Origin: Posidonia oceanica
Lineage: Eukaryota; Streptophyta; Magnoliopsida; Alismatales; Posidoniaceae
NCBI GenBank assembly: GCA_037176725.1
Contig: JAZBRS010000011.1
Coordinates: forward strand, 5,270,001-5,334,000
Direction of reading: 5' to 3'
DNA: 64,000 nt
Made by a program: the position numbers and the translations under genes. Below are positions 1 to 64,000 of this stretch, piece by piece (position 1 is the first letter of the stretch; each line of letters starts with the position of its first letter). The notes under the pieces were generated by a model. That model saw nothing but the letters and a program-made list of their open reading frames with translations, was not told the DNA's origin and ran no database searches.

Positions 1-1422
1 ATAATTTGGTATGTCGAATCAGACGATAGCAGAAAAACATGGAGTTCAAACCCAAAACACAATCCACCTGCATAACTAACCAAAACCAACATGCAATATA
101 TCGAAATGTTCGTCTTGAAACAGGGAACAATCAAGACCAAAAACACACCATTTCTTAGCATATATATATCTCATAACCTCTAGAAAACCATTAATTGAAT
201 AGTATAAACCAAAACTAAATAACTTGGATTAAAAATCACATATTCATCCAAAAATCATGAAATCACTTCTATCATGCTAGAATCATCAGAAGGAATCCAA
301 ATATACAATTTTTATCTAGTTTAGAAGAGATTTGTGAGGCATGCACCTTGAGACAGGGGACACCCATTGTCTTCTCCGGCGCTCTACCACCTCGACCTCC
401 AGCGACCCACCACGGCTCCAAGTGCCTCAGGACCTTCCTCGGAGCTCGCTCGACCACTACACGACGACCGAAGACCACCCATGCTAGGGATCACTGCACC
501 CACCCTGCGACAGCCACTGAGCAAGGTTAGGCCATGGAAGAGGGGAAACAAACTCAAAACACTGCGTGGAGCTCGACTTACCTCTACCAAAGCTCAACCA
601 CGAGAGAGGAGCTCATCGATGATGCAACCTCCTTGGCCTCCAGGTGCAACTCCACACTGCACCATCGCCACTCGCATGGGCACAGGGAAGAAAAGGGGAG
701 AAGGAGCTCAGGGAAGAGGGGTGGAAAGGAGAAGAGGGGAGGGGGAGGAAGAAGGAAATGGAAGGGGAAGAAGAAGAAGGAGGGAGGAGATGAAGGGAGT
801 GGAAAGAGGAAAGGGAAGGAGGAGATGAAGGTGAGTTCGGCGTATGCCCGCTACTCGCTTAGAGGATGCTAGAGTACGGGAGAGAGAGAGACAAGAGAGA
901 TGAGGTGAAGGTGGAGGGAGGGATGAGTGGGAGGAAGTGATGAGTGGGGTGAGGGATGAGGGAGAAGAGTTGAAATGAGGGGGAAGGAGAGGTGAGTTAG
1001 AGATGGAGGAGTGTGTGTGTGCGGGAGAGAAAGTTGTGGCCATGCAGATATATAGCAGCTTGGGATGGACAGCTGATCATGGGAGCATCTGCCTTTCCCC
1101 GCAATAAGTGGATTTGGCTCCCTCACCAACCAACAGGCCCACAAGCGCTTGAAGCAAACAGCCACCAACACAATTCGTGTTGCAGCACACTACCTCAACA
1201 GTGCAAAGCAGAGCCCACTTGAGGAAAATTGCACAACCAACCCTCAAGGACCAGAGAGAAAGGAATTCAAAAGATAGGGACCAAAGAGCAATAAAAACAT
1301 GGTCAAGGGCCAAACCACAATTTGGTCCCACAAACGACCATAGAGAAAGCCACGCAAGCTAGTAACACCCAGATCCAATGAATTTGCATAATTACAAGGG
1401 AAATGAATTCCCGAGTGTTACA
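1..1422 (-). mobile_element. Partial LTR, TGTAACAC type, truncated by window edge
   Basis: Read on the minus strand, the sequence begins at 1422 with TGTAACACTCGGG, a start typical of many plant Ty3/gypsy (Del/Tekay-like) LTRs. It is unlike the TGTWGACACC starts elsewhere in this window. About 370 bp downstream is a TATA box (plus-strand 1048-1054), followed by a long CT-rich leader (about 1020 down to 700 on the minus strand), as expected for an LTR promoter and its transcribed part. The left 330 bp are AT-rich. The other LTR end and the internal region lie outside the window, so the family is only a guess. The flanking base run after the LTR start is TAGTG; its partner cannot be seen. Confidence 0.55.
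1046..1056 (-). promoter_or_regulatory. TATA box of the partial LTR
   Basis: On the minus strand the sequence reads CTGCTATATATCTGC. A pyrimidine-rich stretch follows directly, which suits a transcription start about 30 bp further left. The call rests on the motif and its position only. Confidence 0.45.
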
Positions 1423-1735
1423 TAGTGTGGATATGGGGTTTTGTGGAGGAGAAGAAGGAAGCTTGTTTTTTTGATCTCGCTTGCTCTTTCTCGGCATCCC
1501 CTTTCTTGTATCCAACTCCGTCACTCCACAGGTGATGGAATTGGTGTTATCACCACTCTAGGTTCACTTTTGCCGGCCCTCGAGACGCCTTGGGAGATGT
1601 GGGGTGTAGGTTCGGCTACCTTGGGACAACACCGGCGTTGCTCAAGGGTGCTTGTGCTTGGTGAGTCTCTTCTTCTTCTTCTTCTTCTTCCTTGTAAAAG
1701 AGATGTTAGAAAAATAAAAGTACGGATTAATATGG
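1423..1735. other. Unassigned 313-bp stretch between two LTRs
   Basis: I recognise no coding region here. It holds a CTT microsatellite (about 1667-1691). A phrase near 1481-1510 (ctttctcggcatcccctttc) resembles one inside the neighbouring LTR near 1975-1995, so it may be a fragment of the same element. It has no primer-binding site next to the LTR end at 1736. Confidence 0.3.
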
Positions 1736-2108
1736 TGTAGTAGCTTATTCAGAGTATATTGAATAGAACATAAAGAAACATGGAAAAACACTTACCCGAG
1801 GGGTTTGATCCCCCCGGTTGCAACTAATGGAAATGAATATGCTTTGCTATACTACGAAATTAAAAATATGATATGAGAAAAGAAAAACTAAAGAGAGCCC
1901 CCTTTTTATCTATGCACAGAATGCAAGATGTGTCGACATGATGTCACTGACGACAGAGGAAGAGTCAAGCTCTTCTCTTTCTCGGGATCCCCTTTCTCAA
2001 AACTCTCTCAAAATTTGATTTCTCTCTCTAGGAATCTCTCCATTATTTTTTCACTTCTCAAAAATCTGTCCTCCTCCAAAAACATCCGTCCTTGATCCTG
2101 TAAGGGTA

Positions 2109-2132
2109 CCCCTGCTTTTATAGAAGCAGGGG
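2109..2132 (-). promoter_or_regulatory. TATA box inside a perfect 9-bp inverted repeat
   Basis: Arms CCCCTGCTT (2109-2117) and AAGCAGGGG (2124-2132) are perfect complements. Together with the bases between them they contain TATAAAA when read on the minus strand. The position inside the LTR suits its promoter. Confidence 0.55.
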
Positions 2133-2186
2133 AGGAACAAAAAAGGAATTGAATGACCAGATCAGCAAACTTTCCAATTCAGGAGT

Positions 2187-2501
2187 GTTATACGCTGGAA
2201 AACCAGTGCATAATGTTATAAGCTGGAATCCCAGCGTATAACGACCTCTGAGGTACAGCTGCCAGGATAAAGGAATATTCCCTAATTAAAACTTGATTAA
2301 GTGTCATTAAACTAGTGTTAATTGCCTTGACCAGTCAACAGAGTCTAAAGATGGTAAAAACACAGATTTCGTACTTGGCCAAATAAAGAAAGTTTGTAGC
2401 TGGCACTGAGCTTCCATGTTAGACGCTAGAAAACCAGCGGCCAACGTTAGCCGCTGGAAAACCAGCGACCAACGTTATAAGCTGGGAATCCAGCGTATAA
2501 C
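2187..2501. repeat. Five 28-nt hairpin units in two clusters
   Basis: Units lie at 2187-2214, 2215-2242, 2418-2445, 2446-2473 and 2474-2501. Each is exactly 28 nt and follows the plan GTTxxxCGC-N10-GCGxxxAAC, with the best consensus arms GTTATACGC and GCGTATAAC and a loop close to TGGAAAACCA. Units follow each other head to tail with no spacer. Since a unit is nearly its own reverse complement, a pair is also a larger palindrome centred on AAC|GTT. The same plan with another core is found at 14664-16829. Confidence 0.75.
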
Positions 2502-2719
2502 GCCCTCAGACAGTACAACTTCCAAATTTAGTCAAGAAATGAAGGACATTCAAGTTATTGACACTTAAAGCTTAATAAGGGATGAAAATAATGTTTTGAA
2601 CTGGAGAATAGGTGTTTGGCTCAAGTGAGATGTCTTGGATTGAGCAAAGAGCTTCTAGAGACGACCTAATGCAATAGACTACACTACCATGAAGGGAGTG
2701 CCAAAATAGGGTATCTACA

Positions 2720-4030
2720 CACAGATCCTGCTGAAAATAGAATTCAACAGCAAGCTTACATCCTCTAAGCGAAGGAGGTCCAGTAAATATCGATACGCCT
2801 CATAGCTGAACACCCTTGAGGCGATCATGTGGTTCGGCTCGCACCACTGACGGGGCAAAGGCAGCAACTCCGTGTGTAGCCGGTAAAAATAATGTCCCCT
2901 CTCGACATGCTCTATTGCCCAATACTGCCAAGAAACAGAAAAAAGTAGTAAGTATGACATATAAACAAGCAAAATCTATCAATTAGCAAACAAATTGCAG
3001 TGCTTACAATGAGTAGAGGGTACAAGCCAACGTAGGAGCGGCGTCTACGCCGCAGAGTAGCCAAGCGTAACTGGCACCGTCCTAGTTGTAGAGATCTAAC
3101 CGATCCAGGACGGCCAGATGTATCAGCCAGTCTATGTGGACGCAGTAGCCAGACACGTCGCAGAAGATCAACTCTAGTAGAAAATGACATAGGGCGAACT
3201 TGGCTTTCGGCGAATTAGGTGCCAGTTTGGGCCAAATCTATGTCCACTACCGCAACCACAACAATGTGAAGCTGTACTTGGTCCGCCCATCTTTCAGGGG
3301 CTCCCTACCTAGCAGATCGAGAACCATGAAGAAGCCTTGTGTTGTCTTCCAGACGTTTGGATCCCCGCCAAACCGTAGCTCCGTCAGTAGAGCCCAGTGC
3401 ACCAGCAGCACAGTCATCTCCCCGTACGGGAAGTGGAATGTGTGCGTCTCATAACGCCAGCGCTCTGCCAGGGCTCAAAAAAATTGGTAATGCCCATAGA
3501 TCATCGGAATGCACAACAGGTTGCCAAAATGACTGCGATGGAGCAGAAACTCTTGGGGATACTCAAGCAATTGCTGGAAATGCACCAACATGGGTGCCTA
3601 GTGGCACCGCATTTTCCTCCCAGCATCCCCAGCCTGCAAACAAAATAGAGGATGTCAGAAACTTGGCATTCCACAGAAAGCATTGCCAAACAAGGCAAGA
3701 ACACCAACCTGGAAGCCGTCCCTCTCGCAAATGTGCTCAGGGTCAAGAAGACGGCCACCAAAGTTCCCCGCCTCCTGTTAAAGTCAGATATCATTCCTTG
3801 CATCACATAAAAAAAAGAAGAGAGCTGGGAATCAGAAGCTAAATTAAGCATACCTCCCTTGGAATCTCCAGCTGAGCCGCACTCGAGGTACCCCTCGATG
3901 CACGCGACCTCGAATTGCTCTGGCTCAATGTCCTCGAGCCCGAAGAACCTCCCCTAGATGTCCGGGAACTTGAGGCACCCTGGCTTAATGACCTAGAGCC
4001 AGAGCAGTCACCCCGTGACACCCGGGAGCC
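2720..4030 (-). pseudogene. PMD (plant mobile domain) gene, minus strand, truncated and decayed
   Basis: On the minus strand, exon-like blocks separated by GT...AG introns can be read. An N-terminal Ser/Arg-rich block (about 4030-3850) ends IPRE before GTATGC. A block reading EAGNFGGRLLDPEH follows (about 3780-3717). The PMD core (about 3640-3200) contains ALAERWRYETHTFHFPYGEM and HWALLTELRFGGDP. Then come a block with LIHLAVLDRLDLYN (about 3180-3010) and YWAIEHVERGHYF...LPRQW...YLLDLLRLED (about 2930-2755). The ERW...THTFH.PFGEMT pattern is the hallmark of PMD/aminotransferase-like proteins. Known host members (MAIN, MAIL1) act in transposon silencing, and other PMD genes travel inside transposons. 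Several in-frame stops and the LTR at 2719 show that it is dead. It lies antisense to the Tat element whose tail and LTR lie at 5104-8400. Confidence 0.75.
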
Positions 4031-5103
4031 CACAATAGAACAAAAGCAAGATTCAGAGTTTATTACAAACAGGGTGCAAGTAGGAACAAATACAGGCAAG
4101 GCATACAGTGGCATTGACGGAAAACAACATACAAAGAGCAGAACGAAGAGAACAGTAAGCAGAAAACAAAGAGCAATATTTTTCATGGCATATAGGCATA
4201 CGAGCAACATTTCACATGGCATACAGAGCATTATTACAGGGTTCATGCAGTGAAGAAACAGGCTGTAAACTCCTAGAATTTGCTTAATCAGGCATTAGCA
4301 CTATTAATCAAACAACAAACAGGGGATTTCATGCAAATTCGGTCGTTGCTATGGATAATCAATGTAGACACAGCAAATCACGGTTATTAGGATGCCACCA
4401 CAATACCTTGTCAGGTTGCAAAATCCATGAACAACCAGTAAATCACGGTGTAAAGGAAAATTACAGAAAAGTCCCTACAATTTATCAGAATATCAAAACC
4501 TCCTCAGATTGATACCAGAACCACTCAGAGTGTTTTCTAGGCAGAGGACTCAACCGCAACACCCATCAGTTGCCCTCAGGGCAAGCAGAATCGCCATGTA
4601 CCCTCAGTTGGGAAATTTGCACTGATGCCCTTATCTTTCTGTGAAACTACAGAATGCCCCCTACAATGCTCTGAGCAGCTACGGACATGCCCATGGAATA
4701 CCCCTCAACCAGATATCTCAGTCAGAGTAGGCCACAATCAAGAGGCATTATGTGCCCCATAATTGGGAAAATTGCAGCAGCACCCCCTGCATTTGGCATA
4801 ACTTTACAATTGCCCCTATCAGATCAGAGGCTGCAGATTTGCCCCATAGAAGCAGAAGAGCAACCGCAATTCCTCCTCCAGCTTTGCAGAGCTACAGTAC
4901 ACTCCATCACCTTTCTGACTTGGTAGAAATGGCAAACCGCCCTACATAACCGCATAGAAGCCGCAGATTGCCCCTTGAGGCAATGCAGTCGCAGATCACC
5001 AGCTCAACACTCTGGAGCACGCTCGTTGCCAGGATCCTTCTGCCCGGGCTAACATCCCAAACTGTCATGGGACCATCTACGAACCTCTGCCATACCTCTA
5101 TGT
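4031..5103. other. Non-coding stretch upstream of the PMD pseudogene
   Basis: No coding region can be supported. From about 4420 to 4960 the sequence has a loose periodic phrase on the plus strand (TTTGCCCC, ATGCCCCC, ATTGCCCC with short spacers). This is the reverse-complement counterpart of the GGGGCA phrase at 10320-10860, which lies at the same place relative to the second PMD copy. It is probably the degenerate 5' region of the accessory gene. Confidence 0.45.
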
Positions 5104-5245
5104 TTGGTATTCCCGTCATCTCTTTGCGGTTGGTATGTCCGAAACTTACCACATCGTGCCCTTTTTGCAGTCGGTAGGTCTGAAACTTACCATAACTCAT
5201 CTCCTGCTGTGGTTGGTAAGTCCGAAACTTACCAGTTCTCCTCTT
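5104..5245 (+). repeat. Three hairpins of the form GGTAAG-TCCGAAA-CTTACC
   Basis: Three units follow one another: near 5129 (GGTATGTCCGAAACTTACC), near 5174 (GGTAGGTCTGAAACTTACC) and near 5214 (GGTAAGTCCGAAACTTACC). The last has a perfect 6-bp stem and the loop TCCGAAA. The loop matches hairpins in the tail of the element at 28-54 kb (GATGATCCGAAACTCATC). Confidence 0.6.
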
Positions 5246-5262
5246 TTGCACGACTTCCCTCT

Positions 5263-6180
5263 AGGTGGACGAAGTCCTGCTTGCTTGTTTCCTCGTTCCG
5301 GGCGGACAAGGTCCTTTTTACTCCCTTTCGCGTGACTTCGCACTGGATGGACAAAGTCCTGCTTGCTTGCTTCCTCGGGCCGGTTGAATGAGGACAAGTT
5401 TGCCTTTCACGTGACTTCACTTCGGGCAGACGAAGTTCCACTTGCTTGCTTCCTCGTGCCGGTCGAATGAGAACAAGTTTGCCTTTTGCGTGACTTTGCT
5501 CCGGGTGGATGAAGTCCTGCTTGCTTGCTTCCTCGTGCCAGTCAAATGAGGACAAGTTTGCTTTTGCGTGACTTTGCTCTAGGCAGACGAAGTCCTGCTT
5601 GCTTGCTTCCTCGTGCCGGTTGGACGAGGACAAGTTTGCTTTCGCATGACTTCGCTCCAAGCAGACGAAGTTCTGCATGCTTGCATCCTTATGCCGGTCG
5701 AACGAGGACAAGTTTGCTTTAGCATGACTTCGCTCTGGGTGGATGAAGTCCTACTTGCTTGCTTCCTCGTGCCTGTCAGACGAGGACAAGTTTGCTTTTG
5801 CGTGACTTCATTCCAAGTGGACAAAGTCTTGCTTGCTTGCTTCCTCATTGCAGTCGGACGAGGACAAGCTTGCCTCTCTTGTGACTTTGCTCCTGGCGGA
5901 CGAAGTCCTGCTTGCTTGTTTCCTCGTGCTGGTCGGACAAGGACAAGTTTGCCTTTTGCGTGACTTCGCTTCGAGGGGACAAAGTCCTGCTTGCTTGCTT
6001 CCTCATGCTGGTCAGACGAGGACAAGCTTGCCTCTCTTGTTGCTTCGCTCTGGGCAGACGAATTCCCACTTGCTTGCCTCCTCGTGCTAGTCGAACAAGG
6101 ACAAGCTTGCCTCCTCTCTTGCGACTTCGCTCCAGGCAGACGAAGTTCTGCTTGCCTTGGTTTCCTGTGCCAGACAGATG
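5263..6180 (+). repeat. 78-80-bp tandem array, about 12 copies, in a Tat 3' tail
   Basis: The phrase GACGAAGTCCTGCTTGCTTG recurs about every 78-80 bp at roughly 5265, 5345, 5427, 5507, 5585, 5663, 5741, 5819, 5897, 5976, 6055 and 6136. Each unit holds two hairpins: GACTTCG...CGAAGTC (11-nt loop, spanning the junction between units) and CCTCGT...ACGAGG (9-nt loop). The first hairpin is present once at the equivalent place in two other elements (48303-48327 and 61237-61269), so the array looks like its local amplification. Long open frames across this array are a by-product of the repeat and not evidence of coding. Confidence 0.85.
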
Positions 6181-6883
6181 AGGACCAGTTTGCCGCCTTT
6201 CTGCTCGGGCTGGTAGCCCTAACTGCTAGGTAGACAACCGTCAAAATGTCTGCTCAGGCTAGTACCCCTAAATACCCAGATGACACCCGTCAAGCTGTCT
6301 AGCCTTCTTCTCGGTGCCTGGAGCATTTTGGCTACCCCCAGGTATCTTTCTCCTGATACCAAGGGCATCTTTTTCGCTCCCCTATGGTATCACGCTCTCT
6401 TCTTTTGGGTTGGTAGCCCTAGCTACTCAGAGGGCAAGCATGCTAGTCTTGTCTAGCGCCCCTCTTCGCACAAGTTTGGATTAGCTACCAACTTGTCGCC
6501 CGACACTGCATTGCATCTCATTTGCATCTCATAGCACCACATTGCATCACATAACATCTCATTGTACGACATCGCATCCGTTAGCACGCAACATACTACA
6601 TCATCGCACCAGCATTACATGCTAGGTAGCCGCGTTGACATCGCACACCCCGCATGTGCTCCCAGCAGAGCATTAGCACGTATTTCATCATCGCGAAGAG
6701 CCACGCAGGGTTCAGTGCGCAGCATGCATCACCCACACTCACCCCCAGTAGAGCTTAGTGCGCAAGGCATTAGCATTTGCACCCGCATTTGCATCTCGGC
6801 TGCATCACTCTCCTCAGGAGGGGTGTCTTGTCAATCCTAAGCAGCGGTCTTGGTTCCCTTGGCCTCTTTCTTGGAGGGTCATC
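6181..6883 (+). other. 3' non-coding tail of a Tat-type element (plus)
   Basis: This holds the conserved tail words: repeats of the GGTAGCCCTAACTGCTAGG type (about 6208-6303), a degenerate copy of the CCCCTGGTATCA hairpin (about 6336-6367), CA-rich runs with many ATTGCATC words (6500-6800), GGGGTGTCTTGTCAA (from 6820) and a polypurine-like stretch ending at 6883. The same order is seen before each of the other four LTR starts of this superfamily in the window. The 39-nt hairpin seen in the four other tails is not recognisable here. Confidence 0.7.
6871..6883 (+). other. Polypurine tract (weak)
   Basis: TTGGAGGGTCATC directly precedes the LTR start TGTAGACACCC. Intact counterparts in this window read AGGGAGGGGCATC. 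It primes plus-strand DNA synthesis in LTR elements. Confidence 0.6.
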
Positions 6884-8400
6884 TGTAGACACCCTGTTTT
6901 TACAGTCATTCGTTGGTGGACACCTACGGAGGAACGTGCATGGGTTGTGGTGGACTAAACCCACATCCCAAACCCAACCTACCAATTCAAAACCTACCCA
7001 AAACCCACCAAAACCCTAAACCAATCCAGAACCCAAAGCCCAAAACCCATTGATGGCCCAAGAATTCAAGGAAATAGGCTCAAGATCTAGCCAGTGGGCT
7101 TTGACATGGCTCTAGCAAGTCTAGCCGGTGTCACTTCCAAGCATGACTAGAAGGCGACAGTAGGCAGCGGTAACACATGGTGTAGCATTGTTGCGCGCCT
7201 AACCGGCATGGATTGCTGGCATAGTGCCCTATGTTAGATAAAACTCAGTAAGGGATTCAGTGGTCCTTCCACCCAATGGAACACTTGAATCTCTTCGCTC
7301 ATTGGCTGGCATAGATCTGAGTGTGTACCCTCACATTCTTGGACCATCCTACCCCCATCTCAAACTTAATCCCAATCAAATCCACCCCACTTGCATCCAA
7401 ACCATGCATTTGAATTCCGTTTTTCATCGACGACATCCATGCAACATCCCAGGCTATAAAACAGTGCCCAGTCTCCACGAGAGCGGGCTCTTGGCTGGTT
7501 GCTCTTGCTCGATCCTCCCCCACACTCCAGGCAATCGCTCTAGCACCCCTGCAACCATCGAGTTTTCTGCATGGCTAGTATGGGTAGTTGCTTGTGCCCC
7601 GTTTCTGGTGACGTCTTGAGAGAGGATAGCTTTCCTGAGGAGGGTTAGCACTTTGAGGATCCTTCAAAGAGGTTGGACTTTGGGATGGGCAGGTTCCTCA
7701 TAGGGTGGTTTGTCTGTGGTAGTACATCGCACCTTGGTGGTTGCTTGTGGCCAGAGTCAGTTGCTTGGTGCTAGGCAACATGACTCAGTTGTTTTTCGCC
7801 TATGTGACATCGAGGTTTTCAGTGTTTTTGCCTGTGTGGCATTGAGCTTGAGATGGCTTCCTGGATGCACGTCAAATAGTTTGAGTGCATCGCAGTTTTC
7901 AGAGTTTTGGCTTGTGTGGCTCGAGTTTTGGGGAGAAGCCGTTTTAGAGTTTTTGGCATGCTCCTGAGCTATAATGGTTTTTGAGTTGTGATTAAAGATT
8001 TTAAAGTTATGATTCCAGGTTTATTGGCTTTTGTCAGGTTTTGTTCTCGATTTTATGGTTTTTGTGTGGGGTGTGTACTTGGTGACCTTTTTGATGGTCA
8101 CTCGTGCGTGATTTGTTTTGTGGTTTTTAGTTTGCTGGTGCAGATGCGTAGCTGGCTTTCTTTCTAATACATATAGCAGGAGTCACATAGCCTCACACTA
8201 CAGTTTCTTGGGTAGATATTTCTTTTATTAGCCTTTGATTTCATTGTAATTAAGGATTTTATTATGTTAATATTTTTTTTGTTTAGGCTAATTTTTTGGG
8301 TTGTAGCTACTGTGGTTGTTACACAGCTAGCCAGAATGGGAAGATTCTGAGGCCGAGATCTCATCTGGAGCATCATGGAGGAGGTGTGAGGTGGATGCTA
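6884..8400 (+). mobile_element. Tat-type LTR, 5' (U3) part only
   Basis: It starts TGTAGACACCCTGTTTTTAC behind a polypurine tract. A run with telo-box words (AAACCCTAA near 7012) follows, as at the start of the other Tat LTRs here. A TATA box lies at 7454-7461. The usual LTR 3' block (CCTAACACCTTCCCC...GTAACAGGAGTCC, then TACTACA) is absent. The sequence instead runs into a minus-oriented LTR; the join near 8400 is not sharp to my eye. It is probably a truncated 3' LTR of the element to its left. Confidence 0.55.
7454..7461 (+). promoter_or_regulatory. TATA box of the plus LTR
   Basis: CTATAAAA is followed about 30 bp on by a C-rich leader. It faces the minus-strand TATA box near 8913-8920, so transcripts from the two LTRs would converge. 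Confidence 0.5.
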
Positions 8401-9440
8401 GTGTAGGGATGGGTTGTGCCTCGCATTCAATGGCTGGCGGCCTCATGCAGGAGGTGACAGGAACCCATCACCAAAAGTAAAAATGAAGGATGCAAACCAG
8501 AGAGACTCTGACCAAATGCTAATCCTCAGATAACTACGAGGCTATGAAAAGCTAGAGGAGAGGCAATTACGATAGAATCCGAGTTGCTTGCCTGTGTTTA
8601 GGCTGGAAATATGCCTCCCGAGGTGGTTCACGTAGGTGGGCTCGGACAGCGACCTCTCTAGGTTGCGATTGCTCTAGATGTGTCGTCCGAAGATGTGTGG
8701 GTCTCTCGGAGGTTCAGGGAACTCTCCTTCACTCACTCACACTCAATGGGATGCAAACGATAGTGGAGTGGAAGGATGGGTGCTTGGCTGTGTGCTTGGG
8801 TTGCAAGTGCTGGTGTGTGCTGGAGAGAGAGAGAGAGTGAGAGCAAGAGAGCAAACACTGAGAGAGCCAAGAGATCGATAGTGCTGAGAGAGCTCTACGT
8901 AGGAGATGGATGCAAATATATAGAGCTCTCCATTGCATGAGAATGGTTGGATGCTAACGGTTTTTGGGTTGCATGGCTGTGATTTGAATTAATGGATTGG
9001 ATTGGGTTTTCAATGTTTAAAGGGGAGCATGATGGTCAAGACACATCAAGGAGTATCCCCAGATCCGTAACAACCAATGGGAGGCTAGGAAATGGGCATC
9101 CAAATGTGATTGGACGATCAAATCCTTATGTAGTAGAAACTGGCTCAGGGCAACACACCACATCTACATGTTAGGTTTACGCGTCCGATATGCACGTCTG
9201 GAGGACACGCCTGATTCACACGAATCCTACACACGTTGATGGGCTGCACCCATCCTATTTCTGGGCCTGTTGCTTGGATCTTTGGCTTATTGCTTGCGTG
9301 CTTGGACCATGGGTTGGCTTAAGATTTTTATGGCTTGTGGCTCTAGATGGGTTTGCGGTGTTGGATAGGTTTGTCACAACCGGAGCAAATTCTTCCAGAG
9401 GAGTCTGTTAGCGAGAGACCATAAAATTGGTGTGTCTATA
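8401..9440 (-). mobile_element. Tat-type LTR, 5' (U3) part only, inverted
   Basis: On the minus strand it starts TATAGACACACCAATTTTATG at 9440, directly behind the polypurine tract AAGGAGGGGCATC (plus 9441-9453). A minus-strand TATA box (CTATATATTTGC, plus about 8911-8922) is followed by a CT-rich leader with (CT)n runs. As in its left neighbour the conserved LTR 3' block is missing, so the two LTRs meet U3 to U3. The left limit is approximate. Confidence 0.55.
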
Positions 9441-10130
9441 GATGCCCCTCCTTGAGCGAGGTCGAGAGAAGTGAGACTGATGCTCTGGCTTGACAAGACA
9501 CCTTGCATGGAACCCTGTAGGAGAGTGCTATTGCTGTTGGCTTTGAGTCACTTATTTGGGGGATTCATTGACAATCATGACTCGATGCCCCTACAAATGC
9601 TAAAGCTGATGCCATGCGATGCAAATGCTGAAGTATACTTCTAATGCTGAGTATGCAATGATGAGTACACAATGTTGTCACGATGCATTGTGAGTGCTGA
9701 AGGGTGATGCTGATGCAATGCTGAGTACGCAATGCTATCGCAATGCATTAATGTTGGGTGACAATTGAAGGGTGTTAGCCTGATAGTTAGGGTTATCAGC
9801 CCAAATGAAACCACAAGACAATTATACGGTTGTCAGCCGTGATGTTGGACAAGCGGCGAGAATACCAACCACTAGGGTATGGCAAAGGTCCGAAGACAAT
9901 CCCGTGACAAATGATGGTTGTCGACTGGACAGGTTGATGGTGTCACCCAGATAGTTGGGGATATCAGCTTGAATGGTGAGTGACTGGAATGTGGGGCTTT
10001 CATTGGAACAGAACATCGACAAAGGAGTTAGACCTCGTCTACCCAAAGCGAAATCCTAATGCAAGTTGAACTTCATCATCCTAGAGCGAAGTCTTGAAAG
10101 ATCAAAAGTAAGTCGGATGTCTTACCTGGT
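9441..10130 (-). other. 3' tail of the minus-strand Tat element with the PMD gene
   Basis: Read on the minus strand towards the LTR, it has hairpin words of the type GACAATTATACGGTTGTC (about 9815-9835) and GACAAATGATGGTTGTC (about 9906-9922), ATGCTGATGC-rich runs (9600-9760), the conserved 39-nt hairpin (9545-9583, arms GAGTCA and TGACTC), the inverted copy of the LTR end (9497-9502) and the polypurine tract. The order matches the tails at 19.6, 48.7 and 60.8 kb. Confidence 0.7.
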
Positions 10131-10319
10131 CGGATAACTGGGGCATCTCGAATCCTTACTCTGACGCTGGGGCGGTGATGCTAGTTGGGGTGTTTTGCCA
10201 TTTGCTGGAGGTGCTTTGCTGTTCTTCTGCATGCTAGAGGTCGAATCGCTGCCTGTTGTGCATTTCCACCTTGCTCTTGCTGTTTGCAGTCGTGTTGCAC
10301 GCTTCATGTTTTACGGAGG

Positions 10320-10860
10320 GGCATCTTGGACTTTACAAGGGGTCACCTTGAAACTTTGCTAAGCTGGGGGCATTATGTAGTTTTGCTGAGCTGAGGGGGC
10401 CTGCCATACTGAAGGGCATGCTGCAATTTGCTAAATTACAGGGGCATAGTGCTATCTTGCCAGGCATTTTGGGTCACATCGTAATTATGCCAACTTAAAG
10501 GGCATATTGCCATTGGGCCAGTTTGAGGGGCATCTTGGTAATTTTGCTGTTGGAGTGTGCATCTGCAATTCTACCACATACTCAGGGGCATATCTGTAAC
10601 CTTGTCGAGCTTTTTAGCATCCTGCATTCTGTCAGCGAACTTGGGGGCATGTCTGTATTTTTGTGAAGTTGATGGGCATAATTGTAATTCTACCAAGTAT
10701 TCAAGGGACATTTTGCACTTTTACAAAATTTAGGGGCTTTTTGTGATCTTGGCAATCTGTAGTGCATATATAACAATTTTGTAAGGGGCATTTTACCATT
10801 TTGCAAAGTATTGGGGGCACTTCGCAATTTTGCTTGACATTTTGCACTTTGAAGTGTTTT
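10320..10860 (+). repeat. Degenerate periodic repeat, phrase AGGGGCATNTTGTAATTTTGC
   Basis: About ten to twelve imperfect units of 40-60 bp are built on GGGGCA followed by a T-rich word and TTTTGC. They lie just upstream of the PMD pseudogene. The mirrored equivalent is at 4420-4960. The units are too diverged for a simple tandem array and look like an old one that keeps its phrase. Confidence 0.5.
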
Positions 10861-10939
10861 AAAAAATTGCGGGTCCCACCAAATCCATGCATATAACTGC
10901 CTCCTGTTAATTTTTCCTTCTTTCAGTTTGCCTGCAGTT

Positions 10940-13763
10940 TCATTTTCAATTTAAATAGCCTGTGTAACCCCTCCTTTCTCTTCTTCATATTTTCTTCTTC
11001 TCATTCTCTCTTGGCAGCTAGGGCTCGCGTTCCCCCTTCCCTTGACTAGTGGTGACAAGAGGTGACGAGAGAGAGCTGCAAAGGAGGCCCACGGCCTCCG
11101 CGCAAGGCATACGTGCCATCGACATGCGGCGGCTGTGAGCGGCGGTAGGCGACGGCGACGGTATCTTCTGGCGATCCTTCCCATGGTAAGTCTCTATCCC
11201 TTCTCACCATGCCATTCTCTATTTTCCTCTAGTTTTGGCAGGGATGCGGTGTAGTGGGGACGACGTTGGCAGTTGACGGGGCGCCGATTCCGATGGTTGT
11301 GGTTGGGTAGACCGGCGGTTGCTGTTGAGCGGCACGGTGCATGGAGGTCGTTGACGGGCAAGAAGGTTGTTGGTGGCCGTCGTTGGGTGCATGGGTTTGA
11401 GGTGACAGCCGGTAGGGCATTGGGTATGGCTCGACGATTGAGTGTAGGCCATTATGAGTGTAGTCGACGGGTGAAATAGGCTTTTTGGGTGTTGTGGCTG
11501 TATGGGTGAGGGGTATGGTGGGTGAAAGGCCATTGGGTAGGACAGGGAATGTCGTGCTTGGTTTGCTGGAGTATGGGCCGTCGGCCGCCGTCCCCTCTTC
11601 CACTGGCTTGTCCATGCCATAGTTGGTTTTGCATTGCTTGTGTTTGCGTTTTTCCTTGCCATGCTAAGTTTTTTGCTGTGCTAGATGCCCCTGTTTGCAT
11701 GCTCTCGCTTTGCCTGCCGAATTGTCTACAATGTTTGTACTGTTTTCTTGTGTTTGCCATGCCCGTATACTGTGTATACGTGATTGGCCTTGTCATACTT
11801 GTGGTACTTCTTGTTTTGCTCGTGCTTGCATATTTTGCTCTACTGCTACATCTTGGCTTAATGTGGTTTAACTTCCTTGGCATTCCCTGTTTGTGTGCTT
11901 TTGCTTTTGACCTGCCCATGCTGTGCTTTATTTCGCGTATGCTGCTGGCATATTAGGCCCATCTGTTGTGCTTTTGCTATGGCTGCCTGCTTTTGCCTTG
12001 CCTACATGCTGCGCCCCAGATTGCTTCTTGTTGTTGGGCCTGTATGCTTTTGCTTGCTTGCTATGCAATCATGCCTTGCTATTGTTATGTTGATACATGC
12101 ATGTTGTTGTTTATTCCCCTGCTTTGTGCCTGAATCTGCGTGTTTTGCTTTCCTGTTTCAGTCTGATCACATGTTATCCAGCGAGGGATCCTGTGTTCCT
12201 AGTGAGGAGTCGGGGAGCGCCTTTGAGCCATCAATTCCCTATGAGGTATATTTGGCTTCAGCTCTGATCTGACCTCTTGGCAATAACACTTCTTAAGCAT
12301 TTGAATTGATGTCTGTAGGAATCAGGGAATTATGATAGGCGACTGCTTGACCCGAGCCACTATAGTGAGAGTCCTCATTTCATGGTAAGTTTTCCACTTG
12401 AATGCCCTGCTTGTATGCTAAATTTGGTATGCCATCTGATATATCTACTTTCTGTTTCTTCTTTTTCTTTCTTGGCAGACTGGCAACTCTCAACAGGTGA
12501 TGTGGGGTCACTGGACACCCATGCTCAAGCACTTCCAGTGTCTATCGGTGTTTTTGAGAGAGTTTCTCTTGCGAGAGACTCCTTTTGGTGGGCTACTGAG
12601 GATCCCCGTCATACATGGCCACTACCAGTACTTTTGGGCGTTGGTGGAGAGGTGGCGACATTTGATGCACACCTTCCACTTTCCATTCAGAGAGTTGGCA
12701 GTGTTGCCAAAGCATTGGGCCCTATTGACGAGTCTGAGCTTAGGTGGAGAGCCTAATGTGGGGCAGGTGGCTCAAGCATTTGCCCTTGTGCCGTGGACGT
12801 TGGGATGAGAGGCTCCAAAGCCAGTGCGGACGACATATAGCTTTACATTGAGCTGGTTGTGGGGGTGGACTGGACTGTGGCCTGATCTAGAGCTAGCTTG
12901 TATGAGGCGATGTACGTGCTGCGAAATTTCCTACTGGAGCTGATCAACCTCATTTTTTGTGATACTTTTGGGTACTACATTTCTACTATGTGGCTGCCCT
13001 ATATTGTAGACACTGCTCGACTGGATCAGTATGATTGGGGCGGTGCCAGCAATGCATGGCTCCTCTGGGGCTTGGATGACATCGTGTAGCGGGGACATTG
13101 ATCCTATGTGGGGCTATACCCCCTGCTCACGGTAAGTGCTAAATTTGCTTAAATTCACATTGTACTGACTATATGTTTGTTAGCTAACTTGTTTGTGCTT
13201 TGCTTTGGCAGTACTGGGCTATGGAGCACGTGATGTGGGGGCACTATTTCTTCCACATGCGTCGTGAGCTTCTTTCGCTTCCTCGACAGTGGGTTGAGCC
13301 AGACCACCGGCTACTGTTGGCGTATATAGCAATGAGGTGTATCGGTATCTACTGGACCTGTTTCACCTTGAGGATGTAAGTGTTGTTTTCTTTTCTTTGC
13401 TATGCACATATGTTTGTGACATGCCATGTTTTGACACTTTAGATCTATCCTACAGGTGAACCTCTGCCCTTTCCAACGTTGTGAGGCACTTGATTGGGCA
13501 CTATGGCATTCTGCTTGGGAGCTGCGTGGGAGGCAAATAAAATTTTACTACGTGAAGAAATATGCCTACTACCTCCTGGGTCGCGTGCGGCACCAGTTTA
13601 CTGACGCATTCGCCATTCCGCTTCCCTTACATGAGGACATGGGCTCACGAGCCATTACCTGTGCCTTGGTGTAGGAAGAAAATGTGTTTGCTAGAGCCGG
13701 CTGGAGTAGATATACTATTCGATCTGCTTGCTATGAAGAGTATCTAGCTTGGTTCGAGCGAGT
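10940..13763 (+). pseudogene. PMD (plant mobile domain) gene with introns, plus strand, decayed
   Basis: A TATA-like word (ATTTAAATAG, near 10950) and leader precede a first donor at 11185 (CCCATG|GTAAGT). Recognisable exons: 12163-12245 (after TTTCAG; SDHMLSSEGS...IPYE), 12319-12384 (ESGNYDRRLLDPSHYSESPHFM split by no stop), 12479-12805 (PMD core with ALVERWRHLMHTFHFPFREL and HWALLTSLSLGGEPNVG), about 12898-13129 (LINLIFCDTFGYY...RLDQYDWGGAS), 13212-13377 (YWAMEHVMWGHYFFHMRREL) and 13457-13763 (ALDWALWHSAWELRG...YLAWFERVG). The blocks match the minus-strand copy at 2720-4030 in order and intron position. In-frame stops (about 12806, 13087, 13672) and a frame change near 13320 make it a pseudogene. 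Its end runs straight into a minus-strand LTR. Relative to the tail and LTR at 8401-10130 it is antisense, like Grande gene23 or other antisense Tat ORFs. Confidence 0.75.
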
Positions 13764-14429
13764 AGGTGTGATCGCACGGGCTTCCGGACCAATGAGGGCT
13801 CGAGAGTGATCGACCAGGGCATCGGTGCAATTCGAGGGAGGACACTCGACTCAAAAACACCAGGAAACGGCAAGAAAAAGAAAAGATAAGACAAAAATGG
13901 AGTCGTCACCTAGTCTATTAAATAGGAAGACGAGGAAAATCGAAGAAAGCATGAAAAACATGCAAATGTGTGCAATGTTACGCAAAAATAAGACTCGTGC
14001 CAATGGACAAGGGCATAATGGTCATTGCAGGCCAAGAAAAAGGGTAAGGACTCCTGTTACACACGGTGAAGGTGTTAGGCACCTCCATACGCGCAGAATC
14101 GATCTTTCTAGGCTTTTCGCTCGCATATGCAGGAATGTCGGCAGTGATTGCCATTAACTGTACGTCCATAGGCGAGGAATGCTATGCCATACTATGAATG
14201 TTTTAATATGCTTAAATGTGTGCTTAATGCCATGATGCATGAGGGAAAATAAAACATGTAATCTATGTACTCAGCGGCGATGTTGGTATCTAAATCGTGC
14301 GTACCACGGTTCTAAAGAAGTTCAAATAGTAAGCATCATCGTCCTAATGGATGCAAGCGAGAAACCAATACGCCGGAGAAAGCCATGCAATGAAAGGAGG
14401 CGGCATGCAACATGCATTCATAAAACATG

Positions 14430-14434
14430 CTAAG
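14430..14434. repeat. Target site duplication CTAAG (left copy)
   Basis: CTAAG precedes the LTR start at 14435 and recurs at 17699-17703 directly after the LTR end. Five base pairs is the usual Ty3/gypsy duplication length. Confidence 0.9.
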
Positions 14435-17400
14435 TGTAGACATCCCATTCTAACAGTCCGGAAGTTGGTTGCTTTCTCCTACAGGTTCGTGTGGACTCTG
14501 AAATGGCACTCATTTTGACCTAACCCTTTTCTACCCCCAAAATCTAGCCTAAAACCTTACCTAAACCCCAAGCCCTCAACCCAAGCCTTTTTACACCTTT
14601 TTAAACCCTTCTAGCCCAAGCCCAAGTCCATTTGCAGCCTTTTGCCAATTGAGTTTGTTGTACGTTGGAATAGGCAGCGTCCAACGTTGGACGCGCCCTG
14701 TGCTAGCGTCCAACGTTGGACGCCTTCTGCTCCGACGTCCAACGACTCGGTTGCAGCAGTGGCTGCTCCGCCCCCTCCAGCTCACCTCCCGTCCAATCCA
14801 CCGCCCTCCTGCACTTACTACCTGTCCCCTCTTGCCCTCCAGGTCATCCACTACCTTCCAATGTTGAGTTACTACCCTTGCAACCCATCATTTCCATCTC
14901 AGCCAGAATTCCACTCTCTCCGCCCTCACAACCTTCAGCCGCCCTTGTCAGCCACCACCGTGACTTTGTCGGCCATCTGACATGCCCCTGCCACACTCCT
15001 GATATTCCTCGTACACCCCATACACTCAGAATCCTCTGCCTCCACCTGCCAAGCCTGCCAATTCCCCTTTGATCCGCTGCCATCTGCACCAGAACCTAAG
15101 CAACCCATGCACAAAACCAGCACCAAACAGCCTCCTTCACAAGCACGCACAGACCAGCACAGCCCTCCCTTTGGCAATTTGATCCCTCCGGAGCGAAGAC
15201 CAAGTATCCACCTTCCTCCCGGACCCTTCACTGACCTCTCCCGTGCTTCCAACAGCCCGCAAGACCTCGCCGGAGTCAGCTCTGCCACCACTTCCACAAC
15301 GCCAGTGAAGGAGGTCGACATGCCGCTCCAGGCCGCAACCAGGTAGGTTCTCTATCCCCGTAGCTCATGCATGCTAGGTTGAATGCTTCCATGCACTTTC
15401 TTGAAGTTTTGAATCCTTTTGGCCGCGATTTGTGGCCAGAAGGAAGTTCAGTGTGTTGGACGCACCAGCTGGTGCATCCAACGTTGGACGCGGCATAGGC
15501 CAGCATCCAACACCCTGCTTTCCTTTGCTTTTGTTCTGATGCTTTCCATACTCTACTGTTGGTTTGCTTCTGTGAGTTTGTGTTGCATGCCTCCTTTACA
15601 AGCTTTCAGATGCCATACCATGCCTACTTCTCTGTTTGGATCCATGCCTAAATCCTTTTGCATGCTTTAAGTCTGTTTGATATCTGCCTGCGTTGGACGC
15701 CTGGGTGAGCCGCGTCCAACGTTGGACGCTGGTTCACCCAGTGTCCAACATGCTCTGTTAGCTTTACTTTGTTGCCATGCTTGCACCTTGCCTCTTTTTG
15801 ATGCTTATTCATGCTCCATGCTTGCTTAATGATTCCTGGCCTCTATGGCAACCATGCTTAGGATTGTTAGCCTCCTCTTAAGTTGCATGTTATTTCTTTT
15901 AGTCTTTTTATCTTTTATTCCCATGCATGTTCTTCCTTTCTTGCTTTCCTTGATTTGCATGCTTGCTATGAATGTTTCTTTTTGCTCTGACATGTCTTAG
16001 TAGTTTGCATGCATATAGGTGGGATTTAGAGCTGAGCTCCCCCTTAGCACAGGTGGGTTTGCATGCTGCAGTCGTTGGACGCCAGAGGCTTCAACGTCCA
16101 ACGTTGGACACTGCTGTCTCCAACGTCTAACGTCCCTGCCCCTCTGTTTTGTTGTTTAAAGCTTGCATGATGCTCTGATCTATTTGCTTGCATGTCTCCT
16201 GTGTTTCCATGCATGCTTAGCTTTCTCTGCAATTATTCCATGGCTTCTTTAGATCATATGCTTTTTTATGCAAGTTCTTGTGTGTTTGTGCCTCCCAGGG
16301 CGTTGTACGCTGCTGGTGCAGGCGTCCAACATTGGACGCTGGCTCAGCTCGCGTCTAACATCCTGGTTGTGCTTCATGCCTGGCACAGGTTGCAGATGGT
16401 AAGTTTTTGATTTTTTGATTGATCCCATGCTTGTATGCTCAGTCTGTGCTTGTCTCCAGTAGCCCAAATGCATGTTCCTATTTTTGTTCGTTATTTGTAT
16501 GCTTTTTTCTTTTGTTTCTCTTTGGCCTATGTTGGACGCCTATCTCTCTGGCGTCTAACGTTGGACGCCATGCTCACGGACGTCCAACAGCCTGCTTGCT
16601 CTGATCCTTGATCCTAGCTTGCCCCTTGCTCTGATTCCTCTTCTGATCTTCTGTCAGGTTAGTCCTGCATGTCATGCACCCATCTAGTTGCATTTCTGCA
16701 TCTACATTGCATCCATGTAGCTAGAATGTATCATTTTTTAAAAGATTGCATGCTGTCAGCCTCCAGCAAGTGTTGGACGCCAGCAATGGCAGCGTCCAAC
16801 GTTGGACGCTGCTATTGCCAGCGTCCAATGCTTGTAGTTGGCTTGACTTGGTTTTAAAACGCTGATTTGTTTCGTTCGCCGATTTCCACGTTTTATTGCT
16901 CCTAATACCTACTGCTACCCCTATGCATGCTGCCTAACCCTTGCATTGTTTTTCGCACCTTGCATTGTTTTCTGTGCCTTGCATCGTTTTCCACGCCTTG
17001 CATCGTTTTCTGCACCTTGCATCGTTTTCCACACTTTCGCACCATTTTCCGCGCTCGCTTTGGTTTATCTCTTGCATGTCGTTTGCATTGCCTGATTTTT
17101 CCCTCAGTTTTGTTTTATCGCCTGCATCTGCATTAGGGCTATGATGCTTACTGCCTAGGAGTTCTCACGAACCAGGGTTCGCCCAGTTCGGAATACTAGC
17201 AGCGTTGCTGAGCACATAGATAGCACCTTTATTTCCCATGCATAGCAGGTAGACATTCATGGCATTTAGGCATTAGGCTAGCATTTCCCTGCATTAGCGC
17301 GAGATTGCCTAAGAAAGACCGACTCTCGGACGTATCAGGGTGCCTAATACCTTCCCCGTGCGTAACAGAAGTCCTTGCCCTTTCTCTTTATCCTTTCCTT

Positions 17401-17698
17401 TATCCTAGGCATGAGTCATAGCATAGCATAGCATAGCTTAGCATTGCATCCCTTTGCCCCCTCTTTGCATCCAGTTTTGCATGTCTTTTCATGCTTTACC
17501 TTCGGTTTTCCCTGTCTTCCAATTCAATAGACCTGGTGGCGACTCCGATTTGTCTTATCATTTTCTTTTTCTTCTTTTTGCCAGCGTTTTCGAGTGAAGT
17601 TTCTTCCCTTGATCCTGCCACATATAGTGAGCCTATTTTGATCGATGCACGTGAGCTTTGGTATCTTGCATGGACGATCAGAATTTAGGATTACTACA
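14435..17698 (+). mobile_element. Solo Tat-type LTR, 3264 bp, with hairpin units
   Basis: It starts TGTAGACATCCCATTC, ends GGATTACTACA and is flanked by CTAAG on both sides. No internal region is present, so this is a solo LTR left by recombination between two LTRs. It carries 14 complete 28-29-nt hairpin units (14686-16829), a donor-like CAG|GTAGGT (about 15342), a short array of TTGCATCGTTTTCC-type units (16940-17060) and the conserved 3' block (about 17145-17698) with AACCAGGGTTCGCC, CCTAATACCTTCCCC, GTAACAGAAGTCC and an inner PBS-like word TGGCGACTCCG (17537-17547). Confidence 0.92.
14664..16829. repeat. Fourteen 28-29-nt hairpin units GTTGGACGC-N11-GCGTCCAAC
   Basis: Complete units: 14686-14714, 14715-14743, 15455-15482, 15483-15511, 15692-15720, 15721-15749, 16074-16102, 16103-16131, 16302-16330, 16331-16359, 16531-16559, 16560-16588, 16772-16800 and 16801-16829, plus a 22-nt remnant at 14664-14685. 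All are 29 nt except 15455-15482 (28 nt). Arms are 9 nt and nearly constant; the 11-nt loops differ. Units come as head-to-tail pairs, so the join makes the 18-nt palindrome GCGTCCAACGTTGGACGC. In two pairs (15692-15749 and 16772-16829) the second loop is nearly the reverse complement of the first, giving a palindrome of about 58 bp. Later pairs start about 228-241 bp apart (16074, 16302, 16531, 16772). Confidence 0.9.
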
Positions 17699-17703
17699 CT
17701 AAG
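17699..17703. repeat. Target site duplication CTAAG (right copy)
   Basis: This is the match of 14430-14434 and marks the right edge of the solo LTR. Confidence 0.9.
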
Positions 17704-19572
17704 TTTAGTAAAACCATGCCAAAAATGACTAATTTAAGTTGAAATAACATGACGTAGTGATAAACAAGCCAGGAAAGCAAAACTAAAGCTAAGCGAGTCG
17801 AGTAAACGAAACATAAGGCGGCAATCGGGGGCTCTGTCTACTATCTGGCCTCAAGCGTGGGTCGCCTCTCACCAAGGCGACAACACACGTCACTGAGATG
17901 CACAATGACGACATAGTCGCTCCTCAGAAACGGCGACAGCACACGTCTCCGGTATGCACGGCGATGGCACAAGTCGCCCTTAGGACAGGCGGCGCTCGCT
18001 GCTTCAGATAGTCCAAACAGCAAACTTCGGCGCCCAATCTAGCTATGCAAATGATCGTAAAACATGCAAACAAACATATACAGATCTAGATGGCATAACA
18101 GAGAATACAACCATGCAATTATTTTACAAAATGAGGGCCTAGATCATGAGATATGTCGGCTCAAAGTCCGGCCCGGGGGCTGCCAGAAACATGAGATGAG
18201 TCGCTGCTAGAACAGGCGACGTGCCTGGCAGTCCAGTGGCCAGATTTCATCACCAAATCCTGCATCACCGATGATGCAAAACATGCAAGTGATGATTGGA
18301 AAAGCTAGATGGCATATCCAGGAACACAAACATGTATTTAAAACAAGAAATGGACATCTGGATCTCTTTCTCCACCTCTACCTCTCTTCACCGGCAATGC
18401 ACACGTCCGCCGGCCTTGGGGAAGGCCGACAGGCCACGGGACGCCGCCTCTGCGCACGGAGAGGATCGGGGAAGGTTGAGGAAGGTCCAGGGATGCAATG
18501 TAGGTGGCTATGGGCGTTCCCCAGCCGTGCTCAGTGGCCAAAGGCCTCACACAACTGGTGAAGCCTTCGCCGGAGAAAACAGAGGCTGGCGAGGTAAAAC
18601 TCGGCAAACAAAGGGAAATCACACGCAATTAAATGACTAAGAAGCAACAGGGGAGTGCCACGAGGCTAGAGGAAAGCTTGTTCACTTGCAGGGGTGCGTG
18701 GGTGTTCTCCCCGACGTGGGGCGCCGGCGAATGACGACACGAGAGGCAGCGGCGGTGGCATTGCGGGGCTGGGCTGCACTCGTGGACGTCTGGTGGTCGT
18801 GCAGGAGGTGCTTGGTTGGCAGGAGCTGTGCGAGGGTGAACGGTGGGTGCTGCTTTGTCGTCGGCCGGAGATGGGTTCAGCGGAAGCTCGGAGGGGCTAC
18901 CAGGAGGCTGGGGAACGCACGGGAAGTCTTCTCACACGTGGGGGGGAACACTCAGGATCGCTTGGAGAGGCTGGGTGCTATCTGGTTTTCTCAGAATTTT
19001 GTCTGGTGTCCTGAAGAGTGTTGGGTTCCCTTGGTTTTATCCGGTGAGGCCTGCACAATGTGGTCAGTGGCAGGAGGTGGTCGGGAGGTGGTGGCAGGAG
19101 CTTGGTCGGCGTACGGGAGAGAGCATAGGGTGGCAGTGCGCCGAAAGGTGGCAGGGCGTGGTTGGACGACGGTTCGCGAGGGAGAAAAGTTTGAAAACGC
19201 ACGGGGCGAGTTTAAAAGGGGCGGCTGGGGCTCGAGCAGGTGGAGTGCGTTGTCGCCTCTCAGCATAGCGACAGCACACGTCGCTGCTATAAACAACGAC
19301 GACACAAGTCACCGCTAGGACAGGCGACAAGAGCCTTCTGATCTAACAGGGCCTGTTGCAGTGAAATCCAGGCCTGTTTCCCTAAAGTTTGGGCCACCAA
19401 TGGGCTTTGGGTTGTGGAGGCTAGTGGTGTGAAGGTTTTGGGTAAGTTTGGAGGGTTTTGGGTTGGTTTTGGGGTGTTGGGCTAGGTTTGGGTCAAAGGT
19501 GGGGTCTACCGCTTCCAAGCACGCTCCTCCGGATGAAATCCACCGACTGGGCGTCAGATTGGGGTGTCTACA

Positions 19573-20373
19573 GATGCCCCTCCCTGAGCGAGGTCAAGCG
19601 TAGCGAGACCGTGGCTCAGGATTGACAAGACACCCCTCCTAACGCCAATGGGAGGCTGGTCTTGCTGTTGGCGTGAGTCGCTTATTCGGTGGATATACCG
19701 AAAATCGTGACTCGCTGCCCCAATGCAAATGTTGATGCAGACTCTACTGCAAATGCTAATGAAACGCATGCTGATGTGGAGCACGCGGTGCTGATGAAAA
19801 TGCATGCTGATGCTGAGCATGCGGTGTTGATGAAAATGCATGCGCTGCTGATGATAATGCTGATGCTGAGCATGCGATGCTATGAGATGCAATGCCATGC
19901 AATGCGATACATTGCGACAAGTTGGCGGCTAATCCAAACTTGCACACAAAAAAGGGCACCAGACAAGACTAACGTGCTTGCCGTTCGGGCAGTTAGGGCT
20001 ACGAGCCTAGAGGAGGACTCCAGACAAGACTATCGTGCTTGCTGCTTGCGTCGCCAGACACTTTAACTAATGTCATCCGGGCAGTTAGGGCTGCCATCCC
20101 GGAGGAGATGAGGGCATGATACCAAAGGTAGCGGAAAAGATGCCCCTAGTATCAGGCTGATGATACTAGGGGGCGGCTGGAACGCTCTTGGCATTGGGAA
20201 AGAACGCCAGACAGTTTGATGGGTGTCATCCGGGCAGTTAGGGCTACGAGCCCGACAGACATTTTGACGGTTGTCGACTGGGTAGTTAGGGCTTCCAGTC
20301 CAAAGGAGAAAAGGGGCTAGACAGTATGACAGGTGTCAATCGAGCAGTTAGGGCTGCTAGCCCGAACAAAGGG
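19573..20373 (-). other. 3' tail of the minus-strand gag-only Tat element
   Basis: Read towards the LTR on the minus strand, it holds hairpin words of the type GGCAG-TTAGGG-CTGCC (about 20079-20094) and AGCAG-TTAGGG-CTGCT (about 20343-20358), the hairpin with arms CCCCTAGTATCA and TGATACTAGGGG (20143-20172), ATGCTGATGC-type runs (19735-19880), the 39-nt hairpin (19675-19713), GACACCCC (19629-19636) and the polypurine tract (19573-19585). No coding region is seen. Confidence 0.75.
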
Positions 20374-20857
20374 AATGGGGATATCAGTTGGTCCGAAGGC
20401 CAAGCAACGACAAGAAGAGGATATCGACAAGTCCGCGGACCTGGCGACAACAAGGGATGGGATATCTGCATGTTCGAAGACTTCGCATAGGCAGGATATC
20501 GACAGATCTAAAGATTTGGCGTAGCACGGGATGATATCGACAGATCCGAAGATCAGGCGTAGCAAAGGATGATATCGACAGATCCGAAGATCTAGCACAG
20601 CAAAGGATGATATCGACAAATCCGAAGATCTGGCGTAGTAAAGGATGATATCGACAGATTCGAAGATCTAGTGCAGCAAAGGATATTGACAGATCCGAAG
20701 ATCTGGTGCAGTAAAGGATATCGACAGATCTGAAGATCTGGCGTAGCAAAGATATCGACAGATCCGAAGATCTGATGCAGCAAAGGATGATATCAACAGA
20801 TCCGAAGATCTGGCGCAACAAAGGATGATAACAACAGATCTGAAGATCTGGTGCAGC
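20374..20857 (-). repeat. 35/38-bp hairpin array, first part (about 13 units)
   Basis: Units alternate between 35 and 38 bp, the longer ones with an extra GAT. The core is GATATCGACAGATCCGAAG followed by ATCTGGCGCAGCAAAG. On the element's sense (minus) strand the centre reads CAGATCTTCGGATCTG, a 6-bp stem closed by C(UUCG)G in RNA. The first units (20374-20480) have different stem bases. The array is broken at 20857 by a solo LTR and resumes at 25132. Confidence 0.9.
20853..20857. repeat. Target site duplication GCAGC (left copy)
   Basis: GCAGC recurs at 25132-25136 after the LTR end. The word also occurs in the array unit itself, which fits insertion inside one unit. Confidence 0.85.
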
Positions 20858-23800
20858 TGTAGACACTCCATTTTGACAAGCTGAATTGGTTGAATCTCTC
20901 TCATTGGTGGTTCTCTCCCAAACTTCAAATCAAACCCTAAAACTAAATCCAAAACCACACCCATTTTCTAAACCTAAACCCACTCACAAAAATCCTAGGT
21001 CACACTCACAAAAATCCTAGGAATCCACTTACGAAACCCTAGAAAAAACCCTAGGACAAAACCCTAGAACCAAACCTAGCAAAACCCTAAACCCTAGAAA
21101 CCCTAGGTCACACACACTCACACAAGCCCAAGCCCCCAACTTTTCTTCCTTTTCTTCTCCTTCTCTTATTCTTCCTCTTCCTTTTTTCTCTCTTTTTTCT
21201 CTCCTTTTTCCCCTCCTTCCAGGCCCAGCCCACTTTCTCCTTTTCTTTTTCCTTTCTTTTTCTTTTCTTTCATTCCTTCCACCAGCTCAGCCCACTTCCT
21301 TTATTTCTTTTTTTCTCTCATTTTCAGCCACCAGCCCAGCCCAAACTCCTTCCTCCTCTCCCTCCTCTCCTTCCTTCTCCTTTTTCCTTTCCCTCCTCTT
21401 CTTCTCCTTTCCTTAGCAAACACCACTAACAACATGACTGCCTTCTCCCTTCATTTTCAAACACCCTGACACTCCACCATGCCACCACCCATGACCTCCA
21501 TCACCCCATACCCTGCCACCTCTATGACTGAGGACCAAGGGAGCACGACCTTCACCTCCACCCACAGACATCACACACAAGGGGGAAATTCACAACACAT
21601 AGAGCTCAATCGACACCCACCTCCTGCAGCCTTCACACAGGGGCGTGGGGGGGGGGGGGGGTACATTCACAGGGCGGCAATTCACCTTCCAAACAGACAC
21701 CCACACACAGCAGCACAGTGGGAAGAGAGAAACCCAACATAGAAGACCCTTTTTTCCTCTTCACCGCGAACAGCCACCCAGAGCTTCCACAAACCTCTCC
21801 ATCATCTTCCTCGAGCCTCCACCAATCCCAAAGAGAGATCCCACAGCCCAGAGGGAGCCACATTGCCGAAAAGAGCTCAAAATTCCACAATACACCTAAA
21901 ATCCAAAAACTAGGTTCTAAGTGGCAAAACCAACTTCTGGTTGGCTCCACACCTCCACCAGACCTCCAGCAACTCGCGTCGATCTTCCCCAACAGCCGTA
22001 GCTCGCCGCAGTGCCGCCGTGACCCTCCGCTGGACTGCCTGACCCAACCGAGGTCGGCAGCACACTCCAGCCATCGTCACAAGTAACAGACCTCACCCTT
22101 AAACTCCATGCATGTCTATCTTGCTTTCTAGATAGGTAGAGCTAGGTTTAGAGCTTCGTAGCCCTAGATCGCCTCCGCTGTTACAGTCGTCTTCCCCGAC
22201 GAGCTCTGACAGCTGCTGCCGCACGCTGAGAGCTCCAGACCCCCACCGTTCCTCCGGAACCTCCCCCGAGCTCCGTCGGAGCACCAAAGACCTGCTCCAG
22301 CCCCTCGCGACTGTCATCGAGGCTTCCTGCACCCGCTCCGTCTCTGTAAATCGCCAGACATCTGCACCGACATCGATAGAGCGCTCCTAGCCAGCTCCTG
22401 CCTCTAGACCTTCCCTCGAGCTTCGCCGGACCTCCAGGAGCTTGACCCAATGCCGCCCGAGCTTCGTCGCTGCTTCCAGCACCAGCTCCGCCTTCGACCT
22501 CCTCTGCAGAAGTCCACCTTGGTCAACAGAGCACTCCAGACACCGTCTCAAGCCACTGAGACCGTCGGAGCCATCGGACGCACTGCCTCCAGCTTCCAGG
22601 AGCCTCAGATCGGCCAGCCGCCGCCGCACGCCACCGTGACAACCACTTCTTCCCCGGCGAAGGTGCTGTAGTGTCAAGCGACACTATAGCACTGTAGTTG
22701 GGTATGGATTTGATTTAATTCTTAGTTGATGCATTGAATTAAATTACTGCAGGTTATTTTTATTGCTTTTAGGTCCAGTTGTGGTTTGAGAATCATTTAA
22801 TTTTTATTTTAAATCATACTGCATTACAGTTTGGTCCATCACTTTAATTTAATTGCATACAGGTCCCTCATGCATTCATTTAAATCACTTAAATGTTGTT
22901 TTAAATCATGCATTGCATTTAGGTCCCTAGGTTTAGTTTATTTGTGTTTCAGTCCAGAGTCAGTTTAGAAATCATTTAATTTCTGATTAAAACCATATTA
23001 CATTGTATTTAATTTTTGTAGTTTACTTTTATTACATTTCAGTCCTCTGTTTATTCATCAAAGCATTTAAATGTCATTTTTTAACCTTATTACATTGCAT
23101 TTTATTCCTGTGGTTTGCTTTTATTCCATCTAAGTCCTCAGATCATCACGCATTCATTTAAATCATGTTTTAAACCATATTGCATTGCAGAAAAACCCAA
23201 AAATATGTTGTAATTGCATTTCAATCCAATCTGTTGTGAATCAGTAATTTGATTATGCTTTTTTACTTTATTACATTACATAAAAAACCAAAAATATGTT
23301 TTAATTGCATATCAGTCCATTTTACTTTGAATCATTCATTTAAATCATGTTTTAAAGTATATGGCATTGCTGTTTAGTCCAGAATCATGTTTTAATTGCA
23401 AATCAGTCCTCAGAGCATTCATCCATGTCATTTAAATCTAATTTTTTATCTTATTGCATTGCAGAAAAATCCAGAAACTTGTTTTATTCGCATTTAAGTC
23501 CAATTTGCATACATGCATCATTTAAATTGCAATTTTAATCATATTGCATTGCTTTAAATGCCCAACAATTTTACAAATTGCATTTCAGTCCATGTTTTTT
23601 TAAACTGTTGTCTGTTTACATGCCTTTTTAGCTTTGCATTTAAACCCTGCATGTTTTCAAAATTACATGTAGGTCCTTAGGCCCATTTTCTTTATGCTTG
23701 CATCCTGTCTTGCATTTAAAACCCCACAGTTAGGTCTAATTGCATGTTAGTCCTAAATTCCAACTATTGCATATTTGCATGTTTCTTTTGCATTGCACTT

Positions 23801-25131
23801 TAGTCCCACATGTTTTCAAAATTGCATGTAGGTCCTTTTCTTGCTCTATTGCAAGCGCATCTTTTAATTAATGTTGCATTCTGCTCATGCTTGCCTGTTG
23901 CATTGCTGCATTAGTTTTTATCAGGCATTTGCCCTGCATTGCATACACATAGGGACATTTTGCATTTAAGCTCCTGTAGTTATTTTAATTGCACTTAGGT
24001 CCCTGCATTTGCATTCTTGCATGCATTACACTTCCATGTCATTGCATATTGCACCATTGTATACTTTTGAGCACCCTTAGCATCATTGCATGTAGGACAC
24101 CCTGCATTGCACACACATAGGGGCATTTTGCACTTAGACCCTTACTTAGACCACTTTCCCTGGCCCTTGAGCCATCTGACTTGAAACTTGAATAACTTTT
24201 GATCGGACCGTTGGATCTTCACGATCTAACTATCCAGGTCTTCCTGGTTGAATGATCTTTCATTCTAACCAAAGTTATTTCAGATCAGGCCTCAGATCTC
24301 CAAGATAAGTCCATCTGAATCACTGCATATCACTTATTGCCTTATAACTTGCATCGCATGCATTGTTTTCTTGATTTGTCTTCTCGAACATGTAGATTAG
24401 GCTTTATCGCCTTTGCGTTGTTTCCTCTTGCATGCCGCACCCTTGCATTGCATGGTTTATCGCCTCTGCTTTGTTTCCCTTCGCATGTTGCTTTGCATTG
24501 CCTGGTTTTCATCGCGGTTTTGTTTTATCGCCTGCATTTGCATTAGGGCAGTGATGCTTGCTGTCTGGAGTTCTTACGAACCAGGGCACGTCCTGTTCGG
24601 AACACTGGTAGCGCAGTTGAGCACATAAATTGCACGTTTAATTCCCTGCACACATCTTAGCACTTAGAGCATACATTTGAGCATGTAATCAAGCATTCAT
24701 GGCATTTAGGCATTCACAGCATCATCTTCCTGCATATGTGAGCGTAAGCCTAGAAAGATCGATTCTCGGACGTATCGGGGGTACCTAACACCTTCCCCGT
24801 GCGTAACAGGAGTCCTTGCCCTCTCTCTTGGCATGCAATGACCATATTGCCCTTATCCTAGGCATGAGTCACATTTGCATAGTATTTGCATTCTTTTTTT
24901 CTTTCCTTTTTGCATGATTTCTCATGCTTTCCCTGGTTTTCCTTGTCTCCCAATTTAATAGACATGGTGGCGACTCTGATTTAGTCTTATCTTTGTTTTT
25001 TCCTTTTTTTCTAGTGTTTCTGAGTAGAGTATCCCTCCTCGGGTCCAACTGCTAATAGTGAACCTAATTCCGATAGGTGCACACGAGCTTTGGCATCGTG
25101 CATGGACGATCTGAATTTCGAGGTTACTACA
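20858..25131 (+). mobile_element. Solo Tat-type LTR, 4274 bp
   Basis: It starts TGTAGACACTCCATTTTGAC, ends AGGTTACTACA and is flanked by GCAGC on both sides. Inside are telo-box words (AAACCCTAAA and CCCTAGG, 20930-21115), a CT-rich stretch (21140-21420), a run of 15 G (21647-21661), a GC-rich part (21960-22675), a long part with repeated TTTAGGTCC/CAGTCC phrases every 50-80 bp (22770-24140), and the conserved LTR 3' block (about 24545-25131) with an inner PBS-like word TGGCGACTC (24968-24976). It splits a satellite array, so it is younger than the array. Confidence 0.92.
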
Positions 25132-25645
25132 GCAGCAAAGGATGATATCGACAGATCCGAAGATTTGGCGCAGCAAAGGATATTGATAGATCCGAAGATC
25201 TGGCGCAGCAAAGGATATCGATAGATCCAAAGATCTAGTGCAGCAAAGGATGATATCGACAAATCCGAAGATCTGGAGTAGCAAAGGATATCGACAGATC
25301 CGAAGATCTAGCGCAGCAAAGGATATTGACGGATCTGAAGATCTGGCGCAACAATGGATGATATCGACAGATCCAAAGATCTGGTGCAGCAAAGGATATT
25401 GACAGATCCGAAGATTTGGCGCAGCAAGGGATGATATCGACAAATCCAAAGATCTGACGCAACAAAGGATATCGACAGATCCGAAGATCTGGCGCAGCAA
25501 GGGATGATATCGATAGATCCAAAGATCTGGCGCAGTAAAGGATATCGACAGATCCGAAGATCTAGTGTAGCAAAGGATATCGACAGATCCGAAGATCTGG
25601 CACAGCAAGGGATATCGACAGATTCGAAGATCTGGAGCAGCAAGG
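25132..25645 (-). repeat. 35/38-bp hairpin array, second part (about 14 units)
   Basis: This continues the array at 20374-20857 in the same phase after removal of the solo LTR and one GCAGC. Many units keep the perfect CAGATCTTCGGATCTG on the minus strand. Others differ by one base, mostly C/T or G/A changes. Open frames across it arise from the repeat. Confidence 0.9.
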
Positions 25646-27118
25646 GAAGATAGAATATCGATGCCAAAGGGCAACTAAGATGCCCTTGGTATCGAGGCGT
25701 TGATGGGTTCGCCTTGCGAGCGAACGAGAAAAGGAGACAGGGATGTAGGGGGCCAAGCCGCACAGTTCAGCCGAGAGGAAGTCTGCCAAGGAGTCCTAGC
25801 TGCGGGTGCTCCTGGATTGCTACTGTTGCGTGCTGGTTGAGGCAATGGATGATGCTTGTTTGCTGTTCTAGGTGCGTAAGTCTGCTTGGCTTCTCGGAGT
25901 AGTCTTCTCCTTCACAGGGCAGCAAAGGTGCCCATGGTTGAAGACATCAGCTCCGCAATGCTGGTTGCGGCGAGCTGGTGCTGCATTTGCTCTGATGTAT
26001 GCGCCTCAATTAGAGGGCGGCTGACATGCCCTTAATCGGAAATGCCGGGGTAAAGCCTGCAGGGTTATGCATTAGGCAAGCATGCATTGGATGATCAAGC
26101 AAGTTATTTGATTATTAGGGGTTTTTATTTATTTGCCCTCAGTTAGGTTGGAAAGCATTCATGCCTGCTGAAAAGGAGGAGGAAAGCCCTCAACCCAATG
26201 GACCCTACTAGGACTCACAAGTCGTAGGTGGCTCTCTTTGGTGGGTGGTGGATTGGGCTCCATGCCAGACTCTTCTGGGCTCTGCACTTGCTTTTTTGAG
26301 ATTTTCTTTTCTTTTCTGCTCCCTCATGGATACTCGGGTTCGCTCTATCCCTGACTTTGGTGGTAATAGGCGCCTGGTCTGGACTAGAGGCTTTTGCTGC
26401 AGAAAGGGGTGGCTAGTCCCTTCAGATATGTGGGCTGCCCAAGCATGTGCTCTGACTCCTCTTCAAGATGCGGGGGGGATAAGGCTAACCCGTGCGTCCC
26501 TCTCTTGGGTTGACTTCTATCTGCATATTTTATTTTATGCCCTATGCAAATATGTATATTTTCGACTCACTCTCTCAGTCGCCCTAGTATTTTGTCTCCC
26601 TATGGGAGGTGTAGGCCCCTTATGGAGTTTGGACACTTCGTCCTACTCTCATTGGGTGTTGGCTTCCTCACTTACCTGGTCATCTATGTAGTGTCAATTG
26701 AGAAGGGATGACTCTCTCCTTCCAGCAGGCTTACTTTCCGATTTTCCTCATCGGACAATGGTTGGCATGCAGATTTTTTTTTTTTTTGCTTTTAGGTTTT
26801 CTAATTGATTTTTTTTGTGTTTTTGCTTTCTGCTCTTTTTTGTGCTTTGCTTTTTTGATTTTGTGTTTTTCTATTTTTTGAAAGAAAAAGGAATGCAATA
26901 AGGAAACAGGCAAAGGATACAACACTGGTCCCTGTTGTCAGCTGTTTGCTGCTGTTGTTTGCTCTGGCAGTACTAATGTGATCGTTGAGACTACTAGAAC
27001 TGCTGAAACTACTGTGGATCTGTGCCTTGTGTTGGGACCCAAGGCGTTGCACTTGCAGATTCAGGCCGGTGCTCAGCAGACAGGCCAACTCTAGGAAACC
27101 CCCCCTTCGCGGGCAAAG
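25646..27118 (-). other. Region between gag remnant and satellite in the minus element
   Basis: It includes a hairpin-like pair GATGCCAAAGGGC and GCCCTTGGTATC (about 25659-25695). At 26130-26700 the minus strand resembles the post-integrase region of the plus element (about 44050-44930): both have AGAGTYTGGCATG, a CCACCACC run and purine-rich stretches. At 26774-26900 there is a T-rich low-complexity run. Because gag is followed directly by this post-pol sequence, protease, RT, RNase H and integrase are missing. No other coding region is supported. Confidence 0.55.
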
Positions 27119-28140
27119 CTAGGAAAGGAAAGGAGGGACGGCGATATCGATGTGATCGGAAGGATCCATCGAGGAAGAGCTGGAATCAGCAAGGACAAGA
27201 GCAAGGAGATAGACCCCTGGGGTCCCAGGGTTCTCGGAGCTTGCAGGCTCAGGCAAGGAAAGGCTGGCTATGCTAGGATGTGCTGGTGCAGGTGTGTGTG
27301 CTGCCTCCTGTGTGTTGATGACAATGGACCCATTGTCAATCAAATCTTGGACGGCAATCCAGAGAGTAAAGCATTTGTTTGTCGAGTGTCCGTTGGCTCG
27401 ATGAAACTTGTAGAATATGTCCATCCTGTACCACTGCGGGAGAGGATCCGGTGGTGGACGAATCTCCAGGAGCTCTAGGAGTGACACAACCTTGGGAAAG
27501 ACGGCACTTAGCAGTTCAGGTAGTGGTGTGAATTCGCTTTCCTTGCGACGGGGCCGTCTTCGACCTAGTTGTCGTCCTTGCCGAGTTGGTGTGACGTGAT
27601 GCACTGGCTCGATGGTGGCGATGCTCTATGTAGTGTGTGCAAGGCTATGTGTAGAAGCAAGTTGAGGTGAGCCGGGTTGGCTGGCTACGAGGGCAGGCTC
27701 TGCAAGAGAATCGATGCAAGCAACGGTCGGCTTCTTGTAGTAGCGGACGTTGGAGTCGTTGTTGCCTTTGTTGCTGCTATTGTTGGAGGCAGTAGCTTGC
27801 TTCGCGAATTTAGAGAGTGTGAGGAAGTTTCTACTCCATAGCGAGCTTTCCAAGCGAGTGCCAGCCTGGATCAGTGATGCAAATCTAGTGATGGATTGTA
27901 GGCAGAGTAGAGCCCCAGTCGCTGGCTACGCTCCCCTGATGATGATCTCAATAGCTTCCTCGTTCGAGGGTCTATCTTTGAACTGAGAGGCTAGGGTGCG
28001 CCAGTGGCTGATGTACTCCCCGAATCGTTCGTGGGGTCTTTGCCGAAGAGCGACAAGATCCTCGCGCTTAGGGATCGAGTCAAGGTTGAAGGAATATTGC
28101 TCTAGGAATGCCTAGGAAAGGTCGTCCCAAGTCTTGATGG
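27119..28140 (-). pseudogene. gag: gag remnant of a pol-less Tat element
   Basis: One minus-strand frame reads KTWDDLS, AFLEQYSFNLDSIPKRED, ERFGEYISHWRTLASQF and DRPSNEEAIEIIIRGA, then a low-complexity linker and RMDIFYKFHRANGHSTNKC. The plus element's gag gives the same blocks. The zinc-knuckle-like motif has lost its first Cys (FYKFH instead of FCNFH). In-frame TAG codons lie at plus 28112-28114, 27626-27628 and 27119-27121. The N-terminal part is missing because the sequence switches at 28140/28141 to another LTR. With no pol behind it, the element resembles gag-only non-autonomous families (TR-GAG). Confidence 0.8.
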
Positions 28141-28226
28141 ATTGGCGGATCTCTCTCTCTGGTGGCTTCTAAACCAACACCTAAACCAAACCCAAAATCA
28201 CACCCATTTTTTAAACCAAAACCACA

Positions 28227-28530
28227 TCAAAACCAACATTTCTTCAACCTAGAAAACTACACAAAAACCCTAGGAAAACCAACCTTTCTTCAACCTAGAA
28301 AACTACACAAAAACCCTAGGAAAATCAACTTTTCTCCAACCTAGAAAACCATCCAAAAAACCTAGGAAAACTCAACCTTTCTTCAACCTAGAAAATCATC
28401 CAAAAACTCTAGGAAAACCAACCTTTCTTCAACCTAGAAAACTACACAAAAACCCTAGGAAAACCCATCCTCTCTTCAACCTAGAAAACCATCCAAAAAC
28501 CCTAGAAAACCTAGGTAAAACAATCATGAA
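28227..28530 (+). repeat. About 54-bp tandem repeat with CCCTAGG in the LTR
   Basis: About six units contain TTCTTCAACCTAGAAAAC and AAAAACCCTAGGAAAA. The counterpart in the 3' LTR is 48930-49215. CCCTAGG/AAACCCTA words resemble the plant telomere unit but do not form a telomeric array. Confidence 0.8.
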
Positions 28531-28829
28531 ACCCATTCCAAACCCTAAGCCAAAACTCTCTCAAAACCCTAAATCCTAAACCTTCCAAAAAGCCTTCAAA
28601 ATCCCATCTAAAATCATAGAAAACCCTAGATTAAACCCTAGGTCAAACCCTAGAATCTTAGGTCACACGCCTGCACAAAACCCCTCCAAATTCAGGTCTT
28701 TATCCTCCCTATCTCTCCTGATTATCCTTTTCTCTCTCTTGATTATTCTTTTCTCTCTCCTGATTATCCTTTTCTCTTTCCTCCCTATTCTCCCCCTTTT
28801 TTCTTCTCTAAACTCATCATCAGTCCCAT

Positions 28830-29720
28830 TTAACACTTCTTAAAACAACTAAAGAGAAAAATCCAACCGGAAAAATAAATCAAACACCTAAAAATAATTC
28901 AAAAGAAAATCTAATTAAAAACGAATCAAAACAACCCAAAAACAGTTAAAACTAATAAAAAACAAACTTAAAAACTTAAAAACTAATTAAAACAATTAAA
29001 AAACAAATTTCAAGACTTAAAACAATTAAAAAACAAATTTCAAAACTTAAAGACAATTAAAACAAATCAAAAACAATTAAAGAAGCAAACATAAGAAAAA
29101 CCATTCAAAACCCTTAAAAAACAATCTAAAAATTCAATCAAAAACCTTAAAACCATCAAACAAAAATTAAAACAACTAACAAACTTAAAATCAAAAGAAA
29201 CAAACTTAAATAATCAAAACAATTAAAAAACTTTAAGAAAATAATTAAGAAAGACAAATCAAAAGTTTAAGGGAAACAATTAAAAAGCTCAGAAAACAAT
29301 CAGGAAAAAAGAACAAACCAAAAACAATTAAAAAAAAAAGAAAAGCATAACAACAGCAATCAAAGACCCTAATTAAAATTTTTTTAACAAAAAAGCAATT
29401 AATCAAAGGAAGAAAAAGAAAAAAGGATAAAACCAATCAAAAACTTAAACAAATTAAAAAATTTAAAAACAATCAACAAACTTAATCAAATTAAAAAAAA
29501 ACTTAAATCAACAAACTTAATCAAATTAAAAAACTTAAAAACAATTAACAAACTTAAAATTGAAAAGCTTAAAATCAGAAAACAAACTTAAATCAAGAAG
29601 AAAATCTAAACAATTAAAACAATCAAGAAAAAAAAACTTAAAAAACTATTAACAAACTTAAAAGAATACTTAAAAAGGCAAACCTAAACATAATTACTTA
29701 AAACTCTAAAACAAATCCAA
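28830..29720 (+). repeat. A-rich, G-poor low-complexity tract in the LTR
   Basis: Nearly 900 bases are made of AAAACAATTAAAA-like words with very few G on the plus strand. Counterparts are 49500-50400 (plus) and about 59250-60010 (reverse complement, in the inverted LTR). No coding is supported. Confidence 0.7.
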
Positions 29721-32700
29721 CTTAAAAAACCAAAATCCAAATTCATTTTCTTTTTCTTCTCCTTATTCTTCCTTTTCTCCTTCCTTCCCTCCTTCTTTCA
29801 TTCCTTTTTTATTTTTCTCCACCAAAGCCCAGCCCACACCTTTTCTTCCTCTTCTTTTTTCTTTTTTACTGTGCTACCCAACTCCTTCACCCCTTCTCCT
29901 TCTTCTTCTCTTCTTCCTCTCCTCAGAGCAAATGACAGACCTTCCCTTCCGTTTTTCAAACTCCACCTGACATCCTATAGACTTCCTGACTATCCTCCTG
30001 ACAGACTCCATCACCACGACCCACGACCTCCATGCCCTGCCACCCAAAGACCAAGACCAAGACCGTTTCCCTCTCCCCTTGACCAACAAACACAAAGAGA
30101 AGGAGGGAGAACAAAACCAGATTTCCCCCCAGAATGACCCATCTTTTTTCACACACAGAGACCACTCAGAACTCTAGCTTCCTTGTGCTTCTTCCAGATC
30201 CAGAAACCACCCAAGAATCCACCCAGAATCCTCCCCTGAACCCTTCAGCACCCCATTCCTCCAGAGCCACCTTCTCCATTGCCAAACCAGCACCACAGCC
30301 CTCCTCTCCTTCCCAAAACCTCACCACCTCACTCACTGAACCACCACCTTCACGACCCAACCCTCGCTTCAACCCGAAACCCCCCACACTCCCCACACTC
30401 CACTACAAACACCTGCGTCCAGAAACTGTCCAAAAACTCCAAACATCCACACCACCCTCCACAGACCTCGCAAACCCAATTGGATCACTCCATTGCACTC
30501 ACCAGACCTCCACCAACCTAGAGCGACCTCAACCTTGGCCAAGAACGCCGTACATCGTCGGAACGACCTTGGCCTCCTCTGCCTCCACCCAAAAAATCCA
30601 GATCTTCCTCCAGCCATCGCATTCCACTTCTGGACGCACCTGGAGCTCCGCCAGCACGTGTGGAGCACGCCGGTGTCGTCCGCTCGCCCTCTGGCCCCTC
30701 CGAGCGCCACAGCGACCCCTCGCCGGCCAGCCTCAACCCCCTGACGTTGCTGGCCTTCTGCGGCCGTCGTCACAGGTAATTCGATATACCATTAGATTCC
30801 TTGCATGAGCACCTTCGTTTCTAGTATTTTTTCAGATTTTTTGGCCCATCGTGCCGCCTCTGGTGCCTCGCTGGAGCTGCCACCTTCTCCAGCCACATCT
30901 GTCGCCGTCGTCGCTCGCCGCGCCCTCTGGACCGCCGCGCCGCCTCCGCCTGCCTCCGGGCTACCACACCACCCGCCCAGAACCGTCCTAGGCCCCCTCC
31001 GCGCCGCACGCCGCCGCCCCTCCGCCAGCAGCACAGTGCCTGGTGCTCGGGAAGAGGAAGACGATGCACTGTGCTTTTATTTTTTGTTTTTTAAAACTTG
31101 AATATAGTTTAGATGCGTGCATTGAAATAAATTTTGTTAGCTTTTTTTTATTGCGTTTAGGTCTTGCATTTGTTTAGAAATCATTTAAGTCTGAATTAAA
31201 ACTTTATTACATTGCGTTTATTATCTGTCATTTCTGTTTATTGCAAGTTAATCCTTCTGTAGTTCAAATAACTTTAGTTTCATTTGCGTTTGGCCCAGTA
31301 GCTTGTTTTATTTGCTTTCAAGTCCTGTAATTGATGAATATCATTTAAATGATTGTTTTTTTATCTTATTACATTGCATTTTATTTCTGTAGTTTATTAT
31401 ATTTGCACTTAGGTCCTCTGTTGATTTATCATGTCATTTAAATGCACATTTTATCATAGTACATTGCATTAAAATCCTCTGTTCATTTTAAATTGCATCT
31501 AGGTCCTGTCCCAATTCATGAAAATCATTTAAATGCACATTTTATCATATCACATTGCATTTTAACCCCTGTACTTTCTTTATTTGCATATCAGTCCTCA
31601 TACAGTTCATGTATTTCATTTAATCATCTTTTAAAACCATATTGCATTAATAAAAAGTCCAGATGTTTATTCTATTTGCATTTTGGTCCTCCTGTGATTC
31701 TCTATGTCTTGTGTTTGTTGCTTTTAAGTCCCTGACTTTATTTTATTTGCATCTAGGTCCCTCTATGTTGTGCTGTGAATGTTTTATTTTGTTTTCTTTT
31801 TGCAGTCAAGCCCTATACTTTCTTTTTATTGCACTAAGGTCCCCCCCTTTGTATTCCTGTGTCTGTGTGGATTCTTTTTGGCTTTGCAGATCAGTCCATA
31901 GGTTTTCTTTATTTGCAAAATGGTCCTTCCTTTTGTTTTACAGGAGTTTTGTTTTCTTTTTGGCCTTGCATTTTGGTCCAGGAAGTTTTGGATATTGCAT
32001 TTGGGTCCTTCCCCATGTTTTCTTGTGACTCTTGGCTTGGTTTTCTGGTTTTGCATTTAATCCAACATGTTTTCAAGTTTTGCATGAGAGTCCTTCCATG
32101 CCATGTTGTGAGTCCCTGGATTTTGTTTTGGTTTTGCTGTTTGGCTCGGAATTTTGTCCAAATTACACATAGGTCCTTGTAGATGTCCTTTGTGCTTTTT
32201 GAGTCCCTTCTGGCTTTGTCCTCTGGTCCAAAAACTTTTCTAAAAATTGCATGCAAGTCCCCACAAGTTTTTCGAGTTTTGTACATACTTTTGTTTGCTT
32301 TGCAATAAAACCCATAACTTTTGCAAACTGCATTTAGGTCCTTGGTCCTCTTGTGTAGCATGCATTGCACCCATACATCATTGCACTTAGCATTTTAGCA
32401 CACTTCTGAGCACCCTTAGCTCCCATGCATGTGGGAGGCCCTGTTCTGCACACCCCTAGGACCTTCTTACACTTAGATCCCTTCTTTTCCTTGGTTCTTG
32501 GGTCTTCTGCTTTGAGGCCTGTGTATCTTCCGATCGGACCGCCGGATCTTCGCAACCAAGCTACCGGATCATCCTGGTGGAGTGGACTTTCACACTGACC
32601 AAGGTTGCCTCATATCAGGGCTCAGATCTCCAAGGTAAGTCCTTCTGAACCTCTGCATAGCACTTTGTCACATATCACTTGCATTGCATGCATTGTTTTC

Positions 32701-33099
32701 GCCCCGCGTTTTCCGTGCATGTAGATTAGGACTTCCCCTCTTGCCTATCAACTCCACTTCCTCTTTTCGCGTATCCTTAGTGTCTTTGGGTTGAGTTTTT
32801 CTTGGATTCACTACTGATCGCGACCTTCTTCCCCCTTTTCCACGATCCGATTGCACCGCGAGCTTTGGGCAGCGTGTGAGACACATCGTGGGACGGTTTA
32901 GCGGGAAACAGCCACAGGATAGTGGTGATCCTTCTGCTTGCTTTCTCTCCCCTTTGTAGATCTTCACACCTGCATTGCGTGGTCCTTAAGTGGTGTTTGT
33001 TCTCACACTTACATCGCTTGCCTTACTTTACTTGTTTTGTTTTTCCCCTTTGCATGTTTTTACATCTGCATTGCACGGTTTTTACAATGTTTTGTTTCC

Positions 33100-33440
33100 G
33101 CACTTGCATCGCCTATTTTCGCTTGCTTTTACACCGTTTTGCGTGCCTGCTTTGTTTCTTGCACCGTTTTGCGTGCCAGCATCTGTTTTCGCCTGTTTTC
33201 ACACCATTTTGCGTGCCAGCATCTGTTTTCGCACCGTTTTGTGCACCAGCATCTGTTTTTGCTCGTTTTGGCGCCGCTTTGCGTGTCTACATTTGCTTTC
33301 GCCTGTTTTCGCACTGTTTTACGTGCCCACTTTCCTTTTCGCTTGTTCTTGCACTGTTTTGCACGCCTACTTTCGTTTCTCACACCGTTTTATGTGTTTG
33401 CTGATGTTTTCCTTTGCGTGTCACTCGCATGTGTATGGTT
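33100..33440 (+). repeat. Tandem repeat CGCACCGTTTTGCGTGCC in the LTR
   Basis: Units of about 35-55 bp share TTTTCGC, ACCGTTTTGCGTGCC and AGCATCTGTTTT. The 3' LTR copy is at about 53775-54115, and the inverted LTR has the reverse complement with GCACGCAAAA words (55440-55840). All three forward frames stay open through it because the repeat lacks stop triplets. Confidence 0.75.
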
Positions 33441-34092
33441 TTGTTGTCGTTTTGTTTTATCGCCTGTATTTGCATTAGGGTAGATGCTTACTGCCTGGAG
33501 TTCTCACGAACCAGGGTTCGCCCGGTTTGGAACACAGACAGCGTTGCTGAGTGCTTAGATAGCACGTTTAATTCCTTGCACGCATTTCATCACTTAGAGC
33601 ACACCTTTGAGCATCTAATTAGGCATTCATGGCACTTAGGCATTCAAAGTATGCATTTCCCTATGTATGCGAGCGTAAGCCTAGAAAGACCGATTCTCAG
33701 GCGTGTCGGGGGTGCCTAACACCTTCCCCACACGTAACAGGATTCCTTGCCCTTTCTCATGGCCCGCAATGACCATATTGCCCTTATCCTAGGCACGAGT
33801 CACATCATTTGCATCTCATTTCTTTTGTATTGCATCGCATTGCATCTTTTGCTTGGTTTTGCGTGTTTATTCACGCTTTTCCCCGATTTTCCTTGTCTCC
33901 CGACTTAATAGACACGGTGGCGACTCTGATTTGTCTTATCTTCTTCTTTTCTTTCCTTTTTTCCCTTTTTTAAGTGTTTCCGAGTCAAGTCTTCCTTCTC
34001 GGACACAGCCACTAATAGTGAACCTGATTCCGATCGATGCACGCGAGCTTTGGCATCGTGCATGGACGATCTGAACACCGGGATTACTACAG

Positions 34093-34102
34093 TGGCGACT
34101 CC
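34093..34102 (+). other. Primer-binding site for tRNA-Arg
   Basis: TGGCGACTCC starts two bases after the LTR end. It is complementary to the 3' end of a plant tRNA-Arg (GGAGTCG plus CCA), the primer typical of Ogre/Tat elements. The match ends after 10 bases; further bases (ACTATGG) diverge from the usual longer site. Confidence 0.85.
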
Positions 34103-35288
34103 ACTATGGATACTAGACTCCAACTTTCGTTTTCGGCTTTCACTCGCTTGCATTTCGCATCCCTGTTTGCCTTTGTGCCATTGTCTGCCTTGTCTGCCTA
34201 CTTAGTTCCCTTTAATTGCCTTATTCATTTACTTATCGCACTGCTCTTTAATTATTATCTCAGCATTTATTTACTTTATCTGCTTTATTCACTACTTTAA
34301 TTCAAGTACTTCCTTTATTCCAGCATTCCATTGCCATGCTTGCGTGATTATTGCTTTAATTCATGCCTTTGTCTGATGCTTGGTTTATTTTACACAAGTA
34401 TGCTATGTCACTACACTGATGCACATGCTATGCCTTACCTGCCTTTTGTTGTGCTGATTGCTTTCTACTTCCACTAAACATGTCCACAACACTAGCACAT
34501 GCCATGAACATACCTTTTGCTGTGATGTATGTTGTTTGCTTGCCATGCTTGGGTGATTTTCTTCCCCTTTTTGCATTAAGGCTAAGGACAATTAGAGACT
34601 GATTGCTTCCCCCATGGCTAATTAAAAATGGCAAGTAAAAATAAAATCTAGGATCAACTAGAGCCATCAACACACTTGCATCCCCTTGAGTTAATAAAAT
34701 ACGCAAGATAAAAAAACTTTAATCATTTGCATGAAGTATCATATGGGGCATGCATCTTCTCATCTGAGTCCACCTATCAGTCTGCGAAGGATGGTCTCGG
34801 CCTCTTGCCCCAATGCTTTGGCATGGCGTACATATCATTCATGCCACAACTTAATGCATTTGCATTTCATTTTCTGTTACTAATCCCAATTTCTGTTGTG
34901 TCACTCGCAGAGTTCAGTGAGTGAGTTCCCTAGTTGGAGCTCGAGTCCCTCCTCTTACTGACACCTCTGCTGTGACACCTATGCTTGACCATCTCCTTCT
35001 GAGCTATTCGCTTTTGCGATCATAGCTCCTCCTAGAACTCGTCTGCTTTTCCCTCGTCACAGCCCTATTTTGACTCGCACTCGGTTAGCAATGGCCCAGT
35101 GCACCATCGAACCCCTACTTACCCTTGCCCCAGAGGTGGTTTCTGCTTCGGTCCCTCTGACTCTTGCTTCCAACCCTTCTGTGCCCCTTGTGACACCAGG
35201 GTTTCCCCCTCTGTCGCCTAGGGCACCCTAGTATGTTGTGGGGCATTAGCAGACATTCGCTCCTCCGGATCCGGTCACCGAATCTATC
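34103..35288 (+). other. Untranslated leader between primer site and gag
   Basis: It is T- and C-rich, with AT-rich words (34200-34400) and no supported coding region. From about 35090 the reading turns Pro/Ser/Thr-rich and may already be the degenerate N-terminus of gag. The true start cannot be fixed. Confidence 0.5.
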
Positions 35289-37200
35289 TTGATGACCACC
35301 ACTCGCCTTTCGGAGGCGCCTCTGACCCCACCTTCCCAGGGATACGTCACTTTTGACACCCCTTCTGCTGCTGCGGCAACCCTTGCCATAGGACTTCAAC
35401 TTTCTGGACAGTCTGTACCTCTTGCCTCTGGCCCCCCGCCAGGGCTGCACTTCAACGTTCCCACTAACGGGACACCTGAAGAGTAGTACCAGCATCTGAT
35501 GGAAACTGCCCAGCGACTGTAGGGCATGGCTCTATCAGTCCGCCCTTCCTTTGTTCCTGCTGGTCCTGAGATTCCTGTGCGGCCTGCTCCCACATATCAT
35601 GCATTTCATTCTGCACTTCTGCCTCGACCATCGTCTCAACTGCTCACAGTTCCGACAGTGGGGGCATGTATCCCGCCTCTTGCATCTGCACAACACCACA
35701 CACAGCATGCACCTCCGCCACCTGGTGGCCAGTCCTTCGGACTGGTTGGAGCGCAGTACCCCACAGGCCCGCCACCCGGCACCACACCGGTACGGCCGCT
35801 GCTGCTCCAGCATTCTGCACCCACTGCACAGCATGTCATCTATCCGCCTCCCTTGCATCAGGTTCAGAACTCAGCATGCATTCCCCTTTACACTCCACCA
35901 CAGCACAGGTACGCCAGCCATCACGTTGCATCACTAGGCGATGTGATGGTGGATCCAGAGGAGCACCTTGGTGTGACCCAATCGGCGTACGTGGTCCCTG
36001 TCCCCGCTGCCCCATCACCTCCGGCAGCTAATCCGGACCCCATCAATAACAGGATGGATGTTCTAGAGAAAGCACTACGTCTAGTGCAGGGTACAGACTA
36101 CTAGACCTACCAGTTCCAGGACCTCTGTTATTTCCCAAAGGCGGTACTCCCTCCAAAGTTCAAGATCCCGGACTTTGAGAAATATGATGGTAGGGGCTGC
36201 CCCATAGTCCATCTGAAGGCATATTGCGGTGATCTCGCCCAGCTTCAGGCTGATGAGAGGTTGCTGATCCACCTGTTCCAAAAGAGTCTGTCTGGTCCAA
36301 CCCTCAAGTGGTTCACGTCACTTGACATGTCTGTGATCAAGACTTGGAACGACGTAAGCCAGGCGTTCCTAGAACAATATTCCTTCAACCTCGACCTGGT
36401 CCCAAAGCGCGCGGATGTGGTCGCAACCAAGCAGAATCCTGGCGAGCCGTTCGGGGAGTACGTCGGCCGCTGGTGCGCCCTTGCTTCATAGGTTCGAGAT
36501 AGGCCCTCTAACGAGGAGACTTTCGAGATCGTCATTAAAGGGGCGTAGCCATCCACCAGAGCTCTGCTTAGCATCCAAGCCGTCACGACCTTCACTACAC
36601 TGATCCGAGCTGGCACTCGCGTAGAGAGTTCGTTGCGGAGTGGCAACTTCCCCGCACTCTCTGCGCTTGCCAAGCAAGCCTCCGCCAGTGGTAACAGTAG
36701 CGGCAGCAGCACCACCAACAATAACAGCGGCAGCAACAACAATCGTCCCAAGAAGAAGGATCCACCGAAACCCGCTGTTGCATACGTCGACTCTCCTGCT
36801 CTGCCTGTTCACTTGGCGTCCTGGCCTGCCTCTCCTCAGATCTTTTATGCACCTGCACCTAGGGCACACCCCACACCACAGATCACTACCACCGCTCGAC
36901 TGGTCTATCGTGCCGTACCGGTTCAGCAAGGACAATTCCAAAGGCAGAGACGGCCACCCACTGAGAAGTGGAAGTTCGCCCCACTAGTGGAACCGCTGAA
37001 TGCCGTCCTCTTGAAGGTTGCGTCGCTCCTGAAGTTTCCGGAGGTTCACCCGCCACCAAACCCGCTATCGCATTGGTTTAAGGCGAACCTTTTCTGCAAT
37101 TTCCATCGAAGCGTCGGGCATTCGACGGATAATTGCTACACCCTCCGGAATGCTATCCAGGACTTAATCGAATCGGGAACGATTGTGATCGACACACACG
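35289..37200 (+). pseudogene. gag: gag of the near-complete Tat element, with in-frame TAG codons
   Basis: One frame runs from a Pro/Ala-rich N-terminal half (35289-36050) into NRMDVLEKALRLVQGTDY, then PPKFKIPDFEKYDGRGCP (about 36150-36200) and the capsid-like core LIHLFQKSLSGPTLKWFTSL...TWNDVSQAFLEQYSFN (36255-36395). Next come FGEYVGRWCALAS, RDRPSNEETFEIVIKGA and a Ser/Asn-rich linker. A CX2HX4HX4C motif follows, reading CNFHRSVGHSTDNC (37099-37140), the form usual in Tat Gag in place of CCHC. The frame is broken by TAG at 35484, 35520, 36102, 36489 and 36546 and by no other stop type. Gag packages element RNA into particles. The copy cannot make a full Gag unless these stops are read through. 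Confidence 0.88.
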
Positions 37201-40200
37201 AGGCGTCCACTTCTCCACCATCTCATGCATCTGCATCAACATCTGCCCCAGCTAACATTGTCCACCAGCCCTTGCCAGAGCACTCCTATTCGGGAGGCGT
37301 ATGGACCTCGGAAATCCATTCTCTTTTCCCTTCTGGGTCTCCCACGTTTGTGGTAGACCCTTCTGAGCTTATCCATGCTGTTTCTACTCCCTTTCCAGTC
37401 TCCCTCTATCTCGCGGTTGTCGCTGGCTCCAAGTTAGGCATTCATATGATCCGACCCCGTGCCAGGCCGAAGTGTTCTTCTTCACCTACCACCATGCTTC
37501 CTCGGGCTCAAGCCCCAGTACACCTGCTAGGTAACCCGCAGCCAGCATCCCCAGTACATCTCCTAGGCAGGCCTCAACTAGGGTCTCCTGTACACTTGTT
37601 AGGAAGACCTCAGCCTCCACCCCCTTTGCCTTCCCAGCAACCCCCTTGTCCATACCCTCCTCAACCAGTAGGCACCCTTGTAGCCCCTCTCGTGCTCGCT
37701 GCATGCACTCCCATGGTTATCAACCTAACCCAGGACACCCATCGCGTACCTTACAGCTACGCCACAGAAATGTGTGCGGAAGTAATGTGTTCGGAGAGGG
37801 CCTACAAACCCCCAGCACTAGTAGCCACATCTAGTCATCCAGAACTTGCAGCACCTCTTCCCTTAGGCCAACCTGCAACCCTGCCACCATCAGGCCAACC
37901 TCTTGTACCTACCATAGCTGAACCTGTCCCCAAAGCCACACTTCCTACCACCAAGAAGGGCCAGCCCAAGGCTGATATTACTTCCCAACTTAAAAAGGTT
38001 AAAGCTGACATATCCATTTGGGACCTGATACACACCTCTGCCGAACACCGCGAGGCTTTTCTTCGCGTGTTCCAAGCTGCCCATATGTCCCAAGCCATAG
38101 AACCTGTCGCCTTGGAAAGCATGGTCGGAATGATTGCGGAGCCCCAGGTCATCACTTTCACGAGTGATGAGTTGCCTCCAGTGGGGATCAATCATAACCA
38201 ACCCTTGTTCGTCACGGTACAATTCAAGAACTTTTGCATTCCCCTTGTGCTGGTCGATAATGGGTCAGGCCTTAACGTCTGTCCCTTGCGAACAGCAACT
38301 AAGCTCGGATTCAAGGCCAAGGACATTACTCTGGTTGTAAAGGGAATGACAGCTTTTGATAATACCCACCATGATACTCTAGGGATTTTGATTATTCCTC
38401 TTATCATTGTCCTGGTCACATTCGATGTGGAATTCTACGCCGTTGACTTGGAGCCTAATTTCAATTTTCTGCTTGGGCGCCCTTGGCTCCACAAGCATCA
38501 GGTTATCCCCTCGACCCTCCATTGCATGATCAAGTTCCGTCGAGGCGACGATGTCATCGTTGTCATGGCAGAGAATTTTGAGAAGGAGCGGATCAAGGCA
38601 ATCTCCTCTGTCTCTTCACAGACTGTCCCTTTTAATCCTGAACTCTCTGATGCTTTATACTGCGTTAATCGGTGCGAGCCGGTTAACTTTATACCAGATC
38701 TTGAACGTGTCAACTCCTTGGCCGTTCACAATAACCCTTTCCAGATGGTCGAAAACGTCTATCACAGGTGGGGTTACGTCAATGGGACACCGCTCGGGCG
38801 ATACGGCCAGGGAATCGCTGAGCCGATCATGGCAGTGGAGCGAAGAGACAACAAGGGTCTTGGATACGACCCACAGGTTGATGAAAGTAAGCGCCCACAG
38901 CTGAAGAATCAAAGGATGAGCATTCCCTGGGACCTCGCTAACTTCACAAGTGCAGGTATCCTAGGTTCAAGCGGAGTTCAGGTCGTAGTGCAGTCGGAGC
39001 CATGCCAAAGCCCTTCGTTTTCGGGAGAAGACTGGGTCTGCATTGAGGACTACTACTCGGATGAGGAGCAGTCTGGCACAGTAGGGGCAGCCCAGACCTA
39101 CAGCGAAATCCAACTCGGCTCTGCAGCATCTCGGTCAGTTTGTCTGGCCTTTCCCTCCATAGATCATAAAGCAGCAGATTTGGCAGGCCCTTTGGCAGAT
39201 TTGACAGTCTCTAATCTTCCTGCAGTCTTGTCAGTATCACCGATGCCAGCACAAACAGCTTTGAAGTCAAAGACACCAGCTCAGGCACAGTTAGCCAGTC
39301 TGCCTGCAGCCGCAGTCGCATCAGTACCACTGTCACCTTCTCTGGCAGGTCAATCGCTGAGTTCAGCTAACAGCGCGACTCAGCCCATTTCAGCAGCCGC
39401 GTCACAAGCAACGCCACTGGCTCAGTTAGTCACACATCCTCCTGCCTCAAAAGATCAACTCTCGTGGCAAGCCCCCATGGCGTCAGAGGCCATGCAGTCA
39501 CCATCACAACCAGAACTAGAGGCCCTATCGAGCAGCACAACCTCCCAGCCATTGGCCTCCCAGAAGAACAGCTTCGCCTCCCCTCCAACGACGGCAGTGA
39601 CTTTGGCAGTGCACCCATCAGTGGTGCTGCTGACCAATCTGTTTGGATCACTGATGATCAGGCCACCGCAATCTGCCATGCCCGCAGGCCAGCCAAAGCA
39701 AGCACCCAGAACTGTGGTACATCTAGCAGTTGGGCCAGAGCCAGAGGCCCCCGGTGCTTACTACGTCGACTCACCCTCGGATGAGGAAGAAGGAGCGGCA
39801 GCCGAGGCCCAGGTTGATGCGTGGATGGGAGACTTAGAGCTGCTATATCAGGAACAGCTCACATCGCTAACAGAGGACCTGGCAGCATATCAGGTGGCTG
39901 TGAAGAAGGGGAAAGCCGTGGCTATGGACCCCTCCTCGCAGAAGGACCATGCCTCTATCATGGTCATTGAAGAAGACTCGGCAGCAGTAGCCCCCACTAG
40001 ACCGGATGAACTGATCACTTTGCAGCCACAAGGCGGGTCTAGATGGTTGGTGTAGCACATGCCTCACTCCAGCAATACCCCGATTGGCCACCAGTCTGAC
40101 ATACCCTCCGCAACAAGGAGCATGGATGGGGAAGCATCAGTAGTATAGGCAGTGACAGGATCAGCTGAATCAGCAGAGCCAGCAGTGGCAGAGTCAGTAG

Positions 40201-40585
40201 CGGTGCCAGAAACAGAGTTAGTAGCAGTGCCGTCAGCGGCAGAGGAGATTGCCAGGATAGAGGTCGCGCACCGAGGATATAGAAACACCCGAGTAAGTGT
40301 GACCATCCTGAAGCGTCACTAGGGCCAAGAAGCAGAACATCTACACTCCTTTGACATAACAAACCCTACATTCGAAAAGGAGATCCTCTCGGAACTTGTT
40401 GCATATGGAGAAGAAGATGATACAGGCAAGGATGAGAATGATAAACCATCACCCGAGTTCCGGCCCTATGATGACGATCCAGAAGGCCCCAACCTTCATG
40501 TCAAAGAGGAGACAGAGGTTGTTAACATCGGCACAGCCGAGGAAGCCAGAGAAGTTCGCATCAGTGCCCTATTATCGCCCAGGCC
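37201..40585 (+). pseudogene. pol: Protease, G-patch-like domain and linker of pol
   Basis: This continues the gag frame without a stop from 36549 to 40052. After a Pro-rich stretch (37480-37960) an aspartic protease region follows: PLFVTVQFKNFCIPLVLVDN, then the active-site loop D-N-G-S with Asp at 38256-38258 and GLNVCPL, later FNFLLGRPWLH (about 38461-38493). A G-patch-like segment lies at about 38746-38880 (GYVNGTPLGRYGQGI and KGLGYDP). Many Tat elements have such a segment between protease and RT. A long Ala/Pro/Ser linker (39000-40050) follows, then TAG at 40053, 40146 and 40320, and NPTFEKEILSELVAYGEE. The frame is lost near 40570-40590. Confidence 0.82.
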
Positions 40586-41985
40586 AAAGCAGAGTTCATT
40601 GCATTTCTGAAAGAGTATGCAGATGTCTTCGCCTAGAGCTATGAAGACATGGTTGGCCTCGATGTCGAAATATTAGTCCATAACCTACCCTTGGATCCAG
40701 ACGCCAAGCCAGTAAAGCAGAAGCTAAGAAGATGGCGACCACAGTGACTGCTCATGATCAAAGAAGAGATAATGAAGCAGCTCAGTGTCAACTTTCTGAA
40801 GGTCGTTCTTTACCCTGAGTGGCTTGCGAACATTGTGCCAGTGCCCAAGAAGGATGGCCGAGTCCGGATATGTATCGACTACAGGGACCAGAACAAGGCG
40901 AGTCCCAAGGATGATTTCCCATTGCCTCACATTGACGTCCTAGTCGACAACACTACGGGCCATGAGATGCTATCCTTTATGGACGGCTTCTCCGGCTATA
41001 ATCAGATCAAAATGGCAGAAGAAGACATGGAAAAGACTTCATTCATTACCCCCTGGGGAATCTTCTGCTATCAAGTTATGCCGTTTGGGCTGAAGAATGG
41101 TGGCACAACCTATCAGAGGGCCATGACTACACTTTTCCATGACCTCATGCACCAAGAAGTGGAGGTCTATGTAGATAATATGATTGCCAAAACCAAAGAG
41201 CCTGAGGATCACCTGGCCTGCCTAAAGAAGCACTTTGACCGCTTGAGGAAATACAAATTGCGGCTGAACCCCAGTAAATGCGTATTTGGGGTATCATTTG
41301 GCAAACTCCTAGGCTACATTGTTAGCCAGAAGGGGATTGAAGTGGACCCGATGAAAGCAAAAGCCATCATGGATATGCCACCCCCTAGGACTGAAAAGGA
41401 GGTCCGAGGCCTACTTGAGTGTTTACAGTACATCAGTCGCTTCATTGCACAGCTTACGTCCATCTGTGAACCCGTAGTCAAGCTCCTGAAGAAGAATGCA
41501 CAAATCGACTGGAGCGAGGAGTGCCAGGCTGCATTTGATAAAATCAAGCAGCTCCTGATCAAGCCTCCCGTCCTGGTTCCTCCCACGCCAGGGAGACCTT
41601 TGCTTCTCTACCTTTCTACCACGTAGCATTCCATGGGCGCCATCTTGGGCCAACATGACGAATCTGGTAGGAAGGATCGCGCCATTTATTACCTGAGCAA
41701 GAAGTTTAATGAATGCGAGGCTAGGTACAGCACAATAGAGAAGACCTGCTTATCTCTTGTCTGGGCTGCACAGAAACTAAGGCATTATATGATGGCATAC
41801 CCAGTTCAACTCTTGTGCCGGCATGATCCTATCAAGTTCCTCTTTCAGAAGCCGGCTATGGTGGGTAGATGTGTCAAGTGGCAGGTGTTGTTATCTCAGT
41901 ACGACATCACCTTCGTCACACAGAAATCCATGAAGGGCCAGGCCATGGCAGATCACCTTGCTGATTTTCGTTTGCCAGAGTACCA
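40586..41985 (+). pseudogene. pol: Reverse transcriptase and first RNase H of pol
   Basis: The frame reads KAEFIAFLKEYADVFA (TAG at 40634), HNLPLDPDAKPVKQKLRRW, a TGA at 40745, then EYPEWLANIVPVPKKDGR-like RT sequence (VLYPEWLANIVPVPKKDGR, about 40807-40863), CIDYRDQNKASPKDDFPLPH, SFMDGFSGYNQIKM and TSFITPWGIFCYQVMPFGLK. The catalytic YVDD box reads YVDN (41168-41179), so one of the two metal-binding aspartates is replaced. KLRLNPSKCVFGVSFGKLLG and the thumb/connection follow. RNase H starts near PPTPGRPLLLYLSTT with TAG at 41624, then HSMGAILGQHDESG, KDRAIYYLSKKFNECEARYS and EKTCLSLVWAAQKLRHYM. A frame shift lies near 41980-41995. Confidence 0.9.
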
Positions 41986-42480
41986 GCACTCTAGATGCAG
42001 TTCCCTGACGAGGACATTCTCTTTGCAATGGAGGACTCTGAGGAGAAAGACCCTGAGGACCAAGTTGAATGGCAGCTCTACTTTAATGGCGCTGTCAACA
42101 AAAAGGGTCGAGGCATAGGCACAGTGCTGACCATGCCCCAAGGACAGATGATTCCTTTTGCGGGGAAGCTGACTTTCACATGCACAGACAATGAAGCAGA
42201 ATATGAAGCATGCATCCTAGGATTGAAAGTCGCCCTCTAGCATAAGGCGCAGAAGCTGCATGTGTACGGCGATGCCATACTGTTGATCTCTCAAGTGAAT
42301 GGCGATTGGAAGACAAAAGATCCAAAACTTGTGCCATATCAAGAACACCTGCTGAAGCTGATGGAAGAATTTGGGGGCATCTACTTCACATACATGAACA
42401 GAGCAAAGAACGCGTACGCAGACGCACTAGCAACTCTAGCATCCTGGCTCAGTATACCTGAAGACAGTGCAGTAGATGTA
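41986..42480 (+). pseudogene. pol: Second, archaeal-like RNase H (aRNH) of a Tat element
   Basis: It reads EWQLYFNGAVNKKGRGIGTV, TDNEAEYEACILGLKVAL, TAG at 42238, then KLHVYGDAILLISQVNGDW and NRAKNAYADALATLAS. A second RNase H of this kind after the normal one is diagnostic of the Tat lineage (dual-RNH). The usual first catalytic Asp (LYFDGA) is Asn here (codon 42085-42087); the Glu of AEYEA and the Asp residues of YGDA and ADALA are present. The region ends about where the integrase part begins. Confidence 0.85.
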
Positions 42481-43794
42481 TCAGTTACCTGCATAGAGCA
42501 GCCCGTACATTGTATGAACAAAAAGGAGGTAGATCTAGCAGAAGAGCGGCCATGGTATCATGACATTAAGGCTTTCTTGGAGTCCGACAGCTTTCCACCT
42601 GGCACCACAGTAGTAGATAAGAGAACTTTGGCGCGTCTAGCGTCGAAGTATGTGCTAGGGGTAGGGCAGCTATACAGAAGATCATATAATCAGATGCTAT
42701 TACGCTGCCTGAACAAGTCGGAGGCTGACACACTAATGCTTCAAGTGCATGCAAAGACATGTGGCCCGCACATGAACGGCGTCCTCCTAGCCAAGAAGAT
42801 CATGCTCCAAGGCTATTTTTGGCGGACCATGGAAGTGGACTGCTACCGATTTGTGCGTAAATGCCACAACTGCCAGATCCATGGTAACTTTATCAGGGCT
42901 CCCCCACAACAGCTGCATAATATGTCTTCGCCATGGCCTTTCTCCACCTGGGGGATCGATGTCCTTGGCGCAATACACCTTGCTGCTTCGAATGGTCATC
43001 ACTTCATCCTAGTGGCGATTGACTACTTTACTAAGTGGGTGGAAGTAGCCTCTTATAAGATAGTCACCACTGTGGCAACAGAAAAGTTTATCAGGAACAA
43101 TATCGTTGCCCGATACGGGGTCCTGCACTCTATCATCTCTGATAATGGCATGAACTTCATTGCCAAAAGGACCGAGGAGTACCTGCAGAGTCTCAAGGTC
43201 AAGCATCACAGGTCCTCGCCTTACCAGCCACAGATGAATGGAGCAGTGGAGTCTGCTAACGAAAACATCATCAAAATCATGAAGAAGATGGCAGAAATCC
43301 ATAAGGATTGGCATGACAAGCTCCCGTACGCGCTCTGGGCGTACAGGACATCAATCCGGACATCGATGGGAGCCACCCCGTACTCTCTGGTGTACGGCAT
43401 GGAAGCGGTGTTATCTGTCGAAGTTGAGATCTCCTCACTGCGGATCCTACGAGAAGCTGAGTTGGAAGAGGCAGAATGGGTCGAAGACCGCTGCGTCCAA
43501 CTGAATCTGATTGATGAGCATAGATTACAAGCTATGCACAATGCTCACTGTTACCAGAAGTGGATGGCTAGAGCATTCTTGAAGAAAGTCCAGTCCAGAA
43601 ACTTCCAGCTAGGAGATCTCGTTCTGCGCGCCATTCATATACCTGACGGTCGAGGCAAATTCCGACCTAACTGGCGTGGCCCCTTTGTGGTCAAGCAGAT
43701 CTTCTCAGGCGGCGCTGTAACTCTTGAGGACGTGGACCAGGTTGAGCAGTCAAAGTTGGTCAACTTGTGCTACCTCAAGAAGTACTATCAGTAG
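42481..43794 (+). CDS. pol: Integrase, uninterrupted but part of a broken pol
   Basis: The frame is open from 42262 to the stop at 43792-43794. The zinc-binding HHCC set is complete: His 42748 and 42769, Cys 42862 and 42871 (CHNC). The DDE triad is complete: Asp 42958 (WGIDVLGAI), Asp 43141 (SDNGMNF) and Glu 43249 (NGAVESANENI), with the classical 35-residue D-E spacing. The C-terminal part has ATPYSLVYGMEAVLSVEVEI, KFRPNWRGPFVVKQIF and NLCYLKKYYQ. Integrase joins element DNA to the chromosome. No separate start codon for it is expected, since it is normally cleaved from Gag-Pol, whose upstream part is broken here. Its clean state against a damaged RT suggests the inactivating changes are few and recent. 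Confidence 0.93.
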   Translation, partial: SVTCIEQPVHCMNKKEVDLAEERPWYHDIKAFLESDSFPPGTTVVDKRTLARLASKYVLGVGQLYRRSYNQMLLRCLNKSEADTLMLQVHAKTCGPHMNGVLLAKKIMLQGYFWRTMEVDCYRFVRKCHNCQIHGNFIRAPPQQLHNMSSPWPFSTWGIDVLGAIHLAASNGHHFILVAIDYFTKWVEVASYKIVTTVATEKFIRNNIVARYGVLHSIISDNGMNFIAKRTEEYLQSLKVKHHRSSPYQPQMNGAVESANENIIKIMKKMAEIHKDWHDKLPYALWAYRTSIRTSMGATPYSLVYGMEAVLSVEVEISSLRILREAELEEAEWVEDRCVQLNLIDEHRLQAMHNAHCYQKWMARAFLKKVQSRNFQLGDLVLRAIHIPDGRGKFRPNWRGPFVVKQIFSGGAVTLEDVDQVEQSKLVNLCYLKKYYQ

Positions 43795-45148
43795 CCTGGA
43801 GCAACCATTGCAGATCCTTCTTCTCTGTCCCACCTCTTGTACTCCCACCCCTTGCACGCTTCCGTCCCTCTTTTCGTCCTATCTCCCCCATCTTTACCCC
43901 TGTACATCTTCATACATCACTTCTCCCTATCCTCTACATTTTTGTCACTGCATTCCCATATGTTCCGTCCTTTATCTCTTTTATAATCATCATCGTCATC
44001 CTCTTAAATCATGCATTGCATATTGCCCAGTGATGAAAACCGGAAGTGCTTGCCTGCTATGGAAGGAGTCTCCCGACCTCACCTGACACTACTTAGATGT
44101 CTTAACTAGTGAGGGAGCCAACACTCAGTAAGCAGGCGAAATGCCCAAACACTTAGGGACTTACACTCCTAGAAAAATGCTAGGCGTTAGCCAGAAGAGA
44201 ACACATGTCTAGGCCTAGATGCACAAGAAAAGGAAAAAAAAAGGAGAGAGTCAAAGTTCACACCCGAAGATCCTATCCCCCATGTCTCAAAAAGCCAGCA
44301 CCCATTTCCTCTAGGGTAGGGATAGTGGAGACCTACAAGCTTGAAAAAAAAAAAAAAAAAGAGGAGAAAGAGAGAAGGAAAGAAGAAAAGAAAAAGAAAA
44401 AAAGAGAATGATAGAAAAGAAAGAAAAGAGACTGATAGAAAAGAAAAAAAGGAAAAGCAAAAGTCAACTCCAAAAATGAAGGCAAGCAGAGTAATCCCGC
44501 ACCTTTCACCTACCCCAGAGAAGAGTCAAAAGTCAAGCCAGGTCCTCCTTGTCTCGAAGACAGGGATGGGGAGAGCCCTGCACCCCTATATAGAAGCAAA
44601 AGAGACAAGAAAAAGGAAAAGAGCAGGTGTAAGTCCTTAAGAGTTTGGCATGTAGCTTGTCCTCTCTACACCACCACCAAACATCACCAGCACCCTTTCC
44701 TAGAGTGCCACCAACAAGTTAGGAATCTGAGTAGAGTCCAGTGAGTCAAGGATCGCTACCTTCCTATACAGCAGGTACCAAAGCACTCCGTATGCTGAGG
44801 GCAAACCACACCAATCATCTCCTCTCCCTCTAATCATTCCGCCTTGCAAGACTTGCTCCAGCATTGAGGCAGTACTCCTACTCAGCACGCGTTGGCATCA
44901 TCGAGTTACGCTAGTCCAGAACTCCTGCCAGTCCCCGCCCCCGTGCCAACAGAATCCCCCACTTATATGTGCTTAATTGCTATGTTCTGATTGTTTACTA
45001 CTGAATATGTTGAACTACTTTACCAGCTTCAGAATTTGCTTTCAGTCAGTGATTATGTGCCTGTATGAAATTTGATGATTTACAGTCTTGGTAATAGGTA
45101 CCTGAAGATTCTGCAGTAGCTATTTGCCTACATTCTGCGGTCTACGGG
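43795..45148 (+). other. Non-coding spacer between pol and the accessory ORF
   Basis: C/T-rich to 44020, then purine-rich with a run of 18 A (44344-44361) and AAGAAAAG words (44340-44470). Two diverged phrases with GTCTCRAARAC...GGGATRG recur near 44286-44330 and 44550-44575. The part 44050-44930 resembles 26130-26700 on the minus strand. No coding region is supported. Confidence 0.5.
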
Positions 45149-46341
45149 ATGGGTTTCCCTACTCTAGTGACCCCAACGCACTGCTTTGAGACCCTGCGAG
45201 AGTGGATCGGCAAGCTTACCAAAGAAGACTACGAAAATCTGCGCCTATGGGGCATTCCAACCAAGCTGCTGAAGGCTGCTGATGTAGAAGTGAGTTGCCA
45301 TCTTCTGTGCGCCGCTGCAAGGTTCTGGAAATCGACGCACCACGTATTCTACTTTGGCAGAACTGAACTGACACCCACACTGGAAGAAGTGCGCCGGATC
45401 TACGGCTTCTCCAAGATCATGGGACCGCCTGTCTTCATGAGGCGTGATGGATACATTGTAGTCCTGAGCCAACTGACTGGGCTCTCTACTCGAAGCTGCC
45501 AGCAAAGACTGATCTGTACCAACGAGCCCACGCCCCTGCTTCGCCTAGCATACTTTGATGATACTATGGGAAAGCGCGCTGAACTTGGAGATGAGCTGTG
45601 GCTCCGAGAATTTGTCACCCATTTCCTAGGCGAGCTAGTCTTTACTCATGGTCGACTGACAATAGCCATCAAGATCGCTGAAATAGCACTTGTTGTGGTG
45701 ACCCGGTAGATAGACCTGGCACCGATTGTTCTGGCAGAGACATATCGCGGGCTGGACCGCATCTCACATCGCTACCACCACTTTCATGGCTACGGAGCAC
45801 TTATACAAGTCTAGCTAGCCACACACTTAGAGGTGGACCTTCTGCACCTCTAGGTGCATGCTTATGAAGCCTACTGCAACAATGGCCATGCCAAGACAAT
45901 CAAAAGTGTTAAGGAAGAATACGAGAAGCTATCAGAGTTGACGGATGACGCAGTAACCTGGCGTATCATCCCCTCCACAGCCGAACCATTCACTGTCTTC
46001 TTCAGCACATGCGACATGCGGCTGATTGTGCTACCAGGATTCACTGCGGGTGTGGAATACCACCCTATCAGGGTCATGCGCCAGTTTGGCTTCTGGCAGG
46101 GCTCCTTCATTGACAGCACAGCATCTAAGCTTCTTCAGACATATCCCCTCAGTACAACTGCTGCAACAAAGGAGCTGGCCAATCTGATGCAGCATGGAGT
46201 GCGATCAATAGACATCGTGCTGTGAGAGGCATAGGATGCACCCCTGAGTACGTAACCGAGGTGCAAGAGCTCTGGCCCATCAATGAAATCCCGCCAGGCG
46301 GCCCCTTGTTCCCTAACTCTAGGAAGTCAAAGAAGGCCTGA
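45149..46341 (+). pseudogene. Accessory ORF downstream of pol, PMD/DUF7745-like, sense orientation
   Basis: The frame starts MGFPTLVTPTHCFETLREWI at 45149 and contains SCHLLCAAARFWKSTHHVFY, then FGRTELTPTLEEVRRIYGF, the pattern of the DUF7745/PMD-like group. It continues LIVLPGFTAGVEYHPIRVMR, FGFWQGSF and LANLMQHGVRSIDIVL. With one frame change near 46240-46255 it goes on EYVTEVQELWPINEIPPGGP and ends at 46341 in a basic tail. In-frame stops are TAG at 45707, 45812, 45851 and 46232 and TGA at 46223. It is encoded in the same direction as pol, whereas the two PMD copies at the left of the window are antisense to their elements. Extra ORFs at this place are known for Tat elements; the function is unknown. 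Confidence 0.72.
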
Positions 46342-46850
46342 ACCAGCTAGGGCACTTATGCAGCTGCTAGTTTAATTTCCTTTCAAGTTATACTGTATCT
46401 TTTGGCCTGCCACAGGCGTGTAATCAACAGTTCTATCAATGCAAAAGTGTTTTGTGCTGTCTACTTGCACTTCAAGACTGCTTAATGCATTTCATAATCC
46501 TTGCCAATCATATCTTGAGGCCCCTGGCCAGACTTGCTGCCAAAATGATGCAGGAAAGTCCTCAACAATCAATCAAGGCACTAGAATCTCTGCAGACCCA
46601 CGCCATCAAGTCAAGCCACCAAGCATCCCCAGTTGAGTCTCCATAGGACTGGTACCCCAAACTACTCGTTTGACAAACACGTCAGTTTTGTCTATCCTTC
46701 GCTTTTCGATGCCAAGGGCAGTTCGGCTGTCCCCTGGTATCATCCTGATACCAGGGGCATCATTTTTAGATGTCCTGTGGTATCATGCCCTATCGTTCCC
46801 CGTCGATATACCTGGATGTCACGGGCTCCAATCTTCCCAGCTGATAAGTC
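46342..46850 (+). other. Start of the 3' tail of the near-complete element
   Basis: After the accessory ORF comes non-coding sequence with ACTGGTACCCCAAACTACTCG (46648 on) and a perfect hairpin at 46731-46757 (arms CCCCTGGTATCA and TGATACCAGGGG, loop TCC). A further half-copy TGTGGTATCATGCCC lies at about 46776-46790. The inverted element at the right end has the same block at 63190-63254 and 63910-63963. Confidence 0.7.
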
Positions 46851-48280
46851 CGTCATCTTATCAATCAATCACCTTTTCCGACTGATGGCCGTTAAACATC
46901 ACCTTTTCGGCTGATGGCCATTAAGCATCGCCCTTCCGGCTGATGGCCGTTAAACATCCCTTCTGGCTGATGGCCGTTAAACATCGCTTCCGATTGATAG
47001 GACCGTAAACTATCGCTTCCGGTTGATGAGCATTAAGCATCACTTCCTGGCTGAAAAGTCCGACATCTTATCAATTCTTTCCTCTTCGGCTGATGATCCG
47101 AAACTCATCACTCTTTCAGCTGATATCTAGTAACTATCACTCACAACTGCACTTTCCGGTTGATAGGACCGTAAACTATCACTTCCGGTTGATAGGACCG
47201 TAAACTATCGCTTCCGGTTGATAGGACCGGAAACTATCACTCTTCGGTTGATGATCCGAAACTCATCGCTCTTTGGCTGATATCCAAAACTATCACCTGC
47301 AGTTGTGTTTTCCAACTGATATCCAGTAACTATCACTCGCAATCACCCTTTTCGATTGATAGGACCGTAAACTATCGCTTCTGGTTGATGGCCGTTAAAC
47401 ATCCCTTCTGGCTGATGGCCGTTAAACATCGCTTCCGATTGATAGGACCGTAAACTATCGCTTCCGGTTGATGACCATTAAGCATCACTTCCTGGCTGAA
47501 AAGTCCGACATCTTATCAATTCTTTCCTCTTCGGCTGATGATTCGAAACTCATCACTCTTTCGGCTGATATCTAGTAACTATCACTCACAACTGCACTTT
47601 CCGATTGATAGGACCGTAAACTATCGCTTCCGGTTGATAGGACCGTAAACTATCGCTTCCGGTTGATAGGACCGGAAACTATCACTCTTCGGCTGATGAT
47701 CCGAAACTCATCGCTCTTTGGCTGATATCCAAAACTATCACCTGCAGTTGTGTTTTCCAGCTGATATCCAGTAACTATCACTCGCAATCGCCCTTTCCGA
47801 TTGATAGGACCGTAAACTATCGCTTCCGGTTGATAGGATCGTAAACTATCGCTTCCGGTTGATAGGACCGTAAACTATCGCCTCCGGTTGATAGGACCGT
47901 AAACTATCGCTTCCCGTTGATAGGACCGTAAACTATCTTTCTTCGACTGATATCCAAAACTATCGCGGGCATTTGCATTTTCCAGCTGATATCCAGTAAC
48001 TATCACTCATGATTGCGCTTCCGGTTGATAGGACTGTAAACTATCGCTTCCAGTTGATAGGACCGTAAACTATCGCTTCCAATTGATAGGACCATAAACT
48101 ATCGCTCTCCGGCTGATATCCGAAACTATCTTGCGCAATCATGTTTTCCAGCTGATATCCAGTAACTATCACTCTTTCTGGTTGATAGGACCGTAAACTA
48201 TCGCTTTCAGTTGATAGGACTGTAAACTATCATTCTCGGCTGATGATCCGAAACTCATCCCCTCTGATCGAGAAGTCCGA
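46839..48280 (+). repeat. Hairpin-unit array, consensus GGTTGATAGGACCGTAAACTATC
   Basis: About 45-50 short hairpins follow one another. The commonest is GATAG-GACCGTAAA-CTATC with a 29-bp period where it is regular (47155-47240, 47800-47935). Others: GATG-GCCGTTAAA-CATC, TGATGA-TCCGAAAC-TCATCA, GATAAG-TCCGTCAT-CTTATC and GATA-TCCAGTAAC-TATC. A higher-order block of about 470-480 bp seems duplicated (compare 46990-47350 with 47440-47810). Stems differ between types but pair within each; loops share CCGTAAA or TCCGAAA. Confidence 0.85.
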
Positions 48281-48813
48281 TAACTTATCACTTCCTTCGC
48301 GCGACTTTGTCCCAGGAAGACGAAGTCCCGCATCCCTCTGTGGCAGGGGAGGGTCCCCCTCTCCCTTCGCACCTCTTTTGTTTTTGGTTGCCCCTTTTCT
48401 GTGCGGCTCCAGCCGCCTTGCTTGCTTGCTCCCTTAGGCGGGGACAGGCTGCCCCTTTTTCCCCTCTTTGTTGCACAAGTTTGGACTAGCTACCAAATTT
48501 TGGCATTACATCGTAGTTTCTCTTAGCATCCTTTTGTATCAATTCTGCACTTCATCTTTATAAACATCGCATGCTAGACTAATTGCATTGCATCATCAGC
48601 ATTGCATCGCATTAGCATACATCACATACATTGCATTCCATCAACATTGCATCTGCATCCGCATCTGGTATTTCGGCATTGGGTCGCGATTTTCGGTGCA
48701 TCTGCCGAATAAGTGGCTCACGCCAAAAGCATTTGGCTCTCCGGTCAAATGGGGTGTCTTGTCAACCCGAAGCAGCGGCCTCGGTCCCCTTGACCGTGCT
48801 CAGGGAGGGGCAT
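48281..48813 (+). other. 3' tail before the 3' LTR, with conserved hairpins
   Basis: Order: hairpin GACTTTG...CGAAGTC (48303-48327), CT-rich stretch with CCTTGCTTGCTTGC, ATTGCATC-rich run (48500-48660), the 39-nt hairpin (48681-48719; inner arms TTCGG and CCGAA), GGGGTGTCTTGTCAAC (48751-48766, an inverted copy of the LTR start) and the polypurine tract. The order and spacing match the tails at 9.4, 19.6 and 60.7 kb. Confidence 0.75.
48801..48813 (+). other. Polypurine tract
   Basis: AGGGAGGGGCATC lies directly before the LTR start TGTTGACACC. The same 13 bases occur in reverse complement at 60734-60746 and 19573-19585 before those minus-strand LTRs. Confidence 0.85.
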
Positions 48814-51800
48814 CTGTTGACACCCCATTTTGATAGGCTGAATTGGCGGATCTCTCTATCTGGTGGCTTCTAAACCAACACCTAAACCAAATCCAAAATC
48901 ACAACCATTTTCTAAACCAAAACCAACATTTCTTCAACCTAGAAAACTACACAAAAACCCTAGGAAAACCAACCTTTCTTCAACCTAGAAAACTACACAA
49001 AAACCCTAGGAAAATCAACTTTTCTCCAACCTAGAAAACCATCCAAAAACCCTAGGAAAACTCAACCTTTCATCAACCAAGAAAACCATCCAAAAACTCT
49101 AGGAAAACCAACCTTTCTTCAACCTAGAAAACTACACAAAAACCCTAGGAAAACCCATCCTTTCTTCAACCTAGAAAACCATCCAAAAACCCTAGAAAAC
49201 CTAGGTAAAACAATCTTGAAACCCATTCCAAACCCTAAGCTAAAACTCTCTCAAAACCCTAAACCCTAAACCTTCAAATCATAGAAAACCCTAGATTAAA
49301 CCCTAGGTCAAACCCTAGAATCCTAGGTCACACACCTGCACAAAACCCCTCCAAATTCAGGTCTTTATCCTCCCTATCTCTCCTGATTATCCTTTTCTCT
49401 CTCCTGATTATTCTTTTCTCTCTCCTCCCTATTCTCCCCCTTTCTTCTTCTCCCTCCTTCTCTAAACTCATCATCAGTCCCATTTAACACTTCTTAAAAC
49501 AACTAAAGAGAAAAATCCAACCGGAAAAATAAATCAAACACCTAAAAATAATTCAAAAGAAAATCTAATTAAAAATGAATCAAAACAACCCAAAAACAGT
49601 TAAAACTAATTAAAAACAAACTAAAACAAACTAAAAAACTTAAAAACTATTTAAAACAATTAAAAAACAAATTTCAAGACTTAAAACAATTAAAAAACAA
49701 ATTTCAAAACTTAAAGACAATTAAAACAAATCAAAAACAATTAAAGAAGCAAACATAAGAAAAACCATTCAAAACCCTTAAAAAACAATCTAAAAATTCA
49801 ATCAAAAACCTTAAAACCATCAAAAGAAAATTAAAACAACTAACAAACTTAAAATCAAAAGAAACAAACTTAAATAATCAAAACAATTAAAAAACTTTAA
49901 GAAAATAATTAAGAAAGACAAATCAAAAGTTTAAGGGAAACAATTAAAAAGCTCAGAAAACAATTAGGAAAAAAGAACAAACCAAAAACAATTAAAAAAA
50001 AAAGAAAAGCATAACAAAAGCAATCAAAGACCCTAATTAAAAGTTTTTTAACAAAAAAGCAATTAGTCAAAGGAAGAAAAAGAAAAAAGGATAAAACCAA
50101 TCAAAAACATAAACAAATTAAAAAATTTAAAAACAATCAACAAACTTAATCAAATTAAAAAAAAAACTTAAATCAACAAACTTAATCAAATTAAAAAACT
50201 TAAAAACAATTAACAAACTTAAAATTGAAAAGCTTAAAATCGAACAACAAACTTAAATCAAGAAGAAAATCTAAACAATTAAAACAATCAAGAAAAAAAA
50301 ACTTAAAAAACTATTAACAAACTTAAAAGAATACTTAAAAAGGCAAACCTAAACATAATTACTTAAAACTCTAAAACAAATCCAACTTAAAAAACCAAAA
50401 TCCAAATTCATTTTCTTTTTCTTCCCCTTATTCTTCCTTTTCTCCTTCCTTCCCTCCTTTCATTCTGTTTTTATTTTTCTCCACCAAAGCCTAGCCCACT
50501 CCTCTTCTTCCTCTTCTTTTTTCTTTTTTTCTTTTTTACTATGCTATGGCCCAACCCAACTCCTTCACCCCTTCTCCTTCTTCTTCTCTTCTTCCTCTCC
50601 TCAGAGCAAACGACAAACCTTCCCTTCCGTCTTTCAAACTCCACCTGACATCCTTTAGACTTCCCGACCATCCTCCTGACAGACTCCATCACCACGACCC
50701 ACAACCTCCATGCCCTGCCACCCAAAGACCAAGACCAAGACCGTTTCCCTCTCCCTTTGACCAACAAACACAGAGAGAAGGAGGGAGAACAAAACCAGAT
50801 TTCCCCCCAGAACGACCCATCTTTTTTCACACACAGAGACCACCCAAAACTCCAGCTTCCTTGTGCTTCTACCAGATCCAAAAACCACCCAAGAATCCAC
50901 CCAGAATCCTCCCCCGAACCCTTCAACACCCCATTCCTCTAGAGCCACCTTCTCCATTGCCAAACCAGCACCACAGCCCTCCTCTCCTTCCCAAAACCTC
51001 ACCACCTCACTCACTGAACCACCACCTTCACGACCCAACCCTCGCTTCAACCCGAAACCCCCACACTCTACTACAAACACCTGCGTTCAGAAACTGTCCA
51101 GAAACTCCAAACATCCACACCACCCTCCACAGACCACGCAAACCCAATTGGATCACTCCATTGCACTCACCAGACCTCCACCAACCCAGAGCGACCTCAA
51201 CCTTGGACGAGAACGCCGTACATCACTGGAACGACCTCGGCCTCCTCTGCCTCCACCCAAAAAATCCAGATCTTCCTTCGGCCACGGCATTCCACTTCTG
51301 GGTGCACCTGGAGCTCTGCCAGCATGCGTGGAGCACGCCGGTGTCGTCCGCTCGCCCTCTGGCCCCTCCGAGAGCCGCAGCGACCCCTCGCCGGCCGGCC
51401 TCAACCCACCGACGTTGCTGGCCATCTACGGCCATCGTCACAGGTAATTCAATATACCATTAGGTTCCTTGCATGAGCACCTTCGTTTCTAGTACTTTTT
51501 TCGGATTTTTTGGTGCATCATGCCGCCTCTAGTGCCTCGTCGGAGCTGCCACCTTCTCCGACCACGTCTGCCACCGTCGTGGCTCGCCGCACCCTCTGGA
51601 CCGCTGCGTCGCCTCCACCTGCCTTCAGGCTACCGCGCCGTGCGCCCAGAACTGTCCCAGGCCCCCTCCGCACCGCACGCCGCTGCTCACCACTGTCCCT
51701 CCGCCAGCAGCACAGTGCTTGGTGCGCGGGAGGAGGAAGATGATGCACTGTGCTTTTATTTTTTGTTTTTTAAAACTTGAATATAGTTTAGATGCGTGCA

Positions 51801-54766
51801 TTGAAATAAATTTTGTTAGCTTTTTTTTATTGCGTTTAGGTCCTACGTTTGTTTAGAAATCATTTAAGTCTGAATTAAAACTTTATTACATTGCGTTTAT
51901 TATCTGTCATTTCTGTTTATTACAAGTTAATCCATCTGTAGTTCAAATAACTTTAGTTTCATTTGCTAGCTTGTTTTATTTGCTTTCAAGTCCAGCAATT
52001 GATGAATATCATTTAAATGCTTGTTTTTTATCTTATTACATTGCATTTTACTTCTGTAGTTTATTATATTTGCACTTAGGTCCTCTGTTGATTTATCATG
52101 TCATTTAAATGCACATTTTATCATAGTACATTGCATTAAAATCCTCTGTTCATTTTAAATTGCATATAGGTCCTGTCCCAATTCATGAAAATCATTTAAA
52201 TGCACATTTTATCATACCACATTGCATTTTAGCCACTGTACTTTCTTTATTTGCATATCAGTCCTCATACAGTTCATGCATTTCATTTAATCATCTTTTA
52301 AAACCATATTGCATTAATATGGTCCTCATAAGTCCAGATGTTTGTTCTATTTGCATTTTGGGCCTCCTGTGATTCTCTGTGTCTTGTGTTTGTTGCTTTT
52401 AAGTCCCTGACTTTATTTTATTTGCATCTAGGTCCCTCTGTGTTATGCTGTGAATGTTTTATTTTGTTTTCTTTTTGCAGTCAAGCCCTATACTTTCTTT
52501 TTATTGCACTAAGGTCCCCCCTTTGTATTCCTGTGTCTGTGTGGATTCTTTTTGGCTTTGCAGATCAGTCCATAGGTTTTCTTTATTTGCAAAATGGTCC
52601 TTCCTTTTGTTTTACAGGAGTTTTGGTTTCTTTTTGGCCTTGCATTTTGGTCCAGGAAGTTTTGGATATTGCATTTGGGTCCTTCCCCATGTTTTCTTGT
52701 GACTCTTGGCTTGGTTTTCTGGTTTTGCATTTAATCCAACATGTTTTCAAGTTTTGCATGAGAGTCCTTCCATGCCATGTTGTGAGTCCCTAGATTTTGT
52801 TTTGGTTTTGCTGTTTGGCTCGGAATTTTGTCCAAATTACACATAGGTCCTTTTAGATGTCCTTTGTGCCTTTTGAGTCCCTTCTGGCTTTGTCCTCTGG
52901 TCCAAAAACTTTTCTAAAAATTGCATGCAAGTCCCCACAAGTTTTTCGAGTTTTGTACATACTTTTGTTTGCTTTGCAATAAAACCCATAACTTTTGCAA
53001 ACTGCATTTAGGTCCTTGGTCCTCTTGTGTAGCATGCATTGCACCCATACATCATTGCACTTAGCATTTTAGCACACTTCTGAGCACCCTTAGCTCCCAT
53101 GCATGTGGGAGGCCCTGTTCTGCACACCCCTAGGACCTTCTTACACTTAGATCCCTTCTTTTCCTTGGTTCTTGGGTCTTCTGCTTTGAGGCCTGTGTAT
53201 CTTCCGATCGGACCGCCGGATCTTCGCAACCAAGCTACCGGATCATCCTGGTGGAGTGGACTTTCACACTGACCAAGGTTGCCTCATATCAGGGCTCAGA
53301 TCTCCAAGGTAAGTCCTTCTGAACCTCTGCATAGCACTTTGTCACATATCACTTGCATTGCATGCATTATTTTCGCCCCGCGTTTTCCGTGCATGTAGAT
53401 TAGGACTTCCCCTCTTGCCTATCAACTCCACTTCCTCTTTTCGCGTATCCTTAGTGTCTTTGGGTTGAGTTTTTCTTGGATTCACTACTGATCGCGACCT
53501 TCTTCCCCCTTTTCCACGATCCGATTGCACCGCGAGCTTTGGGCAGCGTGTGAGACACATCGTGGGACGGTTTAGCGGGAAACAGCCACAGGATAGTGGT
53601 GATCCTTCTGCTTGCTTTCTCTCCCCTTTGTAGATCTTCACACCTGCATTGCGTGGTCCTTAAGTGGTGTTTGTTCTCACACTTACATCGCTTGCCTTAC
53701 TTTACTTGTTTTGTTTTTCCCCTTTGCATGTTTTTACATCTGCATTGCACGGTTTTTACAATGTTTTGTTTCCGCACTTGCATCGCCTATTTTCGCTTGC
53801 TTTTACACCGTTTTGCGTGCCTGCTTTGTTTCTTGCACCGTTTTGCGTGCCAGCATCTGTTTTTGCCTGTTTTCACACCATTTTGCGTGCCAGCATCTGT
53901 TTTCGCACCGTTTTGTGCACCAGCATCTGTTTTTGCTCGTTTTGGCGCCGCTTTGCGTGTCTACATTTGCTTTCGCCTGTTTTCGCACCGTTTTGCGTGC
54001 CCACTTTCCTTTTCGCTTGTTCTTGCACCGTTTTGCACGCGTACTTTCGTTTCTCGCACCGTTTTGCATGTTTACTGTTGTTTTCCTTTGCGTGTCGGTC
54101 GCATGTGTATGGTTTTGCTGCCGTTTTGTTTTATCGCCTGCATTTGCATTAGGACAGTGATGCTTACTGCCTAGAGTTCTCACGAACCAGAGTTCGCCCG
54201 ATTCGGAACACAGACAGCGTTGCTGAGCGCTTAGATAGCACGTTTAATTCCTTGCACGCATTTCATCACTTAGAGCACACCTTTGAGCATCTAATTAGGC
54301 ATTCATGGCACTTAGGCATTCAAAGTATGCATTTCCCTGCGTATGCGAGCGTAAGCCTAGAAAGACCGATTCTCGGGCGTATCGGGGGTGCCTAACACCT
54401 TCCCCGCACGTAACAGGAGTCATTGCCCTTTCTCATGGCCCGCAATGACAATATTGCCCTTATCCTAGGCACGAGTCACATCATTTGCATCTCATTCTTT
54501 TGCATTGCATCGCATTGCATCTTTTGCTTGGTTTTGCGTGTTTATTCACGCATTTCCCAGATTTTCCTTGTCTCCCGACTTAATAGACACGGTGGCGACT
54601 CTGATTTGTCTTATCTTCTTCTTTTCTTTCCTTTTTTCCCTTTTTTAAGTGTTTCCGAGTCACGTCTCCCTTCTCGGACACAACCGCTAATAGTGAACCT
54701 GATTCCGATCGATGTACGCGAGCTTTGGCATCGTGCATGGTCGATCTGAATACCGAGATTACTACA
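48814..54766 (+). mobile_element. 3' LTR of the near-complete Tat element, 5953 bp
   Basis: It starts TGTTGACACCCCATTTTG behind the polypurine tract and ends GAGATTACTACA. Content and order equal the 5' LTR at 28141-34091. By eye the two differ by scattered substitutions and a few small indels (for example 16 bp present at 28590-28610 only, and local changes near 31640 versus 52310), so they have diverged modestly since insertion. A Pro-rich open frame (50546-51463) lies in the GC-rich part. Its 5' LTR counterpart is broken up, so I do not call it a gene. It is followed by GTGG, the first four bases of the internal region after the other LTR, and then by an inverted LTR. Confidence 0.92.
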
Positions 54767-54770
54767 GTGG

Positions 54771-57700
54771 TGTAGTGATCCCGATCGGAATCAGGCTCGC
54801 TAATCTAGCGGCGATTGGATCCGAGGAAGAGGCTCAACTCGAAGACGCTTGAAAATCGAGGAGAAAAGAGAAAGATAAGACAAATCAGAGTCGCCACCAT
54901 GTCTATTAACAGGAGACAAGGAAAACTGGGGGAAATGCGCGAATTAACACGCAAAATCGAGCAAGAAATGCAAAGCAAAGCAATGCAAAGGAAAACAAAT
55001 GCAAACAAATGCAAATGAGATGACTCTAGCCTAGGATAAGGGCAGTACGGTCATTGCGGGCCAGAAGACAGGGTAAGGACTCCTGTTACGCGCGGGGAAG
55101 GTGTTAGGCACCCCCGACACGCCCGAAAATCGGTCTTTCTAGGCTTACGCTCGCATACGCAGGAAAATGCAGGATTGAATGCCTATGTGCCTATAAATGC
55201 CCTAATGAATGCTCAAAGTGTGCTCTAAGTGGAAGAAACAAAGCAAGGAAGTAAACGTGCTCTCTAAGTGCTCAGCTACGCTGTCTGTGTTCCGAACCAG
55301 GCGAAACCTAGCTCGTGAGAACTCCAGGCAGTAAGCATCACAGCCCTATATGCAAATGCAGGCGAGAAAGCAAAACAACGAGGAAATCATGCAATGTAGT
55401 CGGCATGCAAGGGAAAATGGCGTAAAACACGCAAAACTATACGAGAAAAGAGCAAGGCACGCAGAACGGAGCCAAAGAACAAAACCGGCACGCAAAACAA
55501 GCGAGAAAGCAAGGCAGCGCGCAAAACAAGGCAAGGAAGCAAAGAGGCACGCAAAATGGTGCAAAAACGAGAGCGGCATGCAAAACAAGCGAGAAAATAA
55601 GGCAGCGCGCAAAACAAGGCAAGAGAACAGAATGGCATGCAAAACGATGCAAAAACGAGAGCGGCACGCAAAACAAGCGAGAAAGCAAGGCAGCGCGCAA
55701 AACAAGGCAAGAGAACAGAAGGGCACGCAAAATGGTGCCAAAGCGGGAGCGGCACACAAAACAAGCGAGAAAGCAAGGCAGCGCGCAAAACAAGGCAAGA
55801 GAACAGAAGGGCACGCAAAACGGTGCCAAAACGGCGAAGCAAAAAACCTCGGAAAAGCAATGCGAATGCAGAAAAAGATTAGAAGAGGCCAAAGGGGAGG
55901 AAAAACAACGTGTGTGTAAGAACAGACGTCGTTTAGGACCACTCAGAGTAGGTGTGAAGACCTACTGAGGGGAGAGGAGGCAAACGAAGGGATTACCACC
56001 TCTTTGCGACTGTTTTCTGCAACCGTTCCACGGTGTGTCTCGCACGCTGCCCAAAGCTCGCGATGCGATCGGATCGTGGAAAAGGGGGAAGAAAGTCACA
56101 TTAAGTGATAAATCCAGGGAAAACTCAACACAAAACACACAGGGATACGCGAAACGAGGATTTGGAGATAGAAGTAGAAAGGGGAGGCCCTATTCTACAT
56201 GCTCAAAGAGACAGAAAGCAAAAACAAGGAAAACTGTGCAAATGGCATGCAAATGAATGCAATGCAGGGGGTCAGGAGGACATACCTGGAAATCCGGAAG
56301 CCTGATCTGAAATCTGTCTGGTCCATGCTGAAGAGCGCTTCACTGCGGTCGCCTGGGCAGCTTACTTGAGAAGATCCAACGGCTGGATTGGAAGATATCG
56401 CAGCTTCAAGGCAGAAGGGCCAGAACAGGGGAGAAGAACAGATTTAGGTGTTCAGGAGGTCCTAGGGATGTGCAAAAGGTCCTCCCAAGTGAAAGGGAGC
56501 TAAAAGTGCTTAGTGTGTGCAAAAGGATGCTAAAATGCAAGACTAAATGAATGCAGGATGCATGCAAAAGCAAGAAAAAGCAAAGAGAAGAAACTGGGGA
56601 AAAGCCAGGATTTCAGAAAGCATTTTGAAAGAGAAAGGGGCTGAAAATGCAAATTTTCCAGAAAACAGGGGTCCACAGGAAAGGATTTCGAAAACAGGAG
56701 AGGACAGGGGTCCATTTTGCAAAAAAACTAGGCTCAGAAAGCTGCTTTGAAAAGAGGGTATGCTTTAGAAGAGGTTTTAAAAACAAAAAGGAGTCAGAGT
56801 GCAATTTTGGAAAAATTGGGGTCTAAAGTGCAAATTTTCCAGAAAACAGGGTTCTGGGGAGTCTGAGAATGCTAGTGGAGGGTCTGTATGCAATTTGGTA
56901 GGCATAGGAGCTAGGATGCAACCTAGGGGCAAAATGGTCTTTTTACATGGTTTTTTTGAAAGATGCAAGGACCTATGTGTGATTTTGAAATTATGCAGGG
57001 GTCAAAAATGCAATTTTATATGGAAAACATGCTCTGAAAATCAGGGGACAGGACTGCAGTGTAATTTTTGAAAAATGCAGGGTTGAAAATGCAATTTAAT
57101 AAGCTAAAATATATGCAACACAGTTACTGTCCATTTAAAATGGACCTAACTGCAAAAATGCAAAACTAGAAGGTAAAATATGCAATGCAGTATGCAAAAA
57201 TCAAAAATAAAAGCTAAGTTCCTACAGTGCATGGACCTATGTGCAAAATCAGAAACATGTAGGGGGCCAGAATGCAATGCAGTATGGTAAAAATGATGCA
57301 TTTAAATGATCTGATTTAATGCAGGACCTATGTGCAAAAATCGAAAACAGAGGGGCTAAACTACAAAATATTATAACTGAAACGCACAGTAAAAGGACTG
57401 AAAAGCAAATACTGGAAAACAGAAATAAAAGCTGCAATTTGGCATGGTATTTAATTAAAAACTAAGCATATTAAACGACAGAAGGACTGGAACGCAATAA
57501 TTAAAAAACTTAAGCTAAACATGCAATATTTACATCTAAAACTATATAAACGAGAAAATAAAGGAACAGTAACTGGTCGATGGCGACGAGCACTGTATCA
57601 GGAGGCCGGCAGAGCTCGTGGCCGCCGTCAGGGGAGCTGAAGAGGCGCAGACCGACGGAGGGCGACGTTGGCGACTGTGCAGAGCTCCGGAGCGTGCCTG

Positions 57701-60700
57701 GGGGCCGTTCTGCTGGTCGGAGCATCAGAAGGAACAGCAGCCGGCGCCGGAGAAGAGATACTGTCCGGCGAGTCGAGGACGGAGCAGGAGGACCGGAAAA
57801 GCTATTCTAGAGGGCGGAGAAGCAGCGGGGGGAGAAGAGGAAGCTAAGGGAAGAAAGGTTTACCTTTTTCCGCGTCTGAGTCGTCCCCCCGACGTCAGTG
57901 GTTCCAGAGGTCACCGGTGGAGTCCGTCCGGTCGCTGCGGGTGCTGTCGGTTGCTCGCGAGGGCTGGAGTCGATTCAAGACGATCCTCCGGAGCTTCCCA
58001 GGTGGTCAGACGCGAGCTTCAAAGCTCAGCAGAAGATTCGGCCGACTTGGGTTCACAGGTGATAGCCGGAGACCAGGGAGGGTGTTCGCTGCTCCTCAGG
58101 TGGAAAGGAACCCTCCGGGAGGTTGCTGGAGATCTGGCGAGTGAGGTTGGATGCTCGGAGAGGTCTTCTGGAGAGCGTGGAGTGGAATTGAGGATTGGGT
58201 CGATTTCTGGGCTGAAGATGGTTCAGGTGTTTGTTGTGCTGTTCTTGGTCTGTGGTGGGTGGTTGGGTTTGATGGTTGGTGTTTTGAGAAGGTGGAGGTC
58301 CAGTGAGTCTCTGGATGAAGTTTGGGAGAAGGCGGTGAGCTGGAGTAGAGGGAAATGTGAGAGGATCAGGTTGGGTTTACAGTTGGAGCTTCAGGTGGTG
58401 TTCGGGTGATTTGGGGTGGTTCCAGGCAGTGGAAAGGCAATGGGACGGTAGAGGATGAAGGTCTGGTGTTGGGTGAGATTGGGGAAGCAAAGGGGAGAAG
58501 AATGGAGGCTGGGAAAGGTGTCGGATTACTGGGAAAGAAAGAGGAGGATCTGCTGAACTTGAGGAAGGAAAAAAAAGGATGTTTCTGGTGTGGGAATGCT
58601 CTGGGATTCAGGCCCTTCTCCGGGATGCCAAGGACTCTCGAACTCTACTCTCACTGTCCTCTTCTCTCTGGAATTGGAAGGATGAAGAGGAAGAAGGGAG
58701 AACGGTCTCTCAGGTGGAGGAAGTTGCAATGGAAATGGTTTTCTGGCTTGCTAGCTGCTGGTTCTCTCTGATTGCCTCTCTTGCTCGCTCTCACTGCCAA
58801 CTCTGGAACGGAGTTGAAGGACGAAGACTTATATGAGGAGGAGCTGCCGGTACGCGTGCTGGAAATTTGAAATCAACGACGTCGCACTACAGCTGAAAGG
58901 GGACGGATGCCGGCGAGACGACGGGCATTGAATGCCTCCCGGAATCGGCACTGAGACAGAAGAGAGGCGGCGAGCTGCTGTAGACGAAATGACGGAGGAC
59001 TTCGAAATTCAAACGAGGGAGGGAGTATTGCAGCAGCTCGAGCTCGCGGGAGGAATCCAGCTGACGCGCGAGGAAGAAGAAGGAGGGAGTCGGAGCGTGG
59101 GCAGGACCGTGCGGGGGGGCTGAAGAAAAAAGAAGAAATAAAAGGAAAAGAGAAACGGGCTAGTTTGAGCCCAATAAGGAAAAAGAAAGAAAAAGAGAAG
59201 TAAGAAGAAAAGAGAGGGTAGAATGGGAAAATAAAATTAGGTAAAAATAAACTAAAAATAAATAAAAATATTAGAAGGGTCGTGCTGTGGATTAGGATTT
59301 TAATTAACATTTTTAATGGTTATTTTGAGTTAATTAATGTGTTTTGGGCTTGATTAGGGTTTTGGTTTTGCTTTTGATTGGTTTTCACTTGATTAAATGT
59401 TTGTTAAACTCTTTTTAAATTATTTAAAAAATTGCATTTCCCTTGTTGGACACTTAGGATATTAATTAGGATTTTTTAGGATTTAATTTCGTTTCAATCA
59501 GGGTTGGTTTTAGGTTTTTAAGTTTTAGTCTTCTTAGGGTTTCTTCCTTTTTAAGTCTTTTAAGTTATGTTTTGATTTTTATTTATTGATTTTTCTTGAA
59601 GTTTTTAGTTGGATTTTTCTGGTTTGATAGGGTGTTTTCAAGTTTTTCAGATGTGTTTTTCTCTTCTTCTTTTTTTTTAATTAAGCTTTTAACTTGTTTT
59701 TCTTATGCTTATTAGGTTAAGTCTTTTGCCTTCTTTAATTACTTGTTTTAGTATTTGATTTTTAATTCTCCTTTTTAGGGTTTGTCTTTTAATTCTCCTG
59801 ATGGGGTTTTTATTTTTGGTGGGTTTTGATTTTATTTTAGCTTTTTTCTTGATTTTTCAGTGTTTTCTTTTGATTTGTTTTGCATTTTTTAGCTTGCATG
59901 TTTGGTTTTCTTTTTAGCTTGCTTTAGTTAAGTTTGAGTTGTTAATTGCTTGTTTAAGATTTTTTAATTGTTTTTCCTAGGGTTCTGATTTGTTCCTTTT
60001 ATGTTTTGAGGTTTTACAGATTTTTATGGGTTTTTGTGGATTTTTGCAAGAGAGGGAAAAGAAAAAGAGAAGGAAGAAAGAAATGGAAAAAAGAAGGAGA
60101 TAAGAGGAAAAGAGATAGGTTGGAGGAAAACGATTTTTTAAAATTCAGAAAAAGTGTTAAAAATAAAGTAAAAATAGGGATAAGATAGAGGAAGGATAGA
60201 AGCACAGAGGGGGCCCACAGCCAGACCAGAAAAAGGGTAAGAAAGGGATGAAAAGAGAGATGATAATCAGGAGAGAGAGAGGAGAGAGAAAATGATAATC
60301 CCGGAGAGAGAAAAGGATAATTTGGGTGAAAGAGGGTCTTAAAGGTCTCGGAATTGGGTGAAAATTGGTGAGTGGGTAGTCTAGGGTTTGAAGTCTTGGT
60401 TTGAAAGTTTTGGCTTGATTCTAAGGAGGTTTTGGAGGGATTTCAAGGTGTAGAAAAGGGGTAGTTTCACCTAAGTTTTCTAGGGTTTTTGGGAATGGGT
60501 TAGGTTTGGAAATTTCTAAGTTTTTGGGTAGACTTGTTGGGTGGATAGTGGTGGATTTTCCTATGCATTTTGGTTGGGTTTTGAGGTTGGGAAGGGGGGT
60601 AAAGGTTTAGGTCAAAACAGGCTGATTTTGAAGGGTAGAGAGGAGGATTAGGGTCAGGGTTTGGTTTGGGTTTGAACCAGCAATCACCAGGAGGGCTCCA

Positions 60701-60733
60701 AGGGTCCGGGCCTGCCAAGATGGGGTGTCAACA
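54771..60733 (-). mobile_element. Inverted Tat-type LTR, 5963 bp
   Basis: On the minus strand it starts TGTTGACACCCCATCTTGGC at 60733, behind the polypurine tract at 60734-60746. It ends GGGATCACTACA at 54771. It has the reverse complement of the same blocks: conserved 3' block (54771-55350, with GTAAGGACTCCTGTTAC and an inner PBS-like word at 54888-54898), GCACGCAAAA repeat (55440-55840), phrase-repeat region (56500-57540), GC-rich part (57580-59130), T-rich and C-poor tract (59250-60010) and CCCTAG words (near 60380-60490). It is related to but clearly diverged from the plus LTRs. It is the 3' LTR of an element that continues past 64000. Confidence 0.88.
55440..55840 (-). repeat. Tandem repeat with GCACGCAAAA words inside the inverted LTR
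   Basis: Units of about 85-100 bp include AGCGAGAAAGCAAGGCAGCG, CGCAAAACAAGGCAAGAGAA and GGCACGCAAAA. This is the reverse-complement counterpart of the repeat at 33100-33440. Open frames on both strands follow from the repeat. Confidence 0.75.
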
Positions 60734-61300
60734 GATGCCCCTCCCTGAGCGAGGGCAAGCGGAGTGCGGCCGCTGCTCAGGGTTGACAAGACACCCCATC
60801 TGACCGGCGGGAGCAGCGGGTTGCTATGGGCGTGAGCTACTTATTCGGCGGATGCACCGAAGATCGTAGCCCGTTGCCACAATGCAAGATGCCAGTGCAG
60901 ATGGATGCTGTGCTATGTGTATGCATGCTGATGCAAATGCCATGCAAGAATTAGTATAAAAGTTAGTGCAGCTATAGGAAAATGCTGATGCTGTGCAAGT
61001 GATACTGATGATGCTAATGTGATATGCAGTGCTAACTAAGAGAGTGCTGAGATGATGGAGAAAAACTGATAAAAAGGCGCGATGTGGTGCGAATATCTGG
61101 CAGGGAGGCCAGACTTGCACGACAAAGCGAAGGAATACAGGGTGCAGCTGGTCCCCGCCCAGGGAGCAAGCTAGCAGAGAGGAGAGAAAGGGGCGCGAGG
61201 GGAGAGAGGCCAACTCTCCTATCGCAGAAAGGGGGTGCGTGACCTCGTCTTCCTGGGACAAGGTCACGCCGAAAAGGAAAAAAAAAATGATAAGGTGACG
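60734..61300 (-). other. 3' tail of the inverted element, next to its LTR
   Basis: It contains the polypurine tract (60734-60746), GACACCCC (60790-60797, inverted copy of the LTR start), the 39-nt hairpin (60834-60872; outer arms GAGCTAC and GTAGCCC, inner arms TTCGG and CCGAA), ATGCTGATGC-type runs, and a hairpin with 9-bp arms GCGTGACCT and AGGTCACGC (61237-61269). The last is the counterpart of 48303-48327. Confidence 0.75.
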
Positions 61301-62385
61301 GGCTTATCGTCCGGATAGTTTACGGTCCTATCAACCGGGAGTGACAGTTTACGGTCCTGTCAACCGGAGGCAGTTGTGAGTGATAGTTACTGGATATCAG
61401 CCGTATAACATGGTTGTGGGATAGTTTACAGTCCTATCAACTGGCGGATAGTTTACAGACCTATCAACTGGAGGATAGTTTACAGACCTATCAACTGGAG
61501 CGACAGTTTACGGTCCTGTCAACCGGCAGCCACAAACCATGAGGGATAGTTACTGGATATCAGCTGTATAACGCAATGCCGGATAGTTTACAGTCTATCA
61601 TCTAGAGCGACAGTTTACGGTCCTATCAACCGGCGGATAGTTTACAGACCTATCAACTGGAGGATAGTTTACAGTCCTATCAACTGGAAACGGCATTGCG
61701 AGGGACAGTTACTGGATGTCAGCCGTATAACATGATTGCGCGTGGTAGTTTACAGTCCTACCAACTGGCGGATAGTTTACAGACCTATCAACTGGAGTGA
61801 CAGTTTACGGTCCTGTCAACCGACGGATAGTTTACAGACCTATCAACTGGAAACGCGCAATGATGAGGGATAGTTACTGGATATCAGCCGTATAATGCAA
61901 TTGCGGGTGATAGTTTAGGAGTATCAGCCTAACGACAGTTTACGGTCCTGTCAACCGGTGGATAGTTTACAGACCTATCAACTGGAGGATAGTTTACAGT
62001 CCTATCAACTGGAAACCGCAATTGCAAGGGACAGTTACTGGATGTCAGCCGTATAACGTAATTGCACGCGATAGTTTAGGAGTATCAGCCTAACGACAGT
62101 TTACGGTCCTGTCAACCGGTGGATAGTTTACAGACCTATCAACTGGAAAAGTGCAATTACGAGGGACAGTTACTGGATGTCAGCCGTATAACACAACTGC
62201 GGGCCGACCATGGATCGACCAGAAGATAGTTTAGGATTATCAGCCTGAGATAGTTTCGGATATCAGCCTAGCACGAGTGATTGATAGATGATAGTTTAGG
62301 AATATCAGCCTGAGATAGTTTCGGATATCAGCCTAGCACGAGTGATTGATTGATTGATAAGAGGAGGCAAGATCATGATGAGAAT
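61301..62385 (-). repeat. Hairpin-unit array with co-varying stems
   Basis: Plus-strand units read GATAG-TTTACAGAC-CTATC, GATAG-TTTACGGTC-CTATC, TGACAG-TTTACGGTC-CTGTCA (about 61332, 61497, 61799) and TGGTAG-TTTACAGTC-CTACCA (about 61743). They are mixed with GATAGTTACTGGATATCAGCC and GATAGTTTCGGATATCAGCC. The reverse complement gives the GATAGGACCGTAAACTATC hairpins of 46839-48280, so this is the same satellite family in an independent, differently arranged array. Confidence 0.85.
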
Positions 62386-63150
62386 GATAAGATATCGGAC
62401 TTATCGGCCGGCAAAGAGGGGATGAGATAATGATGAGAAATTAATCTAAAGAGGGGGATGAGATCATGATGAGAAGTTAAGCTGAAGTGGGGGATGAGAT
62501 CATGATGAGAAATTAAGCTAAAGAGGGGGATGAGATCATGATGAGAAGTTAATCTAAAGAGGGGGATGAGATCATGATGAGAAGTTAATCTAAAGAGGGG
62601 GATGAGATCATGATGAGAAGTTAATCTAAAGAGGGGGATGAGATCATGATGAGAAATTAATCTAAAGAGGGGGATGAGATCATGATGAGAAATTAATCTA
62701 AAGAGGGGGATGAGATCATGATGAGAAGTTAAGCTAAAGAGGGGGATGAGATCATGATGAGAAGTTAAGCTAAAGAGGGGGATGAGATCATGATGAGAAA
62801 TTAATCTAAAGAGGGGGATGAGATCATGATGAGAAGTTAAGCTAAAGAGGGGGATGAGATCATGATGAGAAGTTAAGCTAAAGAGGGGGATGAGATCATG
62901 ATGAGAAGTTAATCTAAAGAGGGGGATGAGATTATGATGAGAAATTAATCTAAAGAGGGAGATGAGATCATGATGAGAAGTGTTGATTGATAAGATATCG
63001 GACTTATCGGCCGGCAAAGAGGGGACGAGGGAATGATGAGAATGATAAGATATCGGACTTATCGGCTGGCAAAGAAGGGATAAGGGAATGATGAGAATGA
63101 TAAGATATCGGACTTATCGGCCGGCAAAGAAGGGATAAAGGAATGATGAG
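62386..63150 (-). repeat. Four units of GATAAGATATCGGACTTATC flanking the 36-bp array
   Basis: Units begin near 62386, 62989, 63046 and 63107, each followed by GGCYGGCAAAGA and ATGATGAGAA. The core GATAAG-ATATCGGA-CTTATC is a hairpin of the same family as the element tails elsewhere (GATAAG-TCCGTCAT-CTTATC at about 46839). Confidence 0.75.
62440..62985 (-). repeat. 36-bp tandem array, about 15 copies
   Basis: The unit is GAGGGGGATGAGATCATGAT followed by GAGAAGTTAAGCTAAA, with GTTAATCTAAA and ATTAATCTAAA variants. The length is a multiple of three, so one minus-strand frame stays open over 62373-63017 and would encode a 12-residue repeat with SHHDLIPLF. No start signal or other coding evidence supports a protein. 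Confidence 0.88.
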
Positions 63151-63227
63151 AAGAAATCATCCCATGACGCCAGGAATGTCATAGGGGAAAGAGGGAAAGA
63201 ATGATACCAAGGGGCGATCAAAAGATG

Positions 63228-63254
63228 CCCCTGGTGTCGGGATGACACCAGGGG
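63228..63254 (-). repeat. Hairpin CCCCTGGTGTC / GACACCAGGGG
   Basis: Two 11-nt perfect complementary arms surround a short loop. It is a variant of the hairpin at 46731-46757 with a paired A-T to G-C change inside the stem. Confidence 0.75.
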
Positions 63255-63309
63255 TTGGCCAGCGCGTCCTTGGCATCGAAAGCAGAGAGTGATGACAAGA
63301 GTGTCGTGC

Positions 63310-63905
63310 TTGTCAGACGAGTAGTTTGGGGTACCAGCCCGCAAGGGACTCAGCTGAGGGCGATCAGCTGGGGACTCAGCTGGGGATGACCAGCCGAGAA
63401 GAGTGTCGGGTTGACGGACCTTTCGCCGAGCAGTTTGGGGTGCCAGCCCGTAGAGATAATGATCCAGTTGGGGGCGACCAACTGGGGACTCGACTGGGGA
63501 TGGCCAGCCAAGAAGAGTGTTAGGTTGACGGACCTTTCGCCGAGCAGTTTGGGGTGCCAGCCCGCAAGGGACTCAGCTGAGGGCGATCAGCTGGGGACTC
63601 AGCTGGGGATGACCAGCCGAGAAGAGTGTCAGGTTGACGGACCTTTCGCCGAGCAGTTTGGGGTGCCAGCCCGCAGAGATTCAGCTGGGGCGATCAGCTG
63701 GGGATGACCAGCCGAGAAGAGTGTCAGGTTGACGGACCTTTCGCCGAGCAGTTTAGGGTGCCAGCCCGCAGAGAACTCAGCTGGGGATGATCAGCTGGGG
63801 ACTCAGCTGGGGATGACCAGCCGAGAAGAGTGTCAGGTTGATGGACCTTTCGCCGAGGAGTTTGGGGTGCCAGCCCGCAGAGAACTCAGCTGGGGATGAT
63901 CAGCT
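63310..63905 (-). repeat. About 100-117-bp tandem array, six units
   Basis: The phrase CGAGCAGTTTGGGGTGCCAG recurs near 63318 (as GAGTAGTTTGGGGTACCAG), 63428, 63541, 63650, 63747 and 63855. It alternates with ACTCAGCTGGGGATGACCAG and GTGTCAGGTTGACGGACC words. GCA...TGC in most units is GTA...TAC in the first, a paired change. The array lies before the CCCCTGGTATCA hairpin. Confidence 0.8.
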
Positions 63906-63936
63906 GGGGATGATACCATAGGGCGGCCAAAAGATG

Positions 63937-63963
63937 CCCCTGGTATCAGGATGATACCAGGGG
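63937..63963 (-). repeat. Perfect 27-nt hairpin CCCCTGGTATCA-GGA-TGATACCAGGGG
   Basis: Twelve base pairs with a three-base loop. The same stem occurs at 46731-46757 in an element of opposite orientation. Upstream at 63911-63923 a third half-copy (TGATACCATAGGGC) could compete for pairing. Confidence 0.8.
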
Positions 63964-64000
63964 ATGGCCGATGCGCCCCTGGCATCAGGATGCAAAGATG

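Follow-up and report, generated by a model that had tools for sequence, protein, structure and literature searches.

Split palindromes with near-fixed half-site spacing in long terminal repeats of a Ty3/gypsy group in Posidonia oceanica

Introduction

In Posidonia oceanica, a 64,000-nt stretch of contig JAZBRS010000011.1 (assembly GCA_037176725.1, forward-strand positions 5,270,001 to 5,334,000; here called the window) contains a long terminal repeat (LTR) with a swarm of short hairpin-like units, each consisting of two 9-nt arms that hardly vary and a loop, mostly of 11 nt, that does. The initial annotation of this locus took the combination of constant length and free loops as a sign of selection, or of a copying process, acting on the hairpin itself, and proposed a protein-binding palindrome, a source of small RNAs, or a replication or recombination product. 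What keeps the arms alike while the loops differ, and in which kind of element do the units sit?

Results

Units of the window and their host LTR

A recount yielded 14 complete units at positions 14686 to 16829, 13 of exactly 29 nt, as initially annotated, and one of 28 nt (15455 to 15482). When as many as 3 mismatches were tolerated, the window contained 14 matches to the 29-nt pattern, compared to 0.02 matches expected from shuffles. Both arms were exact in just 3 of the 14 units, and the 28 arms together carried 14 departures from GTTGGACGC/GCGTCCAAC across 252 positions; all but one of these were C-to-T or G-to-A, the pattern of cytosine deamination. Of the seven head-to-tail pairs described before, six stood. 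Since a fifteenth, degenerate 29-nt unit occupies positions 14657 to 14685, the first cluster is a triple that begins at 14657 and not at 14664. The last four pairs followed each other at start-to-start distances of 228, 229, and 241 bp, in line with the reported range of 228 to 241 bp. Between the six pairs, arms were on average 80 to 96% alike, compared to 25 to 35% for loops and 34 to 38% for the 20-nt flanks. The loops mostly differed, as claimed, but not with complete freedom: among the thirteen 29-nt units, loop ends leaned to TGG...CCA (41 of 78 positions versus 20.6 in shuffles). In pairs 15692/15721 and 16772/16801, the partner loops were near reverse complements, with Watson-Crick matches at 9 and 8 of 11 positions, respectively (offset of one allowed). 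The outer right arm was altered in seven of seven window pairs, which is unexpected for a fully symmetric site.

Table 1. Positions of LTRs, unit clusters, and neighboring features in the window
Feature	Position	Strand	Remark
Second LTR-like region	1738..2719	-	Start TGTAGATACCC at 2719; the end at 1738 is a guess
TATA box, downstream of units	2116..2122	-	TATAAAA within CTATAAAAGC
Pair of 28-nt units	2187..2242	-	GTTATACGC-type arms; ends 64 nt before the TATA box
Triple of 28-nt units	2418..2501	-	Left arms GTTATACGC, GTTGGTCGC, GTTGGCCGC
Solo LTR holding the units, 3264 bp	14435..17698	+	Start TGTAGACATCCC, end ATTACTACA; 5-bp CTAAG repeat on each side
First cluster, triple of 29-nt units	14657..14743	+	Units at 14657, 14686, 14715
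G+C-rich stretch without units, between clusters 1 and 2	14744..15454	+	GC 0.57
Pair 2	15455..15511	+	Units of 28 and 29 nt
Five spacers between pairs 2 to 7	15512..16771	+	1 CpG in ~1030 nt
Pair 3	15692..15749	+	Two 29-nt units; loops near reverse complements
Pair 4	16074..16131	+	
Pair 5	16302..16359	+	
Pair 6	16531..16588	+	
Pair 7	16772..16829	+	Two 29-nt units; loops near reverse complements

Local alignment of the window spacers against shuffles gave little relatedness. Collinear alignment against rotations revealed relatives, upon which the view that the spacers are unrelated to one another was dropped: 5 of 21 comparisons beat every rotation, most clearly those among the spacers starting at 15512, 16132, and 16589, which were collinear relatives (z of 4.2, 4.4, and 2.9 in the rotation control) and represent old tandem blocks of ~235 bp. 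Ancient tandem duplication of such blocks accounts for at least part of the spread of pairs in this LTR.

The CTAAG repeat is the target-site duplication flanking the solo LTR. Over its 3' 660 bp, this LTR shares ~72% identity with the 3' parts of three further LTRs on the plus strand of the window. Two of these belong to a nearby full element (28138 to 54766) that carries gag, reverse transcriptase (RT) before integrase (gypsy order), and, below threshold, a match to a plant mobile domain. The window's LTR has copies with like termini in loci L017, L025, and L026, with the G+C-rich block recognizable in all three at 67 to 69% identity. The primer site GTGGCGACTCC immediately adjoins the LTR end in L017 (6681) and L026 (4053), and the same site directly follows the LTR end at 34093 in the related full element. 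Two open reading frames that lie past the LTR in the L017 and L026 loci had no Pfam match at 0.001. With gypsy domain order, read in the related full element, and a TGGCGACTCC-type primer site beside the LTR, the host of the units is a Ty3/gypsy family, of a lineage that we take to be Tat-like.

Position of the units in a second LTR family

Units also occurred in a second LTR-like region (Table 1), which had relatives in six loci in one comparison and in L035 and L037 to L040. The grouping of this family with the Tat-like one draws on its LTR start and on a single locus, L020, in which the tail match is followed 75 nt on by TGGCGACTCC at 4422 (the LTR end is not fixed there). Its TATA box, TATAAAAG, lay downstream of the units in 13 of 13 copies, starting 54 to 65 nt past the last unit in 11 of them and 93 to 94 nt past it in L024 and L035; in L024, a more degenerate unit follows the last counted one. 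The window's LTR family had no TATA box between the first listed unit and 700 nt past the last (0 of 11 copies). Since in addition six of the seven clusters in the window's LTR occupy 1.4 kb beyond a possibly transcribed G+C-rich block, a promoter role for this family would follow by analogy with the second family only. A TGTAGACACCC-type LTR start was found in 23 of 26 copies and not in the remaining 3. The first unit lay 190 to 241 nt from the LTR start in 13 copies of the first family (3 of them under 200 nt), and at 159 nt (4 copies) or 208 to 218 nt (6 copies) in the second.

Abundance and near-fixed spacing

A search of the 2.96-Gb host genome with the arm-gap-arm pattern, as the initial annotation had recommended, returned at least 96,618 units with exact arms and gaps of 9 to 13 nt; the reversed control had no hit. 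Exact arms enclosed a gap of exactly 10 nt at least 13,952 times and one of 12 to 30 nt at least 728 times, and the sister arms GTTATACGC formed at least 4,203 units; all these genome counts are lower bounds. No bacterial or archaeal contig contained the 18-bp core. In viral contigs, the 18-bp core matched 3 stretches and the unit 5, each in one place, and these were set aside as chance.

We then determined unit lengths in 29 records (the window plus 28 loci; 292,816 nt), which are no random sample since the loci were picked around exact units or their neighbors. Of 182 near-exact units, defined by no more than one change outside arm positions 4 and 5, 63 were 28 nt and 118 were 29 nt long, and a single one measured 35 nt; further lengths within about 22 to 38 nt were absent from these records, and their reversed sequence contained no such unit. 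Relaxed criteria, with at most 3 changes and lengths of 20 to 39 nt, yielded 236 units: 53 of 28 nt, 172 of 29 nt, and the remaining 11 at 21, 22, 27, or 38 nt. Many more units in the sampled loci were altered by one or two bases. The constant length that had been noted for the window is thus near-fixed across the genome as well, with 181 of 182 near-exact units of these records at 28 or 29 nt. Loop length was also steadier than the spacer indel rate predicts, with P of 0.0017, 0.036, or 0.17 depending on the gap penalty.

Pairs were the commonest state among 204 clusters (127 pairs, 62 single units, 14 triples, and 1 quadruple). Single-unit clusters may be pairs with one decayed unit. The prevalence of two adjacent hairpins would suit small mobile hairpin elements that inserted into LTRs, like the mitochondrial double-hairpin elements, a named class with mobility reported in the portion of the literature available. 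However, loops were not carried along with the arms (mean loop identity of 0.25 and 0.35 between six window pairs), the units of L025 and L026 occupied the same LTR positions, 23 of 26 copies had their first unit at similar distances from the LTR start, and some spacers were related. Since the loops differ, whole units have not been copied between pairs, and whole-element copying to new sites was not seen: loops were unrelated between pairs and positions common to LTR copies. We therefore regard an origin as mobile hairpins as very improbable.

Constraint on arms, loops, and CpG sites

Arm identity between the window and L025, L026, and L017 amounted to 0.91, 0.90, and 0.85, compared to 0.73, 0.72, and 0.54 for loops and 0.73, 0.74, and 0.49 for spacers, in a comparison that comprises three copies and whose alignment may be anchored by the conserved arms. 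Loops have thus drifted as spacers have, and arms have not; the LTR tail, at 0.86 in each of the three, equals the arms in conservation, with the head at 0.78 to 0.79 and the G+C-rich block at 0.59 to 0.63. BLAST pieces spanning several units and their spacers in L025 and L026 were 73 to 75% identical overall. In L017, there was no BLAST match over LTR positions 941 to 2095, so that the low values there may reflect lost homology and the orthology of its units is doubtful. Arms thus differ by 9 to 15% in the three other LTR copies and loops and spacers by 26 to 51%, which bears out the initial description of steady arms and varying loops. Neither random unit lengths nor arm decay equal to that of the flanks, the pattern under which the constancy could be put down to chance, was found in these copies.

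The ratio of observed to expected CpG (O/E) was 1.03 in units versus 0.44 in their 150-nt flanks across the 29 records; picking units by near-exact half-sites favors both CpG and arm conservation here. In the window, it was 0.95 in units versus 0.02 in the spacers of 15512 to 16771, and spacers likewise stood below units in L026 (0.13 versus 0.90), L025 (0.13 versus 0.82), and L017 (0.29 versus 0.64). Arm CpGs were retained in 23 of 33 cases in L017, 22 of 25 in L025, and 25 of 31 in L026. The excess over the conserved tail, where the counts were 22 of 35, 23 of 34, and 24 of 34, respectively, is modest.

Dyad symmetry, arm classes, and copying

The units are palindromic with dyad symmetry, and this extends to arm positions 4 and 5, which were left out when units were picked. 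At these positions, 120 of 174 distinct units were symmetric, compared to 84.5 after permutation (maximum, 106), and 24 of 174 were symmetric with bases other than GG, compared to 4.6 (maximum, 13). Arm variants therefore alter both sides together, although the two-sided changes represent fewer independent events than units, since copies are related by ancestry. Near the same pre-TATA place, the second family carries AT-type arms (window, L025, and L031), GG-type arms (L024), or GA-type arms (L028, with degenerate forms of this type elsewhere).

Arms could also be kept alike by a copying process in which the units have no function, such as template switching between arms during reverse transcription or replication, quasi-palindrome correction, or gene conversion, while pairs multiply by tandem duplication. 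The arms of all units are able to anneal with each other, old tandem blocks are present in the window, two of its pairs are near-palindromes of 58 nt, and partner loops in its seven clusters were more complementary than permuted ones, with p of 0.0008 to 0.027 depending on measure and pairing (0.053 by another measure). Most of this complementarity came from the two palindromic pairs; without them, p was 0.033 when G-U was counted and 0.13 when it was not. Within-pair correction, however, predicts reverse-complement loops, and a complementarity of 0.8 was reached by 2 of 154 distinct pairs, the number expected being about 2 at a background of 1.4%. Mean partner-loop complementarity was raised (0.464 versus 0.401), but direct similarity was raised at least equally (0.490 versus 0.396). 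Moreover, different arm classes coexist within one LTR without merging, and homogenization would leave the pre-TATA placement unexplained. Copying alone is thus an unlikely source of the constancy. The 58-nt palindrome, correctly noted in two pairs, is no general property, and was rejected as a general selected object with 2 of 154 pairs, as by chance.

RNA hairpin or DNA site

Alternatively, the units might be kept for RNA hairpins, either in LTR transcripts (for packaging, dimerization, or splicing) or as a source of small RNAs, an idea already put forward for maize Sirevirus LTR palindromes. Nine clusters folded far better than shuffles (z of -4.0 to -11.0), as any palindrome would, and small RNAs are in excess on palindrome clusters of maize Sirevirus LTRs in the part of that study at hand (PMC10760457). 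The outermost loop bases paired above column expectation both in 29-nt units (80 of 145 versus 65.5; p 0.001) and in 28-nt units (25 of 50 versus 18.7; p 0.035). In contrast, inner loop positions displayed no clear pairing beyond column makeup, 29-nt loop positions slid by one or two gave a like pairing excess, and the sequence itself is conserved beyond pairing. With units oriented by their LTR (intervals set by hand; L014 by likeness to L015 and L021), sense changes that keep G-U pairs were not significantly commoner than their A-C counterparts, neither in the first family (97 versus 80; p 0.23) nor in the second (25 versus 34; p 0.30), which counts against selection for an RNA hairpin. Hairpins also tolerate changes in loop length, whereas the distance between half-sites is near-fixed; such steady spacing around freely varying loops is more in keeping with a protein dimer than with a hairpin. 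We consider maintenance as RNA hairpins improbable. With G-U changes not favored, palindromic pairs not general, and loops different, the initial idea that the hairpin itself is copied or selected found no support.

Discussion

The strongest statement that the evidence bears is that the unit is a split palindrome with near-fixed half-site spacing, constrained at the DNA level in the LTRs of one Ty3/gypsy group and present in very high copy number. Taken together, the abundance, near-fixed spacing, slower change of arms, two-sided arm changes, lack of G-U preference, and pre-TATA position make it reasonably probable that the units are palindromic, fixed-spacing binding sites for a dimeric protein in LTR regulatory regions. 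Among the three options considered initially, the protein-binding palindrome is the best supported by spacing, arm constancy, and loop variation. A dimeric protein, host or element encoded, would contact two inverted 9-nt half-sites, GTTGGACGC or a sister such as GTTATACGC, and read them across a gap of 10 or 11 bp, about one helical turn; head-to-tail pairing would then offer four half-sites within 56 to 58 bp. No binding protein was found, and binding, the dimer state, and a part in driving or protecting LTR transcription are what we infer from the features of the sites.

With ~97,000 exact copies in a single plant genome, the unit is a candidate binding site of very high frequency, in arrays that carry their own natural controls in the form of free loops, decayed spacers, and alternative arm classes. 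Should the protein be of the host, retrotransposons would have seeded the genome with its sites; should it be of the element, it would belong to a new anti-silencing or activation system.

VANDALs are DNA transposons. The VANC target motifs of Arabidopsis VANDALs are short, dense, noncoding, and spread by tandem repeats, their classes differ between related elements, and binding is accompanied by local CG hypomethylation, according to the available parts of two reports (PMC5735166, PMC10398659). A dense array of a short motif in noncoding parts of one transposon group is likewise present here; the VANC21 motifs described in those parts are arrayed in one orientation, whereas the present units form inverted pairs (PMC5735166, PMC10398659). 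From this resemblance to VANC target arrays, one might picture the units as targets of a sequence-specific anti-silencing or self-activation system, a Ty3/gypsy counterpart of VANC, which we put forward as a speculative and rather doubtful extension. A dimeric element-encoded protein or captured host regulator would bind the units and keep local CpGs unmethylated, and it may have diverged along with its targets into the arm classes GTTGGACGC, GTTATACGC, GTTGTACGC, GTTAAACGC, and GTAAGACGC.

Mitochondrial double-hairpin elements, as portrayed in the accessible share of their literature, consist of two adjacent hairpins, as here; they are described as mobile, whereas here loops differ and positions are inherited. 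The CACCGGACNNNGTCCGGTG palindromes of maize Copia LTRs also form clusters in LTR cis-regions, for which a conflict between regulation and silencing has been proposed and on which small RNAs concentrate, in the portion of the study seen (PMC10760457); in the present units, the G-U test did not point to constraint on the RNA.

In the part of the open-licence literature searched, no listed title dealt with units of this kind in LTRs of Ty3/gypsy elements, and titles returned by a sequence-word search there look unrelated. The initial remark that no named element with this unit was known nevertheless overlooked a close analogue, the palindromic repeated motifs (RMs) of Sirevirus (Ty1/copia) LTRs. 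As far as the part of the Sirevirus paper at hand describes them (PMC2829016), RMs lie in the upper LTR half upstream of the TATA box, with 3 to 14 per 3' LTR, and all but one share a CGG-CCG core; their clusters start 200 to 400 bp past the LTR start, together with a conserved cTATA-type box and CpG-rich stretches. The present units are similarly palindromic, numerous (15 in the window's LTR), and associated with CpG richness. They begin about 200 nt into the LTR, in some copies short of the RM range (159 to 241 nt in the 23 copies with an LTR start), and lie upstream of a TATA box in the second family but not, over the stretch scanned, in the first. The RM of Usier, GTCGGACGTCCGAC, even has a GGAC..GTCC core in common with them. 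Unlike RMs in that partial account (PMC2829016), however, the units reside in a Ty3/gypsy host (primer site after the LTR, RT before integrase), their half-sites are split by a gap of 10 to 11 bp where the RM consensus has none or few bases, and they are of the GTTGGACGC or GTTATACGC type without the CGG-CCG core. They are also mostly paired head to tail, fall into several arm classes with two-sided changes, and number ~97,000 with exact arms in one genome. The units thus resemble Sirevirus RMs in working and are not members of that group, from which superfamily and core, as given in the available part, set them apart. Ty3/gypsy elements therefore also carry palindromic LTR motif arrays like those of Ty1/copia Sireviruses, though in a split geometry of their own, and these arrays make the question of the binder directly testable.

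Arm asymmetry and arm classes of the hairpin units

In the solo LTR of the window, where the 28- to 29-nt units lie mostly in head-to-tail pairs, the 9-nt arms were not altered equally. The outer right arm was changed in all seven pairs, compared with 6 of the 21 other arms (P = 0.0014; window positions 14735 to 16829).

Additional arm classes within units of 28 to 29 nt were seen at two loci sampled elsewhere in the host genome (L029, 236 to 523; L016, 9334 to 9559). These comprised GTAAGACGC..GCGTCTTAC and also GTTAGTCGC..GCGTCTATC, the latter without symmetry. At two further sampled loci (L040, 2614 to 2697; L031, 1164 to 2390), units were found some hundred nucleotides past the matched LTR part, perhaps located in the leader of the element.

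Signals at the LTR end and in related elements

About 160 nt inside the end of the solo LTR, a primer-site-like sequence, GGTGGCGACTC, was present at 17535 to 17546; it recurred exactly in five of six aligned LTR ends and with one change in the sixth. In LTRs with this internal copy, the true end, where seen, was followed by another, TGGCGACTCC. Judged by their appearance, two sequences look like splice sites, CAG|GTAGGT at 15342 and, at about 17586, a pyrimidine tract with CAG at its end; such sites would place pairs 2 to 7 of the units in an intron. The AG after the tract was found in 5/6 aligned LTR ends.

The TATA box of the second, minus-strand LTR family lies within a hairpin of its own (CCCCTGCTTCTATAAAAGCAGGGG; 2109 to 2132, minus strand), which was largely retained in 12 further copies. 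For an open reading frame behind integrase in the full Ty3/gypsy element, the match to the plant mobile domain scored 24.6 bits, below the cut-off of 34.9.

Further features of the window
Feature	Position	Remark
ORF behind integrase of full element	45098-45709	Sub-threshold plant mobile domain match
Hairpin arrays, ~29 nt each	46876-48244 and about 61270-62200	Design reverse of LTR units
79-bp array	5127-6194	Two hairpins per repeat unit
Four separate hairpins	20143, 46731, 63228, 63937	Near-alike arms, short loops that vary

Other hairpins in the window

The four separate hairpins have arms of the types CCCCTAGTATCA, CCCCTGGTATCA and CCCCTGGTGTC. By-eye reading of the 79-bp array gave arms near GACTTCG/CGAAGTC and TCCTCG/CGAGGA, and further hairpins, such as TGGTAAGT-CCGAA-ACTTACCA, precede it. 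In the ∼29-nt arrays the loop is near-constant (GACCGTAAA), and the stems vary on both sides (GATAG/CTATC, GACAG/CTGTC, TGGTAG/CTACCA, and TGATGA/TCATCA).
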